Positions 1 to 46,974 of a DNA stretch of 46,974 bases are shown here, one piece after another; the first letter of the stretch is position 1; each line of letters opens with the position of its first letter. The stretch spans positions 1 to 46,974 of the forward strand of contig JAIBDY010000016.1 in NCBI GenBank assembly GCA_024685995.1, written 5' to 3'. A program made the position numbers and the translations under genes. Source of the DNA: Piscirickettsiaceae bacterium. Lineage in GTDB: Bacteria > Pseudomonadota > Gammaproteobacteria > Nitrosococcales > Methylophagaceae. The notes under the pieces were generated by a model. That model was not told where the DNA came from. It was given only the letters and a program-made list of their open reading frames with translations, and did no database searches.

Positions 1-92
1 CCACGCGCACGAGCTTGCGCCTTCAAATCATTCACAATATTGAATACATAAGGCGGGAGGCGTTTAATCCTAGGGAAATCGTCGTTCAACAC
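1..92 (-). CDS. alaC: AlaC-type alanine aminotransferase, N-terminal fragment
   Basis: This is the first ~30 codons of a leftward gene cut by the window edge. The translation contains FPRIKRLPPYVF followed by a helix ending KAQARARG, which closely resembles the start of AlaC (E. coli FTRIDRLPPYVFNI...). AlaC is a cytoplasmic PLP enzyme making alanine from pyruvate and glutamate. There is no ATG. The reading frame offers adjacent GTG (90-92) and TTG (87-89) codons, with an AGG a few bases upstream on the minus strand, so GTG or TTG is the likely start. It is divergent from the HDOD gene at 185. The family call rests on a short but distinctive segment; the catalytic part lies outside the window. 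Confidence 0.72.
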   Translation of the reverse strand, partial: MLNDDFPRIKRLPPYVFNIVNDLKAQARAR

Positions 93-184
93 TACACCTG
101 AAATTATAAAAAACAGTTGGCAAACCCAGCAAAATAACTGAAAATGACTAACACTTCAAATAACATTTAACGAAATGGATTGCG

Positions 185-1030
185 ATGAGCCAAGAGGACC
201 TCTTCTATAACGAAATTTTACAAGCGCTAGAAAGTGGCAATCTAGTGCTCCCCACCTTACCAGAAGTTGCTCTCCGTGTCCGTGATGTCGTCGACGAACC
301 CGATGTCACCGCCAAACAGCTCGCTGAAATCATCACCACCGATGCCGCCCTCTCAACGCGACTCATCAAAGTCGCCAATAGCGCCTTATATCGTGGTCGC
401 ATTCTGTCAGAAAGTGTCCAAATGGCCGTATCCAGACTCGGTCTATCGATGGTCCGCAACCTTGTCATCAGTCTTGTCATGGAACAAATGTTTCAAGCCA
501 CATCAAACCGGCTAGATACTCGACTTCATGAATTATGGGAACACAGCACCGAAGTCGCCGCTCGTAGCCAACTCTTGGCGCAGCAACAAGCGAACATTAA
601 ACCCGATGAAGCCATGCTTGCCGGTCTTATCCATAATATCGGCACCCTGCCCATCTTAATGAAGGCAGAAGAGACGCCTGAATTGATTCAGGATACCCAG
701 TTGCTCGACGAGCTTATCGAACGCCTACACAATAAAATCGGTGCTGCCATCTTAGAAAGCTGGGACTTCCCAGAGGCCCTCATTGCCGTAACCCGAGAGT
801 ACAACAATCTGGCTTGGGACAGCGAAAATGGGCCAGACCTCGTGGATATCGTTCAAGTTGCCCATATTCAAAGTCTAGAAAGTACAGATAAAGCCATCAG
901 TCCCGATAAGCTCGACACCGTTAAAGCTTTCAAAAAGCTCGGTATCGATACCGGTATCTTAGTCAACGAACTGGATGAAAACAGCGATGAATATGCTGAA
1001 GCCTTGGCCTTATTTGGCTTTGACGCTTAA
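185..1030 (+). CDS. HDOD domain protein
   Basis: A 281-residue cytoplasmic protein made almost entirely of one HDOD domain, a divergent relative of HD phosphohydrolases found in bacterial signalling proteins. Residues ~18-215 hold the typical LPTLPEVALRV opening, a segment TDAALSTRLIKVANSALY and the AGLIHNIG core, where the HD pair of true phosphohydrolases is replaced by HN. Catalysis is therefore doubtful and a binding or regulatory role is more likely. No receiver, GGDEF or EAL domain is attached, so the partner is unknown. It is transcribed alone, rightward, between the divergent aminotransferase and the converging lysS. The ATG at 185 has only a weak GGA upstream. Function beyond the domain name cannot be read from the sequence. 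Confidence 0.88.
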   Translation: MSQEDLFYNEILQALESGNLVLPTLPEVALRVRDVVDEPDVTAKQLAEIITTDAALSTRLIKVANSALYRGRILSESVQMAVSRLGLSMVRNLVISLVMEQMFQATSNRLDTRLHELWEHSTEVAARSQLLAQQQANIKPDEAMLAGLIHNIGTLPILMKAEETPELIQDTQLLDELIERLHNKIGAAILESWDFPEALIAVTREYNNLAWDSENGPDLVDIVQVAHIQSLESTDKAISPDKLDTVKAFKKLGIDTGILVNELDENSDEYAEALALFGFDA

Positions 1031-1194
1031 CGGCAAATATCCGGCTGCCAACCGCAGGCTATTCTGGATTAGTATTCAAAGTTATTTCAACTAAGACCAA
1101 GTTAACAAGATGCGAGGCCTTTTGTTTGGCGCTGTTTATTTTAGCCACGCATCACAAATAACTGCCACCGCGACAACGAAATGTAAGTTAACAC

Positions 1195-2691
1195 TTACAC
1201 TTCTGGCCGCATATGCGGAAACAACAACACATCCCGAATCGTCGGCGAGTCCGTCAACAGCATGACTAGGCGATCAATCCCAATCCCTTCACCGGCTGTT
1301 GGTGGCATACCGTATTCCAGTGCGCGAATATAGTCGGCATCAAAATGCATAGCTTCATCATCGCCCGCTTCTTTATCTGCCACTTGGGCTAAGAAACGCT
1401 CGGCTTGATCTTCAGCATCATTTAATTCAGAAAAGCCATTGGCAATCTCACGACCACCGACAAAGAACTCAAAGCGATCTGTCACAAAAGGATCGGCATC
1501 ACTGCGTCGTGCTAATGGTGAGACTTCGGTTGGATAAGCGGTGATAAATGTCGGCTCCATCAAGCGATGTTCAACAGTTTTCTCAAAAATTTCGATTTGT
1601 ACTTTACCCAAGCCATAACTGTCTTTGAGTGGGATCTCTAAGTCCTTGGCTATCGTTGAGGCACTTTCTAAAGTCGCAAGCTGTTCTCGCGTCACTGTCG
1701 GGTTATAGTGCAGTATCGATTCCACCACAGTCATGCGATGGAATGGCTTAGAAAAATCTAAATCTGTCCCTTGATAATGCACTTGAGAAGTTCCTAACAC
1801 ATCTTGTGTCACGGTTCGGAGCATAGCTTCCGTCAGATCCATCAACTCCTGGTAATCGGCGTACGCTTGATAAAATTCAACCATGGTGAATTCTGGATTA
1901 TGACGCGTCGATAAGCCTTCATTACGGAAATTGCGGTTAATCTCAAAGACCCGCTCAAAACCGCCAACAACTAGCCGTTTCAAGTAAAGCTCGGGGGCAA
2001 TGCGCAGGAACAAGTCCATATCTAGGGCATTATGATAGGTATTAAAGGGTCGAGCCGTCGCACCGCCAGGAATGGCTTGCATCATCGGAGTTTCGACTTC
2101 TAAATAATCTTTCGCCATCAAAAAGCGACGAATACCATCAATGACTTTGGTCCGGATCTTGAAAGTTTCTCGGCTAGCTTCATTCATGATCAAGTCAACA
2201 TAACGTTGGCGATAACGCATTTCTTGATCAGATAAACCATGAAATTTTTCTGGCAAGGGACGCAGCGACTTTGTTAACAAGCGAATATCATCCACCAACA
2301 CTGATAGCTCACCCTTTTGGGTCCGAAACATCGTGCCTTCTGCGGCAATAATATCGCCCAAATCCCAACGCTTAAAAGCAGGATAAACCCCTTCTGCGAG
2401 ATCATCGCGTTTCACATAGAGTTGCATATCACCTGACATGTCACGAAGGCTGGCAAAACTTGCTTTACCCATCACCCGTTTGGTCATCAGTCGACCAGCA
2501 ATTTTGACACGGCGTGTATCGGCTTTTAAGGTATCCGCATCAGCGTCTGCATACTCAATGCTTAACTCGGCATTCATTACATTACGACGAAAATCATTGG
2601 GAAAAGCATTACCTTGCTCGCGCAATTCCGTTAATTTTTCACGACGTTGTGCAATCAATCGGTTTTCGTCTTGTTCTATTTCATTAGTCAT
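1195..2691 (-). CDS. lysS: Lysyl-tRNA synthetase (class II)
   Basis: A 498-residue cytoplasmic class II aminoacyl-tRNA synthetase that charges tRNA-Lys using ATP, near the usual ~505 residues. The N-terminal OB-fold (tRNA anticodon binding) spans roughly residues 60-150. The catalytic core follows, with motif 2 visible as [19 protein letters not shown] and motif 3 as [15 protein letters not shown] near the C-terminus. It starts at an ATG 11 bases after the prfB stop, so prfB and lysS form the common prfB-lysS operon. A short dyad (GTAAGT/ACTTAC, 1183-1198) overlaps the stop codon but has no clear U-run, so I do not call it a terminator. All expected domains are intact. Confidence 0.97.
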
Positions 2692-2702
2692 AATGTTCTC
2701 GA

Positions 2703-3780
2703 TTACAGCCCAGATTTTAGGGAAGCTTCAATAAATTGATCCAAATCGCCATCTAATACGGCTTGGGTATTACCTGTTTCTACATTGGTGCGTAAATCTT
2801 TGATCCGCGATTGATCTAACACATAAGAACGAATTTGGCTCCCCCAGCCAATATCAGACTTCGCTTCTTCCGCCGCTTGTTTTTCTTCGTTTTGCTTCAT
2901 CAATTCAAGTTCGTACAGTTTGGCACGCAACTGATTCATCGCATTGTCTCGATTTTGATGTTGAGAACGTTGGTTCTGACACTGCACCACGGTATTGGTT
3001 GGTAAATGGGTGATCCGAATCGCAGAATCGGTTTTATTGACATGTTGGCCACCCGCACCACTCGCTCGATAGGTATCCACGCGTAAATCTGACGGATTAA
3101 TCTCAATATCAATATTGTCATCGACTTCTGGGTAGACAAATACCGATGCAAATGAGGTATGGCGCCGTGCACCTGAATCAAACGGTGACTTACGAACTAA
3201 GCGATGTACACCCGTCTCTGTGCGTAACATGCCAAAAGCGTATTCACCTTCAAAATGAATGGTGGCGCTTTTAATGCCAGCGACTTCCCCCGCAGATACC
3301 TCAACCAAATTCACTTTATAGTCATGAGACTCACCCCAGCGCAAATACATCCGCAGGATCATATCGGCCCAATCTTGTGCTTCCGTGCCGCCCGATCCTG
3401 ATTGAATATCTAGATAGGCATTATTCGCATCCAACTTGCCGGCAAACATCCGTTGAAACTCTAACTTCTCTAAGGCTTTTTCTAACTCGCTTAGATCCGC
3501 TTGTACAGCGTCAAAGGTGTCTTGATCTTGTTCTTCAACAGCCAACTCTAATAAATCTTTGGCGTCTGACAAAATGTCACCGTGTGCGGATAAGGTCGTC
3601 ACAATGCGCTCTAAACTCACCCGCTCTTGACCCAATTTCTGCGCCCGTTCTGGATCATCCCACACTGCTGATGACTCTAATTCACGCGTGACCTCGATCA
3701 GCTGTTCTGCTTTACCATCATAGTCAAAGATACCCCCTAAGATCGTCACTACGACCCGCGAGTTCTTTAATTTTTTGCAT
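2703..3780 (-). CDS. prfB: Peptide chain release factor 2, expressed by programmed +1 frameshift
   Basis: RF2 recognises UGA and UAA stop codons and triggers peptide release. The zero frame starts at ATG 3778-3780 (AGG seven bases upstream), reads 18 codons ending RGYL and meets an in-frame TGA at 3724-3726. A +1 shift at CTT-TGA-C continues into DYDGK and the remaining ~340 residues, giving about 358 residues in total, close to the E. coli length. The codon-recognition SPF motif ([14 protein letters not shown]) and the catalytic GGQ loop ([10 protein letters not shown]) are both present. A naive open reading frame starting at 3788 uses the wrong N-terminal frame. The gene is upstream of lysS in the same operon. 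Low RF2 raises frameshifting and so raises RF2, the known autoregulation. Confidence 0.96.
3723..3738 (-). promoter_or_regulatory. prfB programmed frameshift site
   Basis: Reading the minus strand, AGGGGG (3733-3738) acts as an internal Shine-Dalgarno-like element three bases before the slippery CTT codon (3727-3729). CTT is followed by TGA (3724-3726) and C (3723). Arrangement and spacing match the well-studied E. coli RF2 recoding signal. Here the ribosome shifts +1 from CUU to UUU and then reads GAC instead of stopping at UGA. Confidence 0.95.
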
Positions 3781-3879
3781 TGTCGCACCTAACTCCAAGG
3801 CCAACCCCTTTTTTTCGATATTCAATAATGTATGGCTATAAGCCAGAAAACCGCATATTGTAACGCATTTAACACACGC

Positions 3880-4617
3880 TTAGCGTTTTGGTAAAAAACG
3901 CATCGGGTCGACGGGTTTGCCATTACGTCGTATTTCAAAATGCAATTGATCGCGCTGGGTACCCGTGCGTCCCAATAAGGCTATTTTTTGCCCTGCACTA
4001 ACCCATTCGTCTTCTTTAACCAACAAATTTTTATTATGAGCATAGGCGCTTAAGTATGCGTCATTGTGTTTAATGATAATCAAATTACCGTAGCGGGGCA
4101 GTCCGCTGCCGCTGTACACCACCTTCCCTGATGCCGCCGCCACGATGGATTGCCCAGACTTGCCAGCAATATCAATACCTTTTCGACCTGCAGCACTTTT
4201 CGAGTACGTCGAAATAATCGGCCCTTGCACTGGCCATTGCCAAGTTAACCGCTGATTGGCTGATACGGTTGATGATATCGGCTTGCGGCTTGTTGTTGCT
4301 TTCGTCACTGGCCGTTTGGTTGTGACAGGGACTGATTTTGTTGTTTTTGATGCCGTTTGTCGATAAGACTTAAAACGTAAATTCTGACCGATATAGATCG
4401 TATAAGGCGAACGAATACCATTGATTTTAGCGACTTGCTTGAAATCCATTCCAAAACGCCAACTTATTGAATATAGGGTATCCCCTTTACGCACTTTATA
4501 GACGCTCGGCGGTGCTTGTTGACTTTTCGCCCGATACGCCCCGACGGGAGCGACAGCTTGGCTACCGCCACCACACGCTGTCAGGGTTAGCACAAACAAA
4601 ATTAAAATGAGTCTCAT
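3880..4617 (-). CDS. nlpD: NlpD-like lipoprotein: LysM plus degenerate M23 domain
   Basis: A 245-residue outer-membrane lipoprotein. The signal peptide ends in a lipobox LTAC, making Cys15 the lipidated residue. A LysM peptidoglycan-binding repeat follows (about residues 40-85, VRKGDTLYSISWRFG), then a Ser/Thr/Lys-rich linker, then a LytM/M23 fold to the C-terminus. The zinc-binding histidines of active M23 enzymes are replaced: RKGID where HxGxD is usual and QLHFEIR where HLHFEIR is usual. This degeneration is the hallmark of NlpD/EnvC factors, which activate cell-division amidases rather than cut peptidoglycan. An upstream GTG at 4621-4623 is an alternative start. Neighbours surE, pcm and yqaA fit nlpD, but rpoS does not follow. 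Confidence 0.88.
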   Translation of the reverse strand: MRLILILFVLTLTACGGGSQAVAPVGAYRAKSQQAPPSVYKVRKGDTLYSISWRFGMDFKQVAKINGIRSPYTIYIGQNLRFKSYRQTASKTTKSVPVTTKRPVTKATTSRKPISSTVSANQRLTWQWPVQGPIISTYSKSAAGRKGIDIAGKSGQSIVAAASGKVVYSGSGLPRYGNLIIIKHNDAYLSAYAHNKNLLVKEDEWVSAGQKIALLGRTGTQRDQLHFEIRRNGKPVDPMRFLPKR

Positions 4618-4756
4618 CTGCACATTGCTCTAGTACGTACCGAATTCCACAAGCTGGTCATCAAACTCACTTTAATATGACAAGGTTTTATGTAAACTTA
4701 AAGACAACAACTCATCCTAATTAGTTTTACCTTCTTCCCCAGTCTCCTTTTCATTC

Positions 4757-5335
4757 CTAATGTGCCCAAATAAAATACGCCGCGACCAACAGAACAACCA
4801 TCGCCCAACCCAAACTATCTACCCACAGTGATAACTGCTTTTCTAGGCTCGCACCGCCCCAATGCATTAAACCCGCAACAAGAAAAAAACGGGCACCTCG
4901 ACCGATCAAGGAGCCAACAATAAAAGGCATTAGCGCCATGGCTGCAGCACCAGATGCAATCGTAAAAATTTTATAAGGGATGGGAGTAAACCCCGCCAAA
5001 AAAATGGCCCAAAATCCCCATTCTGAAAACCAAGCTTGTGCCAATTGATACGACTCAAAATAACCCAATTCTTGTAGCCAGGGCGCGACCATTTCAATGG
5101 CATACAACCCTATCACATACCCCAATATACCACCTAAAACAGAAGCGATGGTCGTCAACCCAGCATAGAACCAAGCTTTGTCAGGCTTAGCCAACGTCAT
5201 CGGTGCCAACATCACATCCGGCGGAATCACAAAAAAAGAGGATTCAGTGAAGCTCACGATTGCCAGCCAATAAGTCGCATATTGGTGTCGAGACCATGAC
5301 ATCACTTTAGTATAAATACCCGAAAATAATCGCAT
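4757..5335 (-). CDS. yqaA: YqaA/DedA-family (SNARE-associated/VTT) inner-membrane protein
   Basis: A ~192-residue polytopic inner-membrane protein with four to five hydrophobic stretches. The pattern ESSFFVIPPDVMLAPM near residue 32, an internal GGILGYVIGLYA and GFTPIPYKIFTIASGAA are typical of the YqaA branch of the DedA/VTT family, whose members include lipid flippases. The precise substrate of YqaA is not established. I prefer the ATG at 5333-5335, which has AAGG five bases upstream, over the GTG immediately before it. It lies between pcm and nlpD, all leftward, a position also seen for yqaA homologues in several gammaproteobacteria. Confidence 0.85.
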   Translation of the reverse strand: MRLFSGIYTKVMSWSRHQYATYWLAIVSFTESSFFVIPPDVMLAPMTLAKPDKAWFYAGLTTIASVLGGILGYVIGLYAIEMVAPWLQELGYFESYQLAQAWFSEWGFWAIFLAGFTPIPYKIFTIASGAAAMALMPFIVGSLIGRGARFFLVAGLMHWGGASLEKQLSLWVDSLGWAMVVLLVAAYFIWAH

Positions 5336-5365
5336 CACTGCCTTATGATTGACGAAAAAACAAGC

Positions 5366-5998
5366 TTACTCTTGACCCGATAATAACGGAACAAAGATGA
5401 CATCATCTAAGACGGTTTCTTCAAACGTCGTGCCCGTTCTATCAATAACCCGTAACGATTGACGTTGTGATCCTCCGACAGGAATCACCAACCGGCCACC
5501 CGGAGCCAACTGCTTTAATAGCGATTCAGGGATTTGTTCAGGAGCACACGTGACAATAATGCCATCATAGGGTGCGTTGTCTTGCCAACCCCATGTGCCA
5601 TCGCTGTATTTCAACCTGATATTATTATATTTCAACTGATAAAAGCGTTCCCTTGCTTGATTTTGCAAAGGTTCAATCCGCTCAACGCTATAAACACGCT
5701 CTACTAGGCGTGATAACACTGCCGTTTGGTAGCCAGATCCAGTCCCAATCTCTAATACCTTCTTTTTGTGAATCCCCTCTAGCAAGACCTCGGTCATTTT
5801 GGCGACAATATAAGGCTGAGAAATGGTCTGACTATGGCCAATAGGTAAAGCCGTATCTTCATATGCCCGACTCGCTAACGCTTCGTCTACAAACAAATGC
5901 CGTGGTATTTCACTCATCACTTTTAATAATTCAACATGACGAATGCCTCGCTCTTTTAAGCGGCGAATAAGACGATCTCTCGTTCGCTGCGAAGTCAT
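5366..5998 (-). CDS. pcm: Protein-L-isoaspartate O-methyltransferase
   Basis: A ~210-residue cytoplasmic SAM-dependent methyltransferase that repairs isoaspartyl residues in aged proteins. Seen: the substrate-loop signature [21 protein letters not shown], the SAM-binding motif [16 protein letters not shown], and the later [11 protein letters not shown] and GGRLVIPVG segments. The frame extends to a TTG at 6023-6025 overlapping the surE stop as TTGA, but the ATG at 5996-5998 has an AGG eight bases upstream and fits family length better, so I use it. It is translationally close to surE, as in many gammaproteobacteria. A second, more divergent Pcm-like gene occurs at 40.3-40.9 kb. Confidence 0.93.
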
Positions 5999-6021
5999 GC
6001 CAATGCCTCGGCGATCCGGTA

Positions 6022-6774
6022 TCAAACTGCCGCTCCTTGCAACCAGCTAGCAACACCTTCAATCGCTTTATAGGAGGTTAAATCAATTTGCAAGGGTGTC
6101 ACTGACACCGCACCACGACGAATAGCATCAAAATCTGTTCCTGGCCCCGCATCTTGCTCTTCTCCCGCAGGCCCAACCCAATACATTTCACGACCACGCG
6201 GATCGAATTCTTTAATCACGGGATCGGCTTTATGGCGATGGCCTAATCGTGTCGCTTCAAAGCCGGTAATCTCCTCGATAGGGAGATCAGGCACATTCAC
6301 ATTTAAAATGGTATCCGCGGGTAATGCGCTCGTTTGTAATTGTCTAACTAATTTCTTCGCTACCCAAGCGGCAGTTTCAAAATGTGTTGCAGTATGGCCA
6401 TTCAAAGAAATGGCAATCGCTGGCAAGCCTAGGAAACGTCCTTCCATGGCGGCGGCCACTGTACCGGAATACAACACATCATCGCCTAAATTAGCGCCGG
6501 CGTTGATTCCTGACACCACCATATCAGGCTCGTCGTCTAATAGCCCTGTAATCGCGAGATGCACACAATCCGTGGGCGTGCCATCAACACGGTATACCCC
6601 ATCATCCATTTTGCTTAAGCGTAAAGGATTTTCTAAAGTCAGTGAATTACTGGCACCACTCCGGTTTCGATCCGGTGCAACCACGGTAATCTCGCCCAAA
6701 TCTGCTAATGCGGCAGCTAAAGCACGGATACCCTCAGCCATATAGCCATCATCATTACTGATCAAAATTTTCAT
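6022..6774 (-). CDS. surE: 5'/3'-nucleotidase SurE
   Basis: A 250-residue cytoplasmic metal-dependent phosphatase of nucleoside monophosphates and short polyphosphates. The N-terminal [11 protein letters not shown] motif carries the metal-binding Asp pair. It is followed by [17 protein letters not shown], the [11 protein letters not shown] segment, and [25 protein letters not shown], all diagnostic of SurE. Length equals the family norm (~250). The gene leads the leftward surE-pcm-yqaA-nlpD series and its stop lies just before the pcm start. The canonical upstream partner truD is not present; instead a hairpin and the end of the formate dehydrogenase operon precede it. Confidence 0.96.
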
Positions 6775-6838
6775 TACGTTTTAGTTTACCTTCAAATCTT
6801 AACTCATCTAGAACAATTTCAGCTCACAATAGTACGAC

Positions 6839-6870
6839 GAAGCCAAGTCACTATAAAAGTGCTTGGCTTC
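6839..6870 (-). terminator. Hairpin after the formate dehydrogenase operon
   Basis: A perfect 9-bp stem GAAGCCAAG (6839-6847) and CTTGGCTTC (6862-6870), extended by an inner CAC/GTG pair after one bulged T. It lies 29 bases beyond the fdhA stop and before surE. No strong T-run follows on either strand, so it may be a Rho-assisted or weak intrinsic terminator, or an mRNA-stabilising 3' hairpin. Confidence 0.5.
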
Positions 6871-6898
6871 TTGGGTTGGGTTAATTATCGTTTTCGCT

Positions 6899-9697
6899 CT
6901 AATTCAATTTATTGTGTGACTGTCCACCACCATAACTATGGAATAACATTGGGTCACCGCCCGGTGTGACCTTGACCGCACAATATTTAAACTCAGGAAT
7001 CTTCGCCGACGGATCCAAAGCATCATTCGATAATTTATTGACCGCCGCTTCATAATAACAAAAGGCCATGAACACCGCGCCCGTTGGTACGGCCTCATCG
7101 GCACGGGCGATCATCGAAATCTCTCCGCGACGTGTCGATAGGGTAATCATTTCACCAGGCATTACACCCATTTCATCTAAACTAATCGGATTAATCGTTG
7201 CAACTGCTTCTGGCTCAAGCGCATCTAAAACATTAGAACGTCGCGTCATTGAACCCGTATGCCAATGTTCCAGCATCCGTCCCGTAATTAAGACAAACGG
7301 ATATTCCTCATCTGGGCGCTCATCTGGTGACACAATATCCGCAGGAACAAACTTACCCAGACCATTGGCACTTTCGAACGCTTCGGTAAAGATCACTGCT
7401 TCACCCGGATCACCTTCGTTCAAACATGGGTACACAATGGAACCTTCTGCTTCCAAACGATCCCAAGTCATACCAGCCATGGTCGGGACCGCTTGTCGAA
7501 TTTCAGCAAAGACATCGGACGAATCTTTATAGTCCCAATCTAAGCCCAAGCCACGTGCCATTTCTTGAATGATCCATAAGTCTTGCCGCGCATCACCAGG
7601 TGGATCAATGGCTTGTCGACCCAACTGTACCAATCTATCGGTATTGGTGAAAGTTGCCGTTTTCTCAGAAAAAGCAGACGCCGGTAATACCACGTCAGCC
7701 AGATAAGCAGTTTCGGTCAAGAAAATATCTTGCACCACCATATGCTCTAATTCTGCCATTGATTGACGGGCATGGTTAGCATCAGGATCAGACATCGCTG
7801 GATTTTCACCCATGACATACAAACCTTTTAAATCACCGGCATGAATCGCCTGCATGATTTCGACCACCGTTAACCCCGGTTGATTGTCCAATTTACAATC
7901 CCATAAAGCTTCAAAATAAGCATGGGCTTTTTCATCTGTCACCGGTTGATAATCTGGGAACACCATTGGGATAAGTCCCATATCCGATGCCCCTTGTACA
8001 TTATTTTGACCACGCAATGGGTGTAAGCCTGTACCTGGACGTCCGATTTGCCCCGTCATTAAGGCTAACGAAATCAAACAGCGCGCATTGTCGGTACCAT
8101 GAACATGTTGCGATACGCCCATACCCCATAAAATCATTGAGCCTTTTGAGGTCGCATACAAACGTGCAACTGCTTTTAATGTTTCAGCAGGCACGCCACA
8201 AACAGATTCCATCATTTCAGGTGTATACGCTTTCAAATGCGCTTTCATCGCCTCAAAACCTTCTGTTCGCTCTGCGATAAACGCTGGGTCGATCAAATCT
8301 TCTTCGATGATAGTATGCATAATCGCGTTCAACATCGGCACGTCACTGCCCGGCTTAAAGGCCAAATGATGGGTCGCTTGACGAGATAACTCTGTTGTAC
8401 GTGGATCCATCAAAATTAACTTGGTACCGCGGCGCATGGCATTTTTCATCCATGTTGCCCCTACGGGATGATTCACCGTTGGGTTGGCACCAATAATTAC
8501 GATAACTTCCGCTTTATCAACATCGGATACCGGGTTCGATACCGCACCTGACCCCAAACACTCCAATAAAGCCACAACCGATGAAGCATGGCAAAGACGG
8601 GTACAGTGATCTACATTATTGGTTTTGAACCCAGTTCTCACCAATTTTTGGAATAGATAGGCTTCTTCATTGCTGCCTTTCGCACTCCCAAACCCCGCTA
8701 AGGCATTCGGACCTTGGCTATCACGAATCTTTTTAAACCCACCCGTTGCCAATGCCAAAGCTTCTTCCCATGTCGCTTCGCGGAATATCTTATCGACATC
8801 ATTCGGATCCATCGAAAAATCAGCAGATTTCGGTGCGTCGTCACGACGAATTAAAGGTTTTGTCAGACGATGTGGATGATGGACATAGTCAAATCCATAA
8901 CGTCCTTTCACACATAAACGACCATGGTTAGCGGGTCCGTCACGGCCTTCGACATAGATAATTTTATCGTTTTTAATATTGTAAGTCAGCTGACACCCAA
9001 CACCACAATATGGACAAATAGAGTCTACTTGACGATCGGGTTCGGCCATACCAACATCATTGGCAGGCATTAACGCGCCAGTAGGACACGCTTCGACACA
9101 TTCACCACAAGCGACACAGGTACTGTCGCCCATCGGGTCATCAAGATCAAAGACGATCTGGGCATGACTACCGCGCATCGCTAAACCAATGACATCATTG
9201 TTTTGTTCATCACGACAAGCACGTACGCAGCGCGTACATTGGATGCACGCATCCATGTTGACGGCGATACCAGGATGAGACACATCACAGGCGGGTTGTT
9301 CACGCGCTTCAAAGCGCGGTAATCTCACTTCGAGTTTGCCCGCCCAATAATCCAATTCTGAATGCAGGGTATGCGGCTGTTCTGAGACGTCTGACTTTAA
9401 TAATTCCAACACCATATGCTGGGCTTTAACCGCGCGTTCGCTATCGGTTTTCACTACCATATCTTCTGTCGGTCTACGGCAACATGACGGTGCTAACACC
9501 CGCTCGCCATCAACTTCCACCATACACGCCCGACAGTTACCGGCTTCGCCTTGGCGATCCGAATAACATAAATGCGGCACTTCTATTCCTTGACGTTTAG
9601 CCACATCCAACAAAGTTTCATCTTCAGAGGCTGAAACCGCTTGACCGTTTAAAGTAAAACTGACGGTATTGCTTAATTCTTCTGGGTTAATGGCCAT
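6899..9697 (-). CDS. fdhA: NAD-dependent formate dehydrogenase, catalytic alpha subunit
   Basis: A 932-residue molybdo- or tungsto-enzyme subunit oxidising formate to CO2. Domains in order: an N-terminal 2Fe-2S domain (Cys44, 55, 58, 72 or 73), a His/Cys-rich region, two 4Fe-4S ferredoxin motifs (CIQCTRCVRAC at 151-161, CVACGECVEAC at 194-204), then the bis-MGD domain with its own 4Fe-4S motif (Cys228, 231, 235, 262). The Mo/W ligand is Cys369 in TRLCHAS, where selenocysteine-type enzymes have Sec. There is no Tat signal, so it is cytoplasmic. The layout matches the soluble FdsA/Fdh1A type seen in methylotrophs. Its ATG shares one base with the stop of the upstream beta gene. No fdhD or cofactor-assembly gene is nearby. 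Confidence 0.94.
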   Translation of the reverse strand: MAINPEELSNTVSFTLNGQAVSASEDETLLDVAKRQGIEVPHLCYSDRQGEAGNCRACMVEVDGERVLAPSCCRRPTEDMVVKTDSERAVKAQHMVLELLKSDVSEQPHTLHSELDYWAGKLEVRLPRFEAREQPACDVSHPGIAVNMDACIQCTRCVRACRDEQNNDVIGLAMRGSHAQIVFDLDDPMGDSTCVACGECVEACPTGALMPANDVGMAEPDRQVDSICPYCGVGCQLTYNIKNDKIIYVEGRDGPANHGRLCVKGRYGFDYVHHPHRLTKPLIRRDDAPKSADFSMDPNDVDKIFREATWEEALALATGGFKKIRDSQGPNALAGFGSAKGSNEEAYLFQKLVRTGFKTNNVDHCTRLCHASSVVALLECLGSGAVSNPVSDVDKAEVIVIIGANPTVNHPVGATWMKNAMRRGTKLILMDPRTTELSRQATHHLAFKPGSDVPMLNAIMHTIIEEDLIDPAFIAERTEGFEAMKAHLKAYTPEMMESVCGVPAETLKAVARLYATSKGSMILWGMGVSQHVHGTDNARCLISLALMTGQIGRPGTGLHPLRGQNNVQGASDMGLIPMVFPDYQPVTDEKAHAYFEALWDCKLDNQPGLTVVEIMQAIHAGDLKGLYVMGENPAMSDPDANHARQSMAELEHMVVQDIFLTETAYLADVVLPASAFSEKTATFTNTDRLVQLGRQAIDPPGDARQDLWIIQEMARGLGLDWDYKDSSDVFAEIRQAVPTMAGMTWDRLEAEGSIVYPCLNEGDPGEAVIFTEAFESANGLGKFVPADIVSPDERPDEEYPFVLITGRMLEHWHTGSMTRRSNVLDALEPEAVATINPISLDEMGVMPGEMITLSTRRGEISMIARADEAVPTGAVFMAFCYYEAAVNKLSNDALDPSAKIPEFKYCAVKVTPGGDPMLFHSYGGGQSHNKLN

Positions 9698-11394
9698 TAT
9701 TTCAACTCCTCAGGGAAGTACTTCATCACACTACGAAGCGGGTTCGGCGCGGCTTGTCCTAAACCACAGATAGAGGCATCAACCATCACTGCAGACAGCT
9801 CTTCCAATAGATTCTGATCCCATTCAGGATTCGCCATCAAGTTCACAGCCTTCGCTGTTCCGACACGACATGGCGTACATTGTCCACAAGACTCATCTTC
9901 AAAGAACTTCATTGCATTCACCGCTAAATCACGCGCCCGATCTTGATCAGAAAACACCACGATCGCCGCTGAACCAATAAAGCAGCCATACTCTTGCAAA
10001 GTATCAAAATCTAAGGGGACATTGCCTAACGACGCTGGCAAAATACCACCCGAAGCCCCCCCCGGGAAATACCCATAGAACGTATGTCCTTCTTCCATCC
10101 CTTCACAATATTCATCTATCAGCTCGCGCATCGAAATACCTGCGGGTGCAAAGTGCACGCCCGGCTTTTTAACTCGACCACTGACAGAAAATGAACGCAA
10201 GCCCACTCGACCATTACGACCATGGTCAGTCATGAAACGCGCGCCTTTTTCAATAATATCGCGAACCCAATACACTGATTCCATATTGTGTTCTAACGTT
10301 GGTCGACCAAACAAACCGACTTGCGCGACAAAAGGTGGACGCAAACGCGGCATTCCTCGTTTACCCTCAATCGACTCAATCATCGCCGACTCTTCACCAC
10401 ATATATACGCCCCGGCTCCACGACGTAAGTGAATAACGGGCATATTGTCGACGGGTGGATTAGCGATCAACTTAGCCAATTCAATGGCTAGTGATTCTCT
10501 AATTGCAGCATACTCATCGCGTAAATAGATATAAATCTCATGGATATCTGTTGCCCATGCAGCAATTAACATGCCTTCCAAGAAACGATGCGGGTCGCGT
10601 TCTAAATAATATTTATCTTTAAACGTACCGGGTTCACCTTCATCAATATTCACCGCCATCAATTTAGGCGACGGTTGATCTCGAACAATGCGCCATTTGC
10701 GACCGCTCGGGAAGCCCGCCCCACCCAAGCCACGTAGGCCTGAATCATCCATCGTCGTCAAAATATCTTCTATTTGATGACTGCCGTTCATGCAAGCTTG
10801 ATAGGTCTCATACCCTTGTGTTGCACGGTAGGCTTCAAACGTAATCGGTGCAATGGACTCAGGCTGCGTATGGCCTGCATTGACTTCCTTGACCACCGAT
10901 TCTACGTTAGCATTTTCAACAGGGTTCATTCCAACAACCGCAACCGGCGCGACATCACAGCGCCCAATACACGGTACTTTTTGAACTCGAACACCTGCGT
11001 CTAAGCCATTTTCAAGTGACTCGATTAGACCATGCGCACCTTTCATTTCACACGTTAAGGATTCACACACCCGGACAGTTAACGCCGGAGGAGGCGTATC
11101 GCCTTCTTTGATTACATCAAAATGGTGGTAAAACGTCGCAACCTCATACACTTCCGCTTTAGATAACTTCATCTCTCGCGCCAACGCTACTAAATGGGCG
11201 GCGGAAATATAATGATATTTATCTTGAATCTTGTGTAAATGTTCGATCAATAAATCTTTTTGCCTAGACTCATCACCTAACAAAGTTTGTATTTCTGACA
11301 ATGCTTTCGGATCGACTTGACGACCTTTACCAACTGCCCTTGGCAGTTTTAGCTTTTTACCCTCTTTTCGAGCGCTAACCACTTGCTCACTCAT
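9697..11394 (-). CDS. fdhB: NAD-dependent formate dehydrogenase beta subunit (NuoE-NuoF fusion)
   Basis: A 565-residue cytoplasmic subunit passing electrons from formate oxidation to NAD+. Residues ~30-185 are NuoE/FdsG-like with a 2Fe-2S set (VRVCESLTCEMKG and VPCIGRCDVAP). The rest is NuoF/FdsB-like: GLRGLGGAGFPSGRKW and NIDEGEPGTFKD for FMN and NADH, GAGAYICGEESAMIESIEG, and a C-terminal 4Fe-4S motif ESCGQCTPCRVG with a distal Cys in SICGLGQ. The same fusion occurs in Methylobacterium Fdh1B; FdsABG systems keep two genes. I start at ATG 11392-11394, with GGTGG seven bases upstream, rather than the preceding TTG. It is first in a two-gene operon with fdhA. Confidence 0.93.
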   Translation of the reverse strand: MSEQVVSARKEGKKLKLPRAVGKGRQVDPKALSEIQTLLGDESRQKDLLIEHLHKIQDKYHYISAAHLVALAREMKLSKAEVYEVATFYHHFDVIKEGDTPPPALTVRVCESLTCEMKGAHGLIESLENGLDAGVRVQKVPCIGRCDVAPVAVVGMNPVENANVESVVKEVNAGHTQPESIAPITFEAYRATQGYETYQACMNGSHQIEDILTTMDDSGLRGLGGAGFPSGRKWRIVRDQPSPKLMAVNIDEGEPGTFKDKYYLERDPHRFLEGMLIAAWATDIHEIYIYLRDEYAAIRESLAIELAKLIANPPVDNMPVIHLRRGAGAYICGEESAMIESIEGKRGMPRLRPPFVAQVGLFGRPTLEHNMESVYWVRDIIEKGARFMTDHGRNGRVGLRSFSVSGRVKKPGVHFAPAGISMRELIDEYCEGMEEGHTFYGYFPGGASGGILPASLGNVPLDFDTLQEYGCFIGSAAIVVFSDQDRARDLAVNAMKFFEDESCGQCTPCRVGTAKAVNLMANPEWDQNLLEELSAVMVDASICGLGQAAPNPLRSVMKYFPEELK

Positions 11395-12347
11395 CAATCG
11401 ACCACCCTTGAGTTTCTATTACGGACTTAATTTATTCAGAATTTAACATTGGAAAAATACCATGAGCTAGCACCCTTGTGAAGTCACACTGAGAACTCTC
11501 TACCCGTGTCTAGTTAAATGACTCCCTATTACATACACAAGTTCAGACCGAAAAATCACTTAGTTTGAATTTAAACCACAAAAACTAAGGGGGTTTCATC
11601 TTTTTGATATTATTCTATATTTCATAGCAACTATGTATTGTAATCTGCTCTCGAGCAAATAAGCTATCTTTCAGAGATGTGAATTCAACATTGTTACAAC
11701 AAATCACAATAAATTCATCATAAATCAGACTTGTTTTAAGCATTCTGTCGTTTTTTTAACACTCTTGCGCGTATTGAAAGCCAATTTGATACACCATTCT
11801 CTTCAAATCATAATGCCTGTATGTTCATTTACATACAGCATTAACAGTACGCCGTTAGCTCTGGGCAGCAAAATCATTCACTCGACCTCAAGAAGCTAAA
11901 CCGTGACAAGTGAGGTTATCTAGACAAGTTCTGTCTGCATACTGTGATTATAGAATATGTGGGGGGAAAGCTAGAATAACAAAGCGCATAGATCCAAGAT
12001 GAGTATCGACAGTCGAAAATTTAATCCGATCGTCGATACCCATTTCAGAAAGAGAGGTTAGTTATCAGTAACCTTGATGGTTTTAAAGTCGTGCGCCCAC
12101 ACGCCCTTAAGCCAATTACCAACAACCTTTTTACCATAAACTTGGTCAAAGCAGTCAAAACTGACGCGCATGCTGTTACACATGATACTGAGTCAATCGT
12201 TATCACTGATTATTCTCATCGCTCCACAATAACCAAGTCAGTGTTAATCTACACTGCCCCAACCATTATTGCAAATAAGAATCATTACTGTTTATGAATT
12301 GTAGTTGCTGGTGTTTCGTCTCATCTTCACGCGCATTCCCAGCGACG
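11395..12347. other. 953-bp non-coding region between glnS and the formate dehydrogenase operon
   Basis: I find no convincing gene here; the one open frame (12091-12297, rightward, 68 codons) has no ribosome-binding site and no recognisable protein. The region must hold the fdhBA promoter. Visible structures: a dyad at 11812-11842 (CTGTATG/CATACAG extended by AATG/CATT with one bulge), an 8-bp inverted repeat GTATCGAC/GTCGATAC at 12003-12010 and 12032-12039, and a Fur-like site at 12271-12289. Composition is more AT-rich than the flanking genes. It could contain a regulator operator, a small RNA, or the remains of a lost gene. Confidence 0.6.
12271..12289. promoter_or_regulatory. Possible Fur box in the glnS-fdhB gap
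   Basis: By eye, 13 of 19 positions match the classical Fur consensus of inverted GATAAT units, with an intact AATCATTA core. No iron gene starts nearby: glnS ends 59 bases to the right and fdhB begins nearly 900 bases to the left. It may be a chance match or a remnant. Confidence 0.3.
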
Positions 12348-14036
12348 CTAATTTTGATTAGAGTTCGCCCAAGTATCGCGTAATGTAATTGTCCGGTTGA
12401 ACACCAACTTGTCCGCTGAACTCAACTCACTATCAGCACAAAAATAACCCTCACGCTCAAATTGATAGACTTGGCTATCTTGTGTAGCCAATAAGCTGGG
12501 CTCAACAATACTTTGCGTCAACGTCACCAATGACTCAGGATTTAAATACGTTGTGAAATCCGCAATATTTTTATCTGTATCTGGATGTGGATGGTTGAAT
12601 AAACGATCGAACAGACGAATTTCAGCCGGCACACCATGTTCAGCTGAAACCCAGTGAATCACACCTTTAACTTTCCGACCCTCGGGATTAGCCCCTAAGG
12701 TAGCCGGATCATAGCTACAATTCAGTTCAACAATCTCGCCTTGTTCGTCTTTAATTACCTCATCACAACGAATGACATAAGCATTTCGCAGCCGTACTTC
12801 CTTATCTTTCACCAAACGTTTAAATTTATTGTTCGCTTCTTCCTTAAAATCCGCCCTGTCAATATAAAGCATTTGCGTAAACGGAATCTCACGCGTGCCC
12901 ATGGCTTCATTCTGGGGATGGTTCGGCGCTGTTAATTGCTCGGTTTGATCAGCGGGATAATTAGTCAGCACCACCTTCAACGGATCCAATACCGCCATTA
13001 CACGCGGAGCATTATCATTCAAGTTTTCACGGATACAACTTTCTAAAATATCCATCTCGACAGAGTTATCGGCTTTCGTCACCCCAATACGTGTGCAAAA
13101 CTCGCGTAATGCCGCCGCAGGATAACCACGTCGACGCATACCTGAAATGGTTGGCATCCGAGGATCACTCCAACCATCGACCAATTGTTCTTCAACCAGT
13201 TTGGTCAACTTACGCTTACTGGTAATGGCGTATTGTAAGTTAAGCCGAGAAAATTCAATTTGTTGCGGATGATGTTCTGTTTGAAGGCTATCTAAAAACC
13301 AATCATATAGCGGTCTATGGTCTTCAAATTCCAAAGTACGAAGCGAATGTGTGACACCTTCTATCGCATCGGACACGCAATGCGCGTAGTCATACATCGG
13401 GTAAATAGACCATGCATTACCAGTTTGATGATGCACCACATCGCGTCGAATACGGTAAATAGCAGGATCGCGTAAATTAATATTAGGCGAAGCCATATCA
13501 ATCTTGGCGCGTAATACCCGCGATCCATCTTCAAACTCACCCGCCCGCATTCGCTTAAATAGCGCTAGATTCTCGTCGACGGAACGGTCACGATAAGGAC
13601 TATTTTGACCCGGTGCCGTCAAAGTACCCCGGTATTCCCGTGTTTGCTCTGCTGTCAAATCACAAACATAAGCATCGCCTTGTTCTATTAACTGCACAGC
13701 ATAACCATAAAGCTGGTCAAAATAGCTCGAGGCATAGTGCAAGTGACCATCAAACTCAAACCCGAGCCAACGGACATCTTTCATAATCGCTTCAACAAAT
13801 TCCAGTTCTTCTTTTTGCGGATTAGTATCATCAAAGCGCAAGGTACAGACACCGTGATAGTCCAGTGCCAAACCAAAATTTAAGCAAATAGATTTAGCAT
13901 GGCCAATATGCAAATAGCCATTCGGTTCCGGAGGGAAACGCGTCTGTACACGTCCGCCATGCTTATTGGATGTCATGTCTGCATCAATAATATGTCGAAT
14001 AAAATTACTGGGTTTAGTGTCCGCTGTTTCGCTCAT
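12348..14036 (-). CDS. glnS: Glutaminyl-tRNA synthetase
   Basis: A 562-residue cytoplasmic class I synthetase charging tRNA-Gln, close to the E. coli length of 554. The HIGH motif sits at residues 43-46 within [15 protein letters not shown]. The KMSKS-equivalent appears as ITSKRKL, followed by [18 protein letters not shown], a hallmark of GlnRS rather than GluRS. The C-terminal half carries the two anticodon-binding beta-barrels. It starts at an ATG and is transcribed leftward alone, with ~690 bases of gap upstream and ~950 downstream. Direct glutaminylation is consistent with a gammaproteobacterium. Confidence 0.96.
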
Positions 14037-14728
14037 GTTGCTCTCAATTAGTCATTCACATCGGGCGACATCGTCGCCCTAATCGCCATCAAATCGTCAA
14101 GGATAAGGGCTTTAGCACAGTGGCGCAACTTACCATAACACCGACAGCAATGCAGTCAATTCATCGCATTATCTAAAATACACCTACACGCTGGCGATCA
14201 GGCTCTAAAAATTGATTCTCATCTGACAGATATACACTTTTCTATACTCACTAAGCCAACACGCTGTCTGATGCAACGGGCCTCGAATACGCTTCACAAT
14301 ACAACGACGAATATCAATCCGAATGCCCGTCAACCACATTTTATTTCAATAGCAGAATATCACCACACTTTTTGTCGGCGGCATCACTATGTTGGTGACT
14401 CAACTCGACACAAGTTTGTTATTAACTGGTGTTTTACTCGCTCATTGGCTAGCTCTAAGAGACGGTTCCGTAGTATTTGTTCAACAGTCTTTACTCATCC
14501 TCGTCGCCTTCCATCGATTAATTAATGCGGCCAAAGATGAGAAAAGAGATCGTTCAGCAAGTTACCCAACAATGCAATCAAATATGGCACAATCATGCTA
14601 AAAGTAAGCCTATCATTAAGTTGCCATCATTATTTTTTAATTTGTACTATTTGGTATAAATTAATGATAGACTCCGCTACATGCACAAGCATCAAATTGG
14701 TTTTCTTAAATAAAACGGAGTACACACT
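14037..14728. other. 692-bp gap between glnS and the cupin gene
   Basis: This is the divergent upstream region of glnS (leftward) and the cupin gene (rightward). Two overlapping rightward open frames (14271-14525 and 14389-14601) lack ribosome-binding sites and resemble no protein I know. The second has a hydrophobic first half and could be a tiny membrane protein, but I would not annotate it. An extended -10 element for the cupin is at 14652-14660. A TGATTCTCAT string near 14210-14220 resembles half of a Fur site but does not score well across the full site. Confidence 0.5.
14652..14660 (+). promoter_or_regulatory. Probable extended -10 promoter element for the cupin gene
   Basis: The sequence TGG-TATAAA fits the extended -10 form (TGn followed by a TATAAT-like hexamer), 69 bases before the cupin ATG. 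The region 17 bases upstream is T-rich with no good -35, as is common for extended -10 promoters. Confidence 0.4.
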
Positions 14729-15094
14729 ATGACCATTCAAGCCCTGCTATACAAGCTTCCACCAATTGATAATAACCCTATTACTGATGACCTTGATGGT
14801 TGGGTTGCTGCCGGAGATAAGCCGAAAGCAACGATGAAAACGTGGATACAACACACCTCGAATGATGGCTCATTGATTTCAGGTGAATGGCATGCCACAA
14901 CCGGCTTTTATCACACGACGTATGCTGCATACGAATTTGTACATTTGATTGAAGGCCGCATCACGATTACACCTGATGGAGGCGAAGCACAATATTATGT
15001 CCCTGGAGACAGTTTTGTTGTAGAACCAGGATTTAATGGTGTTTGGGAAATCACAGAGCCTGTCAGAAAAAATTTCGTCATTAAAATCAAATGA
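14729..15094 (+). CDS. Single-domain cupin protein (DUF861/EutQ-like)
   Basis: A 121-residue cytoplasmic protein forming one cupin beta-barrel. The central part ISGEWHATTGFYHTTYAAYEF, then FVHLIEGRITITPDGG and YYVPGDSFVVEPGFNGVWEI, follow the cupin_3 (DUF861) pattern of proteins related to ureidoglycine aminohydrolase and EutQ. In this branch the tryptophan-bearing GEW and GVWE positions are typical. Full metal ligation is uncertain because the usual HxH is not clean. The ATG has a good GGAG nine bases upstream. It is monocistronic, with a promoter-like element upstream and a strong hairpin downstream. No purine, ethanolamine or other pathway gene is adjacent, so the substrate is unknown. Confidence 0.82.
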   Translation: MTIQALLYKLPPIDNNPITDDLDGWVAAGDKPKATMKTWIQHTSNDGSLISGEWHATTGFYHTTYAAYEFVHLIEGRITITPDGGEAQYYVPGDSFVVEPGFNGVWEITEPVRKNFVIKIK

Positions 15095-15157
15095 TCATTA
15101 ACGGTCGTGTCTTGAGTTAACCTATAACAGAGTATAACGGTTAACAAACAAATCACC

Positions 15158-15193
15158 GTCATGCCCCTTGCTCGAAAGAACAAGGGGCATGAC
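15158..15193 (+). terminator. Strong hairpin after the cupin gene
   Basis: A perfect 13-bp inverted repeat GTCATGCCCCTTG (15158-15170) and CAAGGGGCATGAC (15181-15193) around a 10-base loop. It is followed by AATACTCTTTT, a modest T-rich tail for rightward transcription. It lies 63 bases after the cupin stop and may also serve the leftward gene ending at 15265. Confidence 0.7.
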
Positions 15194-15264
15194 AATACTC
15201 TTTTGACCCTAGTGAGAAAATCACACCAGACGGATGAGTCAAAGCATGAATTGCCATAGGAAGA

Positions 15265-15660
15265 TTACAATACCTCAAAGTGAGGATAAGCTGAGAATTC
15301 AATCGCGATATTCCCTTCATGTAACTCACCCATCAGCAAGGCCGGTAGGTTAAATGACTGCGGCATATCATCGTCAGCCTTAACCGTCACATCTAAGTCC
15401 AAAACGACATGCATAGCATTGGTCTTTAAAAAGTCAAAAGCACTTTGATACTTCGTGAGCAAGCGTTGTATTTTTTCAATACAAATTGGCCCTGTCTCGT
15501 TTTCAGCCACAATCATATCAAAGCCAGAAAACTCACTGGGATTACCCAACATATCTGGTTCGCCTTTTTTAAAAGCATCCGAAACCAGCAAGTCAGGATA
15601 TTGATTCAAAAACACATCAACATCAAATTGTTCGCCATAAACGCGTAACACCGTATCCAT
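15265..15660 (-). CDS. Uncharacterised acidic 131-residue protein
   Basis: I do not recognise this protein with confidence. It has 131 residues, is acidic, and has no signal peptide, membrane segment or cysteine cluster (one Cys, in GPICIEK). The N-terminus MDTVLRVYGEQFDVDVFL and the C-terminal ELHEGNIAIEFSAYP are reminiscent of the DUF4279 type, in which a short beta-alpha fold begins with a similar strand, but this is only an impression. The start is well supported: GGGGAAG lies seven bases before the ATG. It stands alone leftward between the cupin gene and parC, with 246 bases upstream in which I see no gene. Confidence 0.7.
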   Translation of the reverse strand: MDTVLRVYGEQFDVDVFLNQYPDLLVSDAFKKGEPDMLGNPSEFSGFDMIVAENETGPICIEKIQRLLTKYQSAFDFLKTNAMHVVLDLDVTVKADDDMPQSFNLPALLMGELHEGNIAIEFSAYPHFEVL

Positions 15661-15906
15661 TATTTACTTCCCCTTAACGGCTTAAAATTATCAACTGAAA
15701 CAGAGACAACGGCACTGCTTCAGTGAGCCTTTCTTCTGTTATCAAGGTTGACTTTAATGCACTATTTCGCAGTATCGTGCAGATAAATCCATACGAATCA
15801 TTGTGAAATGCCTAGCCCGCAGCAATGTCTGTCATTTCGCAGTTCACACAAAATAAAATTGTTGCTAAATAAGGCGCTAACGCTTCATATTTAGACTTTA
15901 TTGTTC

Positions 15907-18147
15907 TTACTCCGCCACTTCCACCCGAGTCACTTTCTGCAAGCCTCGCGGTAATTTATGACCACGTTTACCGCGTTCACCACTGTAATGGGCTAAATCG
16001 GCAGGTTTCAAAGTCAAATGACGTTTGCCAGCGTGCAAGGTGACACTGTCGCCTTCTGGCACGACGGTGACGGAATGTAACCATTCGCGTTTATTGGCAA
16101 AGGCTGCTTGAGGGATATTAATCAAGCGCACACCCTTACCTTTATTCATATTTGGGATTTCATTGGCAGCAAAGACCAGTAAACGGCCATCCCCTGCCGT
16201 GACGGCTAATTGGTCGGTGTCGATATTATTTAACCATAATGGCGCTAACACTTCGGCCCCTGCAGGCAAGTTGAACAGTGCTTTACCCGCTTTATTTTTG
16301 GCCAATAAATTATCCAATGTCGTGACAAATCCATAGCCGGCACTATTTGACAATAATAACGGTTGGTTTAATTCCCCCGCTAATAACGCCACAAAGCGCG
16401 CATCGGTTGGCATTTGCAAGCGCCCACTTAAAGGCTCACCTTGTCCACGGGCTGATGGCAAGGTATGGGCCGGTAACGAATAGCTGCGCCCCGTCGAATC
16501 CAAGAAGATAATTTGTTGGTTGCTACGCGCTTTGACCGAGGTGGCATATCGGTCGCCAGTCCGGAAATTCAATGAGCTCGGATCAACATCATGTCCTTTC
16601 GCAGCGCGCACCCAGCCACTTTCAGACAACACAATGGTAATCGATTCTGTCGGTAATAATTCGGTCTCGCTCAATGCTTTGGCGGCGTCTCGACTAACTA
16701 ACATCGAACGACGATCATCGCCAAATTTTTTGGCGTCAGCCGTCAGTTCTTTGCGAATCAATGTTTTCAAACGGGTTTCTGAACCGAGTAACAATTCAAG
16801 TTGTTTACGTTCTTTCGCCAACGCGTCTAACTCGCCTTGTAGCTTCATTTCTTCAAGCTTGGCTAAATGACGTAACTTTAATTCTAGGATCGCTTCGGCT
16901 TGACGATCCGTAATCCCAAACCGTGTCATCAATACCGGTTTAGGCTCATCCTCTGTTCGAATAATAGCAATCACTTCATCAATATTGAGATAAGCGATTA
17001 ATAAGCCTTCCAACACATGCATGCGATCGAGGATTTTATCCAGTCGATATTGCAGGCGACGACGAACCGTTTCAGTTCTATATGTCAGCCATTCCAATAA
17101 CATATCACGCAAATTTTTGACTTGTGGTCGACCATCTAAGCCGATCATATTCATATTGACGCGGTAACTGCGTTCCAAATCCGTCGTGGCAAATAGGTGT
17201 GACATCAGGCCATCAATATCTACTCGATTCGAGCGCGGCACAACGACAAGTCTCACCGGATGCTCATGGTCTGATTCATCGCGTAAGTCCACTACCATAG
17301 GCAGTTTTTTATTTTGCATTTGATGGGCAATTTGCTCAACTACTTTGGCGCCAGAGACTTGATATGGCAGTGCATTGATGATCAATTCACCGTCTTCAAC
17401 AGCATATTTTCCGCGCTGCCGTACAGAGCCATGTCCTGTTGCATAAATTTTGTGCAACTCGGCGGAGGATGACACGATTTCGCCACCGGTTGGGAAATCG
17501 GGCGCTTGCACCACCTCGAGTAACTCTTCGAGTTGTGTAGATGGTTTTTTCAGCAGTAATAAACACGCTTCAACTACTTCACGTAAATTATGAGGCGGAA
17601 TATCGGTCGCCATCCCAACGGCAATGCCGGTGCCGCCATTGAGCAACACATTGGGTAAACGAGCAGGTAATAATTCGGGCTCATTCATCGTGCCATCAAA
17701 GTTCGGCACCCATTCCACTGTGCCTTGACCTAATTCGCTTAATAAAGTTTGAGCATAAGGCGCGAGGCGGGATTCAGTATAACGCATGGCAGCGAAGGAT
17801 TTCGGATCATCCATCGACCCCCAATTACCTTGACCATCGATCAGTGGATATCGATACGAAAATGGTTGCGCCATTAGCACCATGGCTTCATAACACGCGG
17901 AATCGCCATGCGGATGATATTTACCCAACACATCACCGACAGTACGCGCTGACTTTTTATGTTTCGATAAGGCACTTAAGCCCAACTCCGACATTGCATA
18001 AATGATGCGCCGCTGGACGGGTTTTAAGCCATCGCCAACATGTGGTAAAGCGCGATCTAGAATGACATACATGGAATAATCCAAATAGGCCTTTTCCGTG
18101 AAATCTCGTACTGGTAATTGTTCTAAATCATCCACTAGTGAACTCAT
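15907..18147 (-). CDS. parC: DNA topoisomerase IV subunit A
   Basis: A 746-residue subunit that cuts and rejoins DNA to decatenate daughter chromosomes. The catalytic tyrosine is Tyr123 in [14 protein letters not shown]. The quinolone-determining region reads [11 protein letters not shown] with Ser83 and Glu87, the sensitive-type residues equivalent to E. coli Ser80 and Glu84. A long coiled-coil region and a C-terminal DNA-wrapping beta-pinwheel of reduced size follow. Length is as for ParC rather than the longer GyrA, and the GyrA-box motif is not seen. It follows parE by 25 bases in the same leftward operon, an arrangement that supports coordinated synthesis of the A2B2 enzyme. Confidence 0.96.
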
Positions 18148-18172
18148 TGTTCAACCATCTCTTTATTGAATA

Positions 18173-20074
<1,902 letters not shown>

Positions 20075-20196
20075 TTATTAATTTCTGTGCCCAGAGAGTA
20101 GCAGGATAAAAGCCTTCAAGACAATAGCCATGAAACTTAAGTCAATCACCAAGGTGGTAACGATAATGAGATTACGTATCTCGATTCCAGATGCGA

Positions 20197-20208
20197 TATA
20201 CTAGTATA
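20197..20208. repeat. Perfect 12-bp palindrome TATACTAGTATA in the parE-cydP region
   Basis: TATACTAGTATA lies midway between the divergent parE and cydP genes, about 140 bases before the cydP start. It could be an operator half-site pair or simply overlapping -10-like hexamers on both strands (TATACT reads as a -10 candidate in each direction). I see no clear FNR site nearby. Confidence 0.45.
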
Positions 20209-20348
20209 AATACTTAATCTACGCTGTTTTTGATAAAAGCGAATAAAGAAAATCGCTCGATCTAGTATTTTTTCCATCTCACTAGCAACCTTATTCGCCC
20301 AAGCAATGTCTACTGAAAAATTACATGACCAACAGCGAGGATACTCAA

Positions 20349-20546
20349 GTGAAATTTAAGTCAATGAACAAGACCTCATTGGGCTTTGAAATCACCATCA
20401 TTCTGATAATAAAACTCATTATCCTCTATTCGATTTGGCATGCTTTCTTCCATGAACAACGTCAAGAACACACTACCCGTACTGTCGCAGAACGCTTTCT
20501 CGACCAGCGCGATGCACACAACAAGGAACCCATGAATGATCTCTGA
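20349..20546 (+). CDS. cydP: CydP-like small subunit of the bd oxidase
   Basis: A ~65-residue single-pass membrane protein. One hydrophobic segment, [22 protein letters not shown], is followed by a charged tail containing the family-like pattern of a conserved Arg/Glu-rich region. It matches the small membrane protein CydP found immediately upstream of cydA in various proteobacteria; its role is thought to be structural. The frame is open from an ATG at 20325, but a GAGG eight bases before the GTG at 20349 favours the GTG start. It overlaps cydA by 11 bases, indicating coupled translation. The name rests on size, topology and position. Confidence 0.72.
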
Positions 20547-22101
20547 AGAATTGGTCGATATATCGCGGCTGCAATTTGCAATAACCGCACTATACCATTT
20601 CCTTTTTGTCCCTCTAACACTCGGCCTGTCATGGGTTTTGGTGATTATGGAGTCCGTCTATGTCATGACCGGTAAACAAGTTTATAAAGACATGACCCGG
20701 TTTTGGGGTAAGTTGTTCGGTATCAACTTTGCCATGGGGGTCACGACCGGACTGACTTTAGAATTTCAATTTGGTACCAACTGGGCCTATTACTCTCATT
20801 ACGTCGGTGATGTTTTCGGGGCACCGTTAGCGATTGAAGGCATGATGGCCTTTATGCTCGAATCCACTTTCGTCGGCATGTTCTTTCTCGGCTGGGATCG
20901 CCTCAATAAACAACAGCATTTATTGGTCACATTCTTAGTCGCTATCGGATCGAACTTATCTGCTTTATGGATCCTGATTGCCAACGCTTGGATGCAAAAC
21001 CCTGTTGGTGCGGAGTTCAATTACGAAACCATGCGAATGGAAATGACCAACTTCGCCGAGGTCTTGCTCAACCCAGTCGCACAGGTGAAGTTCATCCATA
21101 CCGTTGCCGCGGGTTATGTGACGGGCGCCATGTTCGTATTAAGTATCAGCGCTTATTACTTATTGAAGGGGCGAGATTTAGGGTTTGCCAGACGTTCTTT
21201 CGCCGTGGCTGCTGGCTTTGGTTTTGCGTCTATTTGTTCGGTTATCTTGTTGGGCGATGAAAGTGGTTATGAAGTCGGCGATGTTCAAAAAACAAAACTG
21301 GCCGCCATTGAGGCTGAGTGGCATACTGAACCACCACCCGCTGCGTTTACCGTCTTTGGCTTCCCGAATCAAGAGACCATGGAAACTGAGCATGCTATCA
21401 AAATACCGTATCTAATGGGTATCATTGCCACCCGATCTTTTGATACGCCGGTTCAAGGTATTACCGAGATCATCACTGAAAACGAAACCCGTATTCGGAA
21501 CGGTATGATGGCTTATGAAATACTGCAACTGCTTCGAAATGGTGAAGATGATGAATTCACTAAACAACGATTTGAAAATGTCAAAGCGGATCTCGGATAT
21601 GGTTTATTGTTAAAAAAATATGCCGATAATGTGCTGGATGCGACAGATGAACAAATCAAAGCTGCGGCACTGGATACTATCCCTTCGGTTGCGACATTGT
21701 TCTGGAGTTTTCGACTCATGGTCGCCTGTGGCATCATCATGTTCATTATTTTCTCACTGTCCTTTTATTACTGTGCCCGCAGGCAAGAATACAAACATCG
21801 CGGGTTACTGTGGGCAGCACTTTTAGCTTTACCACTACCTTGGATCGCTGCTGAAGCAGGCTGGATTGTCGCCGAAGTCGGCCGTCAACCATGGTCTATC
21901 AGTGGTATTTTACCCACGCATTTATCAGTCTCAACGCTGTCAGTCGGTAGCGTTTATAACAGTTTAGCGGCACTGGTTACCTTCTATACCCTGTTATTTA
22001 TTTTAGAAATGTATTTAATGATCAAATTCATCAAACTCGGCCCCAGTAGTCTGCACACTGGCCGTTACCATGGCGAATTGGCACAAAAGGCAAGCTCATG
22101 A
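20536..22101 (+). CDS. cydA: Cytochrome bd ubiquinol oxidase subunit I
   Basis: A 521-residue inner-membrane subunit (E. coli 522) that binds all three haems and oxidises quinol. It begins [25 protein letters not shown], in which the His of TALYHFLF is the haem d/b595-side ligand. Conserved segments include [27 protein letters not shown] and, near the C-terminus, [15 protein letters not shown]. The periplasmic Q-loop is of the long type (residues ~250-390), as in E. coli CydA. AGGA eight bases before the ATG supports the start. It is followed by cydB with a 4-base ATGA overlap. Confidence 0.97.
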
Positions 22102-23240
22102 CCCTTGATTACGAAATGCTCAAACTGATTTGGTGGGGGCTAATTGGCGCCTTGATTGTCGCTTTTGTTTTAACCGACGGCTTTGATATGGGCATTGGCA
22201 CACTGTTGCCTTTTATCGGTAAAACCAATGAAGAGCGCCGCATTATGATTAATAGCGTTGGTCCACACTGGGAAGGCAATCAAGTGTGGCTAGTGACAGC
22301 TATTGGCGCTTTATTCGCCGCATGGCCATTGATCTATGCGATGGCATTTTCTGGCTTTTACTTTGTCATGATGTTTACATTATTTGCTCTTTTCCTACGC
22401 CCTATCGCTTTCGATTACCGAAGTAAAATTGATAGCCCCCATTGGCGTAATGCGATGGACAAAGGCTTGTTCTTGGGTAGTACGATTCCCCCGTTTCTTT
22501 TCGGGCTTATCTTTGGCAATTTGTTCATCGGCGTCCCGTTTCATTTCGGTGAATATATGCGGCCCAATTACACGGGAGATTTCACCACCTTATTTAACCC
22601 GTTTGCCATCCTGATTGGCATTCTCAGCTTAACCCTTGTCGTCATGCACGGTGCTACTTGGCTACAAATGCGTACTGTGGATAGCTTAGAGTCACGCGCT
22701 CGTATGATCGCGAAAGCCAGCGCGATAATCGTGTTTATATTATTTGCTACTGCTGGCGTTTGGCTCTACCTCGGCATTGATGGTTATGTCATCACCCAGA
22801 TGCCTGATGCCAATCTCAGCTTTACCCCTGATGCCAAACAAGTCAGCCACCAAGCTGGCGCTTGGTTTCTCAACTATACCGCTTACCCTTGGACAAAATT
22901 GATTCCTGTACTGGGACTTTTAGGCTGCGCCTTGGTGTTTCTCGCCTCGCATTCTGATCGTCCAGGGTGGGCATTCTTCGGTAGTAGTCTCGCCATCATT
23001 GGTATCATTAGCACCGCGGCTGCGTCACTGTTTCCATTTATCATGCCTTCAAGCTCCCAATTTGGGCATAGCCTGACGATTTGGGATGCCACATCTAGTT
23101 TCATGACATTGAAAATCATGTTTTGGATTGCTGTCTTTTTTGTCCCCCTCATCATTACCTATACTTGCTGGAATTACAGCAAAATGTGGCGGCGCCTAGA
23201 CACCCACTTTATTCTGAACAACACCCACTCAAGCTATTAA
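22098..23240 (+). CDS. cydB: Cytochrome bd ubiquinol oxidase subunit II
   Basis: A 380-residue integral membrane protein, very near the E. coli CydB length of 379. It has eight or nine hydrophobic segments and the family signatures [30 protein letters not shown] (residues ~10-38, quoted here by position only: key residues are the TDGFDMG run), [11 protein letters not shown] and the later FPFIMPSS. It carries no haem but stabilises CydA. Overlap with cydA and the closely following cydX and ybgE define one operon. Nothing is missing or unusual. Confidence 0.97.
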
Positions 23241-23257
23241 GATTAGGAGTCACGATT

Positions 23258-23365
23258 ATGTGGTATTTTGCATGGATTTTAGGGGTTTTACTTGCCGTTG
23301 CATTTGGCGTTATCAATGTCATGTGGCTAGAGTTACAGGACCTCGATCACCCTGACAGTCATTAA
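23258..23365 (+). CDS. cydX: Cytochrome bd small subunit CydX
   Basis: A 35-residue single-pass membrane protein, MWYFAWILGVLLAVAFGVIN followed by VMWLELQDLDHPDSH. The MWYFAWILG start is the conserved CydX signature. In E. coli, CydX binds CydA and is needed for stable haem incorporation. AGGAG lies eight bases upstream of the ATG and the gene sits 17 bases after cydB. Automatic calling can easily miss it because of its size. Confidence 0.95.
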   Translation: MWYFAWILGVLLAVAFGVINVMWLELQDLDHPDSH

Positions 23366-23368
23366 GAC

Positions 23369-23644
23369 ATGGATCGCTTTGCAATACGCATGATCTCGCT
23401 GATACTCTCATTAGCACTGTCGACATTGATACTGCTTTACCCGCAAGTTGTCATTGATGACAACAACCAAGCTAACCATCGACTATTGATGCTATTTCTC
23501 AGTGGCACAATGATAGGGTTTATTCACGGTGTTGGTTTCCACATCAAAACGGGGGTCGTCCGATATGTCCTCAGTCCTTTAGTCAGCTGGCCCATCATGT
23601 TAGCGGGTATTTTGTTGAGTCTAACGAAAGCCAGCTTGCTATAA
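23369..23644 (+). CDS. ybgE: Cyd operon protein YbgE
   Basis: A 91-residue membrane protein with two to three hydrophobic helices. The central MIGFIHGVGFHIKT matches the GFIHGVGF signature of YbgE (cyd_oper_ybgE) proteins, and position immediately after cydX is diagnostic. Its role is not settled; it is associated with bd oxidase operons but is not part of the known complex. The start ATG lies three bases after the cydX stop. It converges with the small winged-helix gene, its stop being two bases from that gene's end. Confidence 0.9.
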   Translation: MDRFAIRMISLILSLALSTLILLYPQVVIDDNNQANHRLLMLFLSGTMIGFIHGVGFHIKTGVVRYVLSPLVSWPIMLAGILLSLTKASLL

Positions 23645-23646
23645 CA

Positions 23647-23844
23647 CTACTTCAAGGCAATCGTCTCGATACGTCCCTTCAAGGTGATCTCTAGCTTATT
23701 TTCCTTGGCTAACCAGCCAATGGCTCTTTGGACCTGCTTTGCATCCAGATCACTCTCTTTGACCACTTTGGTCACTGTACTTGGGCCATGCTTGTCTAGA
23801 TAGTGCCACAACTGACCTGCAACCAAACCAATAGACTTAGACAT
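23647..23844 (-). CDS. Small winged-helix protein (DUF2582-like)
   Basis: A 65-residue cytoplasmic protein whose whole length fits one winged helix-turn-helix: a first helix SIGLVAGQLWHYLDKHG, the turn-containing TVTKVVKESDLDAKQVQRAIGWLAKEN, and a short wing KLEITLKGRIETIALK. This is the DUF2582 pattern. Such proteins are presumed DNA-binding but no targets are known. AAGGAG seven bases before the ATG gives a firm start. It is convergent with ybgE and has its own upstream region of ~200 bases before ovoB's end. A local regulatory role over cyd or ovo genes would be guesswork. Confidence 0.85.
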   Translation of the reverse strand: MSKSIGLVAGQLWHYLDKHGPSTVTKVVKESDLDAKQVQRAIGWLAKENKLEITLKGRIETIALK

Positions 23845-24032
23845 CGAACGCTCCTTGAGACAAATGATAACGCTTAATGATCGGCAAATATAATGCCAAA
23901 CAATGCAATATCACGTTAACATTAGCTTTGCAGCTGCTTACATGAAATCAGCAATATAATAAGAGTCAGAAATCAAAACAGTTCGGTGCAATTTTGTCCT
24001 AACTGCACCAAAACATGACTAGCTTAGGATAT

Positions 24033-24057
24033 GCTTATGACAAGCTTATGACAAGCT
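24033..24057. repeat. 11-bp tandem duplication across the ovoB stop codon
   Basis: The unit GCTTATGACAA occurs at 24033-24043 and again at 24044-24054, followed by GCT. The ovoB stop (24046-24048) lies in the second copy; the first copy is a 3' duplicate just outside the gene. It looks like a replication-slippage product that leaves the protein unchanged. Confidence 0.8.
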
Positions 24058-25230
24058 CTGCCAAGCAGCTGCCATTGACGATAAAGCTGTCAATACTACC
24101 GCCCGTGGTGCTGCAATATTCAATCGCATAAATCCAGATCCCGTTTCACCAAACAAGGTGCCGGGACTCATTGCCACTTTCGCTTGTTCAATAAAAAAGC
24201 GGTGCAGCTCAGCATCCGTCATATTCATATTACGACAGTCCAACCACAGTAGATAGGTGCCTTCAGATGCGATGACTTTAATCGTTGGTAGGGAAGATTC
24301 AAAGTACGCGTTGACCGCCAAGCGCGTCTCATCTAGATAAGACATTAAATTATCTAACCAGGCTTCACCATGTCGATACGCGGCTTCAAAGCCACAAATG
24401 CTAAACGGGTTGGTATTACTGACATGCCAATGATTAAAGACCTGCTGTATTGCCTCTCGGTGAGCCGCATCATTCGCGACAATCGCAGACAAGCCAAGGC
24501 CAGGTATATTGAAAGTCTTGCTCGGTGAAGCCGCCGTGATAATTGGCACATCTTCAGCCAGCGACGCAATGGGAATATGTTGTTGACCCGGAAAAATCAG
24601 ATCCGCATGAATCTCATCCGAGATAATGGTCATACCATAGCGGCGACACACGGTTAGTAGCGCTTTTAATTCTGTTTCCTGCCAAACCCGACCAACTGGG
24701 TTATGCGGTGAACACAGCAACAAGACCTTAGCCCCTGCTGCTGCACACTGTGCCAAATGGTCTAAATCCATCCGGTAATGGTTATTCTCTAACCTCAGTG
24801 GGCTTTCGACCAAAGTCCGTTTGGTGTCTTGCACAGCACTGAAAAATGGATGGTAGACCGGTGGTTGAATAATCACCTTTTCGCCCACTGCCGTTAAAGC
24901 GGTGATCGCCGCATAAATCGAGGGTACAACCCCAGGACACATCACGATAGCTTCACGATCTATGCTCCAGTGGTGTCGCAGCTGAAACCAATTTTGCATG
25001 GCGGTATATAGACTCTCAGGGTAATCTGTATAGCCATAGATTGTATGTTGAGCTCGCGCGATTAACGCATTGGTCACGGCTTCTGGCGCAGAAAAGTCCA
25101 TATCTGCCACCCATAATGGTGTGACATCATCGGTGCCAAAATAGGTTTTACGCGCGTCGTATTTTAAACTTGCCGTCCCAGCTCGACTCGGCGGCGTATC
25201 AAACCCGCTTGTCACCCGCGATAGCGCCAC
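24046..25230 (-). CDS. ovoB: PLP-dependent C-S lyase, probable ovothiol synthesis enzyme OvoB
   Basis: A ~394-residue cytoplasmic fold-type I PLP enzyme of the MalY/PatB cystathionine beta-lyase group. PLP residues are visible: Asn177 (CSPHNPVGRVW), Asp205 (IISDEIHADL) and the Schiff-base Lys238 (ASPSKTFNIPGLG). It overlaps the end of ovoA. In ovothiol synthesis, OvoB cleaves the cysteine-histidine sulfoxide made by OvoA to give 5-thiohistidine, which OvoA then N-methylates. The overlap and order are the basis for choosing OvoB over a general cystathionine beta-lyase. The start is uncertain: GTG at 25228-25230 or GTG at 25213-25215, the latter overlapping the ovoA stop as GTGA. Neither has a good ribosome-binding site, which fits translational coupling. 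Confidence 0.84.
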   Translation of the reverse strand: MALSRVTSGFDTPPSRAGTASLKYDARKTYFGTDDVTPLWVADMDFSAPEAVTNALIARAQHTIYGYTDYPESLYTAMQNWFQLRHHWSIDREAIVMCPGVVPSIYAAITALTAVGEKVIIQPPVYHPFFSAVQDTKRTLVESPLRLENNHYRMDLDHLAQCAAAGAKVLLLCSPHNPVGRVWQETELKALLTVCRRYGMTIISDEIHADLIFPGQQHIPIASLAEDVPIITAASPSKTFNIPGLGLSAIVANDAAHREAIQQVFNHWHVSNTNPFSICGFEAAYRHGEAWLDNLMSYLDETRLAVNAYFESSLPTIKVIASEGTYLLWLDCRNMNMTDAELHRFFIEQAKVAMSPGTLFGETGSGFMRLNIAAPRAVVLTALSSMAAAWQSLS

Positions 25231-27383
25231 ATAGTCGCTTCAGACAAGGTATGTTGAAACTTACGGCTGGTTTCACGAATCACAAATGGCACAGCAACCG
25301 GCCCTTGAACCAAATCAAAATGCGGTGCTAACATCATTTTTAAGCCATCCAGCGTACTGACATTTTCGCCATCCACTTTACGACCACCAACCCAGTTCTC
25401 CTTATCGGTATGCTCTTCGAGCCACGTATAAGGCGAAGTAATCATCAAAATACCCCCGGGATTCATTCGCTCTTGAATCGTGGTTAAAAATAACGACGGT
25501 TGGTATAGACGATCAATCAAATTGGCCGCGAGAACCAAATCATAACCTTGATAGTTCGGCTTCAAATTACAGGCATCACCTTGCATAAAAGTCACTTTTT
25601 CAGCCGTGGTCTTATCCGCAAAATCGGTTAAACGGCGTTCTTTATATAAAGCCAATTCACCTTCATCTACAATACTGTAACGAATAACGCCTTGTCGTTG
25701 TAATTGCACGCCTAAGTTAATCAATCTTGCAGAAAAATCAATGCCGGTCACCCGATCGAATTTTTTTGCCAACTCAAAGCTTGAGCGGCCTACTGCACAG
25801 CCAATATCCAAAGCATTGCCCATTGGTTGGTCACCCATTGCTGCAATGGCTAATTCTGCTAATGCGGTTGGGAAATTATCGACATCAAGATAGCGGTCAC
25901 CATAATGGAACTCTGCGTATTCTGATAGCATTTTATCGGTTTCGTAATTGGATCCCACTTGCTCTTCTAACTCCTCTGCGATGACATAACGGAAGCCCGC
26001 ATGCTGGAAAAAATGTTTGCGAAATGCATAACGTGCACTCAAGCGACTTTCATTACCACAAGAAATCCATGAACCACCCTTAAATATATTGTGGCGGCCA
26101 TCGAATGTTGGCATGGTAAAGTCATCATAAAAAGGATGCACCTTAAAATTATCAAAAGGATAAATCGCCGTTTCAGTCCATTGCCACACATTACCGACGA
26201 CATCGTATAAGGCACCTTGGGCATGCCGATTAACCGGACATGACGACGCTTGATAATCTAAATGTAGATTGGCATGACAAGCATTGCCGCGTTCAAGCTC
26301 TTTAATTCCCGCAACATCTGCCATGCGATACCATTCATCTTCCGTAGGCAGACGAACCAGTTCACCCTTTTGTGCCGCCAACCAATTACAAAAGGCCTTC
26401 GCCTCATGATAGTTAACATCTGCCGGCCAATCCCAGGGCATCTCAACGATCTCAGTCATTAACCGTAACTGCCAGCCTTTGTCTGATTCAATCCAAAAAC
26501 TGGGGTGACGAGCTTGGGTATAGCGTAACCATTCCAATCCTTCTTCTGCCCAAAAACGTTCATTTTGATAGCCGCCAGCTTGTACAAATTCAAGGAACTC
26601 TTGATTGCTAACTAAATAACGTGCGGCTTTAAACGCTTTAACGGATGCATGGTGGTTACCATATTCATTATCCCAACCATAATACGGATCGTCATACTCT
26701 TTACCGATAGTCACATCACCCGCTGGAATCGCCACAAAATCATTCACAGGTGCTTCACCGGATTCAGCGCAGGGTGCCCATTCAGGAAGGGACTGCACCC
26801 AGTCTATATTCTGTTGACGGATCAGTACTGATGACGTCTCGAGATGAATATGTTCATGCTCAATCCCCATCAAAAAGGTCCACCAAGGATTGTCCCAAGT
26901 GATAGGTAGCGACAAAGGTGTTGTTTGAATCAAATGATTGATTAATGTATTCACTTGAGCGCGATAGGCTTTCACTTCGTCGACAGTCGGCCAGTCATAA
27001 TGCGCCTCATCCAAGTCATCCCAACTCATTTCATCGACACCGATTGCAAACATCGATTCAAAATCGGGATTAACGCGCGCTTCAACCAAACCTGCCAGCA
27101 CCAGTTTATTGACGAAAAACGTTGCCGTATGGCCAAAATAGAAAATCAACGGATGGCGAAGTGAGATCGACTTCTGATAGTAGGCTCTATCGTCGGTTAG
27201 CGTTTCAAAGAGTGCGTTGTAACGTTGCCAAGTCGTATTGAAATATTGTGCTATTTCTTGTCGCTTGGCCTCAACATCATTCCCGGTTAGCAATGGTGTT
27301 CTTAAATACGGCGTCAATGCTTCTGGTTCCTGAACTGCATTATCCGCAGGGAAAACTGTGTTTAAAGACTGCGTTGATGACAT
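25212..27383 (-). CDS. ovoA: 5-histidylcysteine sulfoxide synthase / thiohistidine methyltransferase OvoA
   Basis: A 723-residue bifunctional enzyme of ovothiol A synthesis. Residues ~40-200 form a DinB-like domain with His85 and the iron-binding HX3HXE motif (His176, His180, Glu182). Residues ~215-470 are an FGE-sulfatase fold (NDFVAIPAGDVTIG, VRLPTEDEWYRMADV, DVVGNVWQWTET), as in EgtB. From ~500 a SAM methyltransferase follows (ALDIGCAVGRSSFELA). The fused methyltransferase separates OvoA from EgtB. The iron centre joins cysteine to the histidine C5 with sulfoxidation; the C-terminal domain methylates the thiohistidine ring. I start at ATG 27381-27383 (AAGGAT upstream) rather than the longer frame to 27449. 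Expressed with ovoB. Confidence 0.95.
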   Translation of the reverse strand: MSSTQSLNTVFPADNAVQEPEALTPYLRTPLLTGNDVEAKRQEIAQYFNTTWQRYNALFETLTDDRAYYQKSISLRHPLIFYFGHTATFFVNKLVLAGLVEARVNPDFESMFAIGVDEMSWDDLDEAHYDWPTVDEVKAYRAQVNTLINHLIQTTPLSLPITWDNPWWTFLMGIEHEHIHLETSSVLIRQQNIDWVQSLPEWAPCAESGEAPVNDFVAIPAGDVTIGKEYDDPYYGWDNEYGNHHASVKAFKAARYLVSNQEFLEFVQAGGYQNERFWAEEGLEWLRYTQARHPSFWIESDKGWQLRLMTEIVEMPWDWPADVNYHEAKAFCNWLAAQKGELVRLPTEDEWYRMADVAGIKELERGNACHANLHLDYQASSCPVNRHAQGALYDVVGNVWQWTETAIYPFDNFKVHPFYDDFTMPTFDGRHNIFKGGSWISCGNESRLSARYAFRKHFFQHAGFRYVIAEELEEQVGSNYETDKMLSEYAEFHYGDRYLDVDNFPTALAELAIAAMGDQPMGNALDIGCAVGRSSFELAKKFDRVTGIDFSARLINLGVQLQRQGVIRYSIVDEGELALYKERRLTDFADKTTAEKVTFMQGDACNLKPNYQGYDLVLAANLIDRLYQPSLFLTTIQERMNPGGILMITSPYTWLEEHTDKENWVGGRKVDGENVSTLDGLKMMLAPHFDLVQGPVAVPFVIRETSRKFQHTLSEATMWRYRG

Positions 27384-27618
27384 TAAACTATCCTTATTCG
27401 GTTTCCGAGTAGCGATGACGCACCATTGCGTCGAAAGTGACGAAAACACCTCATTCGAATAAACCCAAAAGCCTACAAACCAACTTCTTAGCTTTAATTC
27501 ATGGCAATATCTAACTAATCATCATAAGGAATCCTTGTCATCGGCACAAGCTAGCACTAGTACCTATCCCCCCAAAAGCTCAGCACAGAAGAAGCCAACA
27601 CAGAGTTCAATTCGCTTA

Positions 27619-28848
27619 TTAGTCTGAGTTCACAGTCTTATTTTGTAGGACTTGATCGATATAACTCAACCAATACAGAGCTTGTTGCTTCTCGTTCTTA
27701 AATTTCGCTGCTTTCATCAATAATGTCTGTGCTTGCTCGAAACGATCAAGATGAAACTGTGATAAGCCAGCCATCAAATAAGCCGTGCCTCGTCGTTTGC
27801 CAACCAACTTTTGTAAACTAATCTCAAAAGCACTGCTCGCGTCTTGCCATTGTGCTAAATCAAAGAGTACTCGGCCATATTTCACGCCAGCCTCACCGCT
27901 GGCATCACGTTTAGCCAATCTTGCTAAGATCACCGCCGCCTTCTCTTTTTCACGGGCAGCCAACCAACTATCCGCCAAACGATTCAAGTTTCTTTGGTTT
28001 TCAACGATATCGCCATCGCGCATGCCTTTGGTCAATAATTGCGCTGATTTATAAGGAATCTGTAAATAGCGATACATATCTGCTAAACGAACCACCACCT
28101 CGCCATCACTCAAGTCCAAACGCTGCGCTAAGACCTGAACCGCCAAAGCCGTCGTCTGTTTATTCAACTGGGCATATAAAGCCGCTAGTTGCTGCCAATA
28201 TTGTGCTTTCTTAGGATAGCGAACAATCAGCTTTTCCAAAATGCTGATGCTTGCTGAATATTGCTTCAATTCCAAGTGGGCGGCCAATAACAACTGGTAC
28301 CAATTTTCTGACGGCTTAGACTCATTTCGTAGCGCGATTTTCATATGTTTAACCACTTGATTAAACTGATCCAGTTGATAATAAGCGCTCGCAATCAACA
28401 CATGAGCACTGTTTGGAGGCGCAGGTTCATTGGAAAACCATTTCTCAAGGGTGTTAATACCTGCTTGGTATTGTTCTTCAGCTAGCAATAGTTGTCCCAA
28501 ATTGTAGCGAAGACTATGACTGACGGGATCAGGCAATGCCCCAGAGGCTAAAGCCTGTTGAAACTGTGTCCGTGCTTGTCGATATTGTGACTTGGCGGAA
28601 TAAACATAGCCTAAGGTTTGTTGAACAATCGCTTGTTCATAAGACCCTGCTTGCGTCCTTTTTAGCAATGCCAATAACGCCACTTCAGCTTTGGAATACT
28701 GCTCCGCGCTCATCAGCGCTTGCGCATCCGTTAAAGCCTTGTAGGTTTTTTCGCTGAGTAAGTACTGCCCCTGGTCTTTCGCGCCCGACAGTGGGCTGAA
28801 ACATAATAAATACAGTAATAAAACAATGCGTATTCGATCGGCCATCAT
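27619..28848 (-). CDS. Exported TPR-repeat protein of the TonB operon
   Basis: A 409-residue protein with an N-terminal signal peptide (hydrophobic to about FSPLSGAKDQ) and a helical body of roughly nine to ten tetratricopeptide-like units, for example AEVALLALLKRTQAGSYEQA and QTLGYVYSAKSQYRQARTQF. It is expected in the periplasm as a protein-interaction scaffold. It starts at an ATG overlapping the tonB stop as ATGA, so it is the last gene of the operon. TPR proteins occupy the same place after tonB2 in vibrio-type TonB2 clusters. Its exact job there is not known to me. Confidence 0.85.
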   Translation of the reverse strand: MMADRIRIVLLLYLLCFSPLSGAKDQGQYLLSEKTYKALTDAQALMSAEQYSKAEVALLALLKRTQAGSYEQAIVQQTLGYVYSAKSQYRQARTQFQQALASGALPDPVSHSLRYNLGQLLLAEEQYQAGINTLEKWFSNEPAPPNSAHVLIASAYYQLDQFNQVVKHMKIALRNESKPSENWYQLLLAAHLELKQYSASISILEKLIVRYPKKAQYWQQLAALYAQLNKQTTALAVQVLAQRLDLSDGEVVVRLADMYRYLQIPYKSAQLLTKGMRDGDIVENQRNLNRLADSWLAAREKEKAAVILARLAKRDASGEAGVKYGRVLFDLAQWQDASSAFEISLQKLVGKRRGTAYLMAGLSQFHLDRFEQAQTLLMKAAKFKNEKQQALYWLSYIDQVLQNKTVNSD

Positions 28849-29480
28849 TTAGACAACTTAAACGTGATTTCTTGAGCAGCAGTCTGTTCAACCGCTTGAC
28901 CATCCACAATTTTGGGGTTGAACTTCCATTTCTTAATGGCGCTAATTGCAGCTTTATCAAATACCCCTTCTGGCGATGCGCTCAATATTTGTGGGTTCAC
29001 AACTCGCCCTTCCTTCGTAATTGTAAAGGCGACTTTCACGACCCCTTCTATATTTCGGCGCGCAGCTGTACGCGGATAGCGAGGTGGAATTCGGACTAAA
29101 GGCACCACTTGTGCGTATTCAGACACGACAGGGGGCGCAATCGGTGCCGCAGAAAACTCGCCAAGATAAGGACCTCCCGCAATATTAAGCGGTACTTTGA
29201 TATTCGGCGCAGTGAATTTGGGGGTTGGCGTTTTAACCTGTTTCGTTGGTTGTGTCATCTGCGGTGGTGGAGGCATTTTTTCAGGCGGCTTCGGTTTGTC
29301 GGGCAATTCGCGCTTTTTCGTTTCGACCGTGGTGTCTTTCTTGACGCGTACAAAATCAAGCAAACGTATATCTTCTGCATCATTACGATCAACATTGTTA
29401 CTCGCCGTCATGACTTGCATCATGGTGAATAAGCCCAAATTCACTAATATGGCAAAAACCAGTCCAAACGTTAACCGCAT
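28845..29480 (-). CDS. tonB: TonB-type energy transducer
   Basis: A 211-residue protein anchored by one N-terminal helix (LTFGLVFAILVNLGLFTMM). A proline-rich periplasmic linker (DKPKPPEKMPPPPQM, to ~residue 110) follows, then the conserved C-terminal TonB domain with RIPPRYPRTAARRNIEGVVKVAFTI and KWKFNPKI. TonB carries proton-motive energy from ExbB/ExbD to outer-membrane receptors. Length and linker resemble short TonB2-type proteins. It follows exbD by 10 bases. No TonB-dependent receptor lies in the window, so the cargo is not shown. Confidence 0.93.
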   Translation of the reverse strand: MRLTFGLVFAILVNLGLFTMMQVMTASNNVDRNDAEDIRLLDFVRVKKDTTVETKKRELPDKPKPPEKMPPPPQMTQPTKQVKTPTPKFTAPNIKVPLNIAGGPYLGEFSAAPIAPPVVSEYAQVVPLVRIPPRYPRTAARRNIEGVVKVAFTITKEGRVVNPQILSASPEGVFDKAAISAIKKWKFNPKIVDGQAVEQTAAQEITFKLSK

Positions 29481-29490
29481 AATGACCTAC

Positions 29491-29898
29491 TTAATCTCTT
29501 TCTGCTGCAATGGATACATTCGCGACACCGGCTAATCTCGCTTGGTCCATTACTTCAATCAATAGTCCTGTTTTGGCATCTTTATCGGCCAGAATAATCA
29601 CAGACCCTTCTGGGTTTTCAGCATGCATCCGTTCGACATTAGCCCGAATGGCACGACGGTCAATTGCTCGCCCATCCATATTGATGCTGCCATTAGCAGT
29701 AATCGCAATCATGATATTGGCCAAGTCTTTCTTCACCGCTGTTTTCGCTGAAGGACGGCTAACATCAACGCCAGTTTCTTTAACAAAAGATGTCGTGACA
29801 ATAAAAAAGATCAACAGAATAAACACCATATCGATCAACGGTGTCATATTAATTTCTGCCACACTGCCACTTTGGCGCCTAGAATGCCTATTTCTCAT
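29491..29898 (-). CDS. exbD: Biopolymer transport protein ExbD
   Basis: A 135-residue inner-membrane protein with a short cytoplasmic N-terminus, one helix and a periplasmic domain. The signature INMTPLIDMVFILLIFFIV includes the Asp of PLID that acts in proton translocation. The periplasmic part ends LIEVMDQARLAGVANVSIAAE, typical of ExbD/TolR. It is placed between exbB and tonB, giving the standard motor order. Length is normal (~135-141). Confidence 0.94.
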   Translation of the reverse strand: MRNRHSRRQSGSVAEINMTPLIDMVFILLIFFIVTTSFVKETGVDVSRPSAKTAVKKDLANIMIAITANGSINMDGRAIDRRAIRANVERMHAENPEGSVIILADKDAKTGLLIEVMDQARLAGVANVSIAAERD

Positions 29899-29918
29899 TA
29901 CTGTTACCCTGTATCATG

Positions 29919-30446
29919 TCAGCCATCTCGCCGTAATTGGTCTGCCACACTCTCAACAGCATGGCGCATCCGCGCTTCTAATTCGGTACTAAAATATAAG
30001 CCCGACAATGCGGTTAACAGACCCGCCATCGTCGTGATCAACGCGACTGAAATTCCCCCCGCCATACCGCGCGCATTACCTGTACCGAATACGGTTAACA
30101 CGTCAAAGGTTTGGATCATGCCATCCACTGTGCCTAACAATCCCAACATCGGTAACGCACCCGTCAAGGTCTTGATAAACATCAGATAGCGTTTTAGCGA
30201 AGCACGAGATTGTGCGATCATCCCTGCTCGGATTTGTTGTGCCGCCCAACTTCGTCGCTCTGCTCTCTGTTGCCACTCGGCCACCATCACAGCGACAGTT
30301 TTAGGGTATACCCAAAAAACAAATAAATACCGCTCAGCAATCAGCGTCCACATCAAAATAGATGCCAACAGAATCAACCACAACACCACACCACCGCTTT
30401 CCATCAGCAGTTGAATGTTGAAGAGATTATTACCGAATGTTGTCAT
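29919..30446 (-). CDS. exbB: TonB-system proton channel protein ExbB (ExbB2 type)
   Basis: A 175-residue inner-membrane protein of the MotA/TolQ/ExbB family. It has three helices: ESGGVVLWLILLASILMWTL near the N-terminus, and two in the C-terminal half (ALPMLGLLGTVDGMIQTFDV, GISVALITTMAGLLTALSGL), the latter containing the channel-lining Thr residues. I start at ATG 30444-30446, which has GGAA seven bases upstream and overlaps the ttpC end by 17 bases. The alternative start at 30470 has no support. It is the short ExbB of the system; the long one is ttpC. Confidence 0.92.
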   Translation of the reverse strand: MTTFGNNLFNIQLLMESGGVVLWLILLASILMWTLIAERYLFVFWVYPKTVAVMVAEWQQRAERRSWAAQQIRAGMIAQSRASLKRYLMFIKTLTGALPMLGLLGTVDGMIQTFDVLTVFGTGNARGMAGGISVALITTMAGLLTALSGLYFSTELEARMRHAVESVADQLRRDG

Positions 30447-31794
30447 CGTTTGCTTCCGCATTGCGTGCAATTAAGGACGCACTTTCTTCGTCGAATATCT
30501 GTACTAAACGATTACTTTTCCCCGACAACAAGCTATGAATAAGCAATAAGGGAATAGCAACAGCAAGGCCAAGCTCGGTAGTCACCAAGGCTTGAGAGAT
30601 ACCTCCCGACATCAACTTCGGATCGCCGGTACCAAACAAGGTGATCGATTGGAAAGTTTCAATCATGCCCGACACCGTACCCAATAAACCCAACATCGGT
30701 GCAATCGCCGCCAAAATAGCGAGCGTAATCAAGCCTCGTTCTACTTTGGGGATTTCACGTAAAATCGCTTCGTCTAATTTTAAGGTCAGCGTGTCGATAT
30801 CATTCGCTAACCCTTCGCGATAAACCGACAAGATCCGCCCCAAAGGGTTTTTAGTATCTGCAACCGCTTGCTTTTGCTGCTTAGTAACCCGCTGACTGGT
30901 TAATGACAACGATACAAACCGCTGTATAGCAATCAAGACCCCAACCGCGCCCAAAATCAATATCAAGTAACCAATCCAACCACCTTGTTGAATGCGTTCT
31001 TTCAAATCAGGCGCTTGTACCAACAGCGCCATAATGGCCCCACGAGTAGGATCAACGACTACGGATTGCAACACGCCACTGTCCGCCGACTCAAACTCAG
31101 CTGCCACAGATTGTAGCCGTTCAACGGGTTGACGCCCTAATGCCACCAGGTTGCCTGTTTCAGGCAAGTAACGTAAAAATTGGCCGTCACTAAAGGCAGT
31201 AAAGGGGCCAACACGTGTCACTTGCTTCTGTTCAACCATTCCTTGCGCCGTAATGATGGCTTGGCTAAATTGTTTAATCTTCGCCGATTCCGTCATTTCT
31301 TGTTGAAGTGACAACCACACTTGACGGATCTCTTCAATTGTTGGGATCTGTTTCCGTTCGGCCACCGCATTTAAAAATTGACTACGCTCGGGCAGCTCTA
31401 CCGAAATCATGGAACTTTCCAAAACACTCCGGCTCTCATTCGCCACTTGCCTGACCGTACCAAACAATTCACCCAAAGAACCGGATTTCAATTCCAAATC
31501 CGCATTAGCTTGCGTTAACAGCTGTTCTTGTTCTTGGAACTTAGTATTTAAATCCTTAGTCCGACCTTCTTGCGCCGCTAATTGTGCTTTTGCTTGGGCT
31601 AATAACCGCGCTTGTTGATCACGTTCCGTGATAAATATCGTTTCGCGTCGCTGATTCTGTTCTTGCTCCATCACGCGATCATGTTTGACCTGCTCAAAAA
31701 GTGCATCCAAATTGGTCGGCTTTTCGTCAGAATGTGTCGCCCATGCAGCGCTGCTAAAGACGACGAAAAATGCCCATAGATAAATTAGTCTCAT
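30430..31794 (-). CDS. ttpC: TtpC: long ExbB-like protein with periplasmic coiled-coil domain
   Basis: A 454-residue protein with a signal peptide (to about SSAAWATHS), a long periplasmic region rich in Gln, Glu and Ala with coiled-coil character (residues ~30-130) and a globular part to ~265, then an ExbB/TolQ channel domain: helix GWIGYLILILGAVGVLIAI and the pair LGLLGTVSGMIETFQSITLFG and GISQALVTTELGLAVAIPLLLI. This two-part layout is that of TtpC, the accessory protein required by TonB2 systems of vibrios. It overlaps DUF3450 upstream (ATGA) and exbB downstream, so synthesis is likely coupled. Confidence 0.9.
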   Translation of the reverse strand: MRLIYLWAFFVVFSSAAWATHSDEKPTNLDALFEQVKHDRVMEQEQNQRRETIFITERDQQARLLAQAKAQLAAQEGRTKDLNTKFQEQEQLLTQANADLELKSGSLGELFGTVRQVANESRSVLESSMISVELPERSQFLNAVAERKQIPTIEEIRQVWLSLQQEMTESAKIKQFSQAIITAQGMVEQKQVTRVGPFTAFSDGQFLRYLPETGNLVALGRQPVERLQSVAAEFESADSGVLQSVVVDPTRGAIMALLVQAPDLKERIQQGGWIGYLILILGAVGVLIAIQRFVSLSLTSQRVTKQQKQAVADTKNPLGRILSVYREGLANDIDTLTLKLDEAILREIPKVERGLITLAILAAIAPMLGLLGTVSGMIETFQSITLFGTGDPKLMSGGISQALVTTELGLAVAIPLLLIHSLLSGKSNRLVQIFDEESASLIARNAEANDDNIR

Positions 31795-32558
31795 TTGGCA
31801 TTACCTCTTGTTTTAACCGGTAACACCAATAGGTCGGGAGGCAATTGTTTCTTAGCGACTTTCAAGCCTTTATCTATCGCTTGTCGATAGCTATCATCAA
31901 TGCGCTGCCAGCCTTGGTCCCAAACGCCCGCTTCTAGATTATCCAAAGTCAAATAATACAAACTCACCCGACCAATCCGTAGAAAATCAACGGTTCTGGT
32001 ATTGCCATTTAAGGTGAGTTCACCTTGATAAGCTTCGATTGTGCGGCCATATTCCGTTTCTACTTGATAGGCTTCGAGAATACGACGATATTTTTCTGCC
32101 AGACTGACATCAGCACGTTCCATTAAGTCTTGTAAAGCGGTGACCCGGTTTTGACGCTCTTCAGGTAAGAAAGGAATATCCAATGCCACAAATTGGTCAA
32201 TCACCTCAATCATCTTTAGCATCAAAGGCACAATTTCTCGCTGCGTCGTTTCAATGTTCAGTAATTGCTCATCAATCGAAGTCAGTTCTGTTTGTTGAGA
32301 TAATACCAACTTCTCTAGTTGTGCATTGTAGATCTGCAGGCTCTCTGTTTGACGCAACACATTTCGATATTCCGCCAGCATCTGATCGGTTTGCTCTGAC
32401 AAAGTATCAATCTCTTGTTGTGATTTTTTTGCCGACTGTTCGGTTTTAACTTGTGATGCTATCGCATCTTGTAGTGTTTCAACATGACTTGCATAAGCAA
32501 GCGAACAGAACATCATCCCTGCTAAACCACAGAATTGAGTAAGAGTAATTATCCGCAT
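31791..32558 (-). CDS. DUF3450 periplasmic coiled-coil protein
   Basis: A 255-residue exported protein with a signal peptide ending near LAYASHVE and an extended coiled coil (residues ~25-115, many Gln, Glu, Leu heptads), followed by a conserved C-terminal part VDFLRIGRVSLYYLTLDNLEAGVWD. This fits DUF3450, regularly found before ttpC in TonB2-type clusters. Its function is unknown; position and coiled coil suggest that it contacts the similar periplasmic region of TtpC. It is the first gene of the operon, with promoter at 32638-32666. Confidence 0.88.
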   Translation of the reverse strand: MRIITLTQFCGLAGMMFCSLAYASHVETLQDAIASQVKTEQSAKKSQQEIDTLSEQTDQMLAEYRNVLRQTESLQIYNAQLEKLVLSQQTELTSIDEQLLNIETTQREIVPLMLKMIEVIDQFVALDIPFLPEERQNRVTALQDLMERADVSLAEKYRRILEAYQVETEYGRTIEAYQGELTLNGNTRTVDFLRIGRVSLYYLTLDNLEAGVWDQGWQRIDDSYRQAIDKGLKVAKKQLPPDLLVLPVKTRGNAK

Positions 32559-32623
32559 GAAAAAGCGTTCCCATCTATATTAAGTTGTTGTCGAGATGAT
32601 GCAATCTGAGCCTTGACCATATC

Positions 32624-32666
32624 GCTAATAATAATCATTCATATTAACACTGTCACCGTTATTCAA
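32624..32666 (-). promoter_or_regulatory. Promoter of the TonB operon overlapped by a Fur-like box
   Basis: On the minus strand a -35 TTGAAT (32661-32666) and a -10 TATGAA (32638-32643) are separated by exactly 17 bases. A Fur-like site at 32624-32642 matches 14 of 19 consensus positions by eye and overlaps the -10. It lies 66 bases before the DUF3450 ATG. This predicts repression by Fur with iron, as for many TonB systems. The remaining gap to hemL (32559-32887) holds only this and a GTCGGA/TCCGAC hairpin at 32814-32828. Confidence 0.62.
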
Positions 32667-32887
32667 CAGCACCTGTCATAAAGGACTGCATAGCATACCC
32701 TGTACCTTACTCTTGAAAACGCGTGATATCACATAATAATAGGCTAAATCGCGTAGCATTTTCACTTAAATACATTTTGTTTGCTACATTTCAGCCCGCT
32801 TTAAAAAACTAAAGTCGGACATTCCGACAAGATCGGCTAAAATCATCACATCATTTTATGTTTAACCCTAATCGTCAAGGATCAACA

Positions 32888-34171
32888 ATGCAAACAAATC
32901 ACGACCTCTTTACCCTGGCTCAGCAACATATTCCTGGTGGCGTCAACTCGCCAGTTCGCGCCTTCAAAGGCGTTGGTGGTGACCCTGTTTTTTTTCGTTC
33001 TGGTAAAGGTGCTTGGTTAACTGATGCTGAAGGCAAAAGATATATCGACTATATCGGATCTTGGGGCCCGATGATCCTCGGCCATGCTCATCCAGACGTC
33101 ATTAACGCCGTCCAAGAAGCCGCTACCAATGGACTTGGTTTTGGTGCGCCAACCGAAATTGAAATTGAAATGGCAGATCTGCTCTGTCAGCTAGTGCCTT
33201 CGATGGAACAAGTACGCATGGTCAGCTCAGGTACTGAAGCGACAATGAGTGCGATTCGCTTGGCCCGTGGCTACACTAGTCGAGATAAAATCGTTAAATT
33301 TGAAGGCTGTTACCATGGTCACGCAGACTCCTTATTGGTCAAAGCGGGATCTGGCGCACTGACCCTAGGAGAGCCTTCATCGGGTGGTGTACCAGCCGCA
33401 TTGGCAGAACATACCTTGACCCTGACATACAATGATTTAGAGTCGGTCAGACAATGTTTCAAACAACTCGGTGATCAAATTGCTTGCATCATTGTCGAGC
33501 CTGTGGCGGGCAATATGAATTGTATTCCACCACAAGCAGGGTTCTTAGAAGGTTTACGCGACATTTGTGACCAATATGGTGCGGTCCTTATTTTTGATGA
33601 AGTCATGACCGGCTTTCGCGTTGCTCTTGGTGGCGCCCAAGAATTTTATGGTGTCAAACCAGACTTAACAACGCTTGGCAAAGTGGTCGGTGGTGGCCTT
33701 CCAGTCGGTGCTTTTGGCGGTAAACGTGAAATCATGGCCTATATCGCGCCCTTAGGTCCCGTCTACCAAGCTGGCACCTTATCTGGTAACCCCATAGCAA
33801 TGGCGGCGGGGCTTAGCACACTCAAATTATTGCAAGCACCCAACTTTCATCAACAACTTTCTGCTAACGCCGCGCTATTAGTCGCCGGTCTGCAACAAGC
33901 GGCCGACAATGCCGGTATCGGTTTGAGCACCAATCAAGTCGGTGGCATGTTTGGTTTCTTCTTTACCGACCAACAACAAGTGAGCCACTTTGACCAAGTG
34001 GTCGCTTGTGACCAAGAACGCTTCAAGCTGTTCTTCCATGGCATGCTAGCAGAAGGCATTTACCTTGCACCTTCTTCTTACGAGGCAGGCTTTATCTCGG
34101 CGGCACATGGCGAAGCAGAGATTCAGGCGACGATCACTGCCGCTGAAAAAGTCTTTGCAACATTGTCATAA
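32888..34171 (+). CDS. hemL: Glutamate-1-semialdehyde 2,1-aminomutase
   Basis: A 427-residue cytoplasmic PLP enzyme converting glutamate-1-semialdehyde to 5-aminolevulinate, the C5-pathway precursor of haem. It begins [20 protein letters not shown], then [19 protein letters not shown], the [12 protein letters not shown] Asp and the Schiff-base Lys in [18 protein letters not shown]. Length equals E. coli HemL (426). I use ATG 32888, which has AAGGA seven bases before, not the in-frame ATG at 32858. It is followed five bases later by sbcB. Proximity to bd oxidase and TonB genes is not close enough to claim co-regulation. Confidence 0.96.
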
Positions 34172-34176
34172 CGACG

Positions 34177-35619
34177 ATGAAAACACTGTATTGGCACGAT
34201 TACGAAACCTTTGGCATCGATCCACGTTACGATCGGCCGTCACAGTTTGCCGGTATTCGCACAGATGAAGATCTCAATATCATTGGCGAACCGCTCATGA
34301 TCTATTGCAAGCCCGCCGATGACTTCCTGCCTCAACCACAAGCCTGTCTTGTGACCGGCATCACACCACAAGAAGCGCTAGAAAAAGGCGTTAATGAGGC
34401 AGAATTCATCCGACTTATTCATCAAGAGCTCGCTACAGAGAATACCTGTGGCGTCGGATATAATAGTCTACGCTTTGATGATGAGTTCACTCGCTTTATT
34501 TTGTATCGTCATTTTTACGATGCCTATGCGAGGGAATGGCAAAACGGTTGTTCGCGTTGGGATATCATTGATATGGCTCGTCTCACACGCGCCTTAAGGC
34601 CAGAAGGTATTCAATGGCCAGATCGAGAAGACGGCAAACCTAGCTTCCGTTTAGAACACCTGACCACTGCCAATCATATTGAACATCAAGGTGCCCATGA
34701 TGCATTAGTCGATGTCTATGCCACCATTGCATTGGCTAAGCTCATCAAATCCGCACAACCCAAATTATATGATTACGTCTATCAACATCGGCAAAAACAG
34801 ACCTTAGCGCCTTTGTTAAATTTACGCGATCGTCAGCCTGTGATCCATGTGTCGCGCATGTATCCTAGTGATTATTGTGGTACCGCGTTAGTCGTACCGA
34901 TCGCTAAAGATCCACATAATAGCAATGGCATCATTGTCTATGATCTCCGCCATGATCCTACCGCCTTCATAAACGAAGACCCCACCACCTTGAGAGAGTG
35001 GCTGTTCACTCCAACAAAAGATCTACCACAGGGCGTAACTCGACCGGCATTAAAAACCATCCATATCAATAAATGCCCCATCATCGTGCCCGAAAACACA
35101 CTCGATGACGCAGCAGCAGATAGGCTACAAATAGATCGCACACAACATCAACAACATCTTCAACAGCTTAATAAGGCGGGCGACCTGTCGGCAAAAATCA
35201 ATGCTATTTTTACCAAGCCGGACTATGCTGACAGTGATGATCCTGATGCCAGTCTCTATAGCGGCGGCTTTTTTAGTGGCGGAGATAAGCAAAAAATGGC
35301 CTTAATTCGTGACGCCGATCCTCAGCAATTAGCCACATTGTCATTACCCTTCGACGACCCACGGCTCGATGAAATGCTCTTCCGCTACCGTGCTCGTAAC
35401 TGGCCAGACAGCTTAAGCAATGAAGAGCAATCACAATGGCAAGCCTATTGCCAACAACGCTTTCACCAGTCCGATCAGCCGGCTATTTTAACCTTTGAAC
35501 GATATTTTAAGGACATCGAAAATAGTCAACAACAAGCCACGACAGAAAAGCAACAGCACGTTTTAGCACAACTCAAAGCATACGGCCTATCACGCCAAGC
35601 GCAATTGACCGATATGTGA
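34177..35619 (+). CDS. sbcB: Exodeoxyribonuclease I
   Basis: A 480-residue 3'-5' single-strand DNA exonuclease of the DEDDh group, near the E. coli length of 475. Catalytic motifs: YWHDYETFGIDPRYDRPSQF (Asp and Glu), GYNSLRFDDEFTR, and HDALVDVYATIALA. The SH3-like and C-terminal helical parts are present. It trims overhangs in recombination and mismatch repair. The ATG lies five bases after hemL, so the two are likely cotranscribed. A terminator follows. Confidence 0.96.
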   Translation: MKTLYWHDYETFGIDPRYDRPSQFAGIRTDEDLNIIGEPLMIYCKPADDFLPQPQACLVTGITPQEALEKGVNEAEFIRLIHQELATENTCGVGYNSLRFDDEFTRFILYRHFYDAYAREWQNGCSRWDIIDMARLTRALRPEGIQWPDREDGKPSFRLEHLTTANHIEHQGAHDALVDVYATIALAKLIKSAQPKLYDYVYQHRQKQTLAPLLNLRDRQPVIHVSRMYPSDYCGTALVVPIAKDPHNSNGIIVYDLRHDPTAFINEDPTTLREWLFTPTKDLPQGVTRPALKTIHINKCPIIVPENTLDDAAADRLQIDRTQHQQHLQQLNKAGDLSAKINAIFTKPDYADSDDPDASLYSGGFFSGGDKQKMALIRDADPQQLATLSLPFDDPRLDEMLFRYRARNWPDSLSNEEQSQWQAYCQQRFHQSDQPAILTFERYFKDIENSQQQATTEKQQHVLAQLKAYGLSRQAQLTDM

Positions 35620-35627
35620 GATAACAG

Positions 35628-35652
35628 AGCCTGCCATTACTGGCAGGCTTTT
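35628..35652 (+). terminator. Intrinsic terminator after sbcB
   Basis: A 9-bp perfect stem AGCCTGCCA (35628-35636) and TGGCAGGCT (35641-35649), TTAC loop, then TTT. It lies nine bases after the sbcB stop and 17 before the end of the convergent outer-membrane gene; the complementary strand has no comparable tail. Confidence 0.8.
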
Positions 35653-35665
35653 ACATATTCGCTGT

Positions 35666-36256
35666 TTACGGTCTAAACCGATAAATCAGACCCGCTGAAA
35701 ACATATCGACATCGATCTCGTCAAAATGCTCCCATTCGACGCGCATCGCCAGTGCTTTATTGACAGCATAATCAGCGCCGATACCATACATAGGATCCAT
35801 CAGTCCATCATCATCAAAATCAATCGTTTGACCTGAGGCATTGATAAGGCCACTGTAATCCACATCCCAATCAATCAATAAACCCGCTTTACCAAAAACG
35901 GATAATGACTTCGTTAAAGGCACCCTCGCAACAAGTGCAGTGCCAAAGCCATATAAGTCCGCTTCGGTGACAACAGGCTGACCAGCAATGCTGCCATTGA
36001 CCGCGGTTAAGCCAAAGTTGGCATAAAAAGCTTCAACAGCAAAAATGGGGGTAAATTGATAAGCTATCGTTGCTTTCCACGCCGTATCATCATCGTCACA
36101 TCGACCGGAAAATCCCACATTACCAAACTGGTCACAAGCTTTGCTCATCTGTGCTTGGCCGACACTCAATACAGTATACAAGCCCTGTGCAGAGAGAGGC
36201 ATTACAAACAAGGTCATGGTTACTAGCGTAAGAAATTGTTGGGAAATCACTTTCAT
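35666..36256 (-). CDS. Outer-membrane beta-barrel protein
   Basis: A 196-residue exported protein with a signal peptide ending near MPLSAQG. Alternating amphipathic strands (AWKATIAYQFTPIFAVEAFYANFG, GFGTALVARVPLTKSLSVFGKAGL, GIGADYAVNKALAMRVEWEHF) and a terminal aromatic strand AGLIYRFRP predict an eight-stranded barrel of the OmpA-like/opacity type. Two Cys (CDQFGNVGFSGRC) could form an extracellular-loop disulfide. No periplasmic OmpA domain is attached. It stands alone, leftward, with 248 bases of gap upstream. Substrate or adhesion role cannot be read from the sequence. Confidence 0.8.
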   Translation of the reverse strand: MKVISQQFLTLVTMTLFVMPLSAQGLYTVLSVGQAQMSKACDQFGNVGFSGRCDDDDTAWKATIAYQFTPIFAVEAFYANFGLTAVNGSIAGQPVVTEADLYGFGTALVARVPLTKSLSVFGKAGLLIDWDVDYSGLINASGQTIDFDDDGLMDPMYGIGADYAVNKALAMRVEWEHFDEIDVDMFSAGLIYRFRP

Positions 36257-36504
36257 AATGCCATCTCCATTTTCATTGCACCATTATGTTAAGTCGTTGC
36301 TCGCCACTCAACGACCGAACTCTGACACTCTTAATTGTCATACTTCAATCTTAGCGAAATACGATCAAAACCACACGACTTTATAATCTCACCTTAAAAC
36401 ACCTTGCTGCTATATGTTCATCAAGTCACAAGACTAACGCACCACACTCAGGAATTGGAAAATTAACTCCGACGAACGTCTGACCAATCAGCTAAAATAA
36501 GCGC

Positions 36505-38019
36505 ATGCAAACTTGCCCAATTCTACTCACCACCTTAAATGCCCGTTATATGCATACCGCTTTTGGACTGCGTTATTTGTATGCCAACCTAGCGGAACTA
36601 CAAGCACAAACGCGTCTGCAAGAGTTCACCATCCAAGAGTTACCGCTCAATATCGCTGAACAGCTTCTGGCCAACCAACCCCAGATCATTTGCTTTAGTG
36701 TCTATATCTGGAATATCAGTGAAATTAGTCAGGTCATTCAGTTAATCAAACAAATCGCACCAGAGGTGATGATTATTCTTGGTGGCCCTGAAGTCAGTCA
36801 CCCACCAGACATACCCGCCATTGCCGATCACGCCGATTACATTATTACCGGCCCTGGTGAACAGAGCATTAAAACCTTATGTCAAGCGTTATTGAGCGGT
36901 CAACGTCCAGCTAAGCGCCTAATCGAAGGCATTCCAATCCCTTTAGATCAGTTAACACTGCCTTATGATTTTTATACCGACGAAGATATCCGCAACCGCT
37001 TGATCTACGTTGAAGCATCTCGTGGCTGTCCTTTTAAATGCGAATTCTGTTTGTCTTCTCTTGATAAAACGGCGACCGCTTTCCCCCTGGATTCCTTTTT
37101 GGAGGCGATGGATAAATTACTAAAGCGCGGGGTAAAAAACTTTAAGTTTATAGACCGTACTTTTAACCTCAAAGTCAGCACCAGCGTACGCATTTTAGAG
37201 TTTTTCTTAGAACGAATGAGCGATGACTTATATCTACATTTTGAGGTTATCCCAGATAACCTACCCGATAAACTCAAAGTGGTTTTGCAACGCTTTCCAG
37301 CAAACAGTTTACAATTCGAAATTGGCGTACAAACTTTTGATCCTGATATTCAAAGCCTAATTAGCCGCAAGCAGAATAATGCCAAAACCAAAGAAAATAT
37401 CCAATGGTTACGACATCATACCGGCGCTCACCTCCACACCGATCTCATTTTTGGTCTACCTGGAGATACTCTCGCTAATTTTGCCGACAGCTTCGATCAA
37501 TTGGTTGCTCTAAATCCACAGGAAATTCAGCTCGGGATTCTGAAAAGGCTACGCGGTGCCCCGCTCAACCGCCATAATGAATCTTATGCCATGCGTTTTA
37601 ACCCCGAGGCACCCTACAATATTCTCACCACGCAAGCGATTACATTTAGCGCCATGCAACGGGTCAATCGTTTCGCACGATTTTGGGATATGATTGCGAA
37701 CTCTGGGCGCTTTGCCAATACCTTGCCGTTAATACTCGCCGACAGCCCATTTGACCGCTTTATGCAATTGAGTGATGCACTTTATCAACTGGCAGCCAGC
37801 AGTTGGAAAATTTCACTAAAAAGACAGTTTGAGTTGATCTATCTCGTGTTAACCGACCATTTCAAATTGGATAGTAACACTGTTGAACAGCAACTCACGA
37901 CCGACTATCATCGGAATAATCTCAAAGGCAGTCCGACATTCCAACCCCAAGACAAGTTTATAAAAACGCAGCGTATCGGCACTGCCAATAAACGCCAACA
38001 GTTACACCAAAATCACTGA
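36505..38019 (+). CDS. B12-binding radical SAM protein (DUF4080)
   Basis: A 504-residue cytoplasmic protein in three parts. Residues ~1-135 form a cobalamin-binding-like domain, starting LLTTLNARYMHTAFGLRYLYANL with LGGPEVSH and ITGPGEQSIKTL segments. The radical SAM core follows with the cluster motif RGCPFKCEFCLSS (CxxxCxxC, near residues 173-180) and the downstream segment QFEIGVQTFD. The C-terminal ~150 residues match the DUF4080 pattern (RFARFWDMIANSGRF). Such proteins are widespread but have no assigned reaction; methyl transfer or a carbon-skeleton rearrangement are possibilities. It converges with the isochorismatase gene three bases beyond its stop. Confidence 0.87.
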   Translation: MQTCPILLTTLNARYMHTAFGLRYLYANLAELQAQTRLQEFTIQELPLNIAEQLLANQPQIICFSVYIWNISEISQVIQLIKQIAPEVMIILGGPEVSHPPDIPAIADHADYIITGPGEQSIKTLCQALLSGQRPAKRLIEGIPIPLDQLTLPYDFYTDEDIRNRLIYVEASRGCPFKCEFCLSSLDKTATAFPLDSFLEAMDKLLKRGVKNFKFIDRTFNLKVSTSVRILEFFLERMSDDLYLHFEVIPDNLPDKLKVVLQRFPANSLQFEIGVQTFDPDIQSLISRKQNNAKTKENIQWLRHHTGAHLHTDLIFGLPGDTLANFADSFDQLVALNPQEIQLGILKRLRGAPLNRHNESYAMRFNPEAPYNILTTQAITFSAMQRVNRFARFWDMIANSGRFANTLPLILADSPFDRFMQLSDALYQLAASSWKISLKRQFELIYLVLTDHFKLDSNTVEQQLTTDYHRNNLKGSPTFQPQDKFIKTQRIGTANKRQQLHQNH

Positions 38020-38022
38020 TGG

Positions 38023-38592
38023 TTACAGAATCAGTTGCGCCAAAGTTTTAAATTCAGGTCGACTCGCATCGCCCAACCATTCAAAGAATACCGACTCAAC
38101 ATTTGAGACAATCACACCAGCACTGCGTAACCGTTGCAAGGCATTATATTGATTGGCCTTAGATCGTGAACTGACCCCATCTTCAACCACAATCACGTCC
38201 AAACCCGCTGCTCGCATATCCAACGCCGTTTGCAGAATACAAACATGTGTTTCCATGCCTACCAGCACAATTTGCTTGCGCCCTTGTTGTTCAACATAGT
38301 CGGCAAAATCAACCGTATTCATTGCCGAAAAGCTGGTTTTCTCAATGATCTCCACCGAGTCAGAAAACTGTTCGTTGAGTGTCGCTTCTGTCTTGCCTAA
38401 TCCTTTTGGGTACTGTTCTGTCACGACCACCGGTATCGATAAGGTATTCGCCGCGGTCAACAGCACATTAATTCGTGCTATCACGCGCTCTCTGACCCCT
38501 GTTGGCATAGCCAATGTCAGTTTTTGCTGCACGTCTATAATCACAAGTAAACTGTCTTGCGCATTCGCCAAATAAGGATTCATATCTGTCAT
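38023..38592 (-). CDS. Isochorismatase-family cysteine hydrolase
   Basis: A ~189-residue cytoplasmic hydrolase. The catalytic triad is visible as Asp in LLVIIDVQ, Lys in GKTEATL and Cys in VGMETHVCILQTALD. The GMETHVC segment is characteristic of the YcaC-like branch, with no known physiological substrate. I use the ATG at 38590-38592, which overlaps the tolC stop as TAATG, rather than the upstream start at 38610. It is the last gene of the leftward Pcm-like/rhodanese/tolC series. It carries no siderophore or isochorismate context, so involvement in siderophores is unlikely. Confidence 0.87.
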   Translation of the reverse strand: MTDMNPYLANAQDSLLVIIDVQQKLTLAMPTGVRERVIARINVLLTAANTLSIPVVVTEQYPKGLGKTEATLNEQFSDSVEIIEKTSFSAMNTVDFADYVEQQGRKQIVLVGMETHVCILQTALDMRAAGLDVIVVEDGVSSRSKANQYNALQRLRSAGVIVSNVESVFFEWLGDASRPEFKTLAQLIL

Positions 38593-39911
38593 TAGGACTC
38601 GCTCAACCATTGATTAATACGCACAAGATCGTCACTGCTCAATGTGCCAGCAGCTTGCTTTAAACGCAAACTCGATAAGATATATTCATATCTTGAACTG
38701 GCATAATCCCGTTTTGCCCGAAACAAGTCACGTCGTACATTCAACACATCAACGGTCGTCCGTGTCCCGACCTCATAACCTGCCTCGGTTGACCTTAGTG
38801 CTTGCTCTCCCGACACCAAGGCTTGTTTCAAGGCTTTAACACGGCTAATACCTGACATCACACCGTTAAATGCTTCACGGCTCTGACGTAGCACAACGCG
38901 ACGTTGCAACTCTTCATTTTGCATCGCTTGGTCTAAGCGGTGCGTCGCTGCACGCGTTTTAGACACCACACTACCGCCTTCAAAAAGGGGCATATTCAAA
39001 CGTAAACTCAAGCTGTCTTGATGTGCCTTACTACTGCCACCAAAACTGCTATCACTTTGTGATGTATAGCTTTTTTCACCGACTAAATCTAGACTGGGCA
39101 GGTGACCACTTTTCTCTAAAGCGATCACTTGTTGGGCATCTTCTTTAGCTTTTCTGGCCACTTGCAAACTCGGGTTCTGCGTTAAAGCAACATCGGCCCA
39201 CAGTTGGCTATTTTCTGGTTCTGGACGGATTAATGGTGTCTCGTCTTGTAATGCAGCAAGTCGCTCCCAATAGCGTCCCGATGTTTCACGCAACCGTTCT
39301 TTACTATTAGCCAATTCATTAGCCGCAGAAATCACATCCGCATTCGCCAGATCAAACCCTGCTTGCGACTCAGTTAAATCGGTAATCGTCGCTAAACCCA
39401 AATCAAAACGCTGTTGTACCTGCTCAAGCTGTTTTGCATTCGCTGCTTTTTCCGCAACGGCAAATGCCACCTCATCTTGGCGAGCCAGAAAATCAAAATA
39501 ACGCTCTGCAACACGCAAAACCAATGCTTGTTCAACAATCTGATAACTCGCTGCTGCACTTGCTATCGCAATATCCGCTTGATGACTCTGAATCCAGTTT
39601 TCTTGTCGATACAATGGTTGTGTCAGACTTAAGGTATAGCCATGATTATTGTATTCTGTGTTCCCGCCAAAAGTCTGTGCCGATGCCGCTCGTCGTACTT
39701 GACCATTATTGGCGCTCAATGCCACTTGCGGTAAAAAACGGGCGGTTGCTTGGGCATTTAACTCGCCCACCGCGCGCCTTGACGCGGCCTCGGCTAATAA
39801 TTGGGGATCACTCAGTAAAGCGCTTTCAAACACATCGACTAAATCATCGGCAAAGCTTATCGTCGATAATAAAGCAGTCATCAAGCCCAAGCCCAATGCT
39901 ATTCGCCTCAT
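38592..39911 (-). CDS. tolC: TolC-family outer-membrane channel
   Basis: A ~439-residue outer-membrane efflux or type I secretion channel. It has a signal peptide (to about ISFADD), and two homologous halves each with long helices (AEAASRRAVGELNAQATARFLPQ and RRVVLRQSREAFNGVMSGI) and the repeat DLFRAKRDYASSRYEYILSSLRLKQAAGTL near the end (given here only as a position: ~residues 390-425). I start at ATG 39909-39911 with AGGA seven bases upstream, not the preceding GTG. It follows the rhodanese gene by nine bases. The Pcm-like/rhodanese/tolC order recurs in other gammaproteobacteria. Confidence 0.93.
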   Translation of the reverse strand: MRRIALGLGLMTALLSTISFADDLVDVFESALLSDPQLLAEAASRRAVGELNAQATARFLPQVALSANNGQVRRAASAQTFGGNTEYNNHGYTLSLTQPLYRQENWIQSHQADIAIASAAASYQIVEQALVLRVAERYFDFLARQDEVAFAVAEKAANAKQLEQVQQRFDLGLATITDLTESQAGFDLANADVISAANELANSKERLRETSGRYWERLAALQDETPLIRPEPENSQLWADVALTQNPSLQVARKAKEDAQQVIALEKSGHLPSLDLVGEKSYTSQSDSSFGGSSKAHQDSLSLRLNMPLFEGGSVVSKTRAATHRLDQAMQNEELQRRVVLRQSREAFNGVMSGISRVKALKQALVSGEQALRSTEAGYEVGTRTTVDVLNVRRDLFRAKRDYASSRYEYILSSLRLKQAAGTLSSDDLVRINQWLSES

Positions 39912-39920
39912 CACGACATC

Positions 39921-40244
39921 CTAATAGACAGACATTGTCGTATCGACATCTGTGGCCCAACCATTCATACCGCCTGACAAATTAATCACGTCTGTATAAC
40001 CCAACTGCTCAATATAATGTCCGACATGCTCACTTCGCTTGCCCGATCGACAGATCAATACAATAGCTTGGTCATGGTCTTCACCTAGGCGGTGTAATTG
40101 GGTTTCAAATACTTGCATTGGAATATGTATTGCGTTCGCGATCATGCCATGCGCTAATTCGTGCTGTTCACGAACATCGATCAAGGTTGCGGCTACCCCA
40201 TTAGCCAACATTTCAGCCAATTCAGTTGCTGTTATTTGTTTCAT
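39921..40244 (-). CDS. Single-domain rhodanese
   Basis: A 107-residue single-domain rhodanese, the size of GlpE. It starts ITATELAEMLANGVAATLIDVRE, and has the active-site loop LICRSGKRSEHVG in which Cys is the persulfide carrier. There is no signal peptide, so it is cytoplasmic. It lies between the Pcm-like gene (12 bases downstream of that gene's stop) and tolC. The sulfur acceptor is unknown; thiosulfate or protein persulfide transfer are the usual roles. Confidence 0.9.
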   Translation of the reverse strand: MKQITATELAEMLANGVAATLIDVREQHELAHGMIANAIHIPMQVFETQLHRLGEDHDQAIVLICRSGKRSEHVGHYIEQLGYTDVINLSGGMNGWATDVDTTMSVY

Positions 40245-40256
40245 AGTTTGCTCTAT

Positions 40257-40922
40257 TTAAAATTCGAATACGGGTTTCGGTTCTGCATTAATCACGGCAG
40301 GAATGACCGTTTCTAATATCGTGTCGGTTTGCCATTCTCGTTCTGACAGTCGGCGAGTCAATTGCATCGACATATTCTGCCCTTGCCCAACCACAGCCAA
40401 CAAACGCCCCCCTACGGTGAGGTTTTGTAAGTAATCATCCGGCACGCTCACAAAGGCTGCCGTCAACACAATTACCTCCACGCGATCGGGTAACGTCCAG
40501 CCTGTTGAAGCATCGCCGATACAATACACCACATTATCAAAGCCATATCGTTGTATATTTTGCTTAGCTAATGCTGACAATTCCGGCACGATTTCAACCG
40601 TTGTCACCTGTTGTGCCAAAATTGATAACAATGCCGTGAAGTAACCTGACCCCGTGCCCACTTCCAATACTTTCTCATTCGCTTGTATATCGAGTGCTTG
40701 CAACATTCTCCCCTGCAAAATCGGGGGTAACATGGTTTGACCATAGCCAATAGGAAGTTCAATATCGGCATAGGCAAGGCCAGATAGCGTTTCATCAACA
40801 AAATCTGTACGTTTGAGCTGCTTTAACACTGCTAGTACACGCGGGTCAAGCACCTCGCTTGGCCGCACTTGTTGCTCCAACATATTAAAATGGGCAGTAT
40901 CTTGAAGTTGCACTATAGTCAT
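40257..40922 (-). CDS. Pcm-like methyltransferase (second copy)
   Basis: A ~221-residue cytoplasmic SAM-dependent methyltransferase related to protein-L-isoaspartate methyltransferases. Seen: NMLEQQVRPSEVLDPRVLAVL, then ADIELPIGYGQTMLPPILQGRM and the SAM motif VLEVGTGSGYFTALLS. The substrate motif has MLPP where typical Pcm has ISQP, so it belongs to the divergent branch next to rhodanese and tolC and may have another target. The start is uncertain: the ATG at 40920-40922 abuts an AGG, whereas the GTG at 40911-40913 has AGGA eight bases before and may be the true start. The frame up to 41033 lacks homology. Confidence 0.83.
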   Translation of the reverse strand: MTIVQLQDTAHFNMLEQQVRPSEVLDPRVLAVLKQLKRTDFVDETLSGLAYADIELPIGYGQTMLPPILQGRMLQALDIQANEKVLEVGTGSGYFTALLSILAQQVTTVEIVPELSALAKQNIQRYGFDNVVYCIGDASTGWTLPDRVEVIVLTAAFVSVPDDYLQNLTVGGRLLAVVGQGQNMSMQLTRRLSEREWQTDTILETVIPAVINAEPKPVFEF

Positions 40923-41017
40923 CCTAGTCAATAAAAAGTGATAATCTAAAACAAGGGTACAAGGATAGAAGCTTTCAAAAGGTGACGCAACCACATCGTC
41001 ATAAGAGGAACATAACC

Positions 41018-41476
41018 ATGGCAATAGCAACATTTTCCGCAGGCTGCTTTTGGGGCGTCGAAGCGAAATTCAGACAAGTCCCAGGCGTCTTATCAACCCG
41101 GGTAGGTTACACAGCCGGTCATACCGATTCACCTGATTACAAATCAGTCTGTACAGGGACAACGGGGCATGCAGAAGCCATCGAAATCACCTTCGACCCT
41201 GCCGTCATCAGTTACGATGCCTTACTGGATGTTTTCTGGCAAATCCATGACCCAAGCACGTTAAATAGACAAGGTCCTGATGTTGGTAGCCAATACCGTT
41301 CTGGGATTTTTTATCATGACCTGCAACAGAAACAATGCGCACTCGACCAAAAGAAAATGCTCAATAATAGCCATTTTGCCACGCGTCCTATTGTCACGGA
41401 AATTACCGCTGCAAGCCGTTTTTACCCGGCAGAGACCTATCATCAATGTTATTTAGAAAAACAGGGCCAACGCTAA
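41018..41476 (+). CDS. msrA: Peptide methionine-S-sulfoxide reductase MsrA
   Basis: A 152-residue enzyme that reduces the S-epimer of methionine sulfoxide in proteins. The catalytic motif GCFWGVE is near the N-terminus (Cys9), followed by TRVGYTAGHTDSPDY and HAEAIEITFDP. Length fits the short MsrA forms; the C-terminus ends HQCYLEKQGQR. I start at ATG 41018 with GAGGAA seven bases upstream, not the in-frame ATG at 40982. It is divergent from the Pcm-like gene and cytoplasmic. Two protein-repair genes side by side suggest a shared ageing-damage response, but I see no common operator. Confidence 0.94.
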   Translation: MAIATFSAGCFWGVEAKFRQVPGVLSTRVGYTAGHTDSPDYKSVCTGTTGHAEAIEITFDPAVISYDALLDVFWQIHDPSTLNRQGPDVGSQYRSGIFYHDLQQKQCALDQKKMLNNSHFATRPIVTEITAASRFYPAETYHQCYLEKQGQR

Positions 41477-41498
41477 CACGCCTTCAAACTTTGTCGAT

Positions 41499-41816
41499 TT
41501 ACTTAACCCGTGTTTTGACTAGCCCTTTCGCGCCGATATTATCCACCCAACGTACCAAAATAACATCGCCAACCCTACCGCCAGCCAATTGAAATGAAAA
41601 ATAAGGGTTTTGGGCAGTGGTTACGCCACATTTTATCGCCAGCATTTCATCACCATTGCGCCAGCATCGAATGTCTTGAATAAATTCAGCCTCAATCAAC
41701 ACCGCCTCTGCATCAACATGCCGTCCTGAATGCATGGGGTGGATCAGCAATAATCTCACCCGAGTATGACCCGATCTCAAGGTCGCTCGAATACGGTCTT
41801 CTGCAGCCATCACCAT
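41499..41816 (-). CDS. soxZ: SoxZ-like sulfur carrier partner protein
   Basis: A 105-residue immunoglobulin-fold protein. Conserved SoxZ features: a first strand region with LLLIHPMHSGRHVDAE (family HPMETG), AEFIQDIRCWRNG, and the C-terminal NPYFSFQLAGGRVGDVILVRWVDN. SoxZ pairs with SoxY to form the sulfur carrier of the Sox pathway. It has no signal peptide, as is usual, and would be exported with SoxY. The ATG shares one base with the soxY stop. It ends 22 bases from the convergent msrA. No soxA, soxX, soxB or soxCD is in the window. Confidence 0.88.
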   Translation of the reverse strand: MVMAAEDRIRATLRSGHTRVRLLLIHPMHSGRHVDAEAVLIEAEFIQDIRCWRNGDEMLAIKCGVTTAQNPYFSFQLAGGRVGDVILVRWVDNIGAKGLVKTRVK

Positions 41817-42310
41817 CAGACGGCTCCCCCAGTATCGACACGAATATCATGCGTCAGCTTATAAAGCTGGTTACCAGCACGAGCAACTACAATAATTTTT
41901 GAGTCCCCCTCAACAACTTTAATTCTCGTTCTAAGCGGCAATAATACATTAGAGCTAAAGTCCAAACTCATCACTAAAGGAAAAGGGTTGTTGTCCACTA
42001 AAATGGCTAAGCGCTCAATATCCTCAAGCTCACTATCAATTTCTACTGTCACAGATTGACCATCGACGACGTGCACAGGTGGTTTACCGACCGAAAAATT
42101 CAGCATTTGGTCTTGTGTCGTATCAGCCTGTCCTAGCAGTGCTAGTAAAACATCCTCGACCGTTTCCGCAGTAAAGGCATCTGTAGGCCAGTGTGCTAAC
42201 ACCCGCTGTGGCAAGATCAAGCCACTGGCAGCCACCATCGCTAATGTCGAGGCCGAAATCGTTTTTTTTATAAAATCCCGACGCTGCCTATTAATAGAAT
42301 ACTCGCTCAT
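41816..42310 (-). CDS. soxY: SoxY-like protein lacking the sulfur-carrying cysteine
   Basis: A 164-residue exported protein with a Tat signal (QRRDFIKKTISASTLAMVA) and cleavage near RVLAHW. The mature part has the SoxY fold (LLGQADTTQDQMLNFSVGKPP...RLAILVDNNPFPLVMSLDF). In true SoxY the C-terminus is a flexible GGCGG arm whose Cys carries sulfur. Here it ends DTGGAV, and there is no cysteine in the whole protein. Other frames across the end do not restore a Cys. It cannot therefore carry thiosulfate-derived sulfur in the known way; it may be a structural or binding relative. It overlaps bepA upstream (ATGA) and soxZ downstream. Confidence 0.85.
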   Translation of the reverse strand: MSEYSINRQRRDFIKKTISASTLAMVAASGLILPQRVLAHWPTDAFTAETVEDVLLALLGQADTTQDQMLNFSVGKPPVHVVDGQSVTVEIDSELEDIERLAILVDNNPFPLVMSLDFSSNVLLPLRTRIKVVEGDSKIIVVARAGNQLYKLTHDIRVDTGGAV

Positions 42311-43773
42311 AATGCTTTTAACTGTGCCAGTGCCGCCTCGACATTGACCAATCGAGCATTCATTTTAGCCAATTGATACTCATTGCCTCTCGCCGACTTG
42401 ATTGCCAATTTCAGTTGGTCGATCGCCTGTTCTAATCGGCCGGCACTATAGTAATACTCCGCTAACCAGCTATGTGCTTCACTGGGCTTACCCATATCAC
42501 TTTGTGCTTGTGCTAACAATTTATAGGTTTGTGCTGAACGATAGCCCAGCTCCAACTGTTCTAACAACAATGTACTGGCCTGTTCTGGTAGCCGTGATTG
42601 CAGCAGAACAACCGCTTGCTTCATAGACAATGCATGATCGTCAGGATATAACCGCTGATTCCGCTGATAAATATTTAACGCCTCCGCTAAACGACCACGA
42701 GCCACTTCAATATCAGCCGCGGCTAATTGATAACTTAGTCGTTCGTCATCCTCGGCGATCAGCGCATCGATTTCCGCCCGTGCTTTGTTATAGTCACCCA
42801 TAGCCAATAACGCTAAGCCATAACCATAACGTACCGCGACATCATTGCGATTATTACCCTTCGTAATCACATTCAAATAATGTTGCTGAAGTTCCGCGAG
42901 GTTTGTCGCCGACATCACACGCAACTTTTCGCGCATCAAATAAAATTGTAGATTATCGCTACGTTGCCCTGTCAGCGGGTAATTAACAGCACGCCCTCTG
43001 GCCTCAGCAATCCGTGAAGTGGTCACAGGATGAGAACGTAAAAACTCGGGCACGGCATTACCGGTATAAAAACGACTAGATTGTTGTAAACGCTCAAAAA
43101 ATGTCGGCATGGCCTGCGCGTCAAAGCCGGACCGCACTAAATTTAACATGCCGAGGTTGTCTGCTTCCGCTTCATGGGCACGTGTATGGTCAATCCGCGC
43201 CTGCACACCACTGGCTTGCACAACGGTAATGGCCGCAGCACCCGCTTCAGGATCAGCCGTTGCGAGCAATATCGCCCCGATCAAGGCCGCCGTTCTAGGC
43301 AAACTTGATTGTTGATCTTTCTCAAAGCTGCGAATCAAATGACGTTGTGTCACATGGGCAATTTCATGCGCCATCACCGAGGCCAACTCATCTTCCTGCT
43401 GACTAGTCAACAATAGGCCGCTATTGACGCCAATAAAGCCACCCGGTGCTGCAAACGCATTCACCGTCGTGTCAGGCACCATAAAAAAATGGAACGGCAG
43501 ACTTGGGCTGTCACTGTGTGTGACCAAACGTTGGCCAAGGCGGTTCAAATAGCTATTCACTTCGGGGTCATCGACCAAATCGACCGACTGTTGCAAACGC
43601 CAAAAAAAAGCTTGGCCGATGCGGTATTCTTGTTGAGGTGAAATCAAGCTCCCGGCACTGTCACCGATTTCGGGCAACGCAATATCAGCAGCGTGACTAT
43701 TATTGACGACGGGCCAGATAAACAAGGTTAGAAGTGTGATGACAATACGCTTTCTCATAGAGTGTCTAGACAT
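42307..43773 (-). CDS. bepA: BepA-like M48 periplasmic metalloprotease with TPRs
   Basis: A 488-residue periplasmic zinc protease-chaperone that supports assembly and quality control of outer-membrane proteins. The signal peptide ends around NSHAADI. The M48 site is MAHEIAHVTQRHL (HEXXH) with the third ligand Glu in HEAEADNLGM. The C-terminal ~190 residues are a TPR-like helical array ending NARLVNVEAALAQLKAL. Length fits BepA (487). The gene is upstream of soxY with a 4-base overlap. In E. coli bepA is not near sox genes, so the coupling is notable. Confidence 0.92.
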   Translation of the reverse strand: MSRHSMRKRIVITLLTLFIWPVVNNSHAADIALPEIGDSAGSLISPQQEYRIGQAFFWRLQQSVDLVDDPEVNSYLNRLGQRLVTHSDSPSLPFHFFMVPDTTVNAFAAPGGFIGVNSGLLLTSQQEDELASVMAHEIAHVTQRHLIRSFEKDQQSSLPRTAALIGAILLATADPEAGAAAITVVQASGVQARIDHTRAHEAEADNLGMLNLVRSGFDAQAMPTFFERLQQSSRFYTGNAVPEFLRSHPVTTSRIAEARGRAVNYPLTGQRSDNLQFYLMREKLRVMSATNLAELQQHYLNVITKGNNRNDVAVRYGYGLALLAMGDYNKARAEIDALIAEDDERLSYQLAAADIEVARGRLAEALNIYQRNQRLYPDDHALSMKQAVVLLQSRLPEQASTLLLEQLELGYRSAQTYKLLAQAQSDMGKPSEAHSWLAEYYYSAGRLEQAIDQLKLAIKSARGNEYQLAKMNARLVNVEAALAQLKAL

Positions 43774-43865
43774 TTGAATTCATCATTGGGTTCCTAAAGA
43801 GACAAGGTCATCATTTCAGTTTAGAATTGCATTAAAAGCTAAATCGCACACTTTGGGAAGGACTT

Positions 43866-44102
43866 ATGTCAGATTTTACCGTTGAACTTGATACCTCTGG
43901 ACTTAATTGTCCACTACCGGTACTCAAAGCCCGCAAAGCCTTGTCTAGCATGACGGCTGGGCAAAAATTACAGCTGATCGCCACCGATACTGGTGCGAGT
44001 AAGGATATCCCAGCTTTTTGCAAAATGACAGGCAATCCGTTACTCACCGCGGATGAACACCAAGGAAAACTACGCTTTATCATTGAAAAAGGTGCAGCGT
44101 AA
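43866..44102 (+). CDS. TusA-family sulfur carrier protein
   Basis: A 78-residue cytoplasmic protein of the TusA/SirA fold. The CPxP motif is at Cys15 (LNCPLPVLKARKALSSM), where a persulfide is held. The central VTDTGASKDIP-type segment reads ATDTGASKDIPAFCKMTGN. AAGGA lies four bases before the ATG. It overlaps the DsrE2-like gene by one base (TAATG), so the two are coupled. The pair is divergent from bepA-soxYZ, with 92 bases between. TusA proteins hand sulfur to tRNA thiolation or to oxidation systems; the DsrE2 partner suggests the latter. Confidence 0.9.
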   Translation: MSDFTVELDTSGLNCPLPVLKARKALSSMTAGQKLQLIATDTGASKDIPAFCKMTGNPLLTADEHQGKLRFIIEKGAA

Positions 44103-44566
44103 TGGCTAAGAAGATGGCCATTATTGCCAGTAAAGGCACACTAGACAGCGCCTACCCACCATTTTTACTTGCTTCCACCGCAGCTGCCTTGGGCTTTGAG
44201 GTAAAAATATTTTTCACTTTTTATGGCCTGCAGTTGCTCACCAAAACACCGAATTTAAAGGTCTCTCCCCTCGGCAACCCCGCCATGCCGATGCCCATCC
44301 CCGTTCCTAGCATCATTCAAATTATCCCGGGGCTGGAATGGTTCGCAACGTGGATGATGAAACGCAAAATTAAAAACAAAGGCATCGCCAGTTTAGAAGA
44401 GTTACGCGAGATCTGTATCGAATCCGAGGTCGAACTAATTGCTTGCCAAATGACCGTCGATTTGTTTGATTTCAAAGACCAAGACTTTATTGATGGTATC
44501 AGTCGAGGTGGTGCAGCGACCTTTTTAGAATTCGCCAGCGAAGCCGATATTACTTTATACATCTAA
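44102..44566 (+). CDS. DsrE2-like sulfurtransferase
   Basis: A 154-residue protein of the DsrE/DsrF/DsrH-like DsrE2 branch. It begins AIIASKGTLDSAYPPFLLAS, then LGFEVKIFFTFYGLQLL, a hydrophobic-proline segment MPMPIPVPSIIQIIPGLEW that may be membrane-associated as in DsrE2 proteins, and a conserved Cys in ELIACQMTVDLFDF. DsrE2 accompanies TusA and rhodaneses in sulfur-oxidising organisms, where it moves persulfide sulfur. It ends 11 bases before the tRNA gene on the other strand. No dsrAB or hdr genes are in the window. Confidence 0.87.
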   Translation: MAKKMAIIASKGTLDSAYPPFLLASTAAALGFEVKIFFTFYGLQLLTKTPNLKVSPLGNPAMPMPIPVPSIIQIIPGLEWFATWMMKRKIKNKGIASLEELREICIESEVELIACQMTVDLFDFKDQDFIDGISRGGAATFLEFASEADITLYI

Positions 44567-44577
44567 CGACATATCAT

Positions 44578-44654
44578 TGGTGCCCCCGGCGCGATTCGAA
44601 CGCACGACCTTCCCCTTAGGAGGGGGACGCTCTATCCAGCTGAGCTACGGGGGC
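44578..44654 (-). tRNA. tRNA-Arg (anticodon CCU)
   Basis: A 77-base gene on the minus strand with acceptor arms GCCCCCG/CGGGGGC, discriminator A and an encoded CCA (44578-44580). The D-arm is GCTC...GAGC and the anticodon stem TCCCC/GGGGA encloses the loop CTCCTAA, giving anticodon CCU for AGG. The T-arm has GTTCGAATC. It sits between dsrE2 and the autotransporter remnant. tRNA genes often mark integration sites, but I see no integrase or flanking repeats here. Confidence 0.97.
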
Positions 44655-44854
44655 AATGGGCTGGGCATTATAACAGACTGGTTCACAATGCTCGATGAGA
44701 CTAAGCCGAACATTTAAAATGTTTTAATGGTAACCGGCATACGCTCGGCAAACTAAATCACAAAAATTTATCATTCTTGGCCTGATAATTAGACTTAACA
44801 ACATTCACACAATGTTATAGAGTTTCAGAAGATTTCAGAAAAAGGCTACGACCA

Positions 44855-46297
44855 GTGTCTAAAAAATTCAAAAAAGTACTTTTTCTAAGTGCCCTAGTCA
44901 CTTTTTCAACTGGCGTAACCACTGCCAACGCTGCAGAACAGAACTTCGCTTTGACATATTCTGGAAACAGCGGAGGGTCTATCACAGGTAACATTACAAT
45001 CGAAGATTCGCTACTTCGGAATCCCAACATCTTTGCTAATCGTTACTATAGCTCAGGCAGTGCCTTCGACGGCGCTTTTACTGCCCTGTCATTAACAGTA
45101 ACGGGCGGTGTTAACGGCGCGTTTACGTTAGCTGATTTTGATCCAATAGCTTTCGATACAGCTGGTGGGACATTGGACTTGAGTCAAGAATTAGTTGGAC
45201 AGTTAGTAGCCGGCAAAACTTGGGGTGTTGATGCAGGCGATTTTGGTCTTTACTCAGGTCCTAGCTCCGCATTATTTGCACCTGCTAACTATACGCTTCT
45301 GGGGGGAGGCGAATTCTATACTTTAACCTCATTCCGGCCATTGGAGCTTGCCGAGGAGGTTCTTCTGACGCTTGCCGATGTTCAAAACAGTTTGGACTCA
45401 TCAAATCTAAGCGTGCAATCCATTAACACAAACATCGGCTTACTGATAAATGGGGCACACAGTCGTCATATGTCACGTCGTGTTGCCGCGGGTGAAAAAA
45501 CATTCTGGCTTGCTGGTGACTGGGGTAACGATAATCATGGATCACGTAGCGGCGAAACGGGCCTCGCTGAAGTGGGTGGCGGCTACAATTTCGGTCAAGC
45601 TCAATTGAATGTGTCTATCGGTAAGACATGGGCACATCAAGACCTTATCAACGGCGGCGATGTCAGTAGTGACGGCAAATACATTATGGTGACGGGCATT
45701 ATTCCTCTGTCCGTCAACAACGTTGTCTATGCCACTCTTGGAGGATTTCGTCACTGGGGTGACGTCGGCATCGACCGTGGCTAATTCAACATGGGCGCAA
45801 TGGATCGCTCTTCTGCAAGCCCCGATTCAAATACCTAGGGTGTACGCGCCCGTCTAGACTGGGAAAATGCATTCACCGTCAAAACAGCTCGTTTCAGCCC
45901 TTATGCCGACTTGTGGCACAGCGAAACCAAACTGGATAGTTACACCGAAACGGGAGGTGGATTTCCTGCTCGCTTTGATAGTCGCAAAGACAGCATCACC
46001 GAACTTCGTGCTGGCTTAAATGCAGCGATGCCAATCAAAACGTCCGGCTTTGATTTCGTTGCGAATGTTGAAGCGGTACACCGCTTTGATGACAAAGCAG
46101 ATAACACCTCGGGCCAGGTTGTGGGCTTATTCGCCTTTAACCTTGACGGTCAAAGCTATGACCAAAACTGGTTTAAAGGGGGGATCGGTATAGAAGGTAA
46201 ACTAGGTAAGGGTAAAGCCTCACTGATGCTTAATGGGACAACTAAAGGGGAAATGGCTAGTTCATGGTTAGCCGCTTCTTACCAAATAGCGTTCTAA
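44855..46297 (+). pseudogene. Autotransporter-like outer-membrane protein broken by two in-frame stops
   Basis: One continuous frame of 481 codons carries TAA at 45782-45784 (codon 310) and TAG at 45836-45838 (codon 328). It starts with GTG and a signal peptide (ALVTFSTGVTTANAAEQ), passes through a beta-rich passenger, then a C-terminal autotransporter barrel (AAGEKTFWLAGDWGNDNHG...EVGGGYNFGQAQLNVSIG) ending AASYQIAF with the terminal Phe. After codon 328 the frame is intact (GVRARLDWENAFTVKTARF). The stops look like single changes from a Tyr codon (TAT/TAC) and a Trp codon (TGG). It is probably a recent pseudogene. Readthrough of two stops is unlikely. Confidence 0.82.
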
Positions 46298-46314
46298 ATC
46301 AATCCAAGTAATGC

Positions 46315-46347
46315 ACAAAGAAGCCGGTTGGATGTCGGCTTCTTTGT
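46315..46347 (+). terminator. Intrinsic terminator after the autotransporter remnant
   Basis: A perfect 12-bp inverted repeat ACAAAGAAGCCG (46315-46326) and CGGCTTCTTTGT (46336-46347) around a 9-base loop. It lies 18 bases after the last stop. The arms contain A/T runs, so it could work in both directions, including for the leftward gene ending at 46506. Confidence 0.75.
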
Positions 46348-46505
46348 ATCTATGCCGCTCTACCTCCTACTTTTTCTGCCTAGGCCTTGATTGTATTGAG
46401 CTTAAAGCCAGACAAGCAGTCATATAATAGATAACAGACACAATCCACTAGCCCTTCATCATCTCGTTGAACAAGATAAAAAATACCGAAACCACACTAA
46501 AGATA

Positions 46506-46974
46506 TCAATTCTGTAAATAACGCTTCACTTTATTCAGGTTATGTACTGCTTTACAAAACTGTTTTGTCATCAACTCCACTTTTTTGATCATATCCATGA
46601 TTTCGATTGTCATGTGAATAGAGATGCTGGAATCGACGGCGGTATCTAATATTAGGGCTTTCATTTCATCATATTTTTGTTTGATGTATTGCTTATCCTC
46701 ATCGAATACATCGTCAAGTCGCGTAACGTCTTGTTTACTCAATTGGATGATCGTATCGCTCATAACCGTATGATATTCCTCAAGGGCGGTTTTTAGACTT
46801 AACGTTAAAAGTTCATCATCAAAGGACTGTAGATCGGCAACTTCCAACGCGCTATTAGCACTGAATAAATTATATTGTTGTGCCAAAATCAGAACTGAAA
46901 GCTGGTTTTTGACATCATTCGATAATGTGCCTTTTTCTAACTTTGAAATAAATTCGCCGATACTCTTTGTCAAC
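46506..46974 (-). CDS. C-terminal (PhoU-like) part of a probable Na/Pi symporter
   Basis: A leftward gene cut by the window edge; about 156 codons are present and the frame stays open to the last base, so the apparent TTG start at 46973 is not real. The visible part is all helical: SIGEFISKLEKGTLSNDVKNQ, LSLKTALEEYHTVMSDTIIQL, and a long C-terminal helix bundle ending KVKRYLQN. This resembles the PhoU-like tail of NptA/YjbB Na+/phosphate symporters (family PF02690), with the membrane part lying outside. I see the resemblance from pattern only. A standalone PhoU or a chemotaxis-like bundle are alternatives. Confidence 0.5.
   Translation of the reverse strand, partial: LTKSIGEFISKLEKGTLSNDVKNQLSVLILAQQYNLFSANSALEVADLQSFDDELLTLSLKTALEEYHTVMSDTIIQLSKQDVTRLDDVFDEDKQYIKQKYDEMKALILDTAVDSSISIHMTIEIMDMIKKVELMTKQFCKAVHNLNKVKRYLQN

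Follow-up and report, generated by a model that had tools for sequence, protein, structure and literature searches.

Conservation of a Cysteine-Free SoxY beside SoxZ and a BepA-Type Peptidase in One Clade of the Methylophagaceae

A SoxY-like protein without a cysteine

The carrier role of SoxY is defined by covalent attachment to a cysteine (PMC5336275). The window analyzed here (46,974 nucleotides, the whole of contig C18 from genome G000, a 1.84-Mb assembly that is 81.6% complete) encodes a SoxY-like protein containing no cysteine at all, and the question is what such a protein could be kept for. The named relatives recovered with the window SoxY were Methylophaga and its relatives. The features of the locus are as follows.

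41018..41476, plus strand: msrA, directly after soxZ in Cys-less loci, where Cys-bearing loci have a kinase/regulator pair
41499..41816, minus strand: soxZ, 105 amino acids, start overlapping the soxY stop (TGATG), Cys51 and Cys63 kept
41816..42310 (stop codon included), minus strand: soxY-like gene, 164 amino acids, Tat signal, no cysteine, end DTGGAV
41822..41824, minus strand: GCC codon (Ala163), aligned with the Cys of 44/44 Cys-bearing relatives
42044..42076, minus strand: residues 79 to 89 (VHVVDGQSVTV; SYAVNGASVP[IVF] in relatives), a loop that is conserved where the Cys is present and altered in the Cys-less clade
42307..43773, minus strand: bepA-type M48 peptidase gene with TPRs, HEIAH intact, overlapping the soxY start
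44102..44566, plus strand: dsrE2-like sulfur carrier gene, divergent from bepA

The soxY-like open reading frame (ORF) begins with ATG and its product ends in VDTGGAV. A Tat signal was identified from the RR motif MSEYSINRQRRDFIKK (TIGR01409, 16.9 bits; cutoff, 16.7), and the Pfam SoxY family (PF13501) matched the protein with an E value of 4e-13 and 49.9 bits, above the gathering score of 28.4. The initial annotation, a SoxY-like protein with a Tat signal, no cysteine, and the end DTGGAV, was thus confirmed. The protein was modeled with AlphaFold2 (mean pLDDT, 74.9; pTM, 0.70), and the top 15 PDB matches of the model were SoxY chains or SoxYZ entries, led by SoxY chains 2nnc and 2ox5/2oxg/2oxh. 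On this model the protein can still fold as a SoxY, and it probably still pairs with SoxZ, the product of the adjacent gene (TIGR04490, 77.4 bits; cutoff, 76).

The protein scored 71.5 bits against TIGR04488 (SoxY_true_GGCGG), below the equivalog cutoff of 125 bits, and its GGAV end lacks the C-terminal cysteine of the GGC swinging arm. Scores against TIGR04557, which describes a fused SoxY-SoxZ, were 32.9 and 42.8 bits (cutoff, 140), and here soxY and soxZ are separate genes. The C-terminal codons are GGG-GGA-GCC-GTC-TGA, compared with GG-TGT/TGC-GGC/GCN-stop in Cys-bearing relatives. A SoxY-bound thiosulfate or sulfane conjugate is impossible for the Cys-less protein, and since a SoxY acts as a carrier through its thiol (PMC5336275), it cannot hold Sox intermediates in the known manner.

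The bepA-type gene is the first of the bepA-soxY-soxZ set. Its product is an M48 peptidase carrying the HExxH motif as HEIAH (PF01435; E value, 5e-33) together with matches to TPR families, and it scored 398 bits against the BepA family NF052400 (cutoff, 570). No soxAXB genes adjoin the Cys-less soxY, and the dsrE2-like gene lies at the same place in most Methylophagaceae loci read. Elsewhere in the window, two adjoining ORFs (44855-46297, plus strand) look like one outer-membrane/autotransporter-type protein that is broken between 45784 and 45911.

Loss of the cysteine defines one clade

Standalone SoxYs of the Methylophagaceae, marine bacteria that live on methanol, ended in GG-C-[G/A/S] in 44 of 52 cases, and the remaining 8 had no cysteine. 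A readable standalone soxY was present in 51 genomes of the family (44 Cys-bearing and 7 Cys-less); the eighth Cys-less gene, in G003, is split over two contigs, with a C-terminal piece ending AGGNP. The two pieces together cover the protein and were merged at VL, the residues they have in common, for tree building. The cysteine is replaced by Ala in the window, Asp in G010, G018, and G022, Asn in G003, G011, and G012, and Val in G016. In a tree of SoxY, SoxZ, and BepA built without the last two SoxY columns, and hence without the Cys column, the eight Cys-less genomes, all of one Methylophagaceae genus, formed one clade with an SH-aLRT value of 100. The idea that Cys-less forms might constitute a clade was therefore borne out. 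The initial annotation had measured DTGGAV against a usual SoxY end of GGCGG; the cysteine is indeed lacking, but the ancestral end within the Methylophagaceae is GGC[G/A/S]. No Cys-less SoxY was found among 124 gammaproteobacterial SoxYs surveyed outside the family, all of which have a Cys within the last seven residues; this was a nonrandom sample, made up of best matches to a Cys-less profile, neighbors of BepA, and sequences from the first search for relatives.

The draft assembly to which the window belongs is incomplete, and a sequencing or assembly error or a frameshift hiding a true GGC end was considered. No single base error could explain the loss, since the codon matches TGT at none of its three positions and the Cys is missing from seven other genomes as well. 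Four different replacement residues across eight genomes, a Cys codon differing at more than one base, intact reading frames, and further changes shared by the clade elsewhere in SoxY leave the probability of such an error close to nil, and this explanation was rejected.

Those further changes were identified by comparing alignment columns between the 44 Cys-bearing and 8 Cys-less sequences (numbered as the protein plus 1 for SoxY and plus 10 for SoxZ). Near-invariant in Cys-bearing forms and changed in most Cys-less forms were the stretch PPSYAVNGASVP, the Lys of KNP, the Asp before GG, and the Cys itself; the window SoxY retains the Asp before GG and the first Pro pair. The clade retains the Tat RR, HWP..AF, LY, and GG as well as further positions of the core. 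The proposed loss of swinging-arm function was accordingly reinforced, as carrier residues besides the Cys have also changed.

The Cys-less gene is under purifying selection

One-ratio codon models gave omega values of 0.085 for SoxY, 0.087 for SoxZ, and 0.086 for BepA in the Cys-less set, from which G003 was excluded, and of 0.071, 0.077, and 0.083, respectively, in the Cys-bearing set. Pairwise omega among Cys-less SoxYs, where computable, ranged from 0.09 to 0.16, with synonymous sites near saturation for most pairs. The Cys-less soxY is held intact by purifying selection and shows no decay, at a mean SoxY distance within the clade of 0.37. The possibility, raised initially, of a SoxY in an isolated, degenerating genome is excluded. 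Median distance ratios to BepA were 1.08 for SoxY and 1.29 for SoxZ in the Cys-less clade, against 0.80 and 0.82 in Cys-bearing genomes. Constraint on both proteins thus appears strong yet somewhat eased, and their faster evolution relative to BepA also fits partial relaxation.

Absence of the sensor pair and the orphan SoxC

After soxZ, 43 of the 44 Cys-bearing loci have a histidine kinase/response regulator pair, and none of the 8 Cys-less loci does. The one exception among the Cys-bearing loci is G066, in which soxY starts 38 bases from a contig end and soxZ is missing there. The kinase has HAMP, PAS, HisKA_3, and HATPase domains and a weak periplasmic match to LapD/MoxY, and the regulator is of the LuxR type. 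In Cys-less loci soxZ is followed by msrA, pcm, a rhodanese gene, and tolC, and a search at an E value of ≤1e-30 found no kinase orthologue anywhere in the eight Cys-less genomes. In one genome from a different family (locus L060; G054, contig C17, 1683-5830), kinase and regulator matches lie immediately upstream of soxYZ, and going by this gene order, the pairing of the kinase with SoxYZ may not be confined to the Methylophagaceae.

An orphan SoxC, 47% identical to the operon SoxC, was identified in every Cys-bearing genome of genus g1 (the match in G005 is partial and lies at a contig end) and in none of the eight Cys-less genomes. In genus g3, 12 Cys-bearing genomes lack it as well. A strict link between the orphan SoxC and the Cys was rejected on these grounds; loss of SoxCD alone does not predict loss of the Cys. 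As the Cys was lost in one evolutionary event, its association with the loss of the kinase and of SoxCD amounts to one data point. The initial annotation had seen the loss of the Cys and missed the loss of the kinase/regulator pair and orphan SoxC that accompanies it.

A second, canonical SoxYZ

Six of the eight clade members (G003, G010, G011, G012, G018, and G022) have a second, separately encoded SoxY with the end TIGGCGG, along with SoxA, SoxB, and SoxC. The locus in G018 encodes SoxC, a SoxD-like protein, a SoxX-like protein, SoxZ, SoxA, a rhodanese, and SoxB, and matching proteins are encoded at the loci of the remaining five. Genes of a sox operon of the canonical type are also found in G002, G015, and G025. 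No sox operon was seen in the G016 assembly, which is 67% complete.

In the 82% complete assembly of the window genome, G000, a second SoxY, SoxZ, SoxB, and SoxC were not found, and the search for SoxA returned one partial, sub-cutoff match. This match, on contig C19, was rejected as SoxA; it is a SoxA-like cytochrome in a MauG cluster. The cluster (locus L071, 2485-5074) comprises the SoxA-like c-type cytochrome, a Tat metallophosphoesterase, and a MauG-like peroxidase, and a partial SoxA-like match also occurs in G021.

Contig C39 of G000 (7,440 bp) breaks off after hisB-crp-ompW-sqr-tlpA-mauG. Beyond mauG, G018 and G011 have mtoX and then mbl and the sox genes, and mtoX adjoins mauG in G012 and G010. 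The genes flanking the far side of the G018 sox operon have no close match in G000. Because C39 ends where the operon of its relatives begins and the far-flank genes are missing too, a sox operon probably lies in the unassembled part of the genome, and judging from this gene order, a second SoxYZ in G000 is likely.

It had been proposed that this SoxYZ cannot work in thiosulfate oxidation as known, and a search of the same genome for a second soxY ending GGCGG and for soxXAB had been suggested. The lack of a carrier Cys agrees with the proposal, but a canonical GGCGG SoxY is available in 6/8 genomes, and with a full sox operon in these six a working carrier can still be at the organism's disposal. 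The suggested search brought up the full operon in six clade relatives and, in the incomplete G000 assembly, a contig that stops where the operon would start.

SoxZ cysteines and the link to BepA

Cys63 of SoxZ was present in 51/51 Methylophagaceae SoxZs and Cys51 in 49/51, both in all eight Cys-less genomes; in other SoxZs the Cys63 column holds Trp in 38/55 and Cys in one. With C51 and C63 conserved in the adjacent SoxZ, the window SoxYZ complex is not thiol free, and these two residues could act as thiols.

Among the best 30 BepA loci in a search of the class, 26 came from outside the Methylophagaceae; soxYZ was within the fetched flank in 12 of the 26. Of the outside-family SoxY loci, 34 had not been picked through BepA, and a BepA match was close by in 18 of them (30 of 46 outside SoxY loci, less the 12 picked through BepA). 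Outside-family loci with bepA and soxYZ as neighbors include L118 to L121, L127, L132 to L134, L136, L138, L139, L142, and others. BepA as a paralogue special to the cassette was discounted, as close homologues are common in the class (260/370 genomes). Five Methylophagaceae genomes (G025, G026, G029, G035, and G073) have no standalone SoxY and no close BepA, the best BepA match being 30 to 32% in four of them and none being found in G029; deletion of the whole operon would explain this joint absence as well as a functional link would. A literature search for SoxYZ with M48, BepA, or YfgC gave no paper treating SoxYZ and BepA together among the matches listed.

What the Cys-less SoxYZ may be for

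The reading we favor, with a probability of about one-half, is that the BepA-linked standalone SoxYZ, having lost both its sensor pair and its carrier thiol, was kept for a role that does not need this thiol, while a second SoxYZ carries sulfur. The ancestral arrangement would have been bepA-soxY-soxZ-kinase-regulator with a SoxY ending GGC[G/A/S], as still seen in 44/52 genomes, and the ancestral Cys may have borne sulfane sulfur both to be sensed by the kinase and to serve the orphan SoxCD. The clade of eight would then have lost the kinase/regulator pair and orphan SoxC, with changes to the Cys, the PPSYAVNGASVP loop, and the KNP Lys, in that presumed order. Sulfur carrying would fall to the second SoxYZ (GGCGG) in a separate, complete sox operon, which in G000 is presumed. 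The Cys-less SoxYZ would be retained, most likely, as a noncovalent periplasmic binding partner or adaptor, with the co-encoded BepA-type protease as the foremost candidate partner. As selection has kept the gene intact despite the loss of the Cys, the SoxYZ of the clade probably does a job that needs no sulfur on SoxY. Such a role is plausible given a Cys-less clade with its carrier residues lost and its gene under purifying selection, and this SoxYZ may, as initially suggested, serve as a binding or scaffold module. A broader version, in which a second, thiol-independent function of SoxYZ tied to a BepA-type envelope protease is widespread in Gammaproteobacteria wherever bepA and soxYZ adjoin and is exposed by this clade, which has shed the parts for sulfur carrying and sensing but not BepA-SoxYZ, is rather doubtful.

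An unlikely but serious competitor is that the canonical SoxYZ made the BepA-linked copy redundant, so that it lost its Cys and is drifting slowly while held in the bepA operon. The raised evolutionary rates of SoxY and SoxZ in comparison with BepA would fit such a relic, as would the loss of carrier-loop residues in genomes from which the kinase, regulator, and orphan SoxC have already gone. It sits poorly with omega values (0.085 to 0.087) equal to that of BepA, with a full-length soxY bearing the Tat motif and GG in seven genomes, including ones of 1.2 to 1.5 Mb, and with deep divergence that has brought no decay. It is improbable that the thiol has instead moved, with SoxZ carrying sulfur or a redox function via Cys51 and/or Cys63. 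The near-universal presence of these residues, at a column that is Trp in most other SoxZs, speaks for this; however, SoxZ evolves faster in the clade, both cysteines may be structural, and their equal conservation in Cys-bearing forms means that the loss of the Cys did not bring them about.

Slightly less probable again is competitive regulation, in which a dead SoxY with SoxZ binds the canonical Sox enzymes without being a substrate. A C151S SoxYZ still binds SoxB (PMC5336275), and a full sox operon co-occurs in most of the clade, but NGAxVP and the KNP Lys, which are shared with canonical SoxY, have been lost, and an interface with Sox enzymes is unlikely to have been kept.

Relation to known SoxYZ systems

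The window SoxY resembles the SoxY of the Sox system (TIGR04488; PDB entries 2nnc, 2ox5, and 4uwq) in domain, modeled fold, Tat signal, and adjacent soxZ and differs in lacking the C-terminal Cys, in its changed ENGA-V-P and KNP residues, and in having no soxAXB beside it. Incomplete Sox sets with soxCDYZH components are reported from most Methylophaga genomes (PMC6548844), and cultured Methylophaga have a standalone soxYZ (soxCDHYZ, no soxAB; PMC6548844) belonging to the same family as the window SoxYZ. Unlike the window locus, the loci of the other family members read have retained their Cys together with the kinase/regulator pair; among these members is genus g3, which appears to contain a genome named Methylophaga aminisulfidivorans HyVt-380.

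A SoxYZ-like carrier thought to act outside thiosulfate oxidation is the quinoprotein dehydrogenase-associated protein (TIGR04557; PP_2677 of the ped cluster, PMC12997753); that carrier is a fusion, whereas the window SoxYZ is encoded by two genes not beside a quinoprotein dehydrogenase. Symbiotic sulfide oxidizers have second SoxYs with an altered arm beside a canonical SoxY (PMC11237559), but those keep GGC. Sequences without the GGC motif were removed as poor quality in that study (PMC11237559), and Cys-less forms would therefore have been excluded from it.

Overall, the Cys-less SoxYZ probably has a role that does not depend on the SoxY thiol. For annotators, thiosulfate oxidation should not be inferred from soxYZ alone. 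A clade that lacks the cysteine defining SoxY yet keeps the gene under selection is a natural case of separation of function, and through it the question of what SoxYZ does alongside BepA and a sensor kinase, in bacteria without the other Sox proteins, can be approached directly.
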